Of a stretch of DNA of 64,000 bases, positions 1 through 64,000 are shown one piece after another; within the stretch, counting starts at the first letter, position 1; each line of letters starts with the position of its first letter. The notes under the pieces are model-generated. The model searched no databases and was not told the origin of the DNA. It saw nothing but the letters and a program-made list of their open reading frames with translations. The DNA comes from an uncultured Sphingomonadaceae bacterium. Its GTDB lineage: Bacteria > Pseudomonadota > Alphaproteobacteria > Sphingomonadales > Sphingomonadaceae. The position numbers were made by a program, and so were the translations under genes. Location of the stretch: contig CANLUL010000001.1 in assembly GCA_947494305.1 (NCBI GenBank), positions 620,001 to 684,000 on the forward strand, written 5' to 3'.

Positions 1-168
1 GTCCGCCATAGGGTCGGTGAACGGCATGCCCAGTTCGATGATATCCGCGCCGCCTTCGACAAGCGCGTCTAGGATGGTTCCGGTGTCCGCAGGTGTTGGG
101 TCGCCACCGGTGACGAATGCGACAAGGGCTGCACGGTCGGCGGGGAAGGATTGGGAGAGACGGGTCAT
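1..168 (-). CDS. trpA: Tryptophan synthase alpha chain, N-terminal part (cut by window edge)
   Basis: Only the first 56 codons are in the window; the gene runs off the left edge. The visible protein starts MTRLSQSF and contains FVTGGDP and [11 protein letters not shown], which match the first beta strand and the catalytic Glu region (ELGxPFSDP) of TrpA. TrpA cleaves indole-3-glycerol phosphate to indole, which is channelled to TrpB. Its ATG (166-168) overlaps the trpB stop TGA (165-167) as ATGA, so the two subunits are translationally coupled. Confidence 0.93.
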
Positions 169-1406
169 ATCTCCGTCCCCAAAGCCTCAGCAACGGTGAA
201 AATATCCTTGTCACCGCGCCCGCACAGGTTAGCGAGAATAATCTGTTCCCGATCCATCTTCACGGCTTCCCGTGTCACCGCTGCAATCGCATGGCTAGGT
301 TCCAGTGCCGGAATAATCCCTTCGGTGCGGCAGAGCAGCTGGAATGCGTCCAGCGCTTCAATATCGGTTACACTGTCATAATCCACACGGCCGGACTCTT
401 TTAGCCAGCTATGCTCTGGCCCGATGCCGGGATAGTCGAGACCCGCGCTGATCGAATGGGCTTCATCAATCTGGCCATCTTCATCCTGCAAGAGATAGGT
501 CTTGTTGCCGTGGAGAATGCCAGGGCCGCCGCCGGCAAGGCTAGCTGCATGTTCCTTGTCCAAACCATGCCCCGCGGCCTCGACACCAAGCATTTTTACT
601 TCGGGATCATCCAGAAATGGATGGAACAAACCAATTGCATTGGACCCGCCACCTATCGCTGCGACCAACAAATCGGGAAGGCGATCAATGCGTTCCAGCA
701 TCTGCGCGCGAGCTTCCTTGCCAATGACCGACTGAAAATCGCGAACCAGCTCTGGATAGGGATGGGGGCCGGCAGCGGTGCCGATAATGTAGAATGTGTC
801 ATGCACATGGGCGACCCAGTGGCGCAGCGCCTCGTTCATCGCATCCTTGAGCGTCGCCGATCCGCTGGTCACGGGTACGACCTCTGCACCCAAAAGGCGC
901 ATGCGGAAAATATTGGGTTTTTGCCGCTCGATATCGGTGGCGCCCATGAAGATGGTGCAGGGGAAGCCGAACCTAGCGCAGACGGTAGCGGTTGCCACAC
1001 CATGCTGGCCCGCACCGGTTTCCGCGATAATCCGCGTCTTGCCCATGCGTTTCGCTAGCAAAATCTGCCCGATGCAATTGTTGATCTTGTGCGCGCCGGT
1101 ATGATTGAGTTCGTCACGCTTGAACCAGATTTGCGCACCTTTGCCTTCAGGCGCATCCTTACGGACTTCCTCGGTCAGACCTTCTGCGTAGTATAGCGGG
1201 GAAGGGCGACCGACATAATTGGCCAGCAAATCATCGAATTCTTCTGCAAATGCGGGATCGGACTGAGCCGCGCGATAATGTTTCTCCAGATCAAGGATCA
1301 GAGGCATCAGCGTTTCGGCTACATAGCGCCCGCCAAATTCCCCGAAATGGCCGCGTTCATCGGGTTGGTTGCGATAGCTGTTGGGACTATTTGTGGTTTT
1401 GGTCAT
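165..1406 (-). CDS. trpB: Tryptophan synthase beta chain
   Basis: A 413-residue PLP enzyme that condenses indole with serine to give tryptophan in the cytoplasm, as the TrpA2B2 complex. The start of the family core ([17 protein letters not shown]) is near residue 20, and the PLP lysine lies in HTGAHKINN at about residue 107. The GGGSNAIG phosphate-binding loop and C-terminal GRGDKD are present. The ATG at 1406 is chosen because the family begins shortly before FGxFGGRYV; a longer reading from 1487 would add 27 residues lying inside trpF and has no family support. The start overlaps the end of trpF by 20 bases. Confidence 0.96.
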
Positions 1407-2034
1407 AATCGCGCACCGCTTGGCAAAAGGCGGCGATTCTGTCCACATCTTTGACTCCGGGAGCGGATTCAACGCCGGATGAGACATCGACCAGTTTCGC
1501 TTTCGTTACTGTCAGCGCCTCTTGCACATTGTCCGGATCAAGGCCGCCTGCGAGACCCCATTCAATCTGGTGATCATGATCCGCTAGCAGGGACCAGTCA
1601 AAACTGGTCCCGGTGCCACCGGGTAAAGCCTTGGCGGGCGCATCAAATAACAATCTGTCCGCTGCCCCGACATAGCGACTGGATTTCGCAAGTGTGGGTT
1701 TATCTTTCACGCCCAGAGCCTTCCAGACTTCAAAACCTGTATTGTCTGCAATCAATTTCAGCCATTCCGGCGTTTCTGACCCATGAAACTGCACAATATC
1801 CGGCTTAACATCGCCAATCGCTTTACCCGTGAGTTTTGGATCGGCATTGACTAGCAGCAGCGCAACCCTGATGCGATTTGCCGCATATTCCCGAAGTTCG
1901 GATGCGCGTTGGAGCGAAACATGGCGCGGGCTTTTCTCGAAATGAACAAGGCCCATATGGGTCGCACCATTTTCGATTGCTGCATCGATAGCTGCTTCTG
2001 TAGAAAGGCCGCAGATTTTGATTTGGGTTGTCAT
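1387..2034 (-). CDS. trpF: Phosphoribosylanthranilate isomerase
   Basis: A 215-residue (beta/alpha)8 enzyme that converts N-(5-phosphoribosyl)anthranilate to CdRP in tryptophan synthesis. The N-terminal KICGLS holds the catalytic Cys (residue 8 from this start). LLFDAPA holds the catalytic Asp, and GGTGTSFDW and GGLDPDNV are the phosphate-binding loops. The ATG at 2034 places KICG at the usual distance from the start; an upstream start at 2058 would add eight residues. First gene of a trpF-trpB-trpA series read leftward; trpC, trpD and trpE are not in the window. Confidence 0.95.
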
Positions 2035-2066
2035 GATTTGGGTTCTTATCGTTTTCAACTTTGTTC

Positions 2067-2143
2067 GTCATCCTGAACTGGTTCAGGATATCTTGCGGTT
2101 TGCATTCATTGGAAGGATATCCCGAAACAAGTTTGGGATCACG
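2067..2143. repeat. Composite inverted intergenic repeat of the GTCATCCTGAA type
   Basis: Two copies of a short palindromic element lie in opposite orientation between pyrF and trpF. The copy at 2067-2092 reads GTCATCCTGAAC..GTTCAGGATATC. The copy at 2115-2143, read on the minus strand, is GTGATCCCAAAC..GTTTCGGGATATC. Each copy can fold by itself and the two can pair with each other. A related perfect hairpin lies at 3268-3301. This looks like a dispersed REP-like element rather than a terminator, as no T-tract follows. Confidence 0.6.
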
Positions 2144-2151
2144 AAAATGGA

Positions 2152-2826
2152 TTAAAGCGTCCCCTCAATAGACCGCGCTGCTTCAACCGGATTATCCGCT
2201 CCGGTAATCGGGCGTCCAATCACCAAAACACTCGCGCCATTATCACGAGCCTGCCTTGGCGTCACAGCTCGCTTCTGGTCACCCATCGCTCCGCCCTTGG
2301 GGCGCAGTCCTGGCACCACGAAAAACCCGTGTTTCCAAGCTTTACGAGCCGCCGCTACTTCGTTGCCTGAGCAAACAATACCATCAAGGCCCGCCTCTTG
2401 TGCAAGCCCTGCTAGTCGCTCAACCTGATCATGCGGTGAGCCTTGGTAGCCAATTTTTGCCATATCGCGATCATCAAGCGAGGTTAGCAAAGTCACACCC
2501 ACCACTTTGGTATGCTCATTCGCTGCTGCCTTGGCATCTTCCATCATCGCCCGTCCACCGGACGCGTGGATGGTCACAATGGCGGGTTCCAAAACATTGA
2601 TAGCCTGCATCGCCTTGGCAACTGTGTTGGGAATGTCATGCAGTTTTAGATCGAGAAAAATGGGCAAACCGAGCTTATGGATTTCGTGGACGCCGTGATG
2701 GCCGTGCGCACAGAAAAATTCGAGACCTAATTTTAAGCCACCAACATGACCCTTAACGGACTTGGCAATATCTATGGCGCGATCGAGATCGGGCGTATCC
2801 AGGGCGACATAGATCGGATTGCTCAT
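2152..2826 (-). CDS. pyrF: Orotidine 5'-phosphate decarboxylase
   Basis: A 224-residue TIM-barrel enzyme that decarboxylates OMP to UMP, the last step of de novo pyrimidine synthesis. YVALDTPD is near residue 6, KLGLEFF near 32, and the catalytic DLKLHDIPNTV at 59-69 supplies the Asp-x-Lys-x-x-Asp network (D59, K61, D64). VVPGLRPKG and VIGRPIT near the C-terminus bind phosphate. Length is typical of the short bacterial class. Its ATG (2824-2826) overlaps the stop of the upstream LapA-domain gene (2823-2825) as ATGA. Confidence 0.96.
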   Translation of the reverse strand: MSNPIYVALDTPDLDRAIDIAKSVKGHVGGLKLGLEFFCAHGHHGVHEIHKLGLPIFLDLKLHDIPNTVAKAMQAINVLEPAIVTIHASGGRAMMEDAKAAANEHTKVVGVTLLTSLDDRDMAKIGYQGSPHDQVERLAGLAQEAGLDGIVCSGNEVAAARKAWKHGFFVVPGLRPKGGAMGDQKRAVTPRQARDNGASVLVIGRPITGADNPVEAARSIEGTL

Positions 2827-3197
2827 GGCTTGACGCCTTCGTCTTTCGTGTTGGTATCGTTTTCGGCTTCAGTGGCTGGCTTTGCTGTCGCATGCTTTTC
2901 TTCGGTTTTCTTGATATCTTCTTTGCTTAGATCAAGCGGAGCTGGCGTCGGGGCGGGAGCAGGACGAGCTGCTTCTTCCAATGTCTTTATCCTTCGCGTC
3001 AAACGCCACTTTGTCCCGCGTGCCAGTAGCCAAGTGGGAAGAAATCCGATCAAGAATGCGAACAGCACAAATGTTGATACGCGGGCTTCTACCACGGCAG
3101 CACCTAGATCAAGTGATGTCCGAGCTTCGTTGGACCACCAGAATATGAAACTTCCGACCAGTAGCAGGACCCAGAGAAGAATTTTGATAAATTGCAT
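2823..3197 (-). CDS. LapA-domain (DUF1049) inner membrane protein
   Basis: A 124-residue protein with two membrane segments (about residues 5-24 and 42-62) joined by a short loop, then a basic segment (RGTKWRLTRRIKTLEE) and a low-complexity Ala/Pro/Lys/Glu tail. This is the layout of the lipopolysaccharide assembly protein A domain. In E. coli LapA helps tune LPS levels; here the role is inferred from the domain only. It is read into pyrF with an ATGA overlap, so the two share a transcript. Confidence 0.75.
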   Translation of the reverse strand: MQFIKILLWVLLLVGSFIFWWSNEARTSLDLGAAVVEARVSTFVLFAFLIGFLPTWLLARGTKWRLTRRIKTLEEAARPAPAPTPAPLDLSKEDIKKTEEKHATAKPATEAENDTNTKDEGVKP

Positions 3198-3267
3198 TGT
3201 GGCTCCATCATATATTCGATTGACAGTCTAGGCGGAAAAACGCTGAGTGGCTAGATACCGATTCGAA

Positions 3268-3301
3268 TTTCGTCATGCTGAAAAAATTCAGCATGACGAA
3301 A
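3268..3301. repeat. Perfect 15-bp stem hairpin of the GTCATGCTGAA type
   Basis: TTTCGTCATGCTGAA (3268-3282) is followed by an AAAA loop and its exact complement (3287-3301). It lies between the purB stop and the start of the LapA-domain gene, both read leftward. No T-tract follows on the minus strand, so it may be a dispersed repeat or a transcript-end stabiliser rather than a standard terminator. The GTCATNCTGAA core matches the repeat at 2067-2092. Confidence 0.6.
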
Positions 3302-3316
3302 ATTGTAAGCTAATTC

Positions 3317-4618
3317 TTACTCGCCGAAGACTCGTTCGAAAATCGTATCAACATGCTTGAAGTGGTAATCGAGATTAAACCGTTCTTCGAGTTCTTCGTC
3401 GGACAGTTTCGCTGTTACATCCGCATCCGCTTTTAGCAGATCAAGCAATGCTATCTCACCATCGGATTCCCAAACTTTCATCGCATTTCGTTGGACAATA
3501 CGATAACTGTCTTCGCGGCTAATGCCTGCTTGGGTAAGAGCCAGCAAGACACGCTGTGAGTGCACAAGACCACCCATCCGATCGAGATTTTTTTGCATCC
3601 GTTCAGGATAGATAAGAAGCTTCTCCATCACACCGGTCAATCGTCCCAGAGCAAAATCGAGTGTAATTGTAGCATCCGGACCAATCATTCGCTCAACAGA
3701 ACTGTGAGAAATATCCCGCTCATGCCAAAGTGCGACATTCTCCATCGCTGGGACGGCATAAGTACGCACCATACGTGCAAGGCCCGTCAGATTTTCAGTT
3801 AGGATCGGGTTGCGCTTATGCGGCATCGCGCTACTTCCCTTTTGCCCCGGTGAGAAATATTCTTCGGCCTCCAGAACTTCTGTGCGCTGCAGGTGACGGA
3901 CTTCAACCGATAGGCGTTCTACTGATGAGGCAATAACACCCAAAGTTGCGAAAAACTGCGCATGGCGATCACGAGGAATGACCTGTGTTGAAACAGGTTC
4001 AACTTCCAGACCGAGTTTTGCCGCGACATGTTCTTCGACCTTCGGATCGATATTGGCGAACGTTCCCACGGCGCCCGAAATAGCGCAGGTCGCGATTTCT
4101 TTACGGGCTGCGACCAGTCGCTCTCGATTGCGTTCGAACTCGGCATAGGCCTGCGCCAGTTTCAAACCGAAAGTTACCGGCTCGCCGTGAATACCGTGGC
4201 TTCGGCCAATGGTTGGGGTGAATTTATGTTCCAGCGCGCGCTTTTTGATTGCGGCCAACAATGCGTCGATATCTGCCAGTAAGATGTCCGATGCCCGCGC
4301 TAATTGCACTGCTAGACAGGTGTCAAGCACATCACTCGATGTCATACCTTGATGCATGAACCGCGCTTCGTCTCCGACATTTTCTGCAACATTGGTCAGG
4401 AAGGCGATGACATCATGTTTTACTTCGCGTTCAATCTCATCGATCCGCGCGACATCAAATTTGCCTTTTGCCCAGATCGCTTCGGCTGCTTCCTTTGGAA
4501 CTACGCCTAGCTCAGCCAACGCGTCGGTTGCATGCGCTTCAATTTCAAACCAGATTTGGAATTTGGATTCTGGTTCCCAAATGGCAACCATGTCGGGACG
4601 GGAATAGCGTGGAATCAT
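3317..4618 (-). CDS. purB: Adenylosuccinate lyase
   Basis: A 433-residue fumarase/aspartase-superfamily enzyme that releases fumarate from SAICAR and from adenylosuccinate in purine synthesis; homotetramer in the cytoplasm. It starts MIPRYSRPDM, typical of the family. HQGMTSSDVLDT is near residue 89, the catalytic acid His lies in GRSHGIHGEP (about 141), and the signature loop GSSAMPHKRNP is at 261-271. An upstream in-frame start at 4714 would add 32 residues unlike the family. It is divergent from the phosphofructokinase, with 122 bases between the starts. Confidence 0.96.
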   Translation of the reverse strand: MIPRYSRPDMVAIWEPESKFQIWFEIEAHATDALAELGVVPKEAAEAIWAKGKFDVARIDEIEREVKHDVIAFLTNVAENVGDEARFMHQGMTSSDVLDTCLAVQLARASDILLADIDALLAAIKKRALEHKFTPTIGRSHGIHGEPVTFGLKLAQAYAEFERNRERLVAARKEIATCAISGAVGTFANIDPKVEEHVAAKLGLEVEPVSTQVIPRDRHAQFFATLGVIASSVERLSVEVRHLQRTEVLEAEEYFSPGQKGSSAMPHKRNPILTENLTGLARMVRTYAVPAMENVALWHERDISHSSVERMIGPDATITLDFALGRLTGVMEKLLIYPERMQKNLDRMGGLVHSQRVLLALTQAGISREDSYRIVQRNAMKVWESDGEIALLDLLKADADVTAKLSDEELEERFNLDYHFKHVDTIFERVFGE

Positions 4619-4740
4619 TTTTTGGTTCCTTGGAAGGTGAAAAGCTGGTCTATTCGCCGATGCAAACAGTCCGTGATTTGCGGACCCGCTAGCACCATGA
4701 TCTTGAGTCGGCAATGCGTCGATCTATACGGGGGGAAATT

Positions 4741-5841
4741 ATGCGACTGGCAGTGTTAACAGGCGGCGGCGATGTTCCTGGGCTAAACCCCTGCATCCAG
4801 TCGATTACTCTATCTGCATATGAACAAGGCTGGGATGTGATTGGCCTGCGCCGTGGCTGGGAAGGTGTGCTTGAGGTCGATCCAACAGATCCTTGGTCAC
4901 TAGAAAACTGCGCGATGGTTTTAGACAAGGATAGTGTGCGCGGCATTGACCGACAGGGCGGTACTATATTGCATAGCTCTCGATGCGATCCACGAAACAC
5001 GCCAGAAGGTGACCAAACGCAAAAGGTGCTGGATATCTTGGATGCTCTCAAGGTCGATGCGGTGATTACCATGGGCGGGGATGGCACGCTTCGCTTTTCT
5101 GCCCATCTCGCCAGTCTGGGACGCAATGTCATATCGATCCCGAAGACCATGGATAACGATGTTTATGGCACGGATTACTGCATCGGATTTTCAACCGCGG
5201 TGACCCGCTCTGTGGCTGCTATCAACGCACTGCGGACAACCGCAGCCAGCCATGAACGCATTGCTGTGATTGAGTTATTTGGCCGCCGGTCGGGTGAGAC
5301 GGCGTTGCTTTCTGGATTCCTGTCTCGATCTGACCGAACGGTGATTGCAGAAGTACCAGCCGATATGGATGCTCTGCTTCCGCTCCTTTTGAGAGATAAA
5401 AAATCGAACCCGGAAGGATATGCAATTTGCATCGTGTCTGAGGGGGCAAAATTGGCTGGAATTGGATCGGCTGAGGATGAAATCAGCAAATCCAATACGG
5501 AACGAGATGGATTGAACATTGGGATGCAAATCGCGCGAGAAATTGAAACGCGATCAGACGAGCGCACAATTGTGCAGGAGCTGGCCTATCTAATGCGTGC
5601 AGGTGAACCCGATGCGATGGACCGGATGGTTGGTTTTGCCTTTGGTGCGCTTGCCGTACAGTTGATCAAGCAAGGCCGGACCTCGAACATGGTCTGCCTG
5701 ACCGACGGAAACTACGACAGCGTTCCCATCGATACGCTTCTTAAAAGCTCCAAGGGTGTGAACGTTTCCGGGCTTTATGACGCCAACCAATATCGCGCTA
5801 ACCTGATGCAGGTCGAGAATATGCCAATGTTCCTATATTGA
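4741..5841 (+). CDS. 6-phosphofructokinase with mixed ATP/PPi-type active-site residues
   Basis: A 366-residue PFK-A superfamily protein. LTGGGDVPGLN at 6-16 binds the phosphoryl donor, MGGDGTL is at 111-117 and PKTMDND at 134-140 holds the catalytic Asp. In this family the residue after GGD is Gly in ATP enzymes and usually Asp in PPi enzymes. The residue after the Pro of PxTxDND is Gly in classical ATP enzymes and Lys in PPi enzymes. Here the combination is Gly115 plus Lys135, so the donor cannot be assigned safely; ATP is somewhat more likely from Gly115. The ATG at 4741 follows GGGGAAATT and gives the normal N-terminus. Confidence 0.88.
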   Translation: MRLAVLTGGGDVPGLNPCIQSITLSAYEQGWDVIGLRRGWEGVLEVDPTDPWSLENCAMVLDKDSVRGIDRQGGTILHSSRCDPRNTPEGDQTQKVLDILDALKVDAVITMGGDGTLRFSAHLASLGRNVISIPKTMDNDVYGTDYCIGFSTAVTRSVAAINALRTTAASHERIAVIELFGRRSGETALLSGFLSRSDRTVIAEVPADMDALLPLLLRDKKSNPEGYAICIVSEGAKLAGIGSAEDEISKSNTERDGLNIGMQIAREIETRSDERTIVQELAYLMRAGEPDAMDRMVGFAFGALAVQLIKQGRTSNMVCLTDGNYDSVPIDTLLKSSKGVNVSGLYDANQYRANLMQVENMPMFLY

Positions 5842-5901
5842 TGTGCATGTAACAAATCTGCGTATCTGGCGAATAGCACTGCAACGAGGGAGATTTAGAA
5901 T

Positions 5902-8046
5902 ATGACCGAAGCTGTATTGCAGGAAGAACGCTTTTCTCCATTTGTCCGCGTGACGTTGCGGCGATGGGTGAAGACATATCGTTCGATAAATATGTTGGTC
6001 AGTCCGTTTTTTGATCTCCTTCTTCGCTTGCTGGTTGCACAGGCAATTTTTCGGTCCGGTATCTTGAAGTTGAGTGATTGGGATACAGCACTCAACCTTG
6101 CTCGTTTCGAATATCCCGTTAGCTGGATGAATCCCGAAACAGCGGCTATTGTAGGCGTAACGATCGAGGTGGTGGCGCCAATATTATTGCTGTTTGGACT
6201 GTTCACGCGCGGTGCCGCTCTATCTATCTTGACGTTGCTGGTGATAAGTCAGCTGGAATATGTCGCAATCGATCTCAACCTATGGATGATTGCCATATTG
6301 GGTTGGTTGGTCGTCCGCGGTGCAGGTGCATTTTCTTTTGATCGTGCACTGTCCACTGGTCTTGGCGGGAGCGCATTGCCTTTTGCAAAGCCGATAATGG
6401 CTTTGTGCGACAGTCTAACAAAATGGGGTGCGCCGGCTTGGCTATTGTTGCTCCGCATCTGGATTGCCGCTACATTGCTGGCGGTCGCAGGCGTTATTGG
6501 GTCACAAAATACCGGCCTTATTCTGCCATTAAATAGTTTTGTTGGCGTGGAGCCCAATGCAGCGATTGTTCTGGCAGCTGTTTTGCTTGGCGGACTGTTC
6601 GTGCCAATTGTAGGTTTATTGCTTATTCTGGCGCTTAGCACGCTGGCAGTCATGGGATTACATCCCGATCTATCGCTTTATCCTATGTTGCTATTTGGCA
6701 TTTTGATAGTTTTCGGAGCGGGATATTTGTCCCTTGACGGCTCGATTTCCAAGTGGTTCGAAACGAACATTCTATTTGATCGCAGATATGACGAAATTCC
6801 CGCTCATTGGCCGCATGTCGTGGTGGTTGGCGCAGGGTTTGGCGGGTTGGCGGCTGTTAATCGACTAAAAAACTTACCTGTTCGGATCACCTTAATCGAT
6901 CGTCACAACTATCACCTCTTTCAACCGCTGCTATATCAAATCGCAACCGCAGGTCTTTCTCCTGCCGATGTTGCAACACCAATCCGTGGTCTGTTCCGGA
7001 ACGATGGTAATGTTCGGGTTGTGCTTGGTGAAGTGAGCGCCGTTGACGGCAATGCCAAAACGATAAGCTTTGGTCAGAACAGTATCGACTATGATCACCT
7101 GATACTCGCGACTGGCGCTTCGCATAGCTATTTTGGCAAAGATGAGTGGGCTCCCTTTGCACCTGGACTTAAAACCATTGAAGATGGTGTTTCGGTTCGT
7201 GCGCATGTTTTGCGCGCCTTTGAAAAAGCGGAATCGTCCAGTGATCCGGAAAGGATCAAGCGACTGCTTACCTTTGTCATTGTTGGCGCGGGGCCAACCG
7301 GTGTGGAATTGGCAGGCGCAATCGCAGAATTGGCGCATCAAGGGCTCAAGAATGAGTTTAGCCAAATTGATCCGGCTCAAGCTCAAATCATTTTGGTTCA
7401 ATCTGGTGGTCGAATTCTACCAGCATTCCCAGAGGAACTGTCCAAGCATGCGTCCGATTCTCTTGAAGGTCTGGGCGTTGAAATTCGACTTGGTGGGCGA
7501 GTGACCAATATCGAAGCAGAGCGGGTTATTATTGGTGATGACATTGAAATTTCTACCGAAACTGTCCTTTGGGCTGCTGGTGTGGTTGCATCGCCTGCAG
7601 GAAAGTGGCTGGGCGCCGAAACGGATCGTGCCGGTCGGGTTGCTGTCGATGAAAGACTTCGTATCTCTGGCCATGAGAACGTTTATGCCATCGGAGATAC
7701 GGCTGGCAGCAATGGCTGGGATGGTAACCCGGTTCCCGGCCTGGCGCCTGCCGCGAAACAGGCCGGAGCCTATGTTGCCACCGCAATAGAAAAGCAATTG
7801 CTAGGTGAGGGGGAATCGAAGCCGTTTGCTTATAAGCACCAAGGTAGTCTTGCAACTATTGGCCGGAAAAGCGCAGTTGCCGATTTCGGGTTTATGAAAT
7901 TGCATGGTGCGCCCGCCTGGTGGCTTTGGGGAGCGGTTCATGTCGGTTTCCTGGCTGGAACGCGCAATAGAATTTCGGTGCTGGTAAACTGGATCTGGTC
8001 CTATTTCACGCTGCAACAAGGTATCCGGCTAATCACAGGAAAATAG
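5902..8046 (+). CDS. DoxX-domain / type II NADH dehydrogenase fusion
   Basis: A 714-residue two-part protein. Residues about 25-285 are hydrophobic, with roughly eight membrane segments; the first half (LLLRLLVAQAIFRSGILKL, then IEVVAPILLLFGLFTRGAA) looks like DoxX. From about residue 308 a pyridine-nucleotide-disulphide reductase domain follows: FAD site HVVVVGAGFGGLAA, LIDRHNYHLFQPLLYQIATA typical of NDH-2, and NAD site FVIVGAGPTGVELAGAIAEL. The C-terminus has WGAVHVGFLAGTRNR, the NDH-2 membrane-binding region. Likely role: NADH oxidation with quinone reduction at the inner membrane without proton pumping. The DoxX part may supply an extra membrane anchor or electron route; this is inference. 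Confidence 0.88.
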   Translation: MTEAVLQEERFSPFVRVTLRRWVKTYRSINMLVSPFFDLLLRLLVAQAIFRSGILKLSDWDTALNLARFEYPVSWMNPETAAIVGVTIEVVAPILLLFGLFTRGAALSILTLLVISQLEYVAIDLNLWMIAILGWLVVRGAGAFSFDRALSTGLGGSALPFAKPIMALCDSLTKWGAPAWLLLLRIWIAATLLAVAGVIGSQNTGLILPLNSFVGVEPNAAIVLAAVLLGGLFVPIVGLLLILALSTLAVMGLHPDLSLYPMLLFGILIVFGAGYLSLDGSISKWFETNILFDRRYDEIPAHWPHVVVVGAGFGGLAAVNRLKNLPVRITLIDRHNYHLFQPLLYQIATAGLSPADVATPIRGLFRNDGNVRVVLGEVSAVDGNAKTISFGQNSIDYDHLILATGASHSYFGKDEWAPFAPGLKTIEDGVSVRAHVLRAFEKAESSSDPERIKRLLTFVIVGAGPTGVELAGAIAELAHQGLKNEFSQIDPAQAQIILVQSGGRILPAFPEELSKHASDSLEGLGVEIRLGGRVTNIEAERVIIGDDIEISTETVLWAAGVVASPAGKWLGAETDRAGRVAVDERLRISGHENVYAIGDTAGSNGWDGNPVPGLAPAAKQAGAYVATAIEKQLLGEGESKPFAYKHQGSLATIGRKSAVADFGFMKLHGAPAWWLWGAVHVGFLAGTRNRISVLVNWIWSYFTLQQGIRLITGK

Positions 8047-8055
8047 GTTCCGCAT

Positions 8056-8069
8056 TTGATTCAAGTCAA
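8056..8069. promoter_or_regulatory. FNR-like half-palindrome upstream of ppk2
   Basis: TTGATTCAAGTCAA matches the FNR/FnrL consensus TTGAT-N4-ATCAA except for one base in the right arm. It lies 73 bases before the ppk2 start codon and just after the NDH-2 gene. A single match to a short consensus is weak evidence. Confidence 0.3.
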
Positions 8070-8096
8070 TGTGAATTGGCTTCATTGTCTTTAGAC

Positions 8097-8116
8097 TCAC
8101 AGTTTATAAACTGTGA
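8097..8116. promoter_or_regulatory. 20-bp perfect palindrome before ppk2
   Basis: TCACAGTTTATAAACTGTGA is a perfect 20-base palindrome ending 12 bases before the ppk2 ATG, right against the ribosome binding site (AAGGGGAAGG). It could be an operator for a dimeric regulator or a hairpin masking the ribosome site. No T-tract makes it a terminator. Confidence 0.5.
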
Positions 8117-8128
8117 AGGGGAAGGTAC

Positions 8129-9112
8129 ATGGCGAAATCAACGGGGAACGGTTCAATTGAAAAAGCGCCGGAAGCATTGAAGGTGGCGCCTTCAATTATT
8201 GATAGCAAGCAGCCTCTAGAAGAAGAAAAAGATAGTTCGGCCAGCTTTCCCAACGTCACGAAAGACTCAATTCGCCAGGCATTTGAGCAAGGCAACTACC
8301 CCTATGATAAAAAGATGTCGCGGCGGGTATATGAAAACAAGAAAGCCCAATTGCAGGCAGAGCTGCTTAAGGTTCAGCTTTGGGCACAGGAAACTGGAGA
8401 AAAGTTTGTTCTTTTGTTTGAAGGTCGCGATGCCGCCGGAAAGGGCGGGACAATCAAACGCTTCACCGAACACCTCAACCCTAGAAGCGCGCGCGTGGTT
8501 GCACTTCCCAAGCCAACCGAAAAACAAACCGGCCAGTGGTTTTTTCAGCGTTATATCGAGCATCTGCCAACGGCTGGAGAGATCGTGCTATATGATCGAA
8601 GCTGGTACAATCGCGCGGGCGTTGAGCGGGTTATGGGTTTCTGTTCTCCCGCCGAATATCTGGAGTTTATGCGGCAGGCCCCGGATCTAGAACGGATGTT
8701 GGTTCGCTCCGGTATTCACCTCTCAAAATACTGGTTCTCTGTTACACAAGATGAACAGCATGTACGATTTGATGCGCGCAAAACTGACCCGCTAAAGCGT
8801 TGGAAATTATCACCCATTGATCAAGCCAGTTTGGCCAAATGGGATGATTATACCGAAGCCAAAGAAGCCATGTTCTTTTATACCGATACGGCTGATGCGC
8901 CTTGGACGATTATCAAATCAAATGACAAGAAGCGTGCTCGGATAAACTGTATGATGCATTTCTTGCACAACATTGATTATCCGGGAAAAGATCACAAAAT
9001 TGTGAAAGCGCCTGATCCCTTGATTGTCGGAAATACGTCACATATTCTGCACAATGCCGATCATATTCTGGGAACATCATTGCACCCTGAATCAAGGCAA
9101 AAACGGAAGTAA
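8129..9112 (+). CDS. ppk2: Polyphosphate kinase 2 family protein
   Basis: A 327-residue single-domain PPK2. These enzymes transfer phosphate between polyphosphate and nucleoside di- or monophosphates. Walker A GRDAAGKGG is at about 99-107, with LPKPTEKQTGQWFFQRY in the lid region. Walker B is VLYDRSWYNRAGVERVMGF with D156-R157, and KYWFSVTQDEQ follows. The N-terminal 60 residues are acidic and poorly conserved. A strong AAGGGGAAGG sits before the ATG, next to a 20-bp palindrome. Whether it favours GDP, ADP or AMP cannot be told from the motif set alone. Confidence 0.93.
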   Translation: MAKSTGNGSIEKAPEALKVAPSIIDSKQPLEEEKDSSASFPNVTKDSIRQAFEQGNYPYDKKMSRRVYENKKAQLQAELLKVQLWAQETGEKFVLLFEGRDAAGKGGTIKRFTEHLNPRSARVVALPKPTEKQTGQWFFQRYIEHLPTAGEIVLYDRSWYNRAGVERVMGFCSPAEYLEFMRQAPDLERMLVRSGIHLSKYWFSVTQDEQHVRFDARKTDPLKRWKLSPIDQASLAKWDDYTEAKEAMFFYTDTADAPWTIIKSNDKKRARINCMMHFLHNIDYPGKDHKIVKAPDPLIVGNTSHILHNADHILGTSLHPESRQKRK

Positions 9113-9119
9113 AGGAAGG

Positions 9120-9824
9120 TCAAATCAACCCTTGTGAGCGAAAGCTGGTATGTCCATCCTTGCCGATAATGATATGGTCATGAACCGCAATACCCAGTTT
9201 TCGCCCGGCGTCGCAGATATCTTTTGTAATCGCGATATCTTGACGGCTGGGAGTTGAATCGCCGCTCGGATGATTGTGGACGATGATGATTGCGGCAGAA
9301 CCTAAGTCCAGTGCCCTTTTAATCACTTCACGGGTATAGATCGCAGATTGATCAATCGAACCTTCACTAACCAGTTCGTCGCGGATCAATCGGTTTTTGC
9401 TGTCTAGATGAAGCACCCGGACCCGTTCATTGATCAGATGCGCCATATCGGCGCGCAGATAATCAAGCAACGCCTGCCAACTGGTCAAAATCGGTTTCTC
9501 CCGCATGGGTTCGGCGATTAATCTCAGTGCCGTTACCTGGACGATTTTCAATGCTGCTGCACTTGTTTCGCCAATTCCGGGAAAGTTTTTCAGACTGTCA
9601 CCATTGGCAGTCAGCAAAGCTGAGAAACCCCCAAATTCTCCAATCAAATCCTTCGCGAGCCTTTTTGTATCTCTGCGGGGGATGGCCAGAGCGAGTAAAT
9701 ACTCAACCAATTCATGATCGTGCAAGTCGTCGCCTTGACCCTTCAATAGCCGCTGTCTTAGCCGTGCACGATGTCCCTTGCCATGGTGGAGGGCCGGTAA
9801 ATGGATTTCGTTCACTTTGGACAT
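9120..9824 (-). CDS. radC: RadC family JAMM-domain protein
   Basis: A 234-residue protein with an N-terminal helix-hairpin-helix region (FPGIGETSAAALKIV, about 82-96) and a C-terminal MPN/JAMM domain. That domain has the metal-site motif HNHPSGDSTPSRQD, preceded by an upstream Glu in LVSEGSIDQ. The family was named for DNA repair, but its biochemical role is not settled. It converges on ppk2 with a 7-base gap. Its start faces the ydbH-type operon. Confidence 0.93.
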   Translation of the reverse strand: MSKVNEIHLPALHHGKGHRARLRQRLLKGQGDDLHDHELVEYLLALAIPRRDTKRLAKDLIGEFGGFSALLTANGDSLKNFPGIGETSAAALKIVQVTALRLIAEPMREKPILTSWQALLDYLRADMAHLINERVRVLHLDSKNRLIRDELVSEGSIDQSAIYTREVIKRALDLGSAAIIIVHNHPSGDSTPSRQDIAITKDICDAGRKLGIAVHDHIIIGKDGHTSFRSQGLI

Positions 9825-9971
9825 GGCTGTGGTCTAACGAGATCAGAAACGGGTGGGCGCGAAAAAATCGCAATGGGCCGTAACTGTCCAATTCGGTTTT
9901 CAGCGCAAAAACTCTTCCGTCTAATCACTTGTACATTGCAACTTAAGACAGAGTTCTGCATCCCGCTAAAG

Positions 9972-12900
9972 ATGGAAGAAGAAACCGATTTTGAGCCGAT
10001 AGGCAGTCGCTTTCGAAAACGAACAGCGATTTATATTGTACTTTTCCTCCTGTTGGTTGGATTTCTGGTCATTTGGTTCAGCCGGATCAGCATTGCAGAA
10101 AACTTAGTGGAAACCGAGCTGGCAGCGCTCAATGTCGATGCGGATTATGAAATTGCCGACATCGGGTTGAACAAACAGGTCATAAAGAACCTAGTATTGG
10201 GCGACCCCGAAAGACCCGATCTTACTGCAGAGCTGGTTGAAATTGGAAATTCCATCACAGCTAGCGGCCCGGGAATAAGCTGGGTGCGCGCCAAGAACGT
10301 GAAGCTATTTGGCCGGGTTGTGGACGGCCAGATCACTTTTGGTGAACTCGACAAATTCATGGACCCACAGGACGATAGTCCGCTGGCACTGCCGGATATG
10401 TGGTTGGGAATTCAACGCGGGCAGGCCCGGATTGAAACTGATTTTGGCGTGGTTGGCCTAACCATAAATGGCGAAGGCCACCTTCACGATGGATTTGATG
10501 GTGAGATTGCTGCGATTAGCAAAACGTTAGAATTGGCCGACTGTACGATTAATAGCCCAAGCTTTTTTGGTGCAATAGCGATCAGCGGTAACAAACCAAA
10601 ACTAATAGGTTCTTTGCGATTGCCATCAGCGAAATGTGAGGGTCAAAAATATTCATCCGAAGATATTGCAGCACAGATTAATCTGACCCTCGGAGAAGAT
10701 TTGGCAAGCTGGCGGGGTAACGTTGGTCTGATTGGCGGTCCGGTCAAATATGCGGGTTATTCTGCCCAGGAGATCAAGACGTCTTTCGATGTTGACGGTG
10801 ATTTAACGCAAAGCGGCGGTGACATTGAACTGACCGCCAGCGGATTGCAGTCTCCATATGCCGGTGCAAATATGGCAAAGGTTAGCGGGCCACTGAAACT
10901 GTCCTATGGTGGAGATCAATTCGGAGTGGCGTTCGAGGGTCAGCCAATCATACGGTCTGTTCGGCTATCTCGAAATCTAGTCGCGCAGCTTAACGCGGCT
11001 ATCGGAGCAACACAAAACACGCCGATTGGCCCTATTTCCAATAAGCTGGTTGTTGCGGTCAATCGCGCCAGCAACAACCTGGACATTCAATCGGACATCA
11101 AGTTTGAACTCGGGCAGGGCGTCGGCAACCTTTTGGTGGAGACATTGGAAGCCTCATCTCGGTCAGATGCATCTATCAGAATCAGCGATCCTTTAGCGCT
11201 AATATTTGACGATAATGGTTTTGCCATGGGAGGAGATAGTAATATTCTACTATCCGGTGGCGGTTTTCCGCGCACGCGGATCGCTCTGGATAGCGGCAGC
11301 CTTGCTGCGGGCCTATCTGGCCGGTTGGATATGGCTTCCTATCAATCCGATTCCTCCAAACTGACTATTCCATCGCTCCGTTTTTCACCAGCGCGAGGTG
11401 GTGGCACCAATATTGATGGTCGTTTGCTCTTATCTGGACCTTTGCCGGACGGTCAGATAACAGGCCTTCAATTACCTATCAGCGGCCGGATCGGCTCATC
11501 GGGTGATTTTGCGCTATTTCGCCAATGTGTAACGGTTCAATTCGCCAGCTTGCGCATATCGACGCTTAGTGCGGGCCCCACGCGCACAAGGCTTTGCCCG
11601 CAAGGTGGCAGCATCATTTCGAGCAATCAAAGCGGCTTGAGTATTGCCACCCGCGCGGACGGCCTTAAGCTCAATGGGGCGATTGGTGGTACTCCGCTCT
11701 CCATCGCTTCGGGAGGATTTGGTTTTTCGCTCAACAATGGTTTGCAAGCCCAGAACGTGGCTATCAAACTTGGCACAGGTGTTGATCGAACAACTATGGA
11801 TATGGCTGTGCTGACCGCTGCTTTTGGGCGTCAGATATCTGGGAAAATTGAAGACGCCAACGGTAAGGTCGCAAACGTTCCCTTACTCATGGAGCAGATT
11901 GAAGGGGATTGGCGTTATATTGATGGTACGTTTTTGGCTGACGCTATGATGCGGGTGCGGGACGCAGCGCAAGAAGAACGTTTTCGGCCCTTGATTAGTA
12001 AGGATGTCACGCTGCGATTCAGTGATGGTCGGATATTAGCCAATGGTAATTTGCTTGAACCAACCACCGAAACCTCCGTTGCCTCGGTTGATATTGTCCA
12101 TCAACTCAGTGACGCAACTGGTCAGGCTTCGCTGGGTGTAGCAGGTATCAATTTTAACGACAAATTCCAGCCAGAGTTACTCACTCCACTGACACTGGGT
12201 GTAATCGCCAATGTGCAGGGCAGCATAGAAGGGAATGGTCAGATTGAGTGGGATGATTCTGATGATGGCATCAAAAGTTACGGCCAATTCAAATCCAATG
12301 GACTCAATCTCGCCGCAGCATTTGGACCGGTTACCGGGCTTTCAGGGGAAATAGTGTTTTCCGATCTTCTTGAACTAACCACCAGTCCCGGTCAGACCGT
12401 CAAAATGGCTGAAGTTAATCCCGGTGTTGCGGTGTTTAACGGCTTACTAAATTATCGGTTGCTACCTGATTTTAAAATGCAAATTGAAGGCGGTGAATGG
12501 CCATTTGCCGGTGGTAGGTTGCTGCTTGAACCCAGCATATTGGACTTAAGCGAAGAAGCAGAACGACGCTTAGTGTTTACCGTTGAAGGTGTCGACGCAG
12601 CACAGTTTTTAACCCAGTTTGATTTTGAGAACATGTCTGCCACGGGCGTTTTTGATGGTAAGCTTCCCATGGTATTTGATCAGGATGGCGGAAAAATAGT
12701 TGGCGGCTATCTGGTCGCGAGGGAAGGGGGCGGTTCGCTCTCCTACATTGGCGAACTGACTTATGAAGATATGGGAACCTTTGCCAATTTCGCATTTAAC
12801 GCCCTGAAATCTGTAAAATATCGCAACTTAACCATTGGTATGGAAGGAGCGATTGACGGTGAGATTATCACCGAGGTGAAGTTTGCTGGTTTACAGCAGG

Positions 12901-13118
12901 GGGATACTGCCAGTAAAAACTTTATCACCAAGCAGTTGGCGCGTATTCCGATTGAGTTTAATGTCAGGATACAGGCGCCTTTCATGCAATTGATGAGCAG
13001 CGCCAAGGCCTATTACGAGCCGGAGATATTGGTCGGTCAAAACTTACCAGCATTGCTGCGTGCTACAGAGGCGAGGGCGCAGGAAGCAGTGAGAGAGATT
13101 GAAAAAGCCGATGAATAG
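9972..13118 (+). CDS. ydbH: YdbH-family AsmA-like envelope protein
   Basis: A 1048-residue protein with a basic N-terminus, one membrane segment at about 19-36, and then a long periplasmic part rich in beta-strand repeats, as in the YdbH/DUF748 branch of AsmA-like proteins (TamB, YhdP, YdbH). In E. coli these bridge inner and outer membrane and move phospholipids outward. The identity rests mainly on order: the next two genes are YnbE- and YdbL-like, as in E. coli ydbH-ynbE-ydbL. The ATG at 9972 puts the membrane anchor near the N-terminus; starts back to 9801 would add a non-conserved stretch opposite radC. Confidence 0.85.
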   Translation: MEEETDFEPIGSRFRKRTAIYIVLFLLLVGFLVIWFSRISIAENLVETELAALNVDADYEIADIGLNKQVIKNLVLGDPERPDLTAELVEIGNSITASGPGISWVRAKNVKLFGRVVDGQITFGELDKFMDPQDDSPLALPDMWLGIQRGQARIETDFGVVGLTINGEGHLHDGFDGEIAAISKTLELADCTINSPSFFGAIAISGNKPKLIGSLRLPSAKCEGQKYSSEDIAAQINLTLGEDLASWRGNVGLIGGPVKYAGYSAQEIKTSFDVDGDLTQSGGDIELTASGLQSPYAGANMAKVSGPLKLSYGGDQFGVAFEGQPIIRSVRLSRNLVAQLNAAIGATQNTPIGPISNKLVVAVNRASNNLDIQSDIKFELGQGVGNLLVETLEASSRSDASIRISDPLALIFDDNGFAMGGDSNILLSGGGFPRTRIALDSGSLAAGLSGRLDMASYQSDSSKLTIPSLRFSPARGGGTNIDGRLLLSGPLPDGQITGLQLPISGRIGSSGDFALFRQCVTVQFASLRISTLSAGPTRTRLCPQGGSIISSNQSGLSIATRADGLKLNGAIGGTPLSIASGGFGFSLNNGLQAQNVAIKLGTGVDRTTMDMAVLTAAFGRQISGKIEDANGKVANVPLLMEQIEGDWRYIDGTFLADAMMRVRDAAQEERFRPLISKDVTLRFSDGRILANGNLLEPTTETSVASVDIVHQLSDATGQASLGVAGINFNDKFQPELLTPLTLGVIANVQGSIEGNGQIEWDDSDDGIKSYGQFKSNGLNLAAAFGPVTGLSGEIVFSDLLELTTSPGQTVKMAEVNPGVAVFNGLLNYRLLPDFKMQIEGGEWPFAGGRLLLEPSILDLSEEAERRLVFTVEGVDAAQFLTQFDFENMSATGVFDGKLPMVFDQDGGKIVGGYLVAREGGGSLSYIGELTYEDMGTFANFAFNALKSVKYRNLTIGMEGAIDGEIITEVKFAGLQQGDTASKNFITKQLARIPIEFNVRIQAPFMQLMSSAKAYYEPEILVGQNLPALLRATEARAQEAVREIEKADE

Positions 13119-13143
13119 TTCATTCAGCGGGGGGAAAGCGAAC

Positions 13144-13386
13144 ATGCGCTATACGACAATCCAATTGACGGATCGTGTGAACAATGCGATTCGCCGCAAG
13201 ATGAGGAGTTTAACAGCCACGGGCCTGATATCGGGTGTCATTTTGGGATTAGCAGGATGCGTGCAAGTCGCCGCGCCTGATAAGCCTATTGTGATAAATC
13301 TGAATATCAACATCAAGCAAGAGGTTGTGTATCGTCTGGATGGCGATGCGAAGGATTTAATCAACGAGGAAGCGGATATTTTCTGA
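13144..13386 (+). CDS. ynbE: YnbE-family outer membrane lipoprotein
   Basis: An 80-residue protein with a lipobox LAGC (Cys39 from this start) after a hydrophobic segment. The mature part (VQVAAPDKPIVINLNINIK and QEVVYRLDGDAKDL) is characteristic of YnbE. In E. coli YnbE works with YdbH as part of the intermembrane bridge. I choose the ATG at 13144 because GGGGAAAG precedes it. The ATG at 13201 would give a shorter, more usual signal peptide and is a fair alternative. The stop TGA overlaps the ydbL ATG by one base (TGATG). Confidence 0.85.
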   Translation: MRYTTIQLTDRVNNAIRRKMRSLTATGLISGVILGLAGCVQVAAPDKPIVINLNINIKQEVVYRLDGDAKDLINEEADIF

Positions 13387-13781
13387 TGTTTGAGTATATG
13401 AAAAACAACAAAGCTTTGAGCGTGCTGGGCGGTTTGGCCCTAACAGCAGTAGTTGCAGCGCCCGTAATGGCACAGCGTGACCCTGCCTATGCAGCGGCGC
13501 GCTCTTCTGGCGCTATTGGTGAAAAGCCCGATGGCTATCTTGGCTTTCCGACTTCTCCTTCTGGGGCCACCAGCGCGCTAGTCAAAGATTTGAATATAAA
13601 GCGTAAGGCAGCCTATACCCGAAAAGCGCAGGCGACCAATTCAACTGTCGAACAATTTGCATTCACATCCGGTTGCAACTTGATCATGCGAACTACACCT
13701 GGCGAGAAATATCAGGCGCCCGATGGTAGCTGGCAAACCCGAACATCGGCAGCACCACAGCGGGATGCACGCTGTCCTTGA
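13386..13781 (+). CDS. ydbL: YdbL-family (DUF1318) periplasmic protein
   Basis: A 131-residue secreted protein. The signal peptide ends in VVAAPVMAQ (about residue 30). The mature part has AARSSGAIGEKPDGYLGF, the conserved block of YdbL/DUF1318. In E. coli YdbL is a periplasmic partner that affects YnbE assembly with YdbH. It has an extra C-terminal segment with two Cys (SGCNLIMRTTP and DARCP) that could form a disulphide. Last gene of the operon, followed by a strong terminator. Confidence 0.83.
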   Translation: MFEYMKNNKALSVLGGLALTAVVAAPVMAQRDPAYAAARSSGAIGEKPDGYLGFPTSPSGATSALVKDLNIKRKAAYTRKAQATNSTVEQFAFTSGCNLIMRTTPGEKYQAPDGSWQTRTSAAPQRDARCP

Positions 13782-13805
13782 TAGCAATAGGGCATAACTA
13801 TTCTA

Positions 13806-13838
13806 AGGCGCTTCGGTTGATCTGAAGCGCCTTTTTTT
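13806..13838 (+). terminator. Rho-independent terminator after the ydbH-ynbE-ydbL operon
   Basis: AGGCGCTTC (13806-13814), a nine-base loop, the exact complement GAAGCGCCT (13824-13832) and a run of seven Ts to 13838. It lies 24 bases after the ydbL stop and just before the end of the convergent GMC oxidoreductase gene. Confidence 0.92.
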
Positions 13839-13850
13839 ACGTATTGTAGA

Positions 13851-15560
13851 TCAACTTTGTTTGACAATACGCGCCGGATTGTTGAGTCGCTGATGGTCTT
13901 TCCATTTGTCGTCAATCCAGCTTGGCGCTGAAGATGGTGGCAATAACGGCAGTCCCAAAATAATATCAGAAGCCCGTTCAGCGAGCATGATGGTCGGCGC
14001 GTTAATATTGCCATTTGTAACCGAAGGAAACACCGAGGCATCGACTACACGCAGTCCGTCCAATCCGATCACGCGGCATTCAGTATCCACCACCGCCATT
14101 TTATCGCCACGACTTCCCATTTTGCATGTACCGCATGGGTGGTAGGCACTTTCCACATTTTCCTTCACCCATGTATCAATCTGATCATCCGTTTCGATAT
14201 CGATTCCAGGCTGCAATTCTTCGCCGCGATATTCATCCATGGCTGGCTGCCCAATGATTTCCCGCGTCAATCGGATACAGTTTCGCCATTTGGCGACATC
14301 ATCAGGATGTTGCATGTAGTTAAATTGGATTTCCGGTGCCACCAGTGGATCAGCAGATGTAATCCTCACACGCCCGCGACTTTTGGGTTTGTTGGGACCG
14401 ACATGAACCTGAAACCCGTGTCCCTTCAACGAAGGAGTTCCATCGTAGCGCATTGCTGCCGGTAGAAAATGATATTGGATATCCGGCCATTTCTGACCTG
14501 CATCGGACCTGATGAAAGCGCAGGATTCAAAATGATTGGTTGCCCCCAGTCCAGATTTTAGGAAAAACCATTCTGCGCCGATTAGTAGTTTACGGAACCA
14601 GTTCAAGTTGTTGTTCAAACTCACTGGTTTTCTGCAATGAAATTGGAAATAGACTTCCATATGGTCTTGCAGGTTTTTCCCCACACCAGGCAGTTCGTGA
14701 TGGGATTCTACTCCTGCTGCATCCAATGTTGCTTTTTCTCCTATTCCCGAGCGTTGCAGGATGGCGGGAGTGGCTATGGAACCGGCGGATAGGATGACCT
14801 CTTTCGTCGCTGATACTGTCTTTTCAGTGCCTTTGTGGGTTAACAAGACGCCGCTAAGTTGCTCCTTGTCTAGCAAAACGCGATCTACCATTGCGCCAGT
14901 CCAAATGGTCAAGTTGGACCGGGACTTCACCGGATCGAGATAGGCGCGCGAAGTGGATTCCCGGACACCATTTTGCACTGTCATATGCATGGCTCCAAAT
15001 CCTTCTTGACGATAGCCATTATAGTCATCAGTAGCAGGATAGCCGGCTTCCACACCGGCATGGATGAAAGCCTGATAAAGGGGGTTTCCTGACATGTTGT
15101 TGCCGCCACCAACGCCGAGCGGACCGCTGCCACCGCGATATTCGTCTTCACCCAATTGCCAGGTTTCAGCGCGTTTGAAATAGGGCAGGCAATTGGCATA
15201 ATTCCAACCTTTGGCACCCGCAGCCTCCCACTCGTCAAAATCACAGCGGTGGCCTCGGACATAAACCATTCCATTGATTGACGATGTCCCGCCAAGGGCT
15301 TTGCCGCGCGGACAGGTGATTTGCCGATCACCAAGCGCCGGTTCACTTTCAGACAAATAGCCCCAGTTATATTTTTTCGAAGCCATGGGATAGGAAAGCG
15401 CGGTTGGCATCTGGATCAAGATGTTCTTATCGCTGCCACCAGCCTCCAGAAGGAGAACTTTATTTTGACCATCTGCGGTTAGCCGATTTGCGAGCACACA
15501 TCCGGCCGAACCGGCGCCCACGATAATATAATCCCAATTGCTATTGGCGGTTCCTGGCAT
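13851..15560 (-). CDS. GMC family (choline-dehydrogenase-like) FAD oxidoreductase
   Basis: A 569-residue flavoprotein. The dinucleotide fold [17 protein letters not shown] is near residue 10, followed by LLLEAGG and the GMC signature [21 protein letters not shown] (about 84-104). The catalytic His is in [10 protein letters not shown] and the C-terminal FAD/active-site block is [17 protein letters not shown]. The HPCGTCKMG form is that of choline/alcohol dehydrogenases (BetA-like). Choline is a reasonable substrate because a BCCT-type transporter lies 20 bases upstream on the same strand, but many GMC enzymes act on other alcohols. No betaine aldehyde dehydrogenase is nearby. Confidence 0.88.
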
Positions 15561-15580
15561 TCTTATGGGTACCTTTTAGA

Positions 15581-16714
15581 TTAAGCGGCTTTGAGAAGCT
15601 GCCATCGTTTGAACACTAGGGCGTAAACACAGGCATAAATAAGAATTACGACCATGCCGATCCATTCTATTTTTAGAGGGGTAAACTGATACAGCATGAT
15701 CAGGCCAAAGAGTAAGATCCAATGTATTCCGATGTAGGTCAATCTGCCCAATCTCTCGACGGTCAGGTTTAGGTTCTCCGAATAGAGTCTGGTCAGGGAA
15801 TCAAGGGAGTTGATCACAAATATGATCCCAACCAAGACCATCGACGTTTGAAGAATGCTAGTCAGAACAATTTCTTGGACATGGATTTGATATAATATCG
15901 AAAACCACAAAGCGATGGGAATGGATGGCAGTATGAGGAGTGCCACAAGCAATTGCCACGGTTTCAAGCCACCGACGAACCGGGCAACAAATTGTCCAAT
16001 CATGATACTCCAAGCGAACCACCAGAACAGATAAAATGCGTGATAGTCAGATAGCGGATTGATGAAGCGATGTAGATTGCTGAAATATTCGCCGAGATAC
16101 CGACCGCTTATCGCAAGTTGATCAACACCGGAGTTGCTGTGAAGCAGCATTGCAACAATTAATGCAAGAAACAGCAGGAAAGACCCGAGGCTAAGCCACA
16201 CAACGAAACGAATATCGGTACTGGAGACGACTGCGAGCAGAACTACCGCTGCGACCAGACCATAGCGAACGATCTCGGGAATATCTTTAATATAGTCGGG
16301 CAGATAGCTGAAAAAGAGAAAACCGGTGAAAGCGCAAGTCGCAATAATGACCATATTGTTGATCAACTTGACCCAGCCGATCTCAAACAATTTTAACCGG
16401 GGTTCGATCACACAAAAATAGAAAGTCGTCAGAAAGTAAAACCCCCAGACCAGGAAACCCCAAAACCCAAATTCAATGGCGAGCGGATTGGCAAAAGAAT
16501 AAACGGCTTCTGCTTCATAGGTCGGAAATTCTGTGAGTGGGAACAAGATCAGCCCGACATCCAGGCCGGATGTAAACAGTATCGCGGTAAATGCCATCAA
16601 GCTACTTGGCTGTTCACCCACCAATAAAATGTTTCGAAAACGTAGGACGATGAGCAATGTGGTCGCCAATGTGACCGCAATGGCGGAAGTCAATATGATA
16701 TGGGCGATCGGCAT
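15581..16714 (-). CDS. Shortened BCCT-type (betaine/choline/carnitine) transporter
   Basis: A 377-residue membrane protein with about ten hydrophobic segments. AILFTSGLDVGLILFPLTE resembles the BCCT glycine-rich block (aMlFaaGiGiGLvfwgvaEP). FYLFWWFAWSIMIGQFVARF followed by GG resembles the signature WWiaWspFvGlFiARiSrGR. Usual BCCT proteins exceed 500 residues with 12 segments, so this lacks much of the N- and C-terminal parts and is highly divergent. It is 20 bases upstream of the GMC dehydrogenase on the same strand, suggesting uptake and oxidation of one quaternary amine. Assignment to the superfamily is fairly sure, the substrate is not. Confidence 0.65.
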   Translation of the reverse strand: MPIAHIILTSAIAVTLATTLLIVLRFRNILLVGEQPSSLMAFTAILFTSGLDVGLILFPLTEFPTYEAEAVYSFANPLAIEFGFWGFLVWGFYFLTTFYFCVIEPRLKLFEIGWVKLINNMVIIATCAFTGFLFFSYLPDYIKDIPEIVRYGLVAAVVLLAVVSSTDIRFVVWLSLGSFLLFLALIVAMLLHSNSGVDQLAISGRYLGEYFSNLHRFINPLSDYHAFYLFWWFAWSIMIGQFVARFVGGLKPWQLLVALLILPSIPIALWFSILYQIHVQEIVLTSILQTSMVLVGIIFVINSLDSLTRLYSENLNLTVERLGRLTYIGIHWILLFGLIMLYQFTPLKIEWIGMVVILIYACVYALVFKRWQLLKAA

Positions 16715-16773
16715 AATTGCGTTTTCCGGGTGAAGTTATTGCAATCTCTATGCAAAAATCCGATGGATGCATA

Positions 16774-17445
16774 ATGGAATTTGGTTTGAACACTGCGCTG
16801 CTGATCCACATTGGTGCGCTTTTTTATATTGTCGCGTTCCTCATCCGTGATGAAATGCGGTTGCGATTGATGGTGTTGGCGGGATCGGTATTCTACCTGC
16901 TTTACTATTATCTGTTTCCGGAATTTCCGCTTTGGGATGCCATTCTAACAACAGTCATTTTGAGCCTCGCGAACTTGTACATTCTGTTTCGCATTCTATT
17001 GGAGCGATCCATGTTCGCTCTCAACGATCAGGAAAAAGAACTTTTTCTAGCTTTTGAGGGGTTCAGTCCAGGGCAATTTCGGCAAGCGCTTAAAATTGGA
17101 AAGTGGAGAACAACTGAACGCCCAGTTGAGTTAACTGCCGAAAACCAACCGCTTTCGAAATTATTCTACATAATTGATGGCTCGGTTCAGGCGAAAAAGG
17201 GCGAACATAGCTTCGCTGTTGGTGAAAAAAACTTTATCGGAGAAATTGCATTTGTACTGAGCGGGCCGCCTACGGCAACGGTGATAGCGGATACTGATAC
17301 CATGTACATAGAATGGGAAAGTGGCGAGATGAGGCAGTTAATGGGAAAGTCAGCCGCATTTGAAAATGCTATGATGGCACTGCTCAGCCGCGATTTGGCT
17401 GACAAACTATCCACCAGTATTCAGCCTGAAACGGTTATACCGTGA
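16774..17445 (+). CDS. Popeye-like membrane protein with cyclic-nucleotide-binding fold
   Basis: A 223-residue protein. Three hydrophobic segments (about residues 7-77) are followed by a cytoplasmic cNMP-binding-like beta roll (LFYIIDGSVQAKKG, FIGEIAFVLSGPPTATVIADTDT). This matches the Popeye-domain layout known from animal POPDC proteins and from bacteria. The phosphate-binding cassette is not of the classic CAP type (GExAL..RAA), so the ligand is uncertain. The ATG at 16774 is preferred because 16717 or 16750 leaves little room for divergent promoters with the BCCT gene (start 16714), but the start is not certain. Confidence 0.65.
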   Translation: MEFGLNTALLIHIGALFYIVAFLIRDEMRLRLMVLAGSVFYLLYYYLFPEFPLWDAILTTVILSLANLYILFRILLERSMFALNDQEKELFLAFEGFSPGQFRQALKIGKWRTTERPVELTAENQPLSKLFYIIDGSVQAKKGEHSFAVGEKNFIGEIAFVLSGPPTATVIADTDTMYIEWESGEMRQLMGKSAAFENAMMALLSRDLADKLSTSIQPETVIP

Positions 17446-17587
17446 TATTCAAATCAATCGGCTATCACAGATAGTATCTAACCGTATTCTGTAGCCTTGG
17501 AATACATATTTATGCGACTTTAGGCTGCAAATTCCTGTCAAACTCCTCTGTCAAAAACGCACTGTTTTCCGCAATGCAGCATAGCTG

Positions 17588-17616
17588 TTGACTTGGGGCA
17601 GATGCTTTCCTAAACG
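17588..17616 (+). promoter_or_regulatory. Possible sigma-70 promoter of the F0 ATP synthase operon
   Basis: TTGACT (17588-17593), a 17-base spacer and TAAACG (17611-17616) lie 78 bases before the atpI start. The -35 is close to consensus and the -10 is weak. The surrounding 248-base gap (17446-17693) shows nothing else I can support. Confidence 0.35.
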
Positions 17617-17693
17617 GACCGCGCCTTGGCGGGTCGGCCTGCTGTTATTTATGGCGCTTTTTCGCGGTCTTCGGGGTGCAAAAAGGGTTGGAA

Positions 17694-18044
17694 ATGGTAG
17701 CAAACGAATCTGGTCATGATCCACTCGAAGAAGATGTGCGGGTTTCGTCGCTCGAAGAGCGACTTGAAAAAGCACAAAACAGAGAGCGGACCAAAGCGAA
17801 GCAACGCAGTCGCAGCCCTGATGAAAATCAGCAGCTTGGAATGCGCGTGCTAAGCTATTTGATTGGGGGCGTGGTCGTCGGTTTCGGAATTGGGTGGATT
17901 TTGGATCGCCTGTTCGGAACATCGCCATTGTTCCTTCTGTCGTTCTTTTTCCTAGGGATTGGAACGGCGTTCTGGAGGATATACAAGATTTCGAGCCAGC
18001 CGGTGAAAGATATCGGCACGGCGATAACCGACGATGATGATTGA
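17694..18044 (+). CDS. atpI: ATP synthase protein I (AtpI)
   Basis: A 116-residue small membrane protein with a charged N-terminal half (EERLEKAQNRERTKAKQRSR) and two membrane segments. The first contains GGVVVGFGIGWILDRLFGTSP, the block seen in alphaproteobacterial AtpI. AtpI helps assemble the c-ring and is encoded first in F0 operons. The ATG at 17694 follows AAAGGG at good spacing; a GTG at 17676 would add six residues. Confidence 0.85.
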   Translation: MVANESGHDPLEEDVRVSSLEERLEKAQNRERTKAKQRSRSPDENQQLGMRVLSYLIGGVVVGFGIGWILDRLFGTSPLFLLSFFFLGIGTAFWRIYKISSQPVKDIGTAITDDDD

Positions 18045-18061
18045 AGATCAGGGGTAAATTA

Positions 18062-18844
18062 GTGGCTGAAGAAGGCAAAATTGATCCTATGAGCCAATTC
18101 GCGATCGAGCCGATTGTCGGCGGTTTCGAATTGTTCGGGCAACAGATCAGTTTCACCAATAGTGCGCTTTGGATGTTTGTCGTCCTGGGCCTTATTTATG
18201 TGTTCATGATAGGTGGAATGAAGCGTGAGCTCGTTCCCGGACGCTGGCAGATCATGGTCGAAGGGGTTGTCGGCTTTGTCGATAATATCATCGCGACCAG
18301 CATTAGCGGCCCTGCCGGCAAAAAATATACGCCGTGGGTGTTTACGCTGTTTATGTTCATCTTGTTCGCCAATCTGCTGGGTATGATGCCACTCGGTATT
18401 ATCCCCGGAATTCATCCGTTCACTGTGACCAGCCAATTTACGGTGACAGGTATCCTGGCGGTTATCAGTTTCTCGATCGTTCTGATTGTCGGTTTCTGGA
18501 AACATAAGCTGAAGTTTTTCAGCCTGTTTATCCCGCATGGTACACCGTTGCCAATGATCCCGTTGATCTTCATGGTGGAACTTTTGTCGTTCATGGTTCG
18601 CCCGTTTAGCCTGGCTCTTCGTCTATTCGTTGCAATGATCGCCGGACATATTTTGATCAAGGTTTTTGCCAATTTCGTTATTCAGGCCATTGATGCAGGC
18701 GGCGCCAGCATCTTGGTTGCCATCCTCAGCATTGTCTTCATCGCCTTTGTCAGCGCGCTGGAATTGTTGGTTTGTGCCATTCAGGCCTACGTCTTCGCTC
18801 TTCTCACGTCATTGTACATTAATGACGCGGAAAACCTTCACTAA
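18062..18844 (+). CDS. atpB: ATP synthase F0 subunit a
   Basis: A 260-residue inner-membrane subunit forming the proton half-channels of F0. The N-terminus AEEGKIDPMSQFAIEPI is typical for this order. The essential Arg lies in FSLALRLFVAMIAGH; the Asn usual two after LRLF is Ala here. The GTG at 18062 is chosen: AGGGG stands seven bases upstream and the N-terminus fits homologs, whereas the TTG at 18041 has no such site. Read with atpI, 17 bases apart. Confidence 0.94.
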   Translation: MAEEGKIDPMSQFAIEPIVGGFELFGQQISFTNSALWMFVVLGLIYVFMIGGMKRELVPGRWQIMVEGVVGFVDNIIATSISGPAGKKYTPWVFTLFMFILFANLLGMMPLGIIPGIHPFTVTSQFTVTGILAVISFSIVLIVGFWKHKLKFFSLFIPHGTPLPMIPLIFMVELLSFMVRPFSLALRLFVAMIAGHILIKVFANFVIQAIDAGGASILVAILSIVFIAFVSALELLVCAIQAYVFALLTSLYINDAENLH

Positions 18845-18889
18845 GTCACTTTCAATAACCATATACTATTTAGAAAACGGAGTTAAAAA

Positions 18890-19126
18890 ATGGATCTCTC
18901 TTCTGCACAAGTTATCGGCGCTGGCCTTGCGGCAATTGGCGTGGGCGCGGCGGCTACCGGTGTTGGTAACGTCTTTGGTTCCTTTCTTGAAGGCGCTTTG
19001 CGTAACCCATCTGCGGCTGACGGCCAGCAAGGACGTCTCTTCATCGGCTTCGCTGCTGCTGAATTGCTCGGCCTGATCGCCTTTGCTGTTGCGATGATCA
19101 TTCTCTACGCACCACCAGCTGCTTAA
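18890..19126 (+). CDS. atpE: ATP synthase F0 subunit c
   Basis: A 78-residue hairpin of two membrane helices. The Gly/Ala-rich first helix (GAGLAAIGVGAAATGVG) is followed by the polar loop RNPSAADGQQ and a second helix with the proton-carrying Glu58 in FAAAELLGLIAF. It forms the rotor ring. It is preceded by a 45-base gap with GGAG just before the ATG, consistent with high translation. Confidence 0.96.
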   Translation: MDLSSAQVIGAGLAAIGVGAAATGVGNVFGSFLEGALRNPSAADGQQGRLFIGFAAAELLGLIAFAVAMIILYAPPAA

Positions 19127-19194
19127 TTTAGATGGGGCGGCGATAAGCCGCTCCACTACAAGCCGGTTTTGCGTTTCGAACTAACGGGTGAATA

Positions 19195-19680
19195 ATGCCT
19201 CAAATTGCTCAGCTTATGGAAGTCTACGGTAGCCAATTCTTTTGGTTGCTGATTGTTATCGGGATCATCTATTTCTTCATCGCGAAGAATATGGTGCCAA
19301 AGATCAGCAAGACTGTGGATGATCGCCAAAAGCGTATCACCGATGATCTAGCGGCGGCTCAGGCTGCGCAGGATCGCGCTGAGCAGATTGAGGAAGACTA
19401 TCGCACGTCGATAAACGACGCGAAATCCAATGCAGTTAGCAAAGTAAACGAAGCCAAAGCCGAAGCGGCGAAGAAGAATGAAGCGGCGGTTAAACGCGCA
19501 GATACTTCGATTGCCAAAAAAGCGGACGAAGCGGATACAGCTTTGAAAGCGGCAACGGCAACTGCATTGACTGAAATTGAAGCGGTTGCAGCAGAAGCGG
19601 CGAAAGATATCGTTGCGACTGTTTCGGGTACTAAAGTTACGGCGGCTCAGGCAAAAAAGGCGGTTAAGGCAGCTTTTTAG
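19195..19680 (+). CDS. atpG: ATP synthase F0 subunit b'
   Basis: A 161-residue protein with one N-terminal membrane helix (FFWLLIVIGIIYFFIAKNMVPKI, about 15-37) and a long charged coiled coil rich in Ala, Glu and Lys. It is the first of two b-type subunits, as in alphaproteobacteria and phototrophs where b and b' form a heterodimeric peripheral stalk. The next gene encodes b. The symbol atpG (also called atpF') is the usual b' label. Confidence 0.9.
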   Translation: MPQIAQLMEVYGSQFFWLLIVIGIIYFFIAKNMVPKISKTVDDRQKRITDDLAAAQAAQDRAEQIEEDYRTSINDAKSNAVSKVNEAKAEAAKKNEAAVKRADTSIAKKADEADTALKAATATALTEIEAVAAEAAKDIVATVSGTKVTAAQAKKAVKAAF

Positions 19681-19703
19681 GCGCCTGCTGAAGGAGATAG
19701 ACT

Positions 19704-20231
19704 ATGCTATTATCGATCTTGGCAGAAGGCGCAAAGCCAACCGCACTGGGCTTTGATGCAACCGGATGGGTCGCCATCGGTATGTTGATCGTATTCGGCA
19801 TTATGCTGTGGGCAAAAGTACCGTCAATTGTTGGCGGTATGCTCGACAAGCAGATCGCGGAAATTAAGAAGACACTCGATGAGGCGGCGAACCTGCGCAA
19901 GGAAGCCGAAGATCTTAAAGCGGAATATGAAGCCAAAACCGCCGGTGCACAGGCAGAAGCCGAAGCATTGATGGATAGCGCTGAAAAAGAGGCTGCTGCA
20001 CTGGTTGAACAGGCTCAGGCTGATACAAAAGCATTGGTTGCCCGTCGCAAGAAAATGGCCGAAGAGAAAATTGCTGCTGCGGAACGCTCTGCCATTGCCT
20101 CTGTACGTGCCAAAGCCGCTTCGGCTGCGACCGCTGCTGCAGAAGCTTTGATTATTGCACAACATGACGCTGGATCAGACAAGAAACTCGTCGATGATGC
20201 GATCGGAGAAATTGGTAAGACGCTGAACTGA
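19704..20231 (+). CDS. atpF: ATP synthase F0 subunit b
   Basis: A 175-residue protein with one membrane helix (WVAIGMLIVFGIMLWAKVPSI, about 16-36) and a heptad-patterned coiled coil (LDEAANLRKEAEDLKAEYEAK, ARRKKMAEEKIAAAERSAI). It forms the peripheral stalk with b'. Last gene of the F0 operon, followed by a terminator. The F1 genes (atpHAGDC) are not in the window, as usual in alphaproteobacteria. Confidence 0.93.
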   Translation: MLLSILAEGAKPTALGFDATGWVAIGMLIVFGIMLWAKVPSIVGGMLDKQIAEIKKTLDEAANLRKEAEDLKAEYEAKTAGAQAEAEALMDSAEKEAAALVEQAQADTKALVARRKKMAEEKIAAAERSAIASVRAKAASAATAAAEALIIAQHDAGSDKKLVDDAIGEIGKTLN

Positions 20232-20255
20232 TCCATTAGCCACCTGATTTTATCG

Positions 20256-20286
20256 AAGGCGCTGGCAAAACCCGGCGCCTTTTTTT
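20256..20286 (+). terminator. Rho-independent terminator after the F0 operon
   Basis: AAGGCGCTGG pairs with the right arm CCGGCGCCTT (10 bp, one G-T pair) around a short loop, followed by seven Ts ending at 20286. It lies 24 bases after the atpF stop and 11 bases before the uvrC start. Confidence 0.9.
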
Positions 20287-20297
20287 ATGGCTGTACT

Positions 20298-22235
20298 ATG
20301 TCCAAGGCCGACCGCCCAGATCAACCCAATGCAGCCAATCGCTTTAATGAGGAAAAGGCGACCTATGCGGTGCGTGGGGAAGGGGATACGCCCGATCTTG
20401 ATACGGGGATGGCGGCGATCAATGAGACGCTGAAAACACTGCCCAACCGCCCTGGTGTTTACCGGATGCAGGATAAACGGGGTGATGTGTTATACGTCGG
20501 AAAAGCCAAGTCTCTAAAAAACCGCGTCGGCAGTTACGTCCAGATGGCGCGCCTGCCTCAGAGATTGCTTCGAATGGTTGCTCAGACCCGTTCGATGACG
20601 ATTGTAACCACGGGCAGTGAAGCCGAGGCTTTGCTGCTGGAAGCGCAACTGATCAAGAAATTTCGCCCGGCTTACAACGTGCTGCTGCGTGATGACAAGA
20701 GTTTTCCCTTCATTCTCCTCCGTGAAGATCACGATTTTCCGCGCATAATGAAACACCGCGGTGCGCAGCGCTACAAAGGCAAATATTTCGGGCCTTTTGC
20801 CAGCGCCGGATCGGTCAATGAAACGCTCAATGCTTTGCAAAAACTGTTTCTGTTGCGGTCGTGCACTGACAGTTTTTTCAATAACCGTTCGCGGCCCTGC
20901 TTGCTCTATCAAATCAAGCGTTGTTCCGCGCCTTGCGTCGATCGGATCGCTAAGGAAGACTACGCCGAACTGGTTGAAGACAGCCGCAACTTTCTCTCCG
21001 GAAAATCGACCGAGGTGCAGGGCAAACTGGGCGAACAAATGCAAAAAGCCTCTGATTCGATGGATTTCGAGATGGCGGCGGTTTATCGGGATCGACTAAA
21101 GGCGCTCACCTTCATTCAAGGCAATCAGGCGGTTAATGCAGCGGGATTGCCCGACGCAGATATTTTTGCGCTGGCATCCAAAGGATCGACGGTCTGCATC
21201 CAGGCGTTCTTCATTCGCGGTGGTCAGAATTGGGGCCATCGCAGTTTCTTCCCCGCACATACAAGCAATGTTGAAATTGAGGAGGTCTTCTCCAGCTTTT
21301 TGATGCAATTCTATGACCGTATGCCGCCGCCGAAACTGGTGCTGCTGGATCGTGAGTTACCCGATGAAAAATTGCTGGCTGAAGCTTTGAGTACGAAAGC
21401 GGAGTACAAGGTCGGTGTTTCCAAGCCCCAGCGCGGGGATCGCCGGAAGCTATTGGAGCAGGCAAGCCGCAATGCCACAGAAGCGTTGGAACGACGTTTG
21501 GCAGAGAGTTCTACACAAGCTAAAATCATGCGCGAGATGGTCGAACTGCTGGAGCTGGATGCTGTGCCGGATCGCATTGAAATATACGATAACAGCCATA
21601 TTCAGGGCACCAATATGGTCGGCGGTATGGTGGTTGCTGGTCCTGAAGGATTCCGAAAGAGCGCCTATCGCAAATTCAATATCAAGAATCCCGATATAGA
21701 ACCCGGTGATGATTTCGCGATGATGCGCGAAGTGCTCGAACGCCGCTTTGCGCGTGCGCAGAAAGAAGACCCGGATCGTGAAAAAGGCGAATGGCCTGAC
21801 CTTGTGTTGATCGACGGCGGCAAGGGGCAAATGAGCGCGGCTAAAGATGCACTGGCGGAAATTGGTGTCGAAGATGTGGTGATGATCGGCGTGTCCAAAG
21901 GACCAGATCGCAATGCCGGGAGAGAGACTTTCCACCTGCCCGATAGTCGTGAAATCAATCTGCCGCAAAATAGTCCAGTGCTTTTCTACCTCCAGCGCCT
22001 TCGTGATGAGGCGCATAGATTTGCCATTGGTGCCCACCGCGCCAAGCGTGCCAAGTCTGTCGGCCATAGTTCATTGGATGATGTGCCTGGTATCGGTTCG
22101 GCCAGAAAGCGCGCCTTGTTGCTGCATTTTGGAACTGCGGTAGCCGTTAAAAGCGCATCGCTTGATGATTTGCAAAATGCGCCAGGTGTGTCGGCAACAG
22201 TGGCGCAAAAAGTTTACGACTATTTCCATGCCTAG
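20298..22235 (+). CDS. uvrC: UvrABC system protein C (excinuclease)
   Basis: A 645-residue nucleotide excision repair nuclease that makes the 3' and 5' cuts beside DNA lesions. The N-terminal GIY-YIG nuclease is PGVYRMQD..VLYVGKAKSLKNRV (about 52-77). A UVR motif follows near 245-280 (QMQKASDSMDFEMAAVYRD). The RNase H-like nuclease domain has IEIYDNSHIQGTNMVGGMVV and LVLIDGGKGQ. C-terminal helix-hairpin-helix motifs lie in LDDVPGIGSARKRALL. It overlaps the recO start by 8 bases. Confidence 0.97.
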   Translation: MSKADRPDQPNAANRFNEEKATYAVRGEGDTPDLDTGMAAINETLKTLPNRPGVYRMQDKRGDVLYVGKAKSLKNRVGSYVQMARLPQRLLRMVAQTRSMTIVTTGSEAEALLLEAQLIKKFRPAYNVLLRDDKSFPFILLREDHDFPRIMKHRGAQRYKGKYFGPFASAGSVNETLNALQKLFLLRSCTDSFFNNRSRPCLLYQIKRCSAPCVDRIAKEDYAELVEDSRNFLSGKSTEVQGKLGEQMQKASDSMDFEMAAVYRDRLKALTFIQGNQAVNAAGLPDADIFALASKGSTVCIQAFFIRGGQNWGHRSFFPAHTSNVEIEEVFSSFLMQFYDRMPPPKLVLLDRELPDEKLLAEALSTKAEYKVGVSKPQRGDRRKLLEQASRNATEALERRLAESSTQAKIMREMVELLELDAVPDRIEIYDNSHIQGTNMVGGMVVAGPEGFRKSAYRKFNIKNPDIEPGDDFAMMREVLERRFARAQKEDPDREKGEWPDLVLIDGGKGQMSAAKDALAEIGVEDVVMIGVSKGPDRNAGRETFHLPDSREINLPQNSPVLFYLQRLRDEAHRFAIGAHRAKRAKSVGHSSLDDVPGIGSARKRALLLHFGTAVAVKSASLDDLQNAPGVSATVAQKVYDYFHA

Positions 22236-22962
22236 CCTCCGCACTTCAGCGATTATCTGTTCTGTCCGCCCTCACGGAGAACACGGCGCGGTTGTGCGGT
22301 CTCTGACTCCCGAAAACGGTTTGATGTCGGGCTATGTTCGCGGGGCACGATCCCGGACTATGCGGCCCGTATTGATCCCGTCCAACATCGTGCAAGCAGA
22401 TTATCGCGCGCGCACCGAAGATCAGCTCGCCTCCATGACCGCCGAACTGCAACAAAGTCGCGGGCCGTATCTAGGGGAACCGCTGGCCAGCGCTGCTTTG
22501 GATTGGGTGACCGCTTTAACGGCGGGAATACTTCCCGAAGAACATAGCTATCCTCATCTCCACTCTGCGCTCTCGGCATTGCTGGACGCCATTTGCGGTG
22601 CGCCGTCGGCCAAGGGTTGGGCGGTGGCTCTGGTTCGCTATGAATTGCTTCTGCTTTCGGAGCTTGGTTTTGGATTGGCGCTCGACAAATGTGCCGTTAC
22701 CGGCTCGGAAAACGATCTCATCTACATCAGCCCCAAAAGCGCCACCGCTGTCAGCGCGCATGCTGGGCAGGAATATAAGCAAAGCCTTCTCCCACTCCCG
22801 CTCTTCCTGAAAGACCCAGGCACGCCGGAATGGGATGAAATTTTTGATGGTCTGCGTGTTACTGGTTTCTTCCTCAAACGCCATTTCTTCGAAGATCGCC
22901 GCAATGATGTGATGGCGTCGCGTTCTGTTTTGGTCGATCGCCTAAAAAGGGTGGTTGCATAG
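22228..22962 (+). CDS. recO: DNA repair protein RecO
   Basis: A 244-residue protein of the RecFOR pathway that loads RecA on SSB-coated DNA. The N-terminal OB fold (SAIICSVRPHGEHGAVVRSLTPE, then GYVRGARSRTMRP) precedes the family's helical middle part (VRYELLLLSELGFGLALDKCAVTG). Of the possible Zn-binding Cys only the one in LDKCAVTG is evident. The ATG at 22228 overlaps the uvrC end (22235), which gives coupling. Confidence 0.93.
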   Translation: MPSLRTSAIICSVRPHGEHGAVVRSLTPENGLMSGYVRGARSRTMRPVLIPSNIVQADYRARTEDQLASMTAELQQSRGPYLGEPLASAALDWVTALTAGILPEEHSYPHLHSALSALLDAICGAPSAKGWAVALVRYELLLLSELGFGLALDKCAVTGSENDLIYISPKSATAVSAHAGQEYKQSLLPLPLFLKDPGTPEWDEIFDGLRVTGFFLKRHFFEDRRNDVMASRSVLVDRLKRVVA

Positions 22963-23009
22963 TCTGGCAATGCACGGCAGGAACGCGCCGGATTTAGAAG
23001 GAAATATTC

Positions 23010-24062
23010 ATGCATATTGCGGTGCTCGCCGGTGACGGCATTGGTCAGGAAATCATGGTGGAAGCCCTGCGTGTGCTTGATATGCTCGATCTTCCCGATT
23101 TGAAACTGGATCATGCAGATGTCGGCGGCGTTGCCTATCGTGCGCATGGTCATCCACTGCCTGCGGAAACATTGAACTTGGCAAAGGCTGCAGATGCGGT
23201 TTTATTTGGTGCGGTTGGAGATCCGGAACTGGATAGTTTGCGCCGGGAACTAAGGGTGGAAAGTGCTGTATTGGGGCTGCGTAAAGAATTACAGCTTTTC
23301 GCCAATCTTAGACCAGCAAAGGCGTTTGCCGGACTAGAGAGACTATCTGGACTAAAACCCGAAATCGCAGGAGCGATTGATCTCCTCATCCTCCGGGAAT
23401 TGATCGGCGACATTTATTTTGGAGAAAAAGGCCAGCGTGAGACCGAGGAAGGCCTGCGTGAAGGCTATGACATCATGGCTTATGATGAGAGCGAAATTGC
23501 TCGGATAGCGCATGTCGCTTTCAAAGCAGCGCAAGGGCGCAGTAAGAAACTATGTTCGGTCGATAAAGCCAATGTCCTACAAACATCGGCTCTGTGGCGA
23601 AAGGTCGTCGATGAAATCGCGCCTGAATACCCCGATGTCGAACTGGAGCATATGTATGTCGACAATGCTGCCATGCAGATGGTGCGCAATCCAGGTCAGT
23701 TTGATGTAGTCCTGACCGGCAACCTATTCGGCGATATTCTCTCCGACCAAGCCAGCATGTGTGTTGGTTCCATTGGCTTGCTGGCTTCAGCGTCCCTCGG
23801 TGAAGGCACAAAGGGGCTTTACGAACCGATTCATGGCAGTGCTCCCGATATTGCGGGGCAAGGAATAGCCAATCCAATGGCCATGATATTGTCCGCCGCG
23901 ATGATGCTTCGTCATAGCTTTGCGGATGAAGATAACGCCCTGCGTATTGAAAATGCAGTGGCTGATGTGCTGGCTGATAACGTGCTTGGTCATGATCTGG
24001 GCGGGTCTGCCTCGACCAGTGAAATTGGCGATGCGGTTGTCGCCAAGCTTTCTGCGGGTTAG
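23010..24062 (+). CDS. leuB: 3-isopropylmalate dehydrogenase
   Basis: A 350-residue NAD-dependent beta-decarboxylating dehydrogenase of leucine synthesis. [16 protein letters not shown] is at 4-19 and [15 protein letters not shown] near 90 recognises the malate. The catalytic Tyr lies in [14 protein letters not shown], the metal site is in [20 protein letters not shown], and NAD is bound by [17 protein letters not shown]. leuC and leuD are not adjacent. It may share transcription with metZ ten bases downstream. Confidence 0.96.
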
Positions 24063-24071
24063 GGTAGATTC

Positions 24072-25280
24072 ATGAAACGCGACACCGGGAAAAACCGTGA
24101 AATAACCAAAAAATGGCAACCAGCTACACAAGCGGTTCGCAGTGGGACACAGCGCACCGAGTTTGGCGAGACGTCAGAGGCATTGTTCCTGACATCTGGT
24201 TACACCTATGATTGCGCTGAGGATGCCGCTGCGCGCTTTAATGGTGAACAGGATGGCATGACTTATAGCCGTCTGCAAAACCCCACGGTGCAGATGCTGG
24301 AAGAACGTATTGCGATCATGGAAGGGGCAGATGCATGCCGTGCCACGGCTTCGGGCATGGCAGCAATGACCGCAGCCTTGCTGTGTCAGCTGGAAACCGG
24401 TGACCATGTTGTTGCCAGCCGCGCATTATTTGGTTCGTGTCGCTGGTTGGCGGATAGTTTGCTACCGAAATTCGGTATTGAAACAACGGTCATTGATGGC
24501 CGTGATTTGGATGCCTGGGAACAAGCAATCCAGCCGAACACCAAAGTTTTCTTTTTTGAAACACCGGCCAACCCGACGATGGATGTGATTGACCTGCGTT
24601 CCGTTTGTGATCTGGCAAAGTCAAAAGGGATTACGACTGTCGTCGACAATGCCTTTGCTACCAACGTGTTGCAGCGACCTATGGAATTTGGTGCGGATGT
24701 TGTTGCCTACAGCGCCACCAAGATGATGGACGGGCAGGGGCGCGTTCTCGCTGGCGCGGTATGCGGTAGTGAAGAGTTTATTGAGGAAACCTTGCTCGCC
24801 TTCACCCGTAATACCGGTCCGACCATCAGTCCTTTCAATGCATGGGTTGTGCACAAGGGACTCGAAACGTTGAACTTGCGCATCCATAAGCAATCCGGAA
24901 ATGCGCTCGAAGTCGGCAAGTTTTTAGAGCAGCGGGTACAGAAAATCTTGCACCCAGGGCTGCCCAGCCATCCTCAACATAATCTGGCAATGAGCCAGAT
25001 GGATGCTACGGGTCCCATCTTTTCTCTTTATGTAGGTGGTGGTCGACAGGAAGCCCACGGACTGCTCAATGCATTGAAACTAATAGATATTTCAAACAAT
25101 ATAGGTGATAGTAGATCCCTCATGTGCCACCCGGCTTCAACCACGCATCACGGGCTGGCCGAGGAGTCTCGTTTGGAGGTGGGGATCACCGAGGACATGC
25201 TCAGGATCAATGTTGGTTTGGAAGATCCCATCGATCTGATCGAAGACCTTGATCAGGCTCTTTCGTCTATCGGTCTTTGA
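24072..25280 (+). CDS. metZ: O-succinylhomoserine sulfhydrylase
   Basis: A 402-residue Cys/Met metabolism PLP enzyme that makes homocysteine from O-succinylhomoserine and sulphide. TQAVRSGTQRTEFGETSEALFLTSGYTYD is the N-terminal block typical of MetZ. YSRLQNPTVQMLEERIA and the PLP lysine K217 in AYSATKMMDGQGRVLAGAV follow, and the C-terminus has SLMCHPASTTHHGL. The gap to leuB is ten bases. Cystathionine gamma-synthase is the closest alternative, but the N-terminus favours MetZ. Confidence 0.92.
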   Translation: MKRDTGKNREITKKWQPATQAVRSGTQRTEFGETSEALFLTSGYTYDCAEDAAARFNGEQDGMTYSRLQNPTVQMLEERIAIMEGADACRATASGMAAMTAALLCQLETGDHVVASRALFGSCRWLADSLLPKFGIETTVIDGRDLDAWEQAIQPNTKVFFFETPANPTMDVIDLRSVCDLAKSKGITTVVDNAFATNVLQRPMEFGADVVAYSATKMMDGQGRVLAGAVCGSEEFIEETLLAFTRNTGPTISPFNAWVVHKGLETLNLRIHKQSGNALEVGKFLEQRVQKILHPGLPSHPQHNLAMSQMDATGPIFSLYVGGGRQEAHGLLNALKLIDISNNIGDSRSLMCHPASTTHHGLAEESRLEVGITEDMLRINVGLEDPIDLIEDLDQALSSIGL

Positions 25281-25289
25281 GACTATATT

Positions 25290-25694
25290 GTGCAAATGGA
25301 ATCATTTTTTCCCTTTGCTGAAACCACCGAAGGTGTGACCGTGCGCGTGTCGGTGACCTTTTTACCCGAACAATCTGACATTGATGGGAGCCGCTGGTTT
25401 TGGGCCTACCATATCCGGATTGAGAACCATCGCGACATGGCGGTTCAATTACTGACCCGTCATTGGCGGATCAGCGATGCGCGCGGTGGACTGCATCATG
25501 TGGATGGTGAAGGTGTGATTGGAGAACAACCAATTGTACAACCCGGCAAGGCCCACGACTATGTTTCAGGTTGTCCGCTCAACACACCCAGCGGAGCAAT
25601 GGTCGGACATTTCACGATGATCGGCGATACTGCGCCTGCATTTGAAGTACGCATCCCTGAATTTCCTCTCGTGGAACCGACAGTCGAACAATGA
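25290..25694 (+). CDS. apaG: ApaG domain protein
   Basis: A 134-residue fibronectin-III-like protein. VRVSVTFLPEQSDIDGSRWFWAYHIRIEN and LTRHWRISDARG are the family core, with IGEQPIVQPG and the glycine-rich turn GAMVGHF later. ApaG has been linked to Co/Mg resistance, but its molecular role is unclear. The GTG at 25290 or ATG at 25296 could start it; they differ by two residues. Its stop overlaps the LysR-type gene as ATGA. Confidence 0.92.
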   Translation: MQMESFFPFAETTEGVTVRVSVTFLPEQSDIDGSRWFWAYHIRIENHRDMAVQLLTRHWRISDARGGLHHVDGEGVIGEQPIVQPGKAHDYVSGCPLNTPSGAMVGHFTMIGDTAPAFEVRIPEFPLVEPTVEQ

Positions 25695-26485
25695 AACGGA
25701 CCCATTTACCGCTAAACGGGCTACGAGTGCTCGATGCCGCAGCGCGGCACCTCAGCTTTACAAAAGCAGCGGATGAGTTGGCCGTAACACCTGCGGCTGT
25801 TGGCCAACAAATCCGCGCTCTGGAGGATATGATGGGCGTGGTCATGTTTCGCCGGACACCCAAGGGATTGGAGCTTACTGACGAAGCAGCGGCAGGTCTG
25901 GATCCACTGCGTTCCGGTTTTTTGCAGTTTGAAGAAGCTGTCCGGGCGATGCAATCCGGTCAATCTTCGCATAAACTGACTATTGCTGCGCCGCGCGATT
26001 TTACCCAAAAATGGCTAAACCAGCGTTTGACTGGATTTTCTAACGACAATCCACAGACCAGCTTTGCCCTGGTCGCGGCGGACGATGAAATTGACTTCAC
26101 GGAAGCAAATTTGGATCTCGCGATTTGGCTCGGTGATGGACCGGGAGAACATGAAGGTGTTTTGCTGGGAGATACCGTCTTTGTAAAAGTTACAGGCCCC
26201 GGAAATGGGGAGGGCAAGAAAATTGACTGGCCCGGTTGTCCTATTTCGGAAGGTGAAGAAACACTGATGCGCGTGGCCGACGGTGGTTTGGCAATTGAAG
26301 CGGCGGCCAATGGCTTTGGTCATGCATGGGTTCCAAAGATGTTGGTCCAGCGCGACCTTGCTGGCGGCAGAGTGGAAATTATTGGTGAAGACAGTGTCTC
26401 TTCGCGCGGCTATTGGTTGATGGCACCAACGCCGCAATGGCGGCAGAAAAAAGTGAAGGCGCTGGTCGCTGCTTTGACAGAATGA
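25691..26485 (+). CDS. LysR-family transcriptional regulator (GcvA-like)
   Basis: A 264-residue regulator. The N-terminal winged helix (LPLNGLRVLDAAARHLSFTKAADELAVTPAAVGQQIRALE) is of the GcvA/TrpI type, with the PAAVGQQIR recognition helix. The effector-binding part is a little shorter than the usual ~300 residues. It lies inside an overlapping chain apaG-lysR-GNAT rather than divergent to a target, so its targets are not evident. Confidence 0.87.
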   Translation: MKRTHLPLNGLRVLDAAARHLSFTKAADELAVTPAAVGQQIRALEDMMGVVMFRRTPKGLELTDEAAAGLDPLRSGFLQFEEAVRAMQSGQSSHKLTIAAPRDFTQKWLNQRLTGFSNDNPQTSFALVAADDEIDFTEANLDLAIWLGDGPGEHEGVLLGDTVFVKVTGPGNGEGKKIDWPGCPISEGEETLMRVADGGLAIEAAANGFGHAWVPKMLVQRDLAGGRVEIIGEDSVSSRGYWLMAPTPQWRQKKVKALVAALTE

Positions 26486-27018
26486 CCTTTCCATCTCTGA
26501 ATACAAAGAGGCTGAAACTTAGACCAGTGCGACCGGAAGATGCGGCTGCATTGCATCCGGTTTTCGCGAATGAAGAATTGATGACATGGTGGTCCAGCGG
26601 TCCGCATCAATCGCTCAACGAAACAGAAGAATATGTAGCTGGTAATTGCAAAGAGCCGCATTCTCCAACCTGGGTGATAACGACTGATGGCAATGATCAG
26701 GCTCTGGGTTGGGTTGTTCTCCTTCCCCGGCGCGAGGGGCTTCGTGAAATTGGGTATATTTTGCACCCAGACTATTGGGGCAAAGGTATCGCTCTAGAAG
26801 CCGTAACATGCGTCATTGATCATGGATTCAGTGATCTGAAGCTTCGCAAAATTTTCGCAGATGTTGATCCGGATAACAGCGCTTCTGTTGGACTGTTGAA
26901 ACGATTGGGTTTTCAACAAGAGGCCCATTTGCGTGCAGAATGGGAAACGCATATCGGTGTTCGAGACAGCCTGATATTCGGTTTGCTTTGTTCGGAATGG
27001 AACGAAGGAAATATCTAG
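26482..27018 (+). CDS. GNAT family N-acetyltransferase (RimJ-like)
   Basis: A 178-residue acetyltransferase. The N-terminus TFPSLNTKRLKLRPVRPEDAAAL is typical of the RimJ/RimL branch. The acetyl-CoA loop is in EIGYILHPDYWGKGIALEAV, and DNSASVGLLKRLGFQQEA is the C-terminal signature. The substrate is unknown. The ATG at 26482 overlaps the LysR-type gene stop (ATGA). The stop codon overlaps the end of the convergent beta-lactamase-fold gene by four bases. Confidence 0.87.
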   Translation: MTFPSLNTKRLKLRPVRPEDAAALHPVFANEELMTWWSSGPHQSLNETEEYVAGNCKEPHSPTWVITTDGNDQALGWVVLLPRREGLREIGYILHPDYWGKGIALEAVTCVIDHGFSDLKLRKIFADVDPDNSASVGLLKRLGFQQEAHLRAEWETHIGVRDSLIFGLLCSEWNEGNI

Positions 27019-28337
27019 TCGGATATTTCCGCGCTCAAATTCAACAATCGATTCATTAGCGTTTGGAATTTTGGTCCATCGATAGGCTCATCGGGATTGT
27101 TCCAGCTGCCGGAAACCGAATAGCTCTCTCCCGATTTTGATGTCGCCAGAAAGGCGAAGGAAATGACGCCGGGTTCCGATCCTCCCTTGCTTCCCAGATA
27201 GGCCCAGCGCGCTTTATCACCGGGGCCGATCTCTCCACTGATGGACATAATGTTTTTAGTGACCGGGCTGGCCTCGATAATCAGATGCGACATCAGTTTT
27301 GAAATATCGGACGGGGATGCAAACCATTCTATTTCTTCAATATGTTGGGGTTTGTTGGCTAGGTTTTCGATTGCGACTGATTGACGTCCCAAGCGCGATG
27401 CCTCTTGTTCCAGGATTCTTGATTGTTGTGCGTCACTGCCTGCAGAAAAGCGATTCCGGATATCCTCATTCTCCGGCATTTTTAACGAGAAAAACTCCAA
27501 TGTGGTCAGTATTGGAATAGTTCGTGAAGGATCACTGTGACCCGTTTTGCGCACCAGATCTGCGATTTTTTCTCTGCCAAGTTCTGCGATTAGTAAATCC
27601 GTGGCGGTATTGTCGCTGATACTAATCATCAAGGTTGCCAGAGTCTGAAGCGTGAGGGGCGCGCCATCTGGCCAGTTTTGCAATACCCCCGAGGGCAGGG
27701 ACTTACGATTAATGCGCAGTACATCATGCCAGTTTCGTTCACCCGCTTTGATGCTGCGATTTAGCTCAGCAAGAACGTAGAGCTTGAAGGTTGATCCGAT
27801 GCCATATTGTCTGTCCCCATTGTAAGCGGAAAGGATTTGTCTCTTGCCGCCATCAATATGCGCGATTTCAAATCCAGCAGAACCCGGCAGAGCTTGAAAC
27901 TCCTTGGTGATTTTGGCCATGCCGTCACCGCGAACCTTTGCGCCAGTGACCAACAGGCCAATCACTGGATGCGGTTCGGCTTGATCGATCACCATGCGAA
28001 AGGCGAGTGTTGCCTTCTCATAAGCGATTTCCAACGTTCCATCCTTGTCGCTGGCCGGGATAATCTGAGTGATTGCAACTGGCTGCCCATATTGAGCTTT
28101 CAATTGTGCCGTCAAAGTACGAAATTGCGCAGTCGGGACAGCTTCAAGAAAAGAGCGTGCGAAAAACTGTTCTTCGGTTTCCGCGCCCTTTAGAATTTCA
28201 AGCAGTTCTCCAGCGCGCACTTGGTAGGGTTCCGATACAACATGATCGGGCATTGCATATGCATTGGAAAAAAACGGTGTTGGAAGAGCAGCAGCAACGA
28301 TCGACAGGTAAAGGAAGAGACGAATTTCCGCTTTCAT
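27015..28337 (-). CDS. Two-domain serine hydrolase: NTF2-like domain plus class A beta-lactamase fold
   Basis: A 440-residue secreted protein. The signal peptide ends near residue 28 (FFSNAYA). Residues about 38-150 look like a steroid-isomerase/NTF2-like domain, and the rest is a beta-lactamase/transpeptidase fold. Active-site motifs are S182-T-F-K185, S241-D-N and K384-G-G in place of KTG. I see no ExxLN omega-loop Glu needed for class A beta-lactam deacylation. The layout resembles Orf12 of the clavulanic acid cluster (from memory), so an esterase or other hydrolase is as likely as a beta-lactamase. The ATG at 28337 gives a proper signal peptide; the upstream start would overlap parE. Confidence 0.78.
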   Translation of the reverse strand: MKAEIRLFLYLSIVAAALPTPFFSNAYAMPDHVVSEPYQVRAGELLEILKGAETEEQFFARSFLEAVPTAQFRTLTAQLKAQYGQPVAITQIIPASDKDGTLEIAYEKATLAFRMVIDQAEPHPVIGLLVTGAKVRGDGMAKITKEFQALPGSAGFEIAHIDGGKRQILSAYNGDRQYGIGSTFKLYVLAELNRSIKAGERNWHDVLRINRKSLPSGVLQNWPDGAPLTLQTLATLMISISDNTATDLLIAELGREKIADLVRKTGHSDPSRTIPILTTLEFFSLKMPENEDIRNRFSAGSDAQQSRILEQEASRLGRQSVAIENLANKPQHIEEIEWFASPSDISKLMSHLIIEASPVTKNIMSISGEIGPGDKARWAYLGSKGGSEPGVISFAFLATSKSGESYSVSGSWNNPDEPIDGPKFQTLMNRLLNLSAEISD

Positions 28338-28395
28338 ATTGAAGCTTTGATAAATCCCGAAAGAAAAGTCAAAACACCTGAAAACCCAAGTTTGA

Positions 28396-30429
<2,034 letters not shown>

Positions 30430-30477
30430 TCAAGCCTCATGCCAATCAATTGAAATTTTTGGTAACTTAGTGGGTTA

Positions 30478-31149
30478 TTAGCGTACCCGAGGACCACCAA
30501 ATGGGAGCGGCGGAGGAGGGCGACGCGTGCCGCGCGGCAACTGTGCCTGGAATGCCCGACCGCAATGTTCCACACAATAGGGAAAGCCCGGGTTCACTTC
30601 TTCGCCGCAGAAATGGAAATCCGGTTCGCCGGGATGATTGATCGGCCAGCGACAAACTTTCTCGTTCAGATCAAGCAGTCCAGTCTTGTCTGCCATTTCC
30701 TCGCTGGGCTTGGCTGGTACAAGACGCCGTGGTGGTGCTGGCGGAATTGGTGCCTGTTGATCGCCAGGACCTTGGCGTAGGAAGCCGCCTGGGCCAACGG
30801 AAACAATTTTTGGTCCGTCATGCTTTGGCTGACGGGCTTGCTGCGCTGCATGGGTGCGTGCTGCCGGTGTTGGCGGGGGCATCGCGCGGCGAGCGACATG
30901 CTCTTCCTTCGGTTTTTTCTTCTTCGCCGGTTTGGCGACCGGGGCCTTGGCCTTCGCAGTCGGTTTTTTCTTCGCAGTTTTTGATTTTGCTTTTACCGGT
31001 GATGGGCGTGACTTCAGGCCAAGGCGATGTGCTTTTCCGATAACCGCGTTACGGCTAACGCCGCCGAGTTCTTCGGCAATCTGACTGGCAGTCAGGCCTT
31101 TTTCCCACATTCCTTTAAGTGCATCAATACGCTCGTCGGTCCAGGCCAT
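30478..31149 (-). CDS. gcrA: GcrA cell cycle regulator
   Basis: A 223-residue alphaproteobacterial regulator that binds RNA polymerase sigma-70 and acts at CcrM-methylated GANTC promoters. The N-terminal MAWTDERIDALKGMWEKGLTASQIAEEL and GVSRNAVIGKAHRLGL helices are diagnostic. The middle is Lys/Pro/Ala-rich. The C-terminal sigma-interacting part has CRWPINHPGEPDFHFCGEEV and PYCVEHC. A GAATC (GANTC) site is at 31202-31206, 53 bases before its start. Confidence 0.94.
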   Translation of the reverse strand: MAWTDERIDALKGMWEKGLTASQIAEELGGVSRNAVIGKAHRLGLKSRPSPVKAKSKTAKKKPTAKAKAPVAKPAKKKKPKEEHVARRAMPPPTPAARTHAAQQARQPKHDGPKIVSVGPGGFLRQGPGDQQAPIPPAPPRRLVPAKPSEEMADKTGLLDLNEKVCRWPINHPGEPDFHFCGEEVNPGFPYCVEHCGRAFQAQLPRGTRRPPPPLPFGGPRVR

Positions 31150-31201
31150 GCAAATTCCTAACTATTCAAACTCTTGATCCCATATAAGTCGCTCTGCCGG
31201 C

Positions 31202-31206
31202 GAATC
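31202..31206. promoter_or_regulatory. GANTC (CcrM methylation) site upstream of gcrA
   Basis: GAATC lies 53 bases before the gcrA start, in the divergent region shared with the ABC permease. In Caulobacter such sites couple promoter activity to replication state. One site of five bases is expected by chance often, so this is only suggestive. Confidence 0.3.
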
Positions 31207-31273
31207 AATGCCGCACCGTGTTGCGATTTATTGGGGTTGTGATTGCTGGAGAGAGCCGATAGGCGAAAAAGCT

Positions 31274-32131
31274 ATGTTAGACCAGCCCAAAAATGATTCT
31301 GCACTGCAAGACGATTTTGCCATCCCTGCTTTTGCTGAGCCGGGAATTCCCAGTATCAGAGGTGTGAACTGGGGTGGTTTTCTGGCGCTCTATTGGAAAG
31401 AGGTGCGCCGCTTTTTTAAAGTGCAATTGCAGACCATCTGGGCACCTTCGATTACAACTTTGCTTTTTTTGGTGATATTCACCGTCGCACTGGGTCGCGG
31501 GGATCGTATGGTGATGGGGGTTCCCTTTGCTGACTTTATCGCGCCCGGACTAATTTGCATGGGTATGATCCAAAATGCCTTCGCAAACAGCAGTTTTTCG
31601 CTTCTTGTAGGGAAAATTCAGGGGACGATTGTTGATTATTTAATGCCTCCACTATCGGTTGGAGAATTGCTCGCTGGATTGGTTGGGGCGGCCGTTACAC
31701 GTTCCGTTCTGGTCGGCTTTGCCGTCTGGTTAGCTATGTTCTTATGGCCCGGAGTAAATGTATCTGTCACGCACTGGTGGGCGGTGATCTGGTTCGGCCT
31801 GATGGGATCGGCAATGTTGGCTTTGCTTGGCGTTTTGACGTCGATATGGGCAGAAAAATTTGATCATGCAGCTGCAGTAACGAACTTCGTCGTAGCTCCA
31901 CTGGCTCTTTTATCCGGAACTTTTTATTCGATTGATCGCTTATCTGAGGCGTTTCAAGCGTTTAGTCACGCCAACCCGTTTTTCTATGCAATTTCGGGCT
32001 TCCGCTATGGATTTTTGGGTGAGGCGGATTCACCGGTCATTCTAGGGTCTTTGATCTTGCTGGCGATGAACGCTCTTTTGACAGCAATTTGCTACATCCT
32101 TTTGAAAAAAGGCTGGAAAATCAAATCTTAA
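31274..32131 (+). CDS. ABC-2 type transporter permease
   Basis: A 285-residue membrane protein with about six membrane segments. LALYWKEVRRFFKVQLQTIWAPSITTLLFLVIF is the usual N-terminal block, then FIAPGLICMGMIQNAF and PLALLSGTFYSI, as in the YadH/NodJ branch of ABC-2 permeases. No ATPase gene is beside it. The ATG at 31274 is preferred because the upstream starts add a Cys/Trp-rich stretch unlike the family. Substrate unknown. Confidence 0.85.
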   Translation: MLDQPKNDSALQDDFAIPAFAEPGIPSIRGVNWGGFLALYWKEVRRFFKVQLQTIWAPSITTLLFLVIFTVALGRGDRMVMGVPFADFIAPGLICMGMIQNAFANSSFSLLVGKIQGTIVDYLMPPLSVGELLAGLVGAAVTRSVLVGFAVWLAMFLWPGVNVSVTHWWAVIWFGLMGSAMLALLGVLTSIWAEKFDHAAAVTNFVVAPLALLSGTFYSIDRLSEAFQAFSHANPFFYAISGFRYGFLGEADSPVILGSLILLAMNALLTAICYILLKKGWKIKS

Positions 32132-32149
32132 AGGCCGGATATGGCTAGT

Positions 32150-32530
32150 TTAGTGCCGATGAATATTGTGCAGAGTGTATTTGCCATCGGTAGATGATTT
32201 GAACATCTTACCTATTTCAGGATGCGTAATCGGCTCACCGCTATCATCAACCAATAAGTTCTGCTGGCTTACATAAGCGACATAACTGCTATCTGAGTTC
32301 TCGGCGAACAAATGATAAAATGGCTGATCCTTTGTTGGACGAAGGTCCTGGGGGATCGATTCATACCATTCTTCGCTATTCGCAAAAACCGGATCAATAT
32401 CGTAGATTACGCCGCGAAAATCGAATATCCGATGACGAACCACGTCACCAATCGCAAATTTTGCATCCAAAACCGGAGAGGTTCCAGAGGGTAGGGGATT
32501 GGTCGATGCGCTATGGTTGGTGATATTCAT
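32150..32530 (-). CDS. hspQ: Heat shock protein HspQ (YccV family)
   Basis: A 126-residue protein whose core has AKFAIGDVVRHRIFDFRGVIYDIDPVF, then DQPFYHLFAE and YVAYVSQQNLLVDDSG, diagnostic of HspQ/YccV. In E. coli HspQ binds hemimethylated oriC DNA and modulates Lon proteolysis. The first 22 residues are unconserved. It converges on the ABC permease with an 18-base gap. Confidence 0.92.
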   Translation of the reverse strand: MNITNHSASTNPLPSGTSPVLDAKFAIGDVVRHRIFDFRGVIYDIDPVFANSEEWYESIPQDLRPTKDQPFYHLFAENSDSSYVAYVSQQNLLVDDSGEPITHPEIGKMFKSSTDGKYTLHNIHRH

Positions 32531-34871
<2,341 letters not shown>

Positions 34872-34899
34872 ACCTCGGCCATGTGCCATGAAATAAAAT

Positions 34900-34989
34900 T
34901 GGCGGGGAGAGGGGGATTCGAACCCCCGAAGAGCTTGCACCCTTACTGCTTTTCGAGAGCAGCGCATTCAACCACTCTGCCACCTCCCC
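34900..34989 (-). tRNA. tRNA-Ser(CGA)
   Basis: Read on the minus strand it begins GGGGAGGTGGCAGAGTGG. It has the anticodon stem-loop CTGCT-CTCGAAA-AGCAG with anticodon CGA, a long variable arm, the T arm GGGGGTTCGAATCCCCC, the acceptor 3' strand TCTCCCC, discriminator G and an encoded CCA (34900-34902). The long variable arm and G73 fit serine tRNAs. It decodes UCG. Confidence 0.96.
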
Positions 34990-35092
34990 GCGCGGCGATC
35001 CCACTACCGCCCAGATCGATCATATACAACCCCTAGGCTTAGACCTGACCGTGGCCTATATGGTTGTCGTTTGTATTTGGAACAGGTGACTT

Positions 35093-36022
35093 TTGGACAA
35101 TCCAGCGATTTTTGATTTTTTAAACGCGACATTGTCTGATGGCAAAGCTGTTGTGCTTGTAACGGTTATATCCGTCACAGGGTCTTCCATGCGCAATCCG
35201 GGTGCGCACATGGCTGTTTCTGAAGATGGTCAATATGTCGGTTCGCTCTCTGGCGGTTGTATTGAGCGGTCGGTGGTATCCGAGGCATTGGATAGTTTGA
35301 AAGATCAGCGACCAAGAGTGGTTCGTTTTGGAGAAGGCTCGCCTTATCTCGACATAAGACTGCCATGTGGCGGTGGATTGGATGTCCACTTCATGCCCTT
35401 TAACGACACAAAGCTTGCGCAACATTGCAAAAATGCAATTGTAGCACGGAAGCCATTTTCAATCTCTCTTCCCATTACTGAAAAGGATACGCATCTTTCC
35501 GGAGAAGCCAAGAAGCTCGGACTTACAATTCTGGATGACAGTATTTCCGTAAGCCACGAGCCAAACCCGAAAGTCTTGCTTATCGGTCATGGTGCCGCAA
35601 TGACCAGCATGGCAAGACTGTCGCGGCAAATGCAGTTTGATGTGGAAGCTCTGACATCGGATCAGTCATTGATGATCAGTTTGTCGAATGAACGATTTAA
35701 TGTTCATCTACTTAAGACTCCAGATCAAGTGACGGACATTGACAGCGATCCCTGGACGGCGATTGTGTTTCTGTTTCACGATCATGATTGGGAAGGCGCA
35801 CTAATGGCCCATGCCCTGAGCCAGCCACATTTCTACTTTGGAGCGATGGGTGGACGGATCGCGCATGATGCGCGGCAAAAAGAGCTGCAATCTCGGGGTG
35901 TCGATGCCGAAGTTATTCGATCCATTCGTGCGCCGATCGGTCTATTCCATTCTTCCCGCGACCCGGATTCTCTGGCGCTCTCTACGCTTGCAGAGATTAC
36001 AAAAGCATTTCACCAACGATAG
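35093..36022 (+). CDS. XdhC/CoxI family protein (orphan)
   Basis: A 309-residue protein. The N-terminal block VLVTVISVTGSSMRNPGAHMAV and GSLSGGCIERSVVSEAL is the XdhC signature; a C-terminal Rossmann-like domain has KVLLIGHGAAM and YFGAMGGRIAHDAR..IRAPIGL. XdhC proteins insert sulphurated Mo cofactor into xanthine dehydrogenase-type enzymes. No molybdoenzyme gene is adjacent. Translation starts at TTG (35093), supported by CAGGTGAC just upstream. Its stop abuts the convergent NmrA gene stop with no gap. Confidence 0.82.
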   Translation: MDNPAIFDFLNATLSDGKAVVLVTVISVTGSSMRNPGAHMAVSEDGQYVGSLSGGCIERSVVSEALDSLKDQRPRVVRFGEGSPYLDIRLPCGGGLDVHFMPFNDTKLAQHCKNAIVARKPFSISLPITEKDTHLSGEAKKLGLTILDDSISVSHEPNPKVLLIGHGAAMTSMARLSRQMQFDVEALTSDQSLMISLSNERFNVHLLKTPDQVTDIDSDPWTAIVFLFHDHDWEGALMAHALSQPHFYFGAMGGRIAHDARQKELQSRGVDAEVIRSIRAPIGLFHSSRDPDSLALSTLAEITKAFHQR

Positions 36023-36979
36023 CTATGCTGAGGAAGACATTCCCGCCATTCTGACCGCAAGTGCAGGATCGGTAGGATCGTTCCAATCTTGACGTTTTGC
36101 CCATTCAATCAATGAAGTTGGCTTGAAATTGAAAATCCGATCAATCTCCGCATTGTCGGCAATGAGCGGCGAAATGGCCTGCACATTGTAGAACCGATAG
36201 AAACTGGCCATACCGTGGTAGACGCTATGCGGTTCAACCGTGGCGGATCCTGTCACAAGCATGCTCATATTGGACGCGAATTCATCTGGTGTAAGGCTTT
36301 GGAAGGTCACTGTTTTTCCAGCAGCTTCGCTCAGACGCTCGGCAACCTGATCGCCGACCAGTGCTTCAGGGCCGCCAATTGCAAAACGACCACTTGGCAG
36401 GTCACTCCGTTCAAGAGCTTCAACCATATAGGCGGCGACATCATCCAGACAAATCCATGAAATTTGGAGATCTGGCTTGGCTGGATAGGCAAATATGCCT
36501 TTGGCAACGATCGATGGTTTACTCCAGCTGCGGATCATATTGTCCATGAACACTTTCGGCTCAAAGATCGCATAGTCAATGCCTGTACCTATGATTGCCT
36601 TTTCGATGGCACGTCGACCGTCATGGGCTGGGTTTTCATTATCTTCATGATGGACGTAGCAACTGGTGTTGAAGACTATTTTCTGCAAACCATTTGCGGT
36701 CGCTGCTGCCGCGATATTGTTTCCGAGTGCGGTTGCTTTTTCGAGATCAAAAACGAAAGGAAGGTGAATGGCAATGGCATCCATTCCCTTTGCCGCCGCA
36801 ATCAATGATTCCTTATTGTAGAGGTCGGCTTGAACTGTTTCTACATCCGCAAATTCGGTACCTTGCAGTGCAGCGGTATTGCGCAAAGCAGCGACTGGTG
36901 TCATCCCGGCTGCTATCAAACGCGTCAAAAGAGGGTGGCCTTGATCGCCGGTCGCGCCGATCACCAATATTCTATTCAT
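36023..36979 (-). CDS. NmrA-like NAD(P)-binding protein
   Basis: A 318-residue atypical SDR. The glycine motif ILVIGATGDQGHPLLTRL is at the N-terminus and the family lacks the YxxxK pair. Relatives act as redox sensors or as reductases of quinones and similar compounds. The ATG at 36979 overlaps the upstream flavoprotein stop by one base (TGATG); a TTG one codon upstream is possible. A distant paralog is at 45167-46099 with the same ending (WxKRQDW). Last gene of the leftward Rieske/MFS/flavoprotein block. Confidence 0.82.
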   Translation of the reverse strand: MNRILVIGATGDQGHPLLTRLIAAGMTPVAALRNTAALQGTEFADVETVQADLYNKESLIAAAKGMDAIAIHLPFVFDLEKATALGNNIAAAATANGLQKIVFNTSCYVHHEDNENPAHDGRRAIEKAIIGTGIDYAIFEPKVFMDNMIRSWSKPSIVAKGIFAYPAKPDLQISWICLDDVAAYMVEALERSDLPSGRFAIGGPEALVGDQVAERLSEAAGKTVTFQSLTPDEFASNMSMLVTGSATVEPHSVYHGMASFYRFYNVQAISPLIADNAEIDRIFNFKPTSLIEWAKRQDWNDPTDPALAVRMAGMSSSA

Positions 36980-38607
36980 CAACTATTCTCCAGTCGCGCG
37001 GCTGATTTGCCCGCGATATATCCAAAGGTGAGGGCGGGTCCCAACGTGCCACCGGCACCCGCATAAACGCTGCCCGTCGGACAGCTGATCACATTGCCTG
37101 CGCCGAACAGTCCGGCAATCGGATCACCGTCCACATCGAGTATCTGCGCTTGCCCGTTGGTTTTGGGACCGCCGTTGGTTCCCAAAGTCCCCATGTTAAT
37201 TTCTACTGCATAAAATGGTCCGGTATTGACGGTACCCAGCGTCGCTGCCGCTCCCGGTCGGGAGCGGTCACCGTAAAAGCGATCATATTCACTAACACCT
37301 CGACCAAATTCGGGATCCTCGGCATTTTCCGCATTGCTGTTAAAGTCCGTTACGGTCGTTAATAATTGCTCACCATCTATCCCCAATGTTGCAGCCAATT
37401 CTTCAAGACTATTTGCGGTTGTAATCCAATCAGGAAGGTCTTGCCCGGGCATGGCAGACGCTATTGGATATCGGCTGACATATTGATCATCCATGATCAG
37501 GTAGGCTGGCAAATTTGGATAATCATAAGTGGCCGGATCAAAAGCCTGAAAAGCCCCTGCAAGTGACGAGTAGTTATTAGCCTCATTGCAAAAGCGCTTT
37601 CCCTGTCGGTTGACCATGATGCTGTGCGGCATGGTGCGTTCGATGAGAACTGGAAGAGAGCGCTGAACATCCTGTCCATTCGTCCCGTTGGCGGGCCAAC
37701 TGGCACCGGCGATTGAAAGTGTAGGCATCCACCAGGCGCTGGTCATATTGCCCAGACTTGCCCCGGCCGACATCGCCATTTTCAAACCATCGCCCGTGTT
37801 CATCTGCGGTGAGGCAGGCGCGTTAAGCGGGCCGCGCAGAAATGTGGTTTTTAGGTCTTCGTCCCATTCAAAGCCGCCGGTGGCGAGAATAACGCCGCGC
37901 GATGCTTTAATTGTTTCGCCGTCTTCCAGGATAACTCCCGTTACCTGATCATTCTCAATCAATAGTTTCTTCGCAGCTGTTCCCAGTTGCGGAACGATAT
38001 CCTTGTCGAGACAGGCTTTGAGCAGACGGCCAACAAGTGCCTGTCCCCAACCACGCAAATCACCATCAATCCGGCGCTGCATTTCTTCCGGTTCGATCAT
38101 GCCGCTGCCACCGCCAAGTGGTGTTTCACGGAGCATCATCCGTTGAACGTCACCGCCGTTGTATATCTTGTCCGCCCATTCGCCGAGCGTTGTATAGTCA
38201 AACAGCTCGTTATCGAGCGCCCGGCCGCCGCCCGTTTTTGCACCGGGACGATCAAGATAATAATCTGGATAGCCGTTGAGTACGCTCAGTTCTGCTGCAC
38301 CTTGTGATCCGAGGAAAGCCAGCGCCTGTGTCCCTTCGTCGACAAAGGCTTCGAGCGTTTCGTCATTCATTTCGCCATGATCCAGCGACCGGAAATAGGA
38401 TAGTGCAGCTTCGCGATCGTCATCGATACCGGCTTCTTGCATCGCTGGATTATTGGGAACCCAAACAATCCCACCCGATATGGCCGCTGTTCCGCCAAGT
38501 TTGTCACCTTTTTCAATGACGGTAACTTTCGCACCGCTATCATGGGCTGCCAAAGCGGCTGTTAAACCCGAGGCACCTGCTCCGATGATGAGAACATCTG
38601 TATCCAT
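36979..38607 (-). CDS. 3-ketosteroid-dehydrogenase-like FAD flavoprotein
   Basis: A 542-residue member of the fumarate reductase/KstD flavoprotein superfamily. DVLIIGAGASGLTAALAA is the FAD site, and GGTAAISGGIVWVPNNP is the segment shared with 3-oxosteroid dehydrogenases. The C-terminal GSVYAGAGGTLGPALTFGYIAG closes over the flavin. Likely dehydrogenation or reduction of an alicyclic ketone; steroid activity is not proven by these motifs. It is one base short of the SDR stop and overlaps the NmrA start, so it is in an operon. Confidence 0.82.
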   Translation of the reverse strand: MDTDVLIIGAGASGLTAALAAHDSGAKVTVIEKGDKLGGTAAISGGIVWVPNNPAMQEAGIDDDREAALSYFRSLDHGEMNDETLEAFVDEGTQALAFLGSQGAAELSVLNGYPDYYLDRPGAKTGGGRALDNELFDYTTLGEWADKIYNGGDVQRMMLRETPLGGGSGMIEPEEMQRRIDGDLRGWGQALVGRLLKACLDKDIVPQLGTAAKKLLIENDQVTGVILEDGETIKASRGVILATGGFEWDEDLKTTFLRGPLNAPASPQMNTGDGLKMAMSAGASLGNMTSAWWMPTLSIAGASWPANGTNGQDVQRSLPVLIERTMPHSIMVNRQGKRFCNEANNYSSLAGAFQAFDPATYDYPNLPAYLIMDDQYVSRYPIASAMPGQDLPDWITTANSLEELAATLGIDGEQLLTTVTDFNSNAENAEDPEFGRGVSEYDRFYGDRSRPGAAATLGTVNTGPFYAVEINMGTLGTNGGPKTNGQAQILDVDGDPIAGLFGAGNVISCPTGSVYAGAGGTLGPALTFGYIAGKSAARLENS

Positions 38608-38608
38608 C

Positions 38609-39382
38609 TTATCGGCCTCCGGTCACAAATAGACACTGACCAGTAACCCAACTGGATGCGGGAGAGGCCATATAGGTGACAGCGGCGGCTATATCCTCTT
38701 CTCGACCAAAGCGCTGCAGAGGCACACCGATTTGTTTGAGCAAGGCTTGCCGTTTTTCTTCAGTATCAGTTCCCATGGAATCGTTGAAATTCTCGGTGGG
38801 AATGGGCCCGGGGGCAACGGCATTCACGCGGATTTTTGGAGCAAGTTCAACGGACAATGTTTGCGTGAGGCTGTTTACGGCGGCTTTGGATGCGCCATAG
38901 GGACCGTTTTTCAACTGCGGGCCAAAAGAAGCGCGGGATGATATGTTGATGATCGAGCCGCCATCTTCCTGCATATGCTTGGACGCAACAACCGCGCCCA
39001 TCCAAACGGCTTTCAAGTTTAACTCAATCTGCGCATCAAAATTTACTTCCGGCGTCCGTGTGAGATAGCGCGGTGTGCCATCAGGCAGGCCGCCCGCATT
39101 GCTTACCCAGATGGAAAGTTTTCCGAGCTCATCGGCTGTTTTTTGCGCCAGACTTTCCAATGCCTCCATGGAGGTACAGTCCGTTGCCATTGGCAAAGCC
39201 TTTTTTCCCAGTGCGCGAATTTCATCAGCAACGGAATCCAATTCTCTTTGTGTTCGCGACGCCAATGCTACATCTGCACCAGCTTCGGCTAAACCAATTG
39301 CAATAGCGCGCCCAATTCCTTTGCCCGCGCCAGTGACGACTGCAACTTCGCCATCCAGTTTAAATTGATCCAATACACTCAT
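38609..39382 (-). CDS. SDR family oxidoreductase
   Basis: A 257-residue classical SDR. The NAD(P) motif AVVTGAGKGIGRAIA is near residue 15, VSNAGGLPDG replaces NNAG, the catalytic Ser is in IINISSRAS, and the catalytic Tyr-Lys is in GPYGASKAAVNSL. ATG at 39382; a TTG four codons upstream would overlap the MFS stop. It follows the MFS gene by one base and precedes the flavoprotein by one base. Likely an alcohol/ketone step on the cluster substrate. Confidence 0.87.
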   Translation of the reverse strand: MSVLDQFKLDGEVAVVTGAGKGIGRAIAIGLAEAGADVALASRTQRELDSVADEIRALGKKALPMATDCTSMEALESLAQKTADELGKLSIWVSNAGGLPDGTPRYLTRTPEVNFDAQIELNLKAVWMGAVVASKHMQEDGGSIINISSRASFGPQLKNGPYGASKAAVNSLTQTLSVELAPKIRVNAVAPGPIPTENFNDSMGTDTEEKRQALLKQIGVPLQRFGREEDIAAAVTYMASPASSWVTGQCLFVTGGR

Positions 39383-39383
39383 T

Positions 39384-40619
39384 CTAGTGGGCAATCCTTT
39401 TTAAAATATCTCGTTGAGCGAACCAGTAGTGCAGGCCCGCCCAGATGTTGAACAATGCCAGATACATCAGTGCCTTTTGCAGAGCTGGTCCCTCTGCGCT
39501 TTCAACGCCACCCGAAAAAACGTCGGACAATATGCCAACAAAAACCGGGCCAATACCTAGTCCGATGATACCAGCAACAAGTAGATAGATGGCAACTGCC
39601 AACGCACGTGTCTGATCACTGGCTAGTGTTTGGATCGCCGAAAAGCTGGGGCCATAGTAAAAGGTCGCTGCGAAAGTCGGGATTGCTAACAATATTATTC
39701 CTGCATTGGCGCTGCCTGCATAAACTGCCCAGATCATGCCTGGCGCAGATGCCACCAAGACCAGCCCACTTACCAGCAAAGATAGTGCCGGTTTTTTGCG
39801 GTCGAGATAGTTGCCAATCTGACCACCAAAAAAGGCGCCAAAACCACCCGATATACCGACCATCAATCCGAGCTTCCAACCCAGTTCACCATATCCGATG
39901 CCGTGGATGCGGACAAAAAGGCCACCGTAAAAGCTAGCCAAACCATATGAAACAAATTGTACGAGAACACCTGCTGCAACCAAGTGCCAATAGGCAGGTT
40001 TCATGGAGAGTTCGGCAACCGCTTGCTTTAATGTGGGTTTGTCAGGATCGCGTTTGAAAGACTCTAGAAATTTGGGTTTCCCGCGCGGGTCTTTGACTGT
40101 GATCCACATGACTAGTGCGACGATAATGCCGGGCACCCCAGCCATAAAGAAAGCTGTCCGCCAATCAAAATTCTCAACGATCCATCCACCGCCAGCATAA
40201 GCAATAAACGCACCGATCGGTACAGCGGTGCCCAATATACCAAGCGCTCCAGCGCGTCGTTCTGGCGGAAATATATCTGCGATCAGGGAGTGGGAAGCGG
40301 GGCCAGAACCGGCTTCTCCAATTCCCACTCCAACTCTTGCGAGAAATAGTTGAATGAAATTGTTCGCCAAACCACAAAGCACGGTCATGAAGGACCAAAT
40401 GGCAATCGCAATGGCAATAATCCAACTGCGATTCCAGCGATCGGCCAGTGCAGCGACCGGAATGGCTAGCGTGGTGTAAAAAAGCGCAAAAGATAATCCG
40501 GTCATCAAACCGAGCTGCGTATCACTCAGCCCAAGATCCTGTTTGATCGGTTCAGCCAGGATCGAGATGACTTGTCGATCCAGGAAATTGAGCATTAAAA
40601 CGACAAATAGTACGCCCAA
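39384..40619 (-). CDS. MFS transporter (spinster-like), start unclear
   Basis: A 12-segment major facilitator. NFLDRQVISILAEPIKQDLGLSDTQLGLMTGLSFALFYTT is the block of the aromatic-acid/spinster-like subgroup; ADRWNR is the loop 2-3 motif. The only usual start in frame is a TTG at 40619, which begins inside the first membrane segment and has no ribosome site. The frame stays open upstream for about 30 plausible residues (ending VSDGRANYI) with no ATG, GTG or TTG. The real start may be non-standard, or a base may be missing or added in the T6 run at 40682-40687. Likely imports or exports the pathway substrate. Confidence 0.85.
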   Translation of the reverse strand: MGVLFVVLMLNFLDRQVISILAEPIKQDLGLSDTQLGLMTGLSFALFYTTLAIPVAALADRWNRSWIIAIAIAIWSFMTVLCGLANNFIQLFLARVGVGIGEAGSGPASHSLIADIFPPERRAGALGILGTAVPIGAFIAYAGGGWIVENFDWRTAFFMAGVPGIIVALVMWITVKDPRGKPKFLESFKRDPDKPTLKQAVAELSMKPAYWHLVAAGVLVQFVSYGLASFYGGLFVRIHGIGYGELGWKLGLMVGISGGFGAFFGGQIGNYLDRKKPALSLLVSGLVLVASAPGMIWAVYAGSANAGIILLAIPTFAATFYYGPSFSAIQTLASDQTRALAVAIYLLVAGIIGLGIGPVFVGILSDVFSGGVESAEGPALQKALMYLALFNIWAGLHYWFAQRDILKRIAH

Positions 40620-40690
40620 TATATAATTGGCGCGACCGTCGCTGACGGGGCTTTGACCTTCGCTTGAAGGGATAGGTGCTGTTTTTTCGA

Positions 40691-41992
40691 TTATTCTGCC
40701 GCTTCCAGTTGTTCCATCTGCGCAATGCGCGGATCATTGGGATAGACCCATTCGTCGCCAATTACCTGTTCAACGGCCAACTCATCGGGTATATTGTTCA
40801 AACCAATCATCTTGTCACAAGTCTGATGGAAACTGTAAATTCGTGCCTCCTGATAAGAAAGAGGAACGCTTTTAAATCCATCACTTTCCATCGACTTCTG
40901 AATCATTTCACCAAATTGTGTGTCCTCCAAAATGATCGGACTCATATCCCGACCATTGGGTTTTGTTTCATCTGGAACGGTCCACAGGTCAGGTGCCGGT
41001 CCATCTCCCCAATCCATAGCCATGGTCACAAGCTCTAACCGCGTCGTGTTCAATCCTGTTGGCCAGAAAATTAGTGGTGGAACGAAATAGTTACTCAATG
41101 GCGATACCCAATTGGGGAACATGGTGTAGCTTTGCGTACAAGTTCGACCGAGTTCGCCGACCGTCTCAATTTCCTGCCACTCTGGCGGAGAGTCGACCGC
41201 ACGCACGTGCTCTCGATCCGTTTCTTTGGGGGCGGGGGCTAGCATGCGGGCATGTCCGTTGCGATACATGGTATTCACGTTGCGCTTGCTATCAACCAGT
41301 GGCGCTACCGTGTCTGGATGAATGAAGGGAACGTGATAGACCTCCATGTTCGCCTCCATCGCCACTTTCCAGTTGCACTGCAGATCAAAAGAATAGCGCG
41401 CCGCCAATTTGATTTTATCAAATTGAAACTCTTCCCATTCTTCAGCGACCGGCCCTAGCCAGTCTTTTAGGTTCTGAGCACCATCATCAAAATTTACGAA
41501 AATCAAATTGCCAAACATCTCGCAGCGAACGGGGATAAGGCCGCGGCAGCTCATATCGAAATCAGGCGGAAAATCCTGTTTCTCCGGAACGCCTACCAGC
41601 GTGCCGTCTGTCTTATAGGTCCAATTGTGGTAGCCACACATCAGGCGAGGGGCTTTGCCCTTTTCTTCCGTCACAACGGGAGCACCGCGATGGCGGCATG
41701 TATTGTAAAAGGCTCGCACTTCTCCATCCATGCCGTGGACAATGATGATCGGCGTTCCGGTGTTTTCCCATTTCATGAAGCATCCTGGTTCAGGTACCTC
41801 GTCAATATGTGCCGCGAATAGCCAGCTTTTCTTCCAGATATGCTTCTGTTCGAGATCATAATATTCTTGAGAGGTATATCGTCCGGCCGGAATATCCGGA
41901 AGATGCGGAAAACCCTCGGGGGGAGCTTTGCGACCAGCTTCCCATTCCATCAGGCGTTTCACTTGTTCCACATAGGCTGGATCCATAGCCAT
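40691..41992 (-). CDS. Rieske non-haem iron oxygenase, alpha subunit
   Basis: A 433-residue ring-hydroxylating-type oxygenase. The Rieske [2Fe-2S] ligands are C99-x-H101 and C119-x2-H122 (NTCRHRGAPV, LMCGYHNW). The catalytic domain has NWKVAMEANMEVYHVPFIHPDTV with the iron His ligands. No beta subunit, ferredoxin or reductase gene is nearby, so it probably works as an alpha-only enzyme with partners encoded elsewhere. It precedes the MFS gene in the leftward block. The substrate is unknown. Confidence 0.88.
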   Translation of the reverse strand: MAMDPAYVEQVKRLMEWEAGRKAPPEGFPHLPDIPAGRYTSQEYYDLEQKHIWKKSWLFAAHIDEVPEPGCFMKWENTGTPIIIVHGMDGEVRAFYNTCRHRGAPVVTEEKGKAPRLMCGYHNWTYKTDGTLVGVPEKQDFPPDFDMSCRGLIPVRCEMFGNLIFVNFDDGAQNLKDWLGPVAEEWEEFQFDKIKLAARYSFDLQCNWKVAMEANMEVYHVPFIHPDTVAPLVDSKRNVNTMYRNGHARMLAPAPKETDREHVRAVDSPPEWQEIETVGELGRTCTQSYTMFPNWVSPLSNYFVPPLIFWPTGLNTTRLELVTMAMDWGDGPAPDLWTVPDETKPNGRDMSPIILEDTQFGEMIQKSMESDGFKSVPLSYQEARIYSFHQTCDKMIGLNNIPDELAVEQVIGDEWVYPNDPRIAQMEQLEAAE

Positions 41993-42080
41993 GGCTTCAT
42001 CCTCTCTGATTGCAACTATTGCGATGCCACCTGCATAGCGCTCCGTCGATTGGTGTTTCTGCTAGACCGGAGATGCAACT

Positions 42081-42851
42081 TCAAACCACGCCTTCGACAA
42101 CTGACTTCGCGTTGTCGACGCGAATTGCGGCTCCGTTGATAAATTTGCTCTCGTCGGATGCTAGGAAGAGAACAGTATTTGCAATATCATCCGGTTCACC
42201 AAGTTGGCTTGGGGCAGGACCTTCACTGTTTGGCCGAAGGTCATCCCGCCCGACGAGATCGGCACCGATATTTTCCACCATCGGAGTCAAGATGCCAGCT
42301 GGGTGAACACTGTTACAGCGAATATTGTAGCCGTTGTTAGCGCAGTGTACCGCGATGCTGCGGCTCATGCTCTCAACGGCTCCCTTCGCAGCCGCATAGG
42401 CGACCACGATTGGTTCCCCCTGGACTGAAGCAATGGATGCCATATTGATAATCGATCCGCCGCCTGTTTCCTTCATGGCCTTTACAGCATGTTTACACCC
42501 AAAAAAGGTGGCATCGGCGCTGACAGCCATCACAAAACGATATTCGTCTTCGGTCTGAGTTTCGATAGTACCGGGAGCTACGACGCCTGCATTATTAACA
42601 AGAATGTCGAGTTTGCCGTGCTTGTTCACAACATCGCCCACAAGCTTTTCCCAACTTGACTCTTTGCTTACATCTTGAACATGAAATTCCGCGGCTTCTC
42701 CAATTTCAGAAGCCACGCGCTCACCATTTTCCTGATCAACGTCAGTAAGGATGACCGTCGCCCCTTCTTTTGCAAACATACGCGCGTCGGCTTCTCCCAA
42801 ACCTTTTGCTGCGCCAGTAATTATTGCCACTTTACCTTCTAGACGGCCCAT
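42081..42851 (-). CDS. SDR family oxidoreductase
   Basis: A 256-residue classical SDR. AIITGAAKGLGEADA is near residue 9, LVNNAGVVAPG near 87, Ser in INMASIASV and the catalytic pair in VVAYAAAKGAVESM. The C-terminus ends DNAKSVVEGVV rather than the usual DGG..., so the last strand is altered. First gene of the leftward block with the Rieske enzyme 88 bases downstream; divergent from the NTF2-like gene at 42941. Confidence 0.87.
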   Translation of the reverse strand: MGRLEGKVAIITGAAKGLGEADARMFAKEGATVILTDVDQENGERVASEIGEAAEFHVQDVSKESSWEKLVGDVVNKHGKLDILVNNAGVVAPGTIETQTEDEYRFVMAVSADATFFGCKHAVKAMKETGGGSIINMASIASVQGEPIVVAYAAAKGAVESMSRSIAVHCANNGYNIRCNSVHPAGILTPMVENIGADLVGRDDLRPNSEGPAPSQLGEPDDIANTVLFLASDESKFINGAAIRVDNAKSVVEGVV

Positions 42852-42897
42852 TATCCTACTCCTGTCATTTTTGTCATCTTCCCACGAAATGGCGCAT

Positions 42898-42910
42898 CAT
42901 GCTAGGCATG
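42898..42910. promoter_or_regulatory. Short inverted repeat in the divergent SDR / NTF2-like intergenic region
   Basis: CATGC-TAG-GCATG is a 13-base inverted repeat in the 89-base gap between two divergent genes, 31 bases before the NTF2-like start. It could be an operator; arms of five bases occur by chance, so support is weak. Confidence 0.3.
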
Positions 42911-42940
42911 GCCCACTAGTAAAAAGGGGGAGGGCGAAAC

Positions 42941-43402
42941 GTGGATAAATTGGAAGCACTTTGGGCACGGGAGCAAATTCGGGATATTCTGCATCGCTAT
43001 TGCAAAGGAATTGATCGCCGGGATTGGGAACTGGTGCGCTCTTGCTTTGCCGATGATCATATCCACAATCACGGTGATATTACCGGATCACCGGATGATT
43101 TTGTCCGTATGGCCAGCGGATTACTGGAGGCTATTCCCGCTACCCATCACAGCATATCCAACGTGCATTTCGAGTTTTCCGCGGATGGAAGTAGCGTGGA
43201 AACTGAAGCGAATTTTGTTGCCTATCACCTGATCGAAGCAGGTCATCCGGAAGGTATGCCGGTCGAGACCAACGGGGAAGCAACCGACTGGATCGTAGCC
43301 GGCCGCTATTGTGATCGCTTTGAGAAACGAGATGGTGAATGGATAATCGTTCGCCGCAATGCATTTCATGACTGGGAAAGACACGATCCAGCCAGAGTCT
43401 AG
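42941..43402 (+). CDS. SnoaL/NTF2-like protein
   Basis: A 153-residue cone-fold protein starting at GTG, with GGGGGAGGGCG just upstream. LWAREQIRDILHRYCKGIDRRDWELVRSCFADD is the typical SnoaL_4 N-terminus, and GRYCDRFEKRDGEWIIVRRNAFHDW the C-terminal sheet. Family members are isomerases, cyclases, dehydratases or oxygenase-type subunits. Standing alone beside the SDR/Rieske block, it probably acts on a pathway intermediate. Its end overlaps the convergent small membrane protein gene by four bases. Confidence 0.83.
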   Translation: MDKLEALWAREQIRDILHRYCKGIDRRDWELVRSCFADDHIHNHGDITGSPDDFVRMASGLLEAIPATHHSISNVHFEFSADGSSVETEANFVAYHLIEAGHPEGMPVETNGEATDWIVAGRYCDRFEKRDGEWIIVRRNAFHDWERHDPARV

Positions 43403-43779
43403 TTTTGCTTGTCGCTCAATTGCGCCACTCGTAATTCTATTCTTTTTAGTTCAGCGAGCATGGATAACATGTTCATACGGTCGAACATCCACATTTTGAG
43501 CAATCCTACAGCCTGTGCCGATCCCAAACAAACGGCAACCCATAGCACGGTATGTTTGACATCAACTGAGAAGAATGCCTGCCAACCACTGTAAAATGCC
43601 AGTACAGCAAAGACAAAGGTAAAAGCCCAAACCATATAGGACCAGTACCGCATGGGGCCATGTAGAGTCGCTCCCAGCTGATCAAAAAGCCCGCGGCCAT
43701 TTTCCAGGTCGTCCAGAAATGCTTTGTCTTCAGCATCCAACGCAGTGCTCAGATTCTGTTCAAATTTATCCATGTTCAT
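43399..43779 (-). CDS. Small two-segment membrane protein coupled to an ECF sigma factor
   Basis: A 126-residue protein with an acidic N-terminal region (LDAEDKAFLDDLENGRGLFDQL). Two membrane segments follow (about 48-66 and 78-97) and then a C-terminal basic helix (MLAELKRIELRVAQLSDKQ). It resembles the uncharacterised DUF6768-type proteins next to sigma factor genes (from memory, not checked). Its ATG overlaps the sigma factor stop as ATGA, with GGAG inside the sigma gene end. No zinc-binding anti-sigma motif (HxxxCxxC) is present. It may be a membrane regulator of the sigma factor. Confidence 0.8.
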   Translation of the reverse strand: MNMDKFEQNLSTALDAEDKAFLDDLENGRGLFDQLGATLHGPMRYWSYMVWAFTFVFAVLAFYSGWQAFFSVDVKHTVLWVAVCLGSAQAVGLLKMWMFDRMNMLSMLAELKRIELRVAQLSDKQN

Positions 43780-44324
43780 TCTCCTTCAATTCCTGTGGTT
43801 TCGGACAGCGCCGCCTGCAATTGTTTGCGGGCGTGAAAAATTCTGGACTTGGCGGTACCAATAGGAACCGACGTGACTTCTGCGATTTCAGCCAATGTCA
43901 GTCCTTCGCTGAAATAGAGTGTCGCGGCGATGCGATGCTCACCCGTCAACTGTCTAAAAGCTTGATCAACCGACACTTTGTCTTCTCCTTGGGCTGAAGT
44001 TGTCACCTCAATTCCCGTCTCTGAGATCTTTCGATCGCGTTGGTTTGTCCGAATGTGATCAGCACATTTGTTGTGCAATATTCGATAGGCCCAAGCTGGA
44101 AATCGTGAGGGTTTGCGGAGACCAAGCCAACCCTTGCAGATCCCAATCCAAGCTTCTTGTACGGCCACTCGGGCTTGCTCCTGGTCGCGCAACAGTCGGT
44201 AAGCTGTACGCATCAATCGGGGATGCCAGCGTGCCGCCAATCGTTCACCAGCCCGGCGATCGCCCGCCTGAATGCGGGTTAACAGCAACTCGTCATAAAT
44301 TCGATCTGTATCGCTGTATCGCAT
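43776..44324 (-). CDS. ECF-type RNA polymerase sigma factor
   Basis: A 182-residue two-domain sigma factor. Region 2 is RLMRTAYRLLRDQEQARVAVQEAWIGICKGW, then FPAWAYRILHNKCADHIR. Region 4 is LTGEHRIAATLYFSEGLTLAEIAEVTSVPIGTAKSRIFHARKQL. The usual acidic DDVVQE-type pattern of region 2.1/2.2 is altered to QARVAVQEAW. It is coupled to the small membrane protein downstream. The inducing signal and regulon are not evident. Confidence 0.88.
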   Translation of the reverse strand: MRYSDTDRIYDELLLTRIQAGDRRAGERLAARWHPRLMRTAYRLLRDQEQARVAVQEAWIGICKGWLGLRKPSRFPAWAYRILHNKCADHIRTNQRDRKISETGIEVTTSAQGEDKVSVDQAFRQLTGEHRIAATLYFSEGLTLAEIAEVTSVPIGTAKSRIFHARKQLQAALSETTGIEGE

Positions 44325-44392
44325 GCAAACCTCTTGGCCCTTTTACACCGTTAGTCGGTGCAGGGGAGCAAAAGGTTCAAAGCAATTGAAAA

Positions 44393-45160
44393 TTATTGTG
44401 TGGTATAGCCGCCATCGACAACAAATTCGGCGCCGGTAACGTAGGTTGATTCATCCGAGGCCAGGAACAACACACAGTTGGCAATATCTTTGGGCTGTCC
44501 CATTCGCCCCATGGGTATGCTCTCGGCAATCGCATCATAATGCGCGTTATTGTCCCCAACCGCTGCGCGCTGCATATTGGTTTCAATAATACCCGGGTGG
44601 ACGGTATTGACTCGAATATTATCCCTTGCGGTTTCCAGAGCTACAGATTTGCTGAACATTTTCACTGCGCCTTTTGAAGCCGTGTAGGCCGCACTTCCCC
44701 GGAATCCAACCAGGCCGGCAATCGAGGAAATGTTGATGATGGAACCACCTCCGGTTTGTCGCATAGCCGAGACGGCAGCACTGGTTCCCAAATAGCTTCC
44801 GGCCACATTGACCTTGAACTGGTTCATCAGTGCATCATTGGCGTTTGCATCTTCGATTTCGGCAATTTCCAATATTCCAGCGTTGTTGACCAACACATCC
44901 AATCGTCCGTGATCGGCGATGATGGAACCAACCAATTCCTTCCAACCTTGTTCAGATGCGACGTCTTGATGGAGAGCAAAGGCTTGGCTGCCGTTAGCAA
45001 CGATATCCGCGACAACTGCTTCAACGCCTGACAAGTCGACATCGGTTGCGACAACAATCGCTCCTTCTTCGGCTAGCCGTTCGGCAATGGCACTGCCCAG
45101 TCCGGGACGCGAAGCGCCGCCGGTAACCAGGGCGACTTTGCCCTCCATTCTTTTAGTCAT
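44393..45160 (-). CDS. SDR family oxidoreductase
   Basis: A 255-residue classical SDR. ALVTGGASRPGLGSAIAERL is near residue 10; it has two extra residues in the glycine loop (GGASRPGLGSA). LVNNAGILE is near 89, Ser is in IINISSIAGLVG, the catalytic pair is in AAYTASKGAVKMF, and the C-terminus is VTGAEFVVDGGYTTQ. It is preceded within six bases by the NmrA-like gene, so the two are probably co-transcribed. Confidence 0.88.
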   Translation of the reverse strand: MTKRMEGKVALVTGGASRPGLGSAIAERLAEEGAIVVATDVDLSGVEAVVADIVANGSQAFALHQDVASEQGWKELVGSIIADHGRLDVLVNNAGILEIAEIEDANANDALMNQFKVNVAGSYLGTSAAVSAMRQTGGGSIINISSIAGLVGFRGSAAYTASKGAVKMFSKSVALETARDNIRVNTVHPGIIETNMQRAAVGDNNAHYDAIAESIPMGRMGQPKDIANCVLFLASDESTYVTGAEFVVDGGYTTQ

Positions 45161-45166
45161 ACATTT

Positions 45167-46099
45167 CTAACCTGCTGATGGTCTGTGCGCATCGTCCGAC
45201 CAATCTTGCCGTTTGCCCCACGTTTCCATGGTTTCAAATTCAACTTCCGGCAGACGTTCTTGCTGATATTCAAAATTCACACAAAATGGTTTGGTCGGTG
45301 AATCATTATTGTAATGGTAGAAGGCCGCGATGCCAGCCGAAAACTCAGCTCGCGCTTCCGGAGCCATGGAATCTCCGAGCGCATCTACCAGCAAATCTCC
45401 GAACTCCTCTGGTGTGCAGGGATCATATTTGATCTCTTTGCCGAACACCTTCGATAGGGTTGCAACCGTATCGGTCGGCAGGAATCGCTCGGGACCGCCT
45501 ATGTTCATCCAAGTCCCTTCCATATCCGGACGCTCGAGCGCAGCAGTCATGCATTTGCCGACATCATCAAGGCTGATCCAGTTGGCTTCAAGATGCGGTT
45601 GGTGTGCGTAAACATACCGATCTTCATGCACCAGAAAGGGTCTTGCCCAATTGGTCAGCAGGTTATCCATGAAGAGCACAGAACCGAAAATTGTCGCGGG
45701 AATTCCGGTGCGGAATATACTGTTGATTGCGACTGTGTTGTTGCCATAGGTAAACGGATCGCCCGGCTTGTCGGGGATCCAGCTGGAAGTGTTCCAGACG
45801 AAACGTTCGGCACCAGCTTCTTTGGCTGCGGCTGCGACGCGGCCAGTCAGTGTTGCACGATCTTCTCGTGCTTGTAGGGGATGGGTGTAGAATACGGCAT
45901 CCGATCCCTCAAAGGCTGGCACCCAAGTCGACTCATCATAGAGATCAAAAACTCTAGCTTCATCAGCAATGTTACTGCCACCTAGATCCGGTGTTTCACT
46001 TCTGGAAAGTGCCCGAACTTTGTGTCCTGTTGCTCCCAACTGCCTGATCTGCGCTAAGCCTTGACGGCCGGTGGAACCGACCACTGATACTAGTGACAT
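45167..46099 (-). CDS. NmrA-like NAD(P)-binding protein
   Basis: A 310-residue atypical SDR with VSVVGSTGRQGLAQIRQL at the N-terminus, HKVRALSRS next, and WISLDDVGKCMTAALE later. The ATG at 46099 follows AAAGGAGAGG. A much longer reading (to 46498) would overlap the divergent CoA ligase gene and add about 130 residues with no family match. It is a distant paralog of the protein at 36023-36979 and likewise stands beside an SDR. It probably recognises or reduces a pathway compound. Confidence 0.8.
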   Translation of the reverse strand: MSLVSVVGSTGRQGLAQIRQLGATGHKVRALSRSETPDLGGSNIADEARVFDLYDESTWVPAFEGSDAVFYTHPLQAREDRATLTGRVAAAAKEAGAERFVWNTSSWIPDKPGDPFTYGNNTVAINSIFRTGIPATIFGSVLFMDNLLTNWARPFLVHEDRYVYAHQPHLEANWISLDDVGKCMTAALERPDMEGTWMNIGGPERFLPTDTVATLSKVFGKEIKYDPCTPEEFGDLLVDALGDSMAPEARAEFSAGIAAFYHYNNDSPTKPFCVNFEYQQERLPEVEFETMETWGKRQDWSDDAHRPSAG

Positions 46100-46253
46100 A
46101 TGCCTCTCCTTTTTTGTTTGCAGGTGTTGTGAAGCAGGCTTTGGCAAATCCCAACGCTCAAATTTGTCAGGATGAGAGCATCGAAGGCAATCAAGCGCTA
46201 TTGATTGTGCTAGGCTGCACACCGATTTCGCCTCACTATGTAGGGACAGAAGT

Positions 46254-46268
46254 TTCACGCCAAGTGAA
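46254..46268. promoter_or_regulatory. Inverted repeat upstream of the CoA ligase operon
   Basis: TTCAC-GCCAA-GTGAA lies 26 bases before the ligase ATG, in the 195-base divergent gap. Position and form suit an operator for a dimeric repressor. I see no other copy of the same sequence at the nearby promoters I examined. Confidence 0.4.
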
Positions 46269-46294
46269 CATACAGTTTGGGCAAAGAGGATAGC

Positions 46295-47881
46295 ATGACA
46301 GAAGACGAAATTATTTCCATCGGTGACGTGGTCCGTTTTCAGGCACAGGAGCAACCGGATCAGGCAGTTTTCACATTTGAAGACGATGAGATGACCTATG
46401 GACGCCTTCATGAGAATAGCAATCGTGCTGCGCAAGCTCTGGCATCGAAAGGAATCGGTAAGGGCGACCGAATTTCCTATATGGGGAAAAACTCGCATCT
46501 CTATTTTGAGATTTTGGTCGGAGCGGCAAAATTGGGCGCCGTTATGGTTCCCGTAAACTGGCGGCTGGCTCCACCCGAAGTGACTTATGTCCTCAACGAT
46601 TCAGAAGCAAAAACACTGTTTGTTGGCCCGGGATTTGACGATCTGCTGAAGAAAATTCACCCTAATCTAGAGCATGTAGAATTGATTTTGGGTTCAGAAG
46701 GTCCCGAAGGTGATTTTCCGGGATATCCAGCCTGGCGAGATGAATTTGAACCCATTGATCCGATGATCTCCTGCTTGGACGACGATGATGCGTTGCAACT
46801 CTACACATCGGGAACCACGGGTCATCCCAAGGGCGCAATCATGACCAATGGTTCGATTTTCTCCTCGCGTGCGGCTGGTGTTCCCGAAGAGGACTTGATG
46901 GATTGGCAAAAGCCAGTGCCGGGAGAAATTACGCTTCTCGCCATGCCTTGTTTCCATATTAGTGGATCGGGAACCGGACTGGCGGTGATGTTTGCGGGTG
47001 GTAGTGCGATCGTGCTTCCCGAATATGATCCGACGCAGGCGCTGGATCTTATTGAGCAATATAATATTTCCAAAATATTCATGGTGCCTGCCGCCATTCA
47101 GATTTTGCTCAACCATCCGCGTGCCAAGGAGGTGGATTTTTCAAACCTCAAATATATCACCTATGGCGCATCACCCATTCCGCTGGAATTGATGAAGCAG
47201 GCTATGGATGTTCTGGGTTGCGGCTTTGTTCAGATGTACGGGATGACCGAGACCAGCGGGACGATCACAACGCTTAACCCCGAAGATCATGATGTGAATG
47301 GCAACGAAAAAATGCGCTCGGTCGGCACGGCGCTTCCGGGTGTTGAACTAAAGATCATTGATCCTGAAACACTCGAACCCGTTGCTGCAAATACCGTCGG
47401 TGAAATTGCCACGCGGTCGGCAAAAAATATGAAGGGTTATTGGAATCGTCCAGATGCAACAGAAGAAACCATTGATGCAGACGGCTGGTTGCGAACAGGT
47501 GATGCTGGGTATCTGGATGAGGATGGCTATCTGTTTATTCATGATCGGCTGAAAGACATGATCATTTCGGGCGGTGAGAATGTGTATCCTGCTGAAGTGG
47601 AAAATGCGATCTATGCCAATCCCAAAGTGGCTGATGTGGCCGTGATCGGGATTCCTGATGAAAAATGGGGTGAGGCAGTGAAGGCCTGTGTCGTTGTAAA
47701 GAAAGATCAACAGTTAAGTGAAGCAGACGTGATTGCCCATGCACGCGAACATATCGCAGGCTATAAATGCCCGAAGTCGGTTGACTTCATCGAGGCTTTG
47801 CCCCGAAATCCATCGGGGAAGATTTTGCGCAAGGATTTGCGGGCACCCTATTGGGAAGGGAAGGACAAGGCAGTCAACTGA
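46295..47881 (+). CDS. Acyl-CoA synthetase (AMP-forming)
   Basis: A 528-residue ANL-superfamily ligase that activates a carboxylic acid to its CoA thioester. The AMP motif LYTSGTTGHPKGAIMTN is near residue 170. MYGMTETSGTITTLNP is motif A5, DGWLRTGDAGYLDEDGYLFIHDR is A7, and LKDMIISGGENVYPAEVE is the hinge. The catalytic Lys is in NPSGKILRKDLR. The ATG at 46295 follows AGAGGA. First gene of the rightward operon; it likely makes the CoA ester used by the crotonase and the acyl-CoA dehydrogenases. Confidence 0.92.
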   Translation: MTEDEIISIGDVVRFQAQEQPDQAVFTFEDDEMTYGRLHENSNRAAQALASKGIGKGDRISYMGKNSHLYFEILVGAAKLGAVMVPVNWRLAPPEVTYVLNDSEAKTLFVGPGFDDLLKKIHPNLEHVELILGSEGPEGDFPGYPAWRDEFEPIDPMISCLDDDDALQLYTSGTTGHPKGAIMTNGSIFSSRAAGVPEEDLMDWQKPVPGEITLLAMPCFHISGSGTGLAVMFAGGSAIVLPEYDPTQALDLIEQYNISKIFMVPAAIQILLNHPRAKEVDFSNLKYITYGASPIPLELMKQAMDVLGCGFVQMYGMTETSGTITTLNPEDHDVNGNEKMRSVGTALPGVELKIIDPETLEPVAANTVGEIATRSAKNMKGYWNRPDATEETIDADGWLRTGDAGYLDEDGYLFIHDRLKDMIISGGENVYPAEVENAIYANPKVADVAVIGIPDEKWGEAVKACVVVKKDQQLSEADVIAHAREHIAGYKCPKSVDFIEALPRNPSGKILRKDLRAPYWEGKDKAVN

Positions 47882-47899
47882 GTCCCTTGGAGATATTTT

Positions 47900-48643
47900 A
47901 TGAGTGATTTGGTATTGCGTGAAGATCAAGGCGGATGGACAGTTTTGACACTGAACCGGCCGGACAAGTTAAACTCGCTAACTGTCGGAATGTTCCGCGA
48001 ATTGCGCAATCATATCGCTGATTTGCGTAAAGATGATTCCATTGGCTGTGTCGTTTTGCGCGGTGCAGGGAAGTGCTTTTCTGCCGGGCATGATTTGGGA
48101 GATATTGCCGAAGGTGAAAAAGTGCCGTCGTTCGGCTGGCATTCGGAAACTTTGCGTTTGATGGAGAAACTCCCCAAGCCGGTTATCGCGGCGGTTCATG
48201 GCCATTGTTACACGGGAGCTCTTGAAGTCGCTTTAGCTGCAGACTTTATCATCGCCGCCGACAGTGCACGCTTTGGGGATACCCATTCGAAATGGGCACT
48301 CACACCAATTTGGGGAATGAGCCAGCGCTTACCGCGCCGGGTCGGAATCGCGACGGCAAAACGGCTGATGTTTTCAGCAGATATGTTTGATGCCGAAGAA
48401 GCCGTGCGCATTGGTTTAGCCGAATATTCGGTGCCACTTGAGAAGTTTGATGGCGAAATCGCTTCGCTGGCTGAGCGCATAGTGGCCAATTCTGGGTTTT
48501 CACACGCTGCTAACAAGCGTTTGCTGGAGGCTACCGACAATGATGCACTCGATGCTGGGTTGCAATGGGAGGTTCTGGAGAACGAAGGCCATGGTCCTGA
48601 CATGAACGAGCGTATCGCAGCATTCATGGGCAAAGGAAAATAG
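47900..48643 (+). CDS. Enoyl-CoA hydratase/isomerase (crotonase) family protein
   Basis: A 247-residue crotonase. GAGKCFSAGHDLGDI supplies an oxyanion-hole NH, and the region from HGHCYTGALEVALAADFIIAA is the second hole and keeps a Glu near the first hydratase Glu. The second hydratase Glu position (FGxPE) is FGDTHS here, so a plain hydratase is doubtful; isomerase, hydrolase or retro-Claisen chemistry is possible. It is 18 bases after the CoA ligase, clearly in its operon. Confidence 0.88.
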   Translation: MSDLVLREDQGGWTVLTLNRPDKLNSLTVGMFRELRNHIADLRKDDSIGCVVLRGAGKCFSAGHDLGDIAEGEKVPSFGWHSETLRLMEKLPKPVIAAVHGHCYTGALEVALAADFIIAADSARFGDTHSKWALTPIWGMSQRLPRRVGIATAKRLMFSADMFDAEEAVRIGLAEYSVPLEKFDGEIASLAERIVANSGFSHAANKRLLEATDNDALDAGLQWEVLENEGHGPDMNERIAAFMGKGK

Positions 48644-48749
48644 CAGCGAAATATCATAGAAAATGACAATGCTGACATTTTTGCTGATTACCAGCGTCCG
48701 GAAAATGGGTTAGCTGAAACAATATCAAAACAATGAGAGGAATCGATCA

Positions 48750-49514
48750 ATGGATCTCGGACTTAAGGGCAAAAAAGTAATCATGAACGGCGGATCGCAC
48801 GGACTGGGTCTGGCATCGCTGAAAACTTACGCAGCAGAAGGAGCAGACGTTGCTTTCTTCTCTAGCGATGCTGACCGGGTAAAAGCCGCCGCGGAAGCCA
48901 TTGATGCCGCTGGTCCAGGAAAGGTGTTCAGCGAACAGTTTAACATGTCCGGCGATCCAGAAGGCTACAAAGCCTGGCTTGCCAAGGCCGTCGAAGAGCT
49001 CGGCGGTTGCGATATTTTCGTTCATACCGCCAGTACATCCGGGCAAGGCGCTACAGGTGATTGGCAAGGTTGTCTCGATATGGACATGATGGGTGCGGTC
49101 AATGCTGTTGAAGTATTGACGCCAGCGCTCGCGGAATCGGATAGCGGTTCCATTGTTCTAATGTCATCAACGGCAGCGTTGGAAACATTCATGGCGCCGC
49201 AAGCGTTTAATGCAATGAAGGCAGCATTGATCACTTATGGTTCGCAGCTCGGCCAAGCGCTTGCTGCACAGGGGATCAAGGTGAACAGTGTCTCTCCCGG
49301 CGCGATTGAATATCCAACCGGAAACTGGGAAGCTATCAAAGCGGGCATGCGTGAACTGTATGACGCGACTTTGGCGAAAATGCCAATGGGCCGGTTGGGT
49401 GAGCCACAGGAAGTGGCAAACACCGTGGTATTCGTATCCAGTCCGGCATGTCCATATATGACCGGTGCAAACGTGGTCATCGACGGCGGCTTTACCCAGC
49501 GGGTCCAGTTCTAG
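48750..49514 (+). CDS. SDR-family protein lacking the catalytic tyrosine
   Basis: A 254-residue SDR. The nucleotide motif is VIMNGGSHGLGLAS, the NNAG site is replaced by VHTAS, Ser is in IVLMSSTAAL, and the YxxxK pair reads F153-NAM-K157. The rest of the fold, including the C-terminal MTGANVVIDGGFTQ, is normal. Without the Tyr, ordinary alcohol oxidation is unlikely or works differently; it may be a lyase, a non-redox enzyme or a partner of the E1 proteins encoded next. AGAGGAATC precedes the ATG. Confidence 0.86.
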   Translation: MDLGLKGKKVIMNGGSHGLGLASLKTYAAEGADVAFFSSDADRVKAAAEAIDAAGPGKVFSEQFNMSGDPEGYKAWLAKAVEELGGCDIFVHTASTSGQGATGDWQGCLDMDMMGAVNAVEVLTPALAESDSGSIVLMSSTAALETFMAPQAFNAMKAALITYGSQLGQALAAQGIKVNSVSPGAIEYPTGNWEAIKAGMRELYDATLAKMPMGRLGEPQEVANTVVFVSSPACPYMTGANVVIDGGFTQRVQF

Positions 49515-49564
49515 TCGCTGCGACGTTCATCGAAGACAATATCCAATAAGAAAGTACAGAACCT

Positions 49565-50545
49565 ATGACGGATCAAGCCATCGACCGCGATAAGTTACTC
49601 GACATCTATACCCGCACCACGAAGGTGAACCGGACAGACGAACGTTTTCGCGAATTGCTGATGCAGGGCAAGATCGCCGTAATGTATTACTGCGTGCGCG
49701 GTCAGGAAGTCGTTTCGGCTTCCGCAATGGCAGCGCTCAACGACGATGATTATGTCGTTTGCACCTATCGCGGGCAGGGCGAGCAAACCGCAAAGGGCGT
49801 CCCGATGGAAGCTTATTGGGCGGAATGTCTCGGCAAAGCGACCGGCACTTGCAAAGGTAAGGGCGGCACGATGCATATCACCCATCCCGAAACCGGCGTG
49901 ATGGTAACCACCGGCGTTGTGGGTTCTGGACTTCCTATTGCAAACGGCCTCGCGATGGCTTCGCAAAATAGCGGCGATGGCAAGGTCACGATTGTGACTT
50001 TCGGCGACGGAGCCGCCAATATCGGAGGTTTCCATGAGGCGATGAATATGGCGCAGCTATATAAACTGCCGATTGTTTTTGTTTGTATCAACAACCGCTA
50101 TGGTGAGCATACTGCCTATGCCGATCACACTGACAGTGTGAATATTGCGTCCCGTGCGGAAGGTTACGGCATGCGCAGCGCGCATGTTGACGGCACTTAT
50201 GTCGAGCAAGTCTATCCCGCAATTCAGGAAGCGGTAGATCGCGCGCGGGCTGGTGACGGACCAACTTTGGTCGAAGCCATGTGTTACCGGATGCAGGGTC
50301 ACTTCTTCGGTTCCGATTTCTCATACATGCCACCGGAGCATATTGAAGAAATGAACGCAGAAGACTGTATGCCGAAATTGCGTAACTATATGTTGGAAGC
50401 GCAGTTTACGGAAGCCGAACTGGACGCGATTATTGCGGACGTGGACGGTCAATTGGATGTCGCGGTGCAGGCTGCACTCGACGCGCCATTCCCCGATGCG
50501 AGCGAACTTCGCAAAGATGTCTTTGAAGAGGAGATCGCGGCATGA
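49565..50545 (+). CDS. Thiamine-diphosphate-dependent dehydrogenase E1 alpha subunit (acetoin/2-oxoacid type)
   Basis: A 326-residue E1 alpha. The ThDP motif runs from G147-D-G to N176-N177. GTCKGKGGTMHI and VVGSGLPIANGLA are family blocks. The His usual in YRxHG is Gln here (TYRGQGEQTAKG). Such proteins decarboxylate a 2-oxoacid or cleave an acetoin-type hydroxyketone and pass the acyl group to lipoamide. Its stop overlaps the beta gene start (ATGA). The substrate is unknown; context suggests a pathway intermediate rather than pyruvate. Confidence 0.88.
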   Translation: MTDQAIDRDKLLDIYTRTTKVNRTDERFRELLMQGKIAVMYYCVRGQEVVSASAMAALNDDDYVVCTYRGQGEQTAKGVPMEAYWAECLGKATGTCKGKGGTMHITHPETGVMVTTGVVGSGLPIANGLAMASQNSGDGKVTIVTFGDGAANIGGFHEAMNMAQLYKLPIVFVCINNRYGEHTAYADHTDSVNIASRAEGYGMRSAHVDGTYVEQVYPAIQEAVDRARAGDGPTLVEAMCYRMQGHFFGSDFSYMPPEHIEEMNAEDCMPKLRNYMLEAQFTEAELDAIIADVDGQLDVAVQAALDAPFPDASELRKDVFEEEIAA

Positions 50546-51531
50546 GCGGTACAATCACACTCACGCAAGGCTTGAACCAAGCTATTGACGAAGCCATGGC
50601 TGCGGACGACACGGTCTTCTGTCTCGGCGAAGATGTTGCGGCGAAACAAGGCGGCGGTGTTTTCAAGATCACTAGCGGCCTTACGGAAAAATACGGTGAA
50701 AATCGCATCCGTGCTACGCCGATTTCAGAGACTGCTATTGTTGGCGCTGCGGTTGGTGCGGCGCTGGCCGGGCACCGTCCCATTTGTGAAATCATGCTGA
50801 TGAACTTTGTCGGCGTGTGCATGGATCAGATCGTCAACCACGCTGCGAAATTGCGCTTCATGTCTGGCGGTCAAACCAATGTACCGATGGTGCTGCGGAC
50901 CACGACGGGTGTTGGTGTTGGTTTTGGCGGGCAGCATAGTGATATGCTGGAAGCATGGTTTGCACATGTTGCCGGCCTGAAAATTGTCACTGCCTCGAAT
51001 GCGGCAGATGCCAAAGGTTTGATGCGCTCCGCAATCGAATGCAATGATCCCGTAATTTTTATCGAAAATGTGATTAGCTACGGCCTGACTTCCGATGATC
51101 CGGGTAAGGATCACAGAGTGCCCTTAGGTAAAGCAGCCATCACACGCGAAGGCACGGATTGCTCGATCATTACATATGGTCGGACGGTCATGGATGCGCT
51201 TGAAGTCGCCGAAACCTTGGAAGAAGAAGGCATCTCAGTTGAGATTGTCGATCTTCGAACCATCGCTCCTTATGACGAAGAAACTGTATTGGCATCTGTT
51301 CGAAAAACAGGCCGCGCAGTGACCCTTCATGAAGCGGTAAAACCATATGGAACAGGCGCAGAAATGTCTGCCAAAATCCATGAAGAGCTGTTCAACGAGT
51401 TGAAGGCGCCAGTACAACGAGTGGGCGGTAGCTTCTCACCCGTGCCATTTGTGGCGCTTGAACAAGACTGGATCCCGAGCAAAAGTGAGCTTGCTGATGC
51501 AGTCAGAACTGCAGTGAACTGGAAGAAGTAA
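50542..51531 (+). CDS. Thiamine-diphosphate-dependent dehydrogenase E1 beta subunit
   Basis: A 329-residue E1 beta, partner of the preceding gene in an alpha2beta2 enzyme. VFCLGEDVAAKQGGGVFKIT holds the cofactor-activating Glu region. RIRATPISETAIVGAAVGAA, PICEIMLMNF and TTTGVGVGFGGQHSDMLEAWFAHVAGLKIV are typical. The C-terminal transketolase-type domain has VEIVDLRTIAPYDEETVLASV and KTGRAVTLHEA. The start ATG overlaps the alpha stop, so the two subunits are made together. Confidence 0.92.
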   Translation: MSGTITLTQGLNQAIDEAMAADDTVFCLGEDVAAKQGGGVFKITSGLTEKYGENRIRATPISETAIVGAAVGAALAGHRPICEIMLMNFVGVCMDQIVNHAAKLRFMSGGQTNVPMVLRTTTGVGVGFGGQHSDMLEAWFAHVAGLKIVTASNAADAKGLMRSAIECNDPVIFIENVISYGLTSDDPGKDHRVPLGKAAITREGTDCSIITYGRTVMDALEVAETLEEEGISVEIVDLRTIAPYDEETVLASVRKTGRAVTLHEAVKPYGTGAEMSAKIHEELFNELKAPVQRVGGSFSPVPFVALEQDWIPSKSELADAVRTAVNWKK

Positions 51532-51534
51532 ACT

Positions 51535-51765
51535 ATGGCGGAAGAAATTCGTATCCCGAAATTGGGGATGAGCGCGGTGGAAGTCACGCTGGAAGAATGG
51601 ATGTTTGAAACTGGTGATGCGGTTGAAAAAGGTGAAATTATTTACACCGTCGAAACCGATAAAAGCACGGTTGAGATTGAAGCGCAGGCAGCGGGAAAAA
51701 TCACTACCACCGGTGTTGAAGGTGAAACCTATAAAGTCGGCGACCTCGTCGGAACGATTGAGTGA
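51535..51765 (+). CDS. Free-standing lipoyl-domain carrier protein
   Basis: A 76-residue protein that is just one biotinyl/lipoyl domain: IPKLGMSAVEVTLEEWMFETGD, then the hairpin VETDKSTVEIEAQ with the lipoyl Lys43 and VGDLVGTIE. A normal E2 would continue with a subunit-binding domain and a catalytic acyltransferase; here the protein ends at the domain edge with a proper stop. It lies three bases after E1 beta, and its stop overlaps the next gene (GTGA). It probably receives an acyl or reducing group from E1 on lipoamide. E2 catalytic and E3 functions are not encoded here. Confidence 0.88.
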   Translation: MAEEIRIPKLGMSAVEVTLEEWMFETGDAVEKGEIIYTVETDKSTVEIEAQAAGKITTTGVEGETYKVGDLVGTIE

Positions 51766-52169
51766 GCTCCGATAGCAAACCCGCCGCGCTTCTCTCGGAA
51801 GTTTATCGGTTGGCCGGAGAGCGTGACTGGGATGCGGTTAAAGCGCGGGTTCATCCTGATTTCATTCTATATGAAGCCGAAAGTCTTCCCTTTGGCGGCG
51901 AATGGAAGGGAAAGGATGCCCTCCAACGCTGCGCAGCCGCCATGTATGCGACTTGGGAAGAAGCTTCGGTCAATATCCATGAAATTACCGGCGGCGAAGA
52001 ATGGGCCGTTGTGGTTTTATCCCTGACGATGAAATCAAAGAAAACGGGGCGGACATTTACTCAAACTGTCAATGAAGCAGCCCGGTTTGATGATGGCCTT
52101 TTGAAGGAGCTCCGCATCCACTATTTTGATGCGGCGGAAGTAACGGCAGAGGCTGGCGAAGCAGCTTAG
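51762..52169 (+). CDS. SnoaL/NTF2-like protein
   Basis: A 135-residue cone-fold protein starting at GTG and overlapping the lipoyl gene stop by four bases. LAGERDWDAVKARVHPDFILYEAESLPFGGEWKGKDAL is the usual SnoaL N-terminus with the pocket-lining hydrophobic pattern, and EEWAVVVLSLTMKSKKTGRTFTQTVNEAARFDDG the sheet. Last gene of the rightward operon. No catalytic residues can be assigned. Its end overlaps the convergent LuxR-type gene by four bases. Confidence 0.8.
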   Translation: MSSDSKPAALLSEVYRLAGERDWDAVKARVHPDFILYEAESLPFGGEWKGKDALQRCAAAMYATWEEASVNIHEITGGEEWAVVVLSLTMKSKKTGRTFTQTVNEAARFDDGLLKELRIHYFDAAEVTAEAGEAA

Positions 52170-52975
52170 TCACTCGCTCCCAAATAACCCAATTGACCTG
52201 CCTTAAAGATTGTTTGAGCCCGGTTCACCGAATCCAGTTTTTCACCAGCCCTGTGAATATGATAACGTACAGTCGCGTGACTGAGACTGATGATCATTCC
52301 AACTTCTTTGTCGGTTTTGCCAATCGCTGCCCAGCGGAGGCATTCCACCTCGCGTTTGGATAGTTCGCAATCGGATGGGATGCGCTGTGTCTTGCGTCTA
52401 CATGCAACATATCCAGCAATAAACCGCCGCGTTAACAACCCGAATAGAACGCCATGCTCATCGAAATCATCGGCTAAATCATCTTTAGTGCGATCAAGTG
52501 GAGAAAAACTACTTGCAGAAATCTGGGCAAAAGGAAGGTGCATTGGCACAACAATATAGGCCGCGCTTGTCGACGTTTCTGCAAAATATTTTTGCAGATC
52601 AATATCCTCCAGATAGTGATTGGGCCAATGGCCATAAAAACCCGATGCGTTGCACCAGAATATCTCGCTTTTATATCTACACGCTCTGGGAAGCGGAGAA
52701 TGGAGTGCCAGACGATGATCTTCCCACCACCGCTCTCCATCATCCATCCATCCGAATATTTCTGCGTTGAGGATGCCACCATCGGCATCGATCATGGGTT
52801 CGTTGGAGGCAATATCATCGCTGAGCGCTGCACGGTAACCGCGTTCGCGCGCGATTTCATTGAGGGCGACTGCAGCGTCATGAACATCGTCAATTGAACG
52901 AATGGTAACCTGCTCCAGCATCTGGCCCAATTGGCTTAATTCTGGCGGATTTGAGGCTTTATCATTTGAAGTCAT
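52166..52975 (-). CDS. LuxR-family transcriptional regulator (solo)
   Basis: A 269-residue protein with an N-terminal autoinducer-binding-like domain and a C-terminal LuxR helix-turn-helix (LSKREVECLRWAAIGKTDKEVGMIISLSHATVRYHIHRAGEKL). In the sensory part WW...HRLALHSPLPRACRYKSEIFW aligns with the WxxxY..D-P region of TraR, but the invariant Asp before Pro is Ser. Acyl-homoserine lactone binding is therefore doubtful. No luxI gene is present. It sits between the two catabolic operons and may regulate both in response to a pathway compound (inference). Confidence 0.86.
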   Translation of the reverse strand: MTSNDKASNPPELSQLGQMLEQVTIRSIDDVHDAAVALNEIARERGYRAALSDDIASNEPMIDADGGILNAEIFGWMDDGERWWEDHRLALHSPLPRACRYKSEIFWCNASGFYGHWPNHYLEDIDLQKYFAETSTSAAYIVVPMHLPFAQISASSFSPLDRTKDDLADDFDEHGVLFGLLTRRFIAGYVACRRKTQRIPSDCELSKREVECLRWAAIGKTDKEVGMIISLSHATVRYHIHRAGEKLDSVNRAQTIFKAGQLGYLGASD

Positions 52976-53014
52976 GGGATGGCTATTTCACAAAACAGAC
53001 TATGCAGCAACAGG

Positions 53015-53031
53015 TTTGATTATGAGTCAAA
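53015..53031. promoter_or_regulatory. Inverted repeat in the LuxR-type gene promoter
   Basis: TTTGA-TTATGAG-TCAAA lies 40 bases upstream of the regulator start, in the 74-base gap between it and the acyl-CoA dehydrogenase gene. It could be an autoregulatory lux-box-like operator. Arms are only five bases. Confidence 0.3.
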
Positions 53032-53049
53032 TCTGATTTTGCCGCAATA

Positions 53050-54258
53050 TCAGAGGCCTAACACAGTCTTGGCGATAATATTCTTTTGAACCTCATTCGA
53101 ACCACCATAGATGGTAGATGCACGGCTATTCAAATATTTGCCCATCGCGGTTTGCGATTCTGCAATGCCAACAGGTTCTGGTGCATCATTGCCATAAAGT
53201 GGCCTATCCATAGGAAGTTGCAGCGCATCATAGCCCAGCAAGTCCGTTCGAAATTCGTCAATATCCTGACCAAGGTTGGAAGCCAGCAACTTAATCAATG
53301 AGGTCTGCGGTCCGGGTTGCCGGCCTTTTGCCAGCTCAGCCAGAATACGCAACTCGGTTACTTCCAAAGCTTCCGCACGCAATTTCAATTTTGCCAGTCT
53401 ATTGGCATGTTCCTGACTGTGGCTCATCGCGCCGTTCGTGCCCGATGGGACAGTATCGCCGAGCAGCTTTAAACTCTCTATCTGCGCAATCAACCGCGGT
53501 GCAGAACAAGAGCCGCCACGTTCATTTTCCAGCAGATATTTTGCGATAGTCCAGCCTTGGCCTTCTTCGCCAACCAGATATTTTGCATCGGTTTCGGCGC
53601 TATCGAAAAACACTTGATTTACTTCATGATCACCGGACATGGACATGATCGGTGATATTGTGATCCCAGGTTGATCCAGCGGCACCAGAAGAAAGCTAAT
53701 TCCGGCTTGCTTCTTCACATCGGGATTGGTCCGCACCAAACAGAATATCCAATTGGAATGATGCGCATGCGTGGTCCAGATTTTGGAACCGTTGATAATA
53801 TATTTATCACCGTCAAGGCGCGCGCTGGTTTTTAGTGAAGCAAGGTCTGATCCGCTGCCGGGTTCGGAATATCCTTGCGCCCAATAATCTTCCCCGGAAC
53901 GGATGCGCGGCAGGAAATATTCCTTTTGCTCGGGCGATCCAAATTCGCACAAAACTGGTCCCAGGAGGCGCAAAGCGATGGCTGAAACACCGGGAGCTCC
54001 GGCAAGCGCGCATTCTTTTTCAAAAATGTAACGCTGTGTATGAGTCCAATCCGTTCCGCCATATTCAACTGGCCAATGATAGGCGACCCAACCTTTGTCA
54101 TTCAATATACGATGCCATTCTAGGCCAATATCCGGTTCCGCAAAAACACCCGGAGTCTGGCGTGTGCCAGCGCGCAGACGTTCGGTAAGGTTCTCGTCCA
54201 GAAACGTTCTGACTTCATCACGAAACGCTATTTCTTCCGGGGTGAATTCCATATCCAT
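53050..54258 (-). CDS. Acyl-CoA dehydrogenase
   Basis: A 402-residue FAD enzyme that introduces the alpha-beta double bond into an acyl-CoA. QGYSEPGSGSDLASLKTSA and YIINGSKIWTTHAHHSNWIFCLVRT are the two ACAD signature regions; the C-terminus STIYGGSNEVQKNIIAKTVLGL is the FAD-contact block. Last gene of the leftward operon beginning at 61135. With the 362-residue ACAD at 57315-58403 it may form a heteromeric enzyme like those acting on bulky CoA esters such as steroids. Confidence 0.92.
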   Translation of the reverse strand: MDMEFTPEEIAFRDEVRTFLDENLTERLRAGTRQTPGVFAEPDIGLEWHRILNDKGWVAYHWPVEYGGTDWTHTQRYIFEKECALAGAPGVSAIALRLLGPVLCEFGSPEQKEYFLPRIRSGEDYWAQGYSEPGSGSDLASLKTSARLDGDKYIINGSKIWTTHAHHSNWIFCLVRTNPDVKKQAGISFLLVPLDQPGITISPIMSMSGDHEVNQVFFDSAETDAKYLVGEEGQGWTIAKYLLENERGGSCSAPRLIAQIESLKLLGDTVPSGTNGAMSHSQEHANRLAKLKLRAEALEVTELRILAELAKGRQPGPQTSLIKLLASNLGQDIDEFRTDLLGYDALQLPMDRPLYGNDAPEPVGIAESQTAMGKYLNSRASTIYGGSNEVQKNIIAKTVLGL

Positions 54259-54262
54259 TATT

Positions 54263-55003
54263 CTATTCCCCTTCGCGCATGGCCCAAGCGATACCGCGCC
54301 TCAACAAGTCATAATAGACCGGGTAATTCCAAGAGCATCGTTCCGGTACAGGATAAAAGTCCTGCATCCCGGGAAGGTCATAATGCCCGCGACAATGTCC
54401 GAGGATATTATAAACTATACGCCCTTTGCCAATGTCGCGCGTGTACAAGATGGGAACAACTGTTTCAGGCCAATCTTCTTCGACGAAACCTTCGGCTTTT
54501 CCTTCGAAACGGGTTACCATCAGCGTATCGATATCTGCTGTGGTGTTGGTCAAATATAATTCATCTTCAATAACGAAATCTTCAATACCGCGGGTCAGCT
54601 CGTGGTCTTTGTTGACCACTTCTACGTTGAACTGACCAATGGGAGGATGCGCTTTAAACTGCGTGCCAAGCATTTCCATAACATCCGGGCGATCATCCGG
54701 TGCATCGACACCATCATCGGTGAACTTCAAGATGGAATTGGTTCCGTGCAATGCCAGCCACTTTCCACCGTTGTCTAACCAGGCCTTTATCGCGACGGCT
54801 TCTTCCTCACTAGGCATGAAGTCACATGTGTAAGTGATCAACATGCTGCATTGATTTAGACGCTCTATGTCTGAGTAGTCACAGGCAACTGTGGTGCGAA
54901 CTCGGGGGTGGTCCGCAAGCAACTTGAGGACTTCCAAGCGAGCAAAATCAATGTCATGATATTTCCCAACTGCAACAAAGTGCGCATCAATGCGGTCCGA
55001 CAT
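54263..55003 (-). CDS. ThuA-domain protein
   Basis: A 246-residue glutamine-amidotransferase-like fold of the ThuA (trehalose utilisation) family. ITYTCDFMPSEEEAVAIKAWLDNGGKWLALHGTN is the core, with GTQFKAHPPIGQFNVEV and ILYTRDIGKGRIVYNILGHCRGHYD later. ThuA-like proteins usually act on sugars; finding one four bases from an ACAD and an SDR gene is unusual. It may hydrolyse or isomerise a polar ring-opened intermediate, but no function can be given. Confidence 0.83.
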   Translation of the reverse strand: MSDRIDAHFVAVGKYHDIDFARLEVLKLLADHPRVRTTVACDYSDIERLNQCSMLITYTCDFMPSEEEAVAIKAWLDNGGKWLALHGTNSILKFTDDGVDAPDDRPDVMEMLGTQFKAHPPIGQFNVEVVNKDHELTRGIEDFVIEDELYLTNTTADIDTLMVTRFEGKAEGFVEEDWPETVVPILYTRDIGKGRIVYNILGHCRGHYDLPGMQDFYPVPERCSWNYPVYYDLLRRGIAWAMREGE

Positions 55004-55006
55004 AAT

Positions 55007-55777
55007 CTATTCCCTGATAGTGCTGGCGCCATCGACCGTCAGGTCTGCACCACTGGTAAAGCTTGATTCGTCCGAAGACAGGAAGAGAATAGCTTTTGCC
55101 ACTTCCTCCGGTTCACCAACCCGGCCTACCGGATGGGCCGATGCCATCGCAACTTCAATCTCGTCCGGTGTTGCTCCTCCAGCATTTAAATAGCGTTCAT
55201 ACATCGGAGTACGGATCGCGCCGGGATGTACCGTATTAGCGCGAACAGGAACATCCCGAGCGGCACAATCCAATGCAACAGAGCGCGTTAAGTGGGTTAC
55301 CCCTGCTTTGGACGCACAATAGGCGGCCATATTTGCTCCGGCACGGGCTGCTAGCATGGAACCAACATTTACAATTGTTCCCGGTTCGCCCGCTTTTTCC
55401 ATCGCCGGCAAAGCTGCGCGGCAGCCATAGAATGTGCCGTTTAGGTTAATATCTATATGCCGATTCCAGCTATCCAGATCGACATCAACTGTGTTTCCAG
55501 GTTCAGAGATTCCGGCGATATTACAAAGGCTGGTGAGCTTGCCGAATTTGTTGACGGTGGCATCCACTGCCGCATTCCAGGCATCCAGATCGCGGACATC
55601 CAATGAAACTGCTGCGGCGTTATCGCCAAGCTCATCGGCTAGGGCCTGCGCTTTGTCGAGTTGAAGGTCACCCAGCATTACGCTGCCACCCTCTTCGACA
55701 AACATACGCCCGACTGTCGCGCCTATGCCTTCTGCGCCGCCAGATATTAGCGCGACTTTTCCTGACATGCGTCCCAT
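55007..55777 (-). CDS. SDR family oxidoreductase
   Basis: A 256-residue classical SDR. ALISGGAEGIGATVGRMF is near residue 9, the NNAG site reads CNIAGISEPG, Ser is in IVNVGSMLAA, and the catalytic pair is in AAYCASKAGVTHL. The C-terminus is FTSGADLTVDGASTIRE. It lies three bases from the ThuA gene and directly abuts the thiolase-like gene, so it is one transcript. Likely a 3-hydroxyacyl-CoA or ring-alcohol dehydrogenase. Confidence 0.88.
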   Translation of the reverse strand: MGRMSGKVALISGGAEGIGATVGRMFVEEGGSVMLGDLQLDKAQALADELGDNAAAVSLDVRDLDAWNAAVDATVNKFGKLTSLCNIAGISEPGNTVDVDLDSWNRHIDINLNGTFYGCRAALPAMEKAGEPGTIVNVGSMLAARAGANMAAYCASKAGVTHLTRSVALDCAARDVPVRANTVHPGAIRTPMYERYLNAGGATPDEIEVAMASAHPVGRVGEPEEVAKAILFLSSDESSFTSGADLTVDGASTIRE

Positions 55778-56926
55778 CTATCTCTCCAAAATGGCGACGC
55801 CGGATAAACCGGGGGCACCGTAAACATGACTATAAGCAACTTTGGGATCGTTCGGGACTTGCCGTTCTCCGCCGCGACCACGCAACTGCACTGTGTTCTC
55901 ATAAACCTGACGCAAGCCGGATGCACCTATGGGCTCTCCGCATGCCAAGCATCCCCCATCGGTGTTGACGGGAAGTGAACCATTCAACTCTGTTCTTCCT
56001 TCAGCAAACCATTGTTCCTGTTCGCCATCTTTGCAAAATCCATTTTCGGCCATATGCATGATTTCCGCGCCGGACTCCGTATCTTGAAGCTGAGCAACGT
56101 CTACATCCTCGGGGCCAATACCGGCCATTTCAAACGCGGCTTTGGATGCGAGAATTGTTGGTTTTCCGCCTCCTTCAACATCCACCGATGGGGAGAAGAC
56201 TTCGAATGACCCTGGTGGGCGGGTGCGCACGGCGATACTGGATATCTTCACTGCATCGCTAATGCCAAGTTCCTTGACCTTCTTCTCACTGGCCAAAATG
56301 AGGGCGACGCCGCCTTCAGCTGGCGAGCAGAACATATATTTGGTCAGTGGATCATTGACCATGGGTGCGTTCATGATCGTTTCCAAATCAATCTGGGAAC
56401 GACGCCAAGCATGATCTGTTTTCTCGCCATTGCGAAATGCTTTTTCCGCTACTTTGCCCAGAGTTTCGCGGCTGATACCATGCAATTGCATGTAACGCTG
56501 GATCTTCAGAGCAAAGAATTGTGTCGTCAGCATCATGCCGGTTTCACCATACCATTCGGGCAACCCATAGGATTTTGGATCGGCGTTAAAGGCACCGCGC
56601 GGATGCTTGTCAAAACCAACTGCCAAAGCAACATCATATTCACCCGCCGCAACCGCAAAGCGTGCCGAGGCGAGGGCGCTGCCGCCCGTTGCACAGCCAT
56701 TGCTGACGTTAATGAATGGCAATCCGGTTAATCCCAGTTCGTTGACCATGATATCGGCACTTCCGGCAGCAGCGGAGCCGCCATAAGCACAGCCCACATC
56801 TTCCCACGCGATACCGGCATCTTCCATCGCTTGGCGAACAGCGAAGACACCCTGATCCCGTCCCGAACGACCTTCTGTGCGTCCAAAGGGATGGATTCCG
56901 GCACCGATTATATAAACATTATTCAT
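55778..56926 (-). CDS. Thiolase-like (SCP-x/lipid-transfer type) enzyme
   Basis: A 382-residue thiolase-fold protein. Cys78 in VSNGCATGGSAL sits at the nucleophile site. The usual GHP histidine is Glu331 (ACGEPIGASGLRQ) and the C-terminal CxG cysteine region reads SHVYGAPG, so two of the three classical thiolase residues are gone. The start overlaps the DUF35 gene stop (ATGA). In steroid side-chain pathways similar proteins (Ltp2) pair with DUF35 proteins as retro-aldolases. That role fits here better than thiolysis, but is inference. Confidence 0.88.
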   Translation of the reverse strand: MNNVYIIGAGIHPFGRTEGRSGRDQGVFAVRQAMEDAGIAWEDVGCAYGGSAAAGSADIMVNELGLTGLPFINVSNGCATGGSALASARFAVAAGEYDVALAVGFDKHPRGAFNADPKSYGLPEWYGETGMMLTTQFFALKIQRYMQLHGISRETLGKVAEKAFRNGEKTDHAWRRSQIDLETIMNAPMVNDPLTKYMFCSPAEGGVALILASEKKVKELGISDAVKISSIAVRTRPPGSFEVFSPSVDVEGGGKPTILASKAAFEMAGIGPEDVDVAQLQDTESGAEIMHMAENGFCKDGEQEQWFAEGRTELNGSLPVNTDGGCLACGEPIGASGLRQVYENTVQLRGRGGERQVPNDPKVAYSHVYGAPGLSGVAILER

Positions 56927-57318
56927 GATGATTCCTCCGGCCGAAACGCGTAAGTTGATTGAGTGTCGTTAAAAGGGGTGACGACAAATTCCATCGACAT
57001 GCCTAGTTTTAGATCATCCAGAGATGCGCCGACAATACGTGTCTCGACGATCGTCTCTCCCGGCAATTCGACGTAGCCAATCAGATAAGGTTCAAACACT
57101 TCTGGACCGGTGTAAGGTTCTTTCGGTTTGAAGTCCTGGCGCGTCCAGGACCACAAAGTTCCTTTTCTAGACAGCGCATAAGGCGTTACATTTTCTGCCG
57201 CATCGCCTTCTGGATATGGAAAAATTATCTTTCCATCTGGTAGTTGGCCGCCAAGTAATGTTGGCTCAGTCTCCTGCGTCCAAAGATTTTCTGCAATAGG
57301 TGCAAGTGTCTCGCTCAT
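56923..57318 (-). CDS. DUF35 OB-fold protein without zinc ribbon cysteines
   Basis: A 131-residue partner-type protein. Its C-terminal half (LWSWTRQDFKPKEPYTGPEVFEPYLIGYVELPGETIVETRIVG) is the DUF35 OB fold. The N-terminal rubredoxin-like part reads LLGGQLPDGKIIFPYPEG, where relatives have CxxC; the whole protein has no Cys, so no zinc is bound there. It overlaps the thiolase-like gene and the ACAD gene by four bases each, pointing to a stable complex with the thiolase-like protein. Confidence 0.85.
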   Translation of the reverse strand: MSETLAPIAENLWTQETEPTLLGGQLPDGKIIFPYPEGDAAENVTPYALSRKGTLWSWTRQDFKPKEPYTGPEVFEPYLIGYVELPGETIVETRIVGASLDDLKLGMSMEFVVTPFNDTQSTYAFRPEESS

Positions 57319-58403
57319 GCCGCCTCCGAATATTCTGAAAGATTGGTTGCCGCGTCGCCGAACAAACGTTCGAGTAGGATGATCCGCTTCATCGCATGGC
57401 CCACCGCCAGCTCGTCTGTAATTCCCATGCCGCCATGAAACTGTACGGCACGCTTGGCAATGAAATGTGCATTCTCACCAATAAAAGCTTTTGCACCGGC
57501 ATATTGGGCTTGCCAGGTTGGCGTTTCATCGCGTTGAATTAAAGTAGTGCGCCAGAGCATGGAACGCATTTGTTCAAGTTGAGCATAGCAATCAACCAGT
57601 CCATGCTGGATCACTTGGAAGCTTCCAATCGCCGTACCAAATTGTTCGCGCTGTTTTACATACTCAACCGTATCGTCAAACAAACGCTGCGCTAGTCCAA
57701 CCATCTCAGCACTGGCTAGAAGGCGAATTTCCGAAACTATCTCTGCAAATTTATCGGAATCGATATCCAGTTTGGCACTCGCTGCTACACTCACATTGCG
57801 CAATTGAATTTCTGATGCCATGCTGCCATCCGTCAAGCGATAGCCGCGTTTGTGCAAACCATCTGCGGTCGAGGGAACGAGGAATATCGACATCTCTCCG
57901 CCGCAGTCACAGGTCACGAGCAAATGATCGGCTATCATTCCATTCAGAACAAATCGCTTCTCACCCGAAATGACGAAGTCATCGCCAGACTGTTTGGCTG
58001 TCGTTGTTTTAGGTGTGAGATTGAATCGACCACTCGGTTCAGCAAATGCCGTCGCAACAATTTTGCTGCCATCGAGAACCGATTCCAACGTATCGCTTGC
58101 ACCAGCCGCTGCTAAAATCTTCGCTGAAAGCACACCATTTTCTAACCATGGATCAACCGCGTTTCCTTGGCCCATGGCTTCGGCAATCACGGCTAAATCG
58201 GTCAATGATCCGCCCATGCCGCCCTGATTTTCATCAGCGGCTAGGGCTATAAACCCCAACTCTGCCAACTCCTGCCAACGCGCTTTGTCATAGGCGCCGT
58301 CCATCTCACGAATTTTTCGCCGCGCTTCCACATCAATCGGCGCGACAAAGCGTTCGGCGGTCGCCTTGAACATTTCTTGATCTTCGGAGAGATCAAAATT
58401 CAT
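57315..58403 (-). CDS. Acyl-CoA dehydrogenase (short type)
   Basis: A 362-residue ACAD. FDLSEDQEMFKATAERFV is the N-terminal helix, ATAFAEPSGRFNLTPKTT and VISGEKRFVLNGMIADHLLV the middle block, and AVQFHGGMGITDELAVGHAMKRIILLERLFGD the C-terminal block with QFHGG. Members of this shorter branch often pair with a longer ACAD. Overlaps both neighbours (P450 and DUF35 genes) by four bases. Probably co-assembles with, or acts beside, the ACAD at 53050-54258. Confidence 0.9.
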   Translation of the reverse strand: MNFDLSEDQEMFKATAERFVAPIDVEARRKIREMDGAYDKARWQELAELGFIALAADENQGGMGGSLTDLAVIAEAMGQGNAVDPWLENGVLSAKILAAAGASDTLESVLDGSKIVATAFAEPSGRFNLTPKTTTAKQSGDDFVISGEKRFVLNGMIADHLLVTCDCGGEMSIFLVPSTADGLHKRGYRLTDGSMASEIQLRNVSVAASAKLDIDSDKFAEIVSEIRLLASAEMVGLAQRLFDDTVEYVKQREQFGTAIGSFQVIQHGLVDCYAQLEQMRSMLWRTTLIQRDETPTWQAQYAGAKAFIGENAHFIAKRAVQFHGGMGITDELAVGHAMKRIILLERLFGDAATNLSEYSEAA

Positions 58404-59644
58404 GCAATTTTCTCGTAGCTGATCGGAAGCTTGGTTACACCGCGGAGAAGAATATTGGGTAGCACGGTAATTGCGCTCTCATCTGCCAGCTGGAAATTGG
58501 TCAAACGAGACAGAAGCTCATCAAACGCAACGGCGATTTCCTTTCGGCTCAACATGTTGCCGACGCACATATGAATGCCTTTGCCAAAGGCCAGATGTTG
58601 GCGGACATTTTTGCGTTCAATGTCAAATTTGTCAGGATTTTCAAATTTCTTCGGATCGCGATTGGCCGCTGCATAGCGGATTTGCAATGTTGCTCCTTTG
58701 GGAATTTTTACGCCTCCCAATTCAGCATCTTTCATTACGATGCGCCACATGCCCGCGGACGGCGTCTCATAGCGAAGCGATTCTTCCACCATGTTACCAA
58801 TCAGTTTCGGATCATTGCCGCCGGCAGCCGCCACCGCTTTCTCCATTTGATCTGGATTACGGATAAGCTGGAGCATTAGGCCAGCGATGGTCGATGTCGT
58901 CGTTTCATTTCCCGCCACCATGAACTGTTGCATGATTGAAATAATTTCTGGATCAGTCAGGGGCTCTTCGCCATCGATCCGCGCTTCGACCAGATCGGTT
59001 AGAAGGTCATCACCGCCATTGGCACGGCGCTCATCAATCTTGCCTTTCATATAATGTTGATATTCGACAAATGATCGCGCGCATTCCAGCTCGCGATCCC
59101 GATCAACCAACTGGCTGAAACGATCGACTGCTGCATCAGACCAATATTTCACCTGCTTGGGATCATTATCCAGTCCGATTTGCTGCGCTATCATTGCGAC
59201 CGGCAATGGCACAGCAAATTCCTCGACAAACTCGCATTCGTTCTTTCCCGAGAGATTGTCGATAAGTTGAATTGCTTTGGCGCGCATATCATCTTCAATC
59301 GCGTTTACGCGCGGCATAGAGAATGCGAGATTTACCAGTTTGCGAAACCGTGTGTGTACCGGAGGATCAGCGGTCAATAATGTTGCTTCGTTGGGAAAGC
59401 CTTCCGCCAGAATAGCATCAATCTCAGGATCGTCCGCGCCCATTAAGGAGCCAAAGTCGTTGGAGAACTCTTCTACACGTCCAGTCGCTTCGGCCACCAA
59501 TTCATAGTCATAGACAATATAGGTGTTTTGCTCTGGTACATGCTGGATTTTCATATCAGCCGCATGTGCTTCGCGATAGAACTCAAATGGGTCGGTCAGC
59601 ACTTCTGGTGCAAAGAAGTTTTGCTGATCAATCGGTTTGTTCAC
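58400..59644 (-). CDS. Cytochrome P450
   Basis: A 414-residue soluble bacterial P450. The I-helix oxygen motif is AGNETTTS, the ExxR is in ESLRYETPSAGMWRIV, and the haem-binding loop is FGKGIHMCVGNMLSRKE with the Cys ligand at 360. It hydroxylates or epoxidises its substrate with a ferredoxin/reductase pair not found here. I choose the GTG at 59644 because AGAGGGAG stands eight bases upstream; an ATG at 59683 would add 13 residues. It overlaps the ACAD gene stop-start (ATGA). Confidence 0.93.
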   Translation of the reverse strand: MNKPIDQQNFFAPEVLTDPFEFYREAHAADMKIQHVPEQNTYIVYDYELVAEATGRVEEFSNDFGSLMGADDPEIDAILAEGFPNEATLLTADPPVHTRFRKLVNLAFSMPRVNAIEDDMRAKAIQLIDNLSGKNECEFVEEFAVPLPVAMIAQQIGLDNDPKQVKYWSDAAVDRFSQLVDRDRELECARSFVEYQHYMKGKIDERRANGGDDLLTDLVEARIDGEEPLTDPEIISIMQQFMVAGNETTTSTIAGLMLQLIRNPDQMEKAVAAAGGNDPKLIGNMVEESLRYETPSAGMWRIVMKDAELGGVKIPKGATLQIRYAAANRDPKKFENPDKFDIERKNVRQHLAFGKGIHMCVGNMLSRKEIAVAFDELLSRLTNFQLADESAITVLPNILLRGVTKLPISYEKIA

Positions 59645-59735
59645 TTGGTCGACTCCCTCTACTTTGAAGTACCATAGCGCCAACTTTCGGAATCTGGCGA
59701 TGCGTCAATTTGTTAGTCACACGATTAAAGGGATT

Positions 59736-60110
59736 CTACCCAGCCAAAAACTCGCGCTGGAATTCGGCGCCGTCAAAATAGTCGCGCCAATTCTGAATTT
59801 TACCTTCGTCGTTCAATTCAAACGTACCCATCACTCGGATGCTGGCTTTTTTACCGCCTTCCAAAATGAAATTGTCTGTGCGCTCTGTTAGAACGGTATT
59901 GCCATTGGCTGCAATGGCATGGGTTTCCCAATTGCACCCCTCCATTGGCGGAAAACCCTCCATCATGGCTTGAACGGCCTCAATGCCATTTGCCGGCTCC
60001 AATGGAATATTGTGCCAGACCACATCGTCGGCCATCATTCCGAATGCGCTTTCCATATCCAGATTGTTCCAGGCAGCAATAAATGCCTCAACGGTTTCCT
60101 GCGGTGTCAT
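59736..60110 (-). CDS. Limonene-1,2-epoxide-hydrolase-like protein
   Basis: A 124-residue cone-fold protein. The catalytic set of limonene epoxide hydrolase (Asp-Arg-Asp) seems kept: R77-x-D79 in TERTDNF and Asp110/113 in WRDYFDG. MGTFELNDEGKIQNWRDYFD is the family hallmark. It would open an epoxide to a diol without a covalent intermediate. Next to a P450 this suggests epoxidation followed by hydrolysis on a terpene-like or alkene substrate. It lies 11 bases downstream of the MDR gene. Confidence 0.83.
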   Translation of the reverse strand: MTPQETVEAFIAAWNNLDMESAFGMMADDVVWHNIPLEPANGIEAVQAMMEGFPPMEGCNWETHAIAANGNTVLTERTDNFILEGGKKASIRVMGTFELNDEGKIQNWRDYFDGAEFQREFLAG

Positions 60111-60121
60111 AAATTCTCTCC

Positions 60122-61135
60122 CTAAGCGATTTTGAGGATCATCTTGCCTTGATTGGAACCTTCGAACAGGCGCATGAAAGCATCGTAAGTATTTTCAATG
60201 CCTTCATCGATATGCTCATCGATATTGATTTTGCCTTCGGCAGCGCAAACACCCATTTCAGCAGCGCCTTCGCCAAAACGTTCAACATAGTCGGCAACAA
60301 GCAGGCCCTGAATTTTCGCACGATGTACGATCAGTTTCCAGAGGTTCCGCGCGCCAACAGGTTCGGTGCTATTATACTCGCTGATCAGTCCGCAAAGGCC
60401 TATGCGGGCATCGTTGTTGATGTTGTCCAATCCAGCGTCCAATATTATCCCGCCGACATTTTCGAAAATAACATCGACTCCATCCGGTGCCGCTTCTTTG
60501 ATAGCGGCATTGAGGGCGGCTTGGTCCTTGCCGCGATAATCTATCGCTGCGTCATAATTATATCTTTCCGTCAGTCTGGCACATTTTTCAGGACCACCGG
60601 CAATTCCAACAGCTCGACATCCTTTAATTTTTGCCAGTTGTCCAACAATCGACCCAACCGCTCCAGCAGCGCCTGTGACCAAGACGGTGTCGCCTTCTTT
60701 GGGTTCGCAAACTTCAAGGAAACCGAAATAGGCAGTCATTCCCACAGCACCGAAAAGTGAAAGATAGTTTGTGACGGACGGAACCGCATCGGGATCGATA
60801 GGCTGAGTAAAGCCGCCGACCATGCCCACCGAATATTCCTCAATACCATTCAAGCCCATCACCCATTGGCCTTTTTCAAAGCCTTCCGCTTTACTCTCTT
60901 CGACGATGCCAATGGTGCTTGCGCGAAAAGGTGAATCGAGCGGGATCGGCGGCATATATGATGGACGATCATCCATCCAGCCGCGCATCGCTGGGTCAAG
61001 AGACGCATATTGGTTGTGAATCAGAAACTGCCCATCCGCGATCTCCGGAAGTGGTTCCTCTCGCAATTCAAAATCTTCTGGAACAGGATCTCCATTGGGT
61101 CGGCGTTTTAGGATGAAGCGTTTGTTGGTGGTCAT
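60122..61135 (-). CDS. NADP-dependent MDR oxidoreductase (leukotriene B4 dehydrogenase/CurA-like)
   Basis: A 337-residue zinc-free medium-chain reductase. RFILKRRPNGDPVPEDFELREEPLPEI is the usual N-terminus of the YncB/CurA branch. LVTGAAGAVGSIVGQLAKI is the nucleotide motif, GIAGGPEKCARL follows, and VDVIFENVGG is a strand-turn typical of the group. Such enzymes reduce alpha-beta double bonds of enones. The ATG at 61135 is preferred; an earlier in-frame start at 61246 adds 37 unrelated residues. Head gene of the leftward operon, divergent from a paralog. Confidence 0.9.
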   Translation of the reverse strand: MTTNKRFILKRRPNGDPVPEDFELREEPLPEIADGQFLIHNQYASLDPAMRGWMDDRPSYMPPIPLDSPFRASTIGIVEESKAEGFEKGQWVMGLNGIEEYSVGMVGGFTQPIDPDAVPSVTNYLSLFGAVGMTAYFGFLEVCEPKEGDTVLVTGAAGAVGSIVGQLAKIKGCRAVGIAGGPEKCARLTERYNYDAAIDYRGKDQAALNAAIKEAAPDGVDVIFENVGGIILDAGLDNINNDARIGLCGLISEYNSTEPVGARNLWKLIVHRAKIQGLLVADYVERFGEGAAEMGVCAAEGKINIDEHIDEGIENTYDAFMRLFEGSNQGKMILKIA

Positions 61136-61203
61136 AGAGAATGCTCTTTCTGATGATTGTTTTCTCACTAGCAAATTAAGCCATATCACTGGCCAACAAA
61201 TCT

Positions 61204-61244
61204 GCACTACTGTCAGTAACGATAAGCCCTTTTGGGCGTAGTGC
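61204..61244. promoter_or_regulatory. Nested inverted repeats between two divergent MDR genes
   Basis: GCACTAC (61204-61210) and GTAGTGC (61238-61244) form a 7-bp inverted pair 27 bases apart; inside it AGCCCTTTTGGGC can fold into a small hairpin. The element lies in the 137-base gap between divergent MDR genes, 28 bases before the rightward one. It may be a shared operator. Confidence 0.4.
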
Positions 61245-61272
61245 AAAATTTATGAGACAAGGACGCAATCCC

Positions 61273-62271
61273 ATGACAATGACCCGGCAATGGCTACTCA
61301 ACGATCACCCACGTGGACGCGGTATCGAAGACGGTGATTTCAAACTCGCTGAAACCCAACTGCCTCCACCGGGCGACGGAGAGATTTTGGTGCAGACCAA
61401 GTTTTTGGGATTTGATCCAGCCCAGAAGGGATGGATGGAGAATATTGCCGACTATGTTGCGCCCATGGCCATAGGCGATGTAATGCGCGGCAGTGCCATC
61501 AGTGAGGTGATTGAGAGCAATCACCCGAAATTTGCCGTGGGCGATGTCCTGATGGGGCAAACCGGTTGGACCGAATATGCCATTTCTGATGGTGAAGGCA
61601 TGACCAAGGTGGATACAGCACTTTCTCCAACGACCATGTTGTCGGTGCTGGGAACAACAGGAGTGACGGCCTATTGCGGCTTATTCAAAATCGGCAAGCC
61701 TGTCGCCGGAGACACAGTGGTTGTATCGGGAGCAGCAGGTGCGACTGGGTCAATTGTCGGCCAGTTAGCAAAAATTGCAGGCTGCCGGGTTGTTGGTATC
61801 GCAGGCGGTCCGGAAAAATGTCAGTGGCTGGTTGACGAAGCTGGTTATGATGCGGCGATTGATTACAAGGCCGGTGACGTAAAAAAACAGCTTAAAGAGA
61901 GCTGCCCTAAAGGTGTTGATGTCATCTTCGATAATGTTGGCGGTACAATATTGAATGACATGCTAGCCTGTATCGCAACAAATGCGCGGGTCGTTATTTG
62001 TGGCGGTATCAGTCGCTATGAAACGGGAAACTTGCCTGCTGGTCCTGAAAATTATTTCAATCTCGTTTTTCGCCGCGCTTCGATGGCGGGCTTTATCGTG
62101 CTTGATTGGGCAGATGAATTCCCAGGCATCCGCAAACGTCTCGAAGGTTTTGTGCAGGATGGTAGCCTGAAATATCAGGAAGACATTCAGGAAGGTTTTG
62201 AAAACGCGCCCGCCACGCTTAAACGCCTTTTTGTCGGCGCCAATCGCGGCAAGCAGCTTTTGAAATTGTAG
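61273..62271 (+). CDS. NADP-dependent MDR oxidoreductase (paralog)
   Basis: A 332-residue zinc-free MDR, clearly paralogous to the one at 60122-61135. VVSGAAGATGSIVGQLAKIAGCRVVGIAGGPEKC is the nucleotide site and VDVIFDNVGGTILNDML the following strand. It likely reduces an enone or enoyl substrate. The start is chosen at ATG 61273 (AAGGA upstream); 61252 and 61279 are alternatives. Divergent from its paralog; a shared control region lies between them. Confidence 0.9.
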   Translation: MTMTRQWLLNDHPRGRGIEDGDFKLAETQLPPPGDGEILVQTKFLGFDPAQKGWMENIADYVAPMAIGDVMRGSAISEVIESNHPKFAVGDVLMGQTGWTEYAISDGEGMTKVDTALSPTTMLSVLGTTGVTAYCGLFKIGKPVAGDTVVVSGAAGATGSIVGQLAKIAGCRVVGIAGGPEKCQWLVDEAGYDAAIDYKAGDVKKQLKESCPKGVDVIFDNVGGTILNDMLACIATNARVVICGGISRYETGNLPAGPENYFNLVFRRASMAGFIVLDWADEFPGIRKRLEGFVQDGSLKYQEDIQEGFENAPATLKRLFVGANRGKQLLKL

Positions 62272-62287
62272 ACTCTGGCAAGAAGGC

Positions 62288-62629
62288 CTAGCTGTCGAAA
62301 GCTTCGGTGGCTTGGCCTTCTGCATTGTAAACCGGGCCTTCTTTCGAAACCAAATATTTCTTGCTCTCAGCGCCGGTCATTCCGAACGTACCAATGTGAT
62401 CGCGCATGCCAGCATAAGCAGGACCTTTGAAATGGGCTGCTAACGCCTCTTCGCTCTCCCATTCTTCAAACACATTGACGCGCGATGGATCATTACCATC
62501 CGCGCTCCATTCATAATGATTACAGCCATCCTGAGCGAGCGCACCATCGATCCATTTTTTTGCCGAAGTCAAAGCTTCTTCTCTTTGGGCTGGATCCAAA
62601 TCGATTTGCGCGGCTATTACGACTTTCAT
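62288..62629 (-). CDS. Antibiotic biosynthesis monooxygenase (ABM) domain protein
   Basis: A 113-residue ferredoxin-like dimeric alpha+beta barrel protein. VVIAAQIDLDPAQREEALTSAKKWI is followed by DGCNHYEWSADGNDPSRVNVFEEWESEEALAAHFKGP, the classic ABM pattern. Members include cofactor-free quinone-forming monooxygenases and also proteins of unknown role. The ATG at 62629 has GAGGAGAG upstream. It is convergent with the MDR gene, 16 bases apart. Confidence 0.87.
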   Translation of the reverse strand: MKVVIAAQIDLDPAQREEALTSAKKWIDGALAQDGCNHYEWSADGNDPSRVNVFEEWESEEALAAHFKGPAYAGMRDHIGTFGMTGAESKKYLVSKEGPVYNAEGQATEAFDS

Positions 62630-62756
62630 GTTTCTCTCCTCTAGATTGATCATCCCTATGGTGAGAAGTGCCAACTTGGCCAATCCTCTTTTTTGACAAG
62701 GGCGCAACCCAGCGAATTTCTATACAAGCGGTCCAAACAGAAAAAGGAGTTTGGAT

Positions 62757-63575
62757 ATGGCGGGACGTTTAGAAGGTAAATCGGCGCTGGTGTTGGGTGC
62801 AGCATCACAGGGCAATATGGCACAAGTCACCGCGAAATTATTTGCGGATGAAGGTGCGAAAGTGACCGTTGCCGGACGCAAAGAGGAAGAACTCAAAAGA
62901 TTTTCTGAAGAGATCGGCGGCGCATATGCGATTTGCGATATCACTAGCCACGAGCAAGTGACGGCTATGGTCAAAACAGCAACCGATGGCTTCGGCCGCC
63001 TCGATGTTGCGGTCAACGCAACAGGATGGGGCTTGGTGAAGCCAACAATCGAACTCACTGATGAAGAGCTTGACGATATGGTCGCGCTGCAATTCAAAGG
63101 TGTGCATTACTTTTTGGCTGAGTGCGTGAAAGCGATGATGGCGCAAGACCCGCAAGGCGGTTCCATCATGCAATTTTCATCTGCTACAACCAAAGCGCTG
63201 ATCAACAATCATGCTGCCTATATCGGAACCAAAAGAGGTGCCGAAGCATTGATTGAAACCGTTGCCAATGACTACGGGCAATATGGAATTAAAGCGAACA
63301 CCGTGTCTCCCGCTTTTACCGAGTCACCCATGACATCGGATAGCTTTCAGGTTCCCGGGTTGGTTGATGCGTTCATGCCAAAATACCCGCTGGGCCGTCT
63401 AAACACATCCGACGATGTTGCGCGTGCAGCCTTGTGGCTGGCGAGCGACGAAGCCTTTGTCACAGGGCAAAACATTCAACCCAATGGTGGCCTGACGTTG
63501 CGTGGCAACCCTCAGGCGGTGGATATTGAAGCATCGATCGGAGCCGCGATGGCCGCAGCGCAAGCTGACGGATAA
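62757..63575 (+). CDS. SDR family oxidoreductase
   Basis: A 272-residue SDR. ALVLGAASQGNMAQVTAKLF is an altered glycine loop (GAASQGNM instead of TGxxxGIG), AVNATGWGLV replaces NNAG, Ser is in IMQFSSATTKAL, and the catalytic pair is in AAYIGTKRGAEALI. The C-terminus extends about 20 residues past the usual GG. The ATG at 62757 follows AAAAGGAGT. It converges on the SDR gene at the window end. Confidence 0.87.
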   Translation: MAGRLEGKSALVLGAASQGNMAQVTAKLFADEGAKVTVAGRKEEELKRFSEEIGGAYAICDITSHEQVTAMVKTATDGFGRLDVAVNATGWGLVKPTIELTDEELDDMVALQFKGVHYFLAECVKAMMAQDPQGGSIMQFSSATTKALINNHAAYIGTKRGAEALIETVANDYGQYGIKANTVSPAFTESPMTSDSFQVPGLVDAFMPKYPLGRLNTSDDVARAALWLASDEAFVTGQNIQPNGGLTLRGNPQAVDIEASIGAAMAAAQADG

Positions 63576-63579
63576 CTGC

Positions 63580-64000
63580 TCAATATTGAGCAGTTCCACC
63601 ATCAACGCTGAGCATCGCCCCGGTGATGCCAGCGCCTTCATCGGACGCCAGTAGCAAGGCCATGGCTGCGATCTCTTCAACGGTATTGGGCCGCTTGATC
63701 GCGCTTTCTTGAGAGAACATAGCAATCATCTCGTCAAAGGTCATGCCCATGGCTTCTGCGGTGTCGGGCCCGTTGTTCTTGATGATATCGGTAATCACCA
63801 GACCCGGGCAGATGCAATTGGCGGTGACACCGACTTCGCCGACTTCGCGCGCTAAAGATTTGGTCATGCCGTTAATGGCATGTTTCGCGGCGGTATAGGC
63901 GGTGAAAATCGGCTTGCCGTGTTTCCCTTCCATCGAAGAGATATTGATGACACGACCCCATTTGCGGTCAATCATGCCTCTAAGGGCGCGGCGGGTTGCA
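63580..64000 (-). CDS. SDR family oxidoreductase, C-terminal part (cut by window edge)
   Basis: The last 139 residues of an SDR; the reading frame is open to the right edge, so the start lies outside. Visible parts are the catalytic Ser in RVINISSMEG, the pair in TAYTAAKHAINGM, the CICPGLVITD turn after the Lys, and the C-terminal ITGAMLSVDGGTAQY. An internal Met (63975) is not the true start because the in-frame codons before it continue the fold. Confidence 0.88.
   Translation of the reverse strand, partial: ATRRALRGMIDRKWGRVINISSMEGKHGKPIFTAYTAAKHAINGMTKSLAREVGEVGVTANCICPGLVITDIIKNNGPDTAEAMGMTFDEMIAMFSQESAIKRPNTVEEIAAMALLLASDEGAGITGAMLSVDGGTAQY

Follow-up and report, generated by a model that had tools for sequence, protein, structure and literature searches.

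We analysed a 64-kb stretch of DNA (the window) in which the genes for a DUF35 protein and a thiolase-fold protein, in that order on the minus strand, share 4 bases. They belong to a run of genes that overlap or stand a few bases apart and that reads, from 59683 down to 53050, P450, PimD-like subunit, DUF35, thiolase, SDR, ThuA and PimC-like subunit. The features of the locus are as follows:

58400..59683, minus strand: cytochrome P450, which opens the overlapping gene run
57315..58403, minus strand: acyl-CoA dehydrogenase, PimD-like subunit; overlaps the DUF35 gene
56923..57318, minus strand: Cys-free DUF35/OB-fold partner, 131 aa (ORF and Pfam)
55778..56926, minus strand: thiolase-fold protein, 382 aa (ORF and Pfam), with Cys78, QDTE 281–284, GEP 330–332 and HVYG 367–370
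55007..55777, minus strand: SDR dehydrogenase, immediately downstream of the thiolase gene
54263..55003, minus strand: ThuA-domain protein
53050..54258, minus strand: acyl-CoA dehydrogenase, PimC-like subunit
52166..52975, minus strand: LuxR-type regulator, with homologues near the pair in many relatives
49565..51531, plus strand: 2-oxoacid dehydrogenase E1 alpha and E1 beta

The thiolase-fold protein has Pfam matches to Thiolase_C_1, Thiolase_N and Thiolase_C, the latter two above cut-off; it is one of four Thiolase_C_1 matches in the genome (two of them weak), and its neighbour is the sole PF01796 match. The SDR is a candidate for the step from beta-hydroxy to beta-keto. Elsewhere in the window are genes for a Rieske oxygenase, a CoA ligase, SDRs and an enoyl-CoA hydratase, as well as for a flavoprotein that resembles 3-oxosteroid 1-dehydrogenase or the 4-oxocyclohexanecarboxylate dehydrogenase ChcC1, scoring below its NCBIfam cut-offs. 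Together, these genes suggest degradation of a cyclic compound to which no name can be given. Among published systems are clusters for estrogen and bile salt degradation (PMC7793797, PMC12882949, PMC8399759), where the edc cluster carries chsH2-like and lipid-transfer genes, and for tomatine degradation (PMC10653915).

A substituted active site on a thiolase fold

Residue numbers of the thiolase-fold protein include the start Met. The position of the thiolase nucleophile retains its Cys (Cys78, within NGCAT), and the His of the GHP motif is replaced by Glu331 (GEP, within CGEPIGASG). Both features had been picked out in an earlier sequence-only reading and hold in all 48 rows of the clade described below. 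A larger alteration, absent from that reading, is the replacement of the HDCF/NEAF motif by QDTE, which places Gln281, Thr283 and Glu284 in the site. The reading was also right that the C-terminal CxG loop (SHVYGAPG) has no Cys; this is not a special trait, as SCP2-type relatives likewise have none there, and across the 40 tree rows without GEP a Cys occurs at positions 366–370 in one (L107), two of the 40 being all gaps at these positions.

Set against SCP2-type and other degradative thiolases, the protein shares the fold and the nucleophilic Cys. It has Gln281 in place of the opening His/Asn of HDCF/NEAF, Thr283 and the SHVYG of the CxG loop where a second catalytic Cys would stand, and Glu331 in place of the GHP histidine, with Gln281, Thr283 and Glu331 each in 48/48 rows. 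Loss of the second Cys does not by itself exclude thiolase activity, since BbsB and 7yvy (HDAF) also lack it. Motifs and tree together rule out an ordinary thiolase II.

A MAFFT alignment with two known DUF35-linked aldolases puts Gln281 in the column of Tyr294 of Ltp2 and Tyr302 of Sal, Thr283 in that of His296 and Cys304, and Glu331 in that of Tyr344 and Gln352; Cys78 falls in a column where both have Gly. Ltp2 and Sal numbers were verified by counting residues in the HMMER alignments to 6ok1 and 9myr, the numbering of 9myr being that of CtSal plus 24.

Conservation, phylogeny and selection

Throughout the 48 clade rows, position 78 is C, 281 is Q, 283 is T and 331 is E; at position 284, 45 rows have E and 3 have D, and His367 is Gln in one. 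The 40 other tree rows have C at position 78 in 31, H at 281 in 32 (Y in 7), C at 283 in 29 (A in 7) and H at 331 in 33. The conservation of this substituted set is far beyond chance. NGCAT, QDTE and GEP recur in every one of the 80 genome-contig loci that we took as the best of 555 relatives (77–88% identity), and the same Cys, QDTE or QDTD, and GEP are found in 10/10 plasmid loci at 49–72% identity (L124–L133). Beyond these, 27 of the 28 next proteobacterial relatives (L096–L123) have GHP with HDCF, HDAF or HDAT; the thiolase-like protein of L119 has ADNT and GEA. Identity falls from 49% to 36% among the plasmid records listed (best 40 of 570) and from 86% to 37% across 398 proteobacterial genomes, in a phylum-level search that scored at most four candidates per genome.

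In an 88-row tree (80 locus rows, the window and seven PDB chains), the 48 GEP rows form one clade (support 100/100; stem length 1.64 changes per site), separate from a seven-row Ltp2/Sal clade that is itself supported 100/100. The tree drew on 154 thiolase-like ORF matches minus those of the window's own genome (L001–L009, L013 and L094); it took 11 of the 80 genome-contig loci for their GEP copy, and its PDB rows are without chain ends missing from the HMMER output. Several long branches, Ltp2/Sal included, meet among the non-GEP rows, so that their inner order, and which of them is sister to the GEP clade, are unsure.

Purifying selection is strong on the thiolase gene (pN/pS 0.05–0.19 in 13 pairs) and weaker on the DUF35 gene (0.12–0.31 in 10 pairs); because dS is saturated in comparisons with the window copy, these values are ratios of proportions. 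Strict conservation and pN/pS rule out a decayed gene. As judged from sequence, Cys/QDT/GEP is a further, distinct active-site type on the DUF35–thiolase chassis.

A DUF35 partner without zinc ligands

The overlapping partner contains no Cys at all, as the sequence-only reading had stated for its zinc ribbon. Of the two domains of DUF35 proteins (PF01796 with PF12172), Pfam detects the OB fold (OB_ChsH2_C, 2.5e-14) alone, with no zf-ChsH2 match even at E 1, and the Cys4 or C3H1 ligands of a zinc-binding ribbon are missing. Cys is found at none of the four zinc columns in 105 of 114 aligned DUF35 rows, one of which (L037) is a fragment with gaps at those columns, and at all four in 9; the count leaves aside L008, L009, L013 and L094, which are the window itself.

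Eight of the nine four-Cys proteins have a GEP thiolase as their direct partner, on plasmids of Rhodococcus and Streptomyces (L127, L128, L130, L131, L133, L153, L157 and L158), or six distinct partners once the near-identical L127/L157 and L133/L158 are merged. The ninth (L119) adjoins a different odd thiolase that is not of the GEP type. Another actinobacterial partner, in Rhodococcus DMU1 (L152), has no Cys at the zinc columns; nor does the DUF35 protein nearest to the Mycobacterium branderi thiolase (L129), which adjoins another thiolase 1.9 kb away. The sequence-only reading had joined the zinc-free partner and the Glu site into one trait. They are separate traits: in eight actinobacterial members the Glu site goes together with a DUF35 that has all four Cys, and on the thiolase tree the zinc-ligand state changes at least twice (with or without L129) versus once for the GEP state, which rules out that the loss of zinc ligands belonged to the change of the active site.

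Every DUF35 structure known by 2019 binds zinc, according to PMC6996347, and a C3H1 site is termed an outlier among DUF35 proteins (PMC12329534), so a metal-free DUF35 would be unusual. The structure model of the partner (pLDDT 90.4; alignment from 46 of 78 loci) aligns over its entire length (residues 1–131) with complete DUF35 chains of BbsAB, the acetoacetyl-CoA thiolase complex, Ltp2 and PhlABC (Z 12.8–10.5), with the BbsA chain 7pxp_E nearest (Z 12.8). Because the match spans this full length, the zinc-ribbon scaffold seems, in the model, to be retained without its ligands.

Predicted fold of the thiolase-like enzyme

The model of the thiolase-fold protein (mean pLDDT 71.5, pTM 0.81; alignment from 42 of 80 loci) is nearest to SCP2 thiolase (Z 42.4; for 6hsp, rmsd 2.2 over 345 residues), BbsAB (42.0) and acetoacetyl-CoA thiolase (41.9), followed by PhlC-type acylases (about 40), TbSLP (38), Ltp2 (37.3) and Sal (35.2). 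Counting one Z unit as a tie, the first three form a group that stays distinct from the aldolases. The catalytic loops have pLDDT below 50 (76–78, 282–284 and 323–334 in model numbers, which run one behind the residue numbers used here), and the active-site geometry therefore gives no support for roles of Glu331 or Gln281.

Gene neighbourhood and distribution

Among the same 80 loci (best 80 of 555 relatives), homologues of the window's two acyl-CoA dehydrogenases occur in 64 each, of the P450 in 60, of the SDR in 61 and of ThuA in 53. A DUF35 homologue is present in 78, the other two contigs ending at that point, and 48 loci hold the whole set of DUF35, both dehydrogenases, P450, SDR and ThuA. 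The 12 loci nearest in sequence (L014–L025) have the thiolase and the SDR, with DUF35 in 10, and within the stretch examined they show homologues of neither the window's P450 nor its acyl-CoA dehydrogenases. The SDR homologue is absent from 19 of the 80 loci, some on short contigs; these include gammaproteobacterial loci and ten of Sphingopyxis type, the latter without ThuA as well, and four Porticoccaceae/SAR92 loci have neither P450 nor SDR.

On plasmids, where 15 loci are annotated (L131 and L157 are unannotated and outside this count), the gene immediately after the thiolase encodes an acyl-CoA dehydrogenase in 14, the exception being L130. Seven of the 15 carry an APH-type phosphotransferase gene; a gene for MaoC or an enoyl-CoA hydratase appears within the stretch in six. 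E1 alpha and beta genes of a 2-oxoacid dehydrogenase lie near the pair in six, from Novosphingobium, Croceicoccus and Sphingobium, and also in three genomes of the window's genus. Two Rhodococcus loci (L127 and L128) also encode, nearby and on the same strand, an aldolase of Ltp type (YDCF, with Gly where the Cys would be) that has a four-Cys DUF35 of its own; this suggests that the GEP pair there performs a different step.

The Cys/QDT[E,D]/GEP set spans two phyla, being found in sphingomonads, some marine gammaproteobacteria and actinobacteria. We found the thiolase in 49 of 296 Sphingomonadales genomes (E 1e-80). A laboratory strain with the gene pair is Novosphingobium aromaticivorans DSM 12444 (SARO_RS18650 and SARO_RS18655). 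Forty near genomes hold both thiolase and DUF35 in 23 cases and neither in 16; the remaining one, 67% complete, has DUF35 without the thiolase. All 17 plasmid records found with the DUF35 query are also among the thiolase matches listed (best 40 of 570). In the window's genus, 21 of 23 other genomes carry the thiolase at 72–75% identity to the window copy, and the nearest copies found (88%) belong to other sphingomonads, in a search that may omit records very near the window's genome. Because the nearest copies lie outside the genus and those of the genus are only 72–75% identical, the window copy was probably acquired by transfer.

A proposed reaction and its alternatives

By gene overlap, co-occurrence and analogy with known complexes, we infer that the thiolase-fold and DUF35 proteins bind each other. 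We lean, with somewhat less than even confidence, towards a DUF35-bound enzyme of Cys/Glu type that would cut a C–C bond of a bulky beta-ketoacyl-CoA by retro-Claisen cleavage through an acyl-Cys. The neighbouring acyl-CoA dehydrogenase and SDR enzymes would make the substrate; Cys78, deprotonated by Glu331, would attack its beta-carbonyl while Gln281 holds the oxyanion; Glu331 would then protonate the alpha carbon of the leaving acyl-CoA, a duty lost with the second Cys; and the acyl-Cys would be released to CoA or water. Such an enzyme would place the Cys-plus-Glu logic of HMG-CoA synthase, in which this pair are key residues (PMC6392133), in an SCP2-type thiolase, and the DUF35 protein would serve as a scaffold that shapes the substrate cleft, with no need for zinc. 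We favour this reaction because relatives that keep the Cys (PhlC, thiolases) use an acyl-Cys, the nucleophile being lost in DUF35-linked aldolases (PMC8399759, PMC12329534), and because the predicted fold is nearer to thiolases; the acyl-CoA dehydrogenase and SDR genes found around the pair in most loci also speak for it. We hold our confidence at this level because Glu is a worse oxyanion neighbour than His: unless protonated, a Glu next to the thioester is anionic and pairs poorly with an oxyanion, and it suits a Claisen enolate less than His does. It also counts against retro-Claisen cleavage that both usual positions of the second Cys are empty, and the case is weakened by the inconstant neighbourhood, with no dehydrogenase or P450 homologue in the stretches examined of L014–L025 and none of the SDR in 19 of 80 loci, some of them on short contigs.

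The sequence-only reading had proposed a new aldolase type, from a comparison with the retro-aldolase pair of steroid pathways. What stands is a distinct active-site type, apart from ordinary thiolase II, with a partner devoid of zinc ligands; an aldolase of Ltp2/Sal type is unsupported, as Cys78 is still present and the Tyr has become Gln. Nor does a DUF35 partner identify an aldolase, since the PhlABC acylase, BbsAB and the acetoacetyl-CoA thiolase of archaea have one as well. The aldolase analogy is one of several possibilities and the weaker one. A non-covalent retro-aldolase, in which Glu331 with Glu284 or Gln281 moves the protons of a beta-hydroxyacyl-CoA and Cys78 is structural or holds the substrate, is an unlikely explanation that still deserves weight: positions 281, 283 and 331 are those repurposed in Ltp2 and Sal (PMC12329534), Glu331 sits where Ltp2 has its catalytic acid Tyr344, a carboxylate is a reasonable aldolase base, and both the overlapping DUF35 gene and the hydratase genes of six of the 15 annotated plasmid loci would fit. 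However, the essential Tyr is Gln in 48/48 rows, the Cys missing from known aldolases is present here without exception, the GEP clade lies outside the Ltp2/Sal clade, and in the window no hydratase is fused to the DUF35 protein or encoded within its overlapping gene run. A covalent aldolase, with an acyl or beta-hydroxyacyl chain on Cys78, an acid–base cut by Glu331 and a zinc-free DUF35, would amount to HMG-CoA synthase chemistry reversed on an SCP2-type scaffold, and we think it quite improbable.

An acyltransferase or hydrolase, in which Cys78 is acylated and Glu331 activates either water or an acceptor other than CoA, in the manner of PhlABC or a beta-diketone hydrolase, we regard as rather unlikely. 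PhlC does use an acyl-Cys88, observed acetylated, in complex with a DUF35 subunit (PMC6392133), and a Glu at the GHP site could better activate water than hold an enolate; yet PhlC itself retains its GHP His347, and the surrounding catabolic genes (acyl-CoA dehydrogenases, CoA ligase, enoyl-CoA hydratase, SDRs) fit the breakdown of CoA thioesters. With three of four thiolase catalytic positions replaced, and with MsTLP1 described in PMC3406046 as a thiolase-fold protein without thiolase activity, the protein might instead have lost catalysis and act, as other inert partner subunits do, as a scaffold or CoA-binding protein that organises the enzymes around it. This is very improbable, as a dead site would drift, whereas the substituted polar set of Cys, Gln, Thr and Glu is invariant over two phyla.

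DUF35-bound thiolase-fold enzymes are already known to perform thiolysis, acyl transfer and retro-aldol cleavage through a few residue swaps, and Cys, Gln, Thr and Glu add one more combination, which is strictly conserved and shared by many sphingomonads and environmental actinobacteria, often with acyl-CoA dehydrogenase and P450 genes alongside. Among open-access literature on DUF35/thiolase variants, as judged by titles and abstract openings, we found no paper on the QDTE/GEP class. We envision the clade as a well-bounded target in the search for new ways of cleaving C–C bonds when bulky compounds are degraded, and the occurrence of the same active site with and without zinc ligands as a natural experiment on the purpose of zinc in DUF35 proteins.

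Comparison with known systems

Benzoylsuccinyl-CoA thiolase BbsAB (7pxp) is the best PDB sequence match, has a DUF35 subunit and a nucleophilic Cys, is among the nearest folds of the enzyme and supplies the DUF35 chain nearest to the partner's fold. It differs in having HDAF and GHP, at about 30% identity, and its DUF35 protein is among the homologues with four zinc Cys (PMC12329534).

The zebrafish type 1 SCP2-type thiolase (6hsj/6hsp/6hrv) is the nearest fold (Z 42.4, tied with BbsAB and 6esq) and likewise combines a nucleophilic Cys with a CxG loop without Cys, but its own HDCF and GHP are intact. To our knowledge, it has no DUF35 partner.

Both DUF35 aldolases share with our pair a thiolase fold and a DUF35 partner, here encoded by an overlapping gene. 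The steroid aldolase Ltp2–ChsH2 (6ok1) has also repurposed positions 281, 283 and 331, but with Tyr294 for Gln281, His296 for Thr283 and Tyr344 for Glu331, together with Gly for Cys78 and a place in a separate clade. The bile acid aldolase Sal–Shy (9myr) again has Gly for Cys78, with Gln352 for Glu331, essential Tyr302 and Cys304, and a C3H1 zinc finger in its DUF35 protein (PMC12329534). According to the same paper, these aldolases have Gly at the nucleophile position and need the Tyr of YDHF/YDCY, and Y302F nearly abolishes CtSal activity. In our protein, Gln281 replaces this Tyr base, Cys78 is kept where they have Gly, and the placement is outside the aldolase clade; motifs and tree thus rule out a simple member of the Ltp2/Sal family.

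The Friedel–Crafts acylase PhlABC offers a further likeness, a DUF35 complex with an acyl-Cys thiolase-fold subunit, and differs in its conserved GHP His347, a third, HMGS-like subunit and a four-Cys zinc ribbon (PMC6392133).

Origin and surroundings of the window pair

The thiolase-DUF35 pair at 55778-57318 of the window, in which the thiolase carries GEP in place of GHP (a GEP pair), was probably acquired by horizontal transfer, to judge from sequence identities, because its thiolase is 88% identical to its nearest copies, in other sphingomonads (among the best 80 of 555 relatives), versus only 72-75% identical to the version found in its own genus, which is present in 21 of the 23 other genus genomes. 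Elsewhere in the window, a SnoaL-like gene comes after the E1 alpha/beta genes; in plasmids from Novosphingobium and Sphingobium, genes for both E1 and E2 come after a GEP pair and the dehydrogenase gene that accompanies it. Separately, a window flavoprotein resembles the 3-oxosteroid 1-dehydrogenase 7p18 and the 4-oxocyclohexanecarboxylate 2-dehydrogenase ChcC1, with scores below the curated cut-offs, and two genes of a single dehydrogenase family stand head to head.

Features of the window
36979-38607, flavoprotein, 7p18- and ChcC1-like
49565-51531, E1 alpha/beta, 2-oxoacid or acetoin dehydrogenase
60122-62271, two ADH_N_2/zinc-binding dehydrogenase genes, divergent

Thiolase-DUF35 arrangements at other loci

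Two Rhodococcus loci (L127 and L128) combine a GEP pair with a nearby Ltp2/Sal-type aldolase, which has a YDCF motif, Gly replacing Cys and its own DUF35 partner with all four zinc-ribbon Cys. A second unusual pair, at the proteobacterial locus L119 (G119), reads GACAA / ADNT / GEA at the catalytic positions of its thiolase, which sits on a long, unplaced branch of the thiolase tree and adjoins a four-Cys DUF35. In Mycobacterium branderi (L129), a DUF35 gene without the zinc Cys lies next to a second thiolase gene rather than the GEP thiolase gene (distance ~1.9 kb).

Features of the related loci
L127, 4722-6343, same strand as GEP pair, aldolase and own DUF35
L128, 3121-4721, same strand as GEP pair, aldolase and own DUF35
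L119, 983-1492, DUF35 gene
L119, 1435-2679, thiolase gene
L129, 4446-5636 and 7983-9137, features of the M. branderi locus

Comparison with known systems

PMC7793797 describes, in the estrogen edc cluster of Caenibius (Novosphingobium) tardaugens, a chsH2-like gene adjoining a lipid-transfer-protein gene (EGO55_13530 and EGO55_13535). At seven loci (L127, L128, L132, L133, L155, L156 and L158), the GEP pair lies near APH phosphotransferase and acyl-CoA dehydrogenase genes, as checked with Pfam at L127 and L155. This combination is reminiscent of the 4-hydroxyacyl-CoA chemistry of LvaA/LvaC and of ACAD10/11 (PMC12440821).
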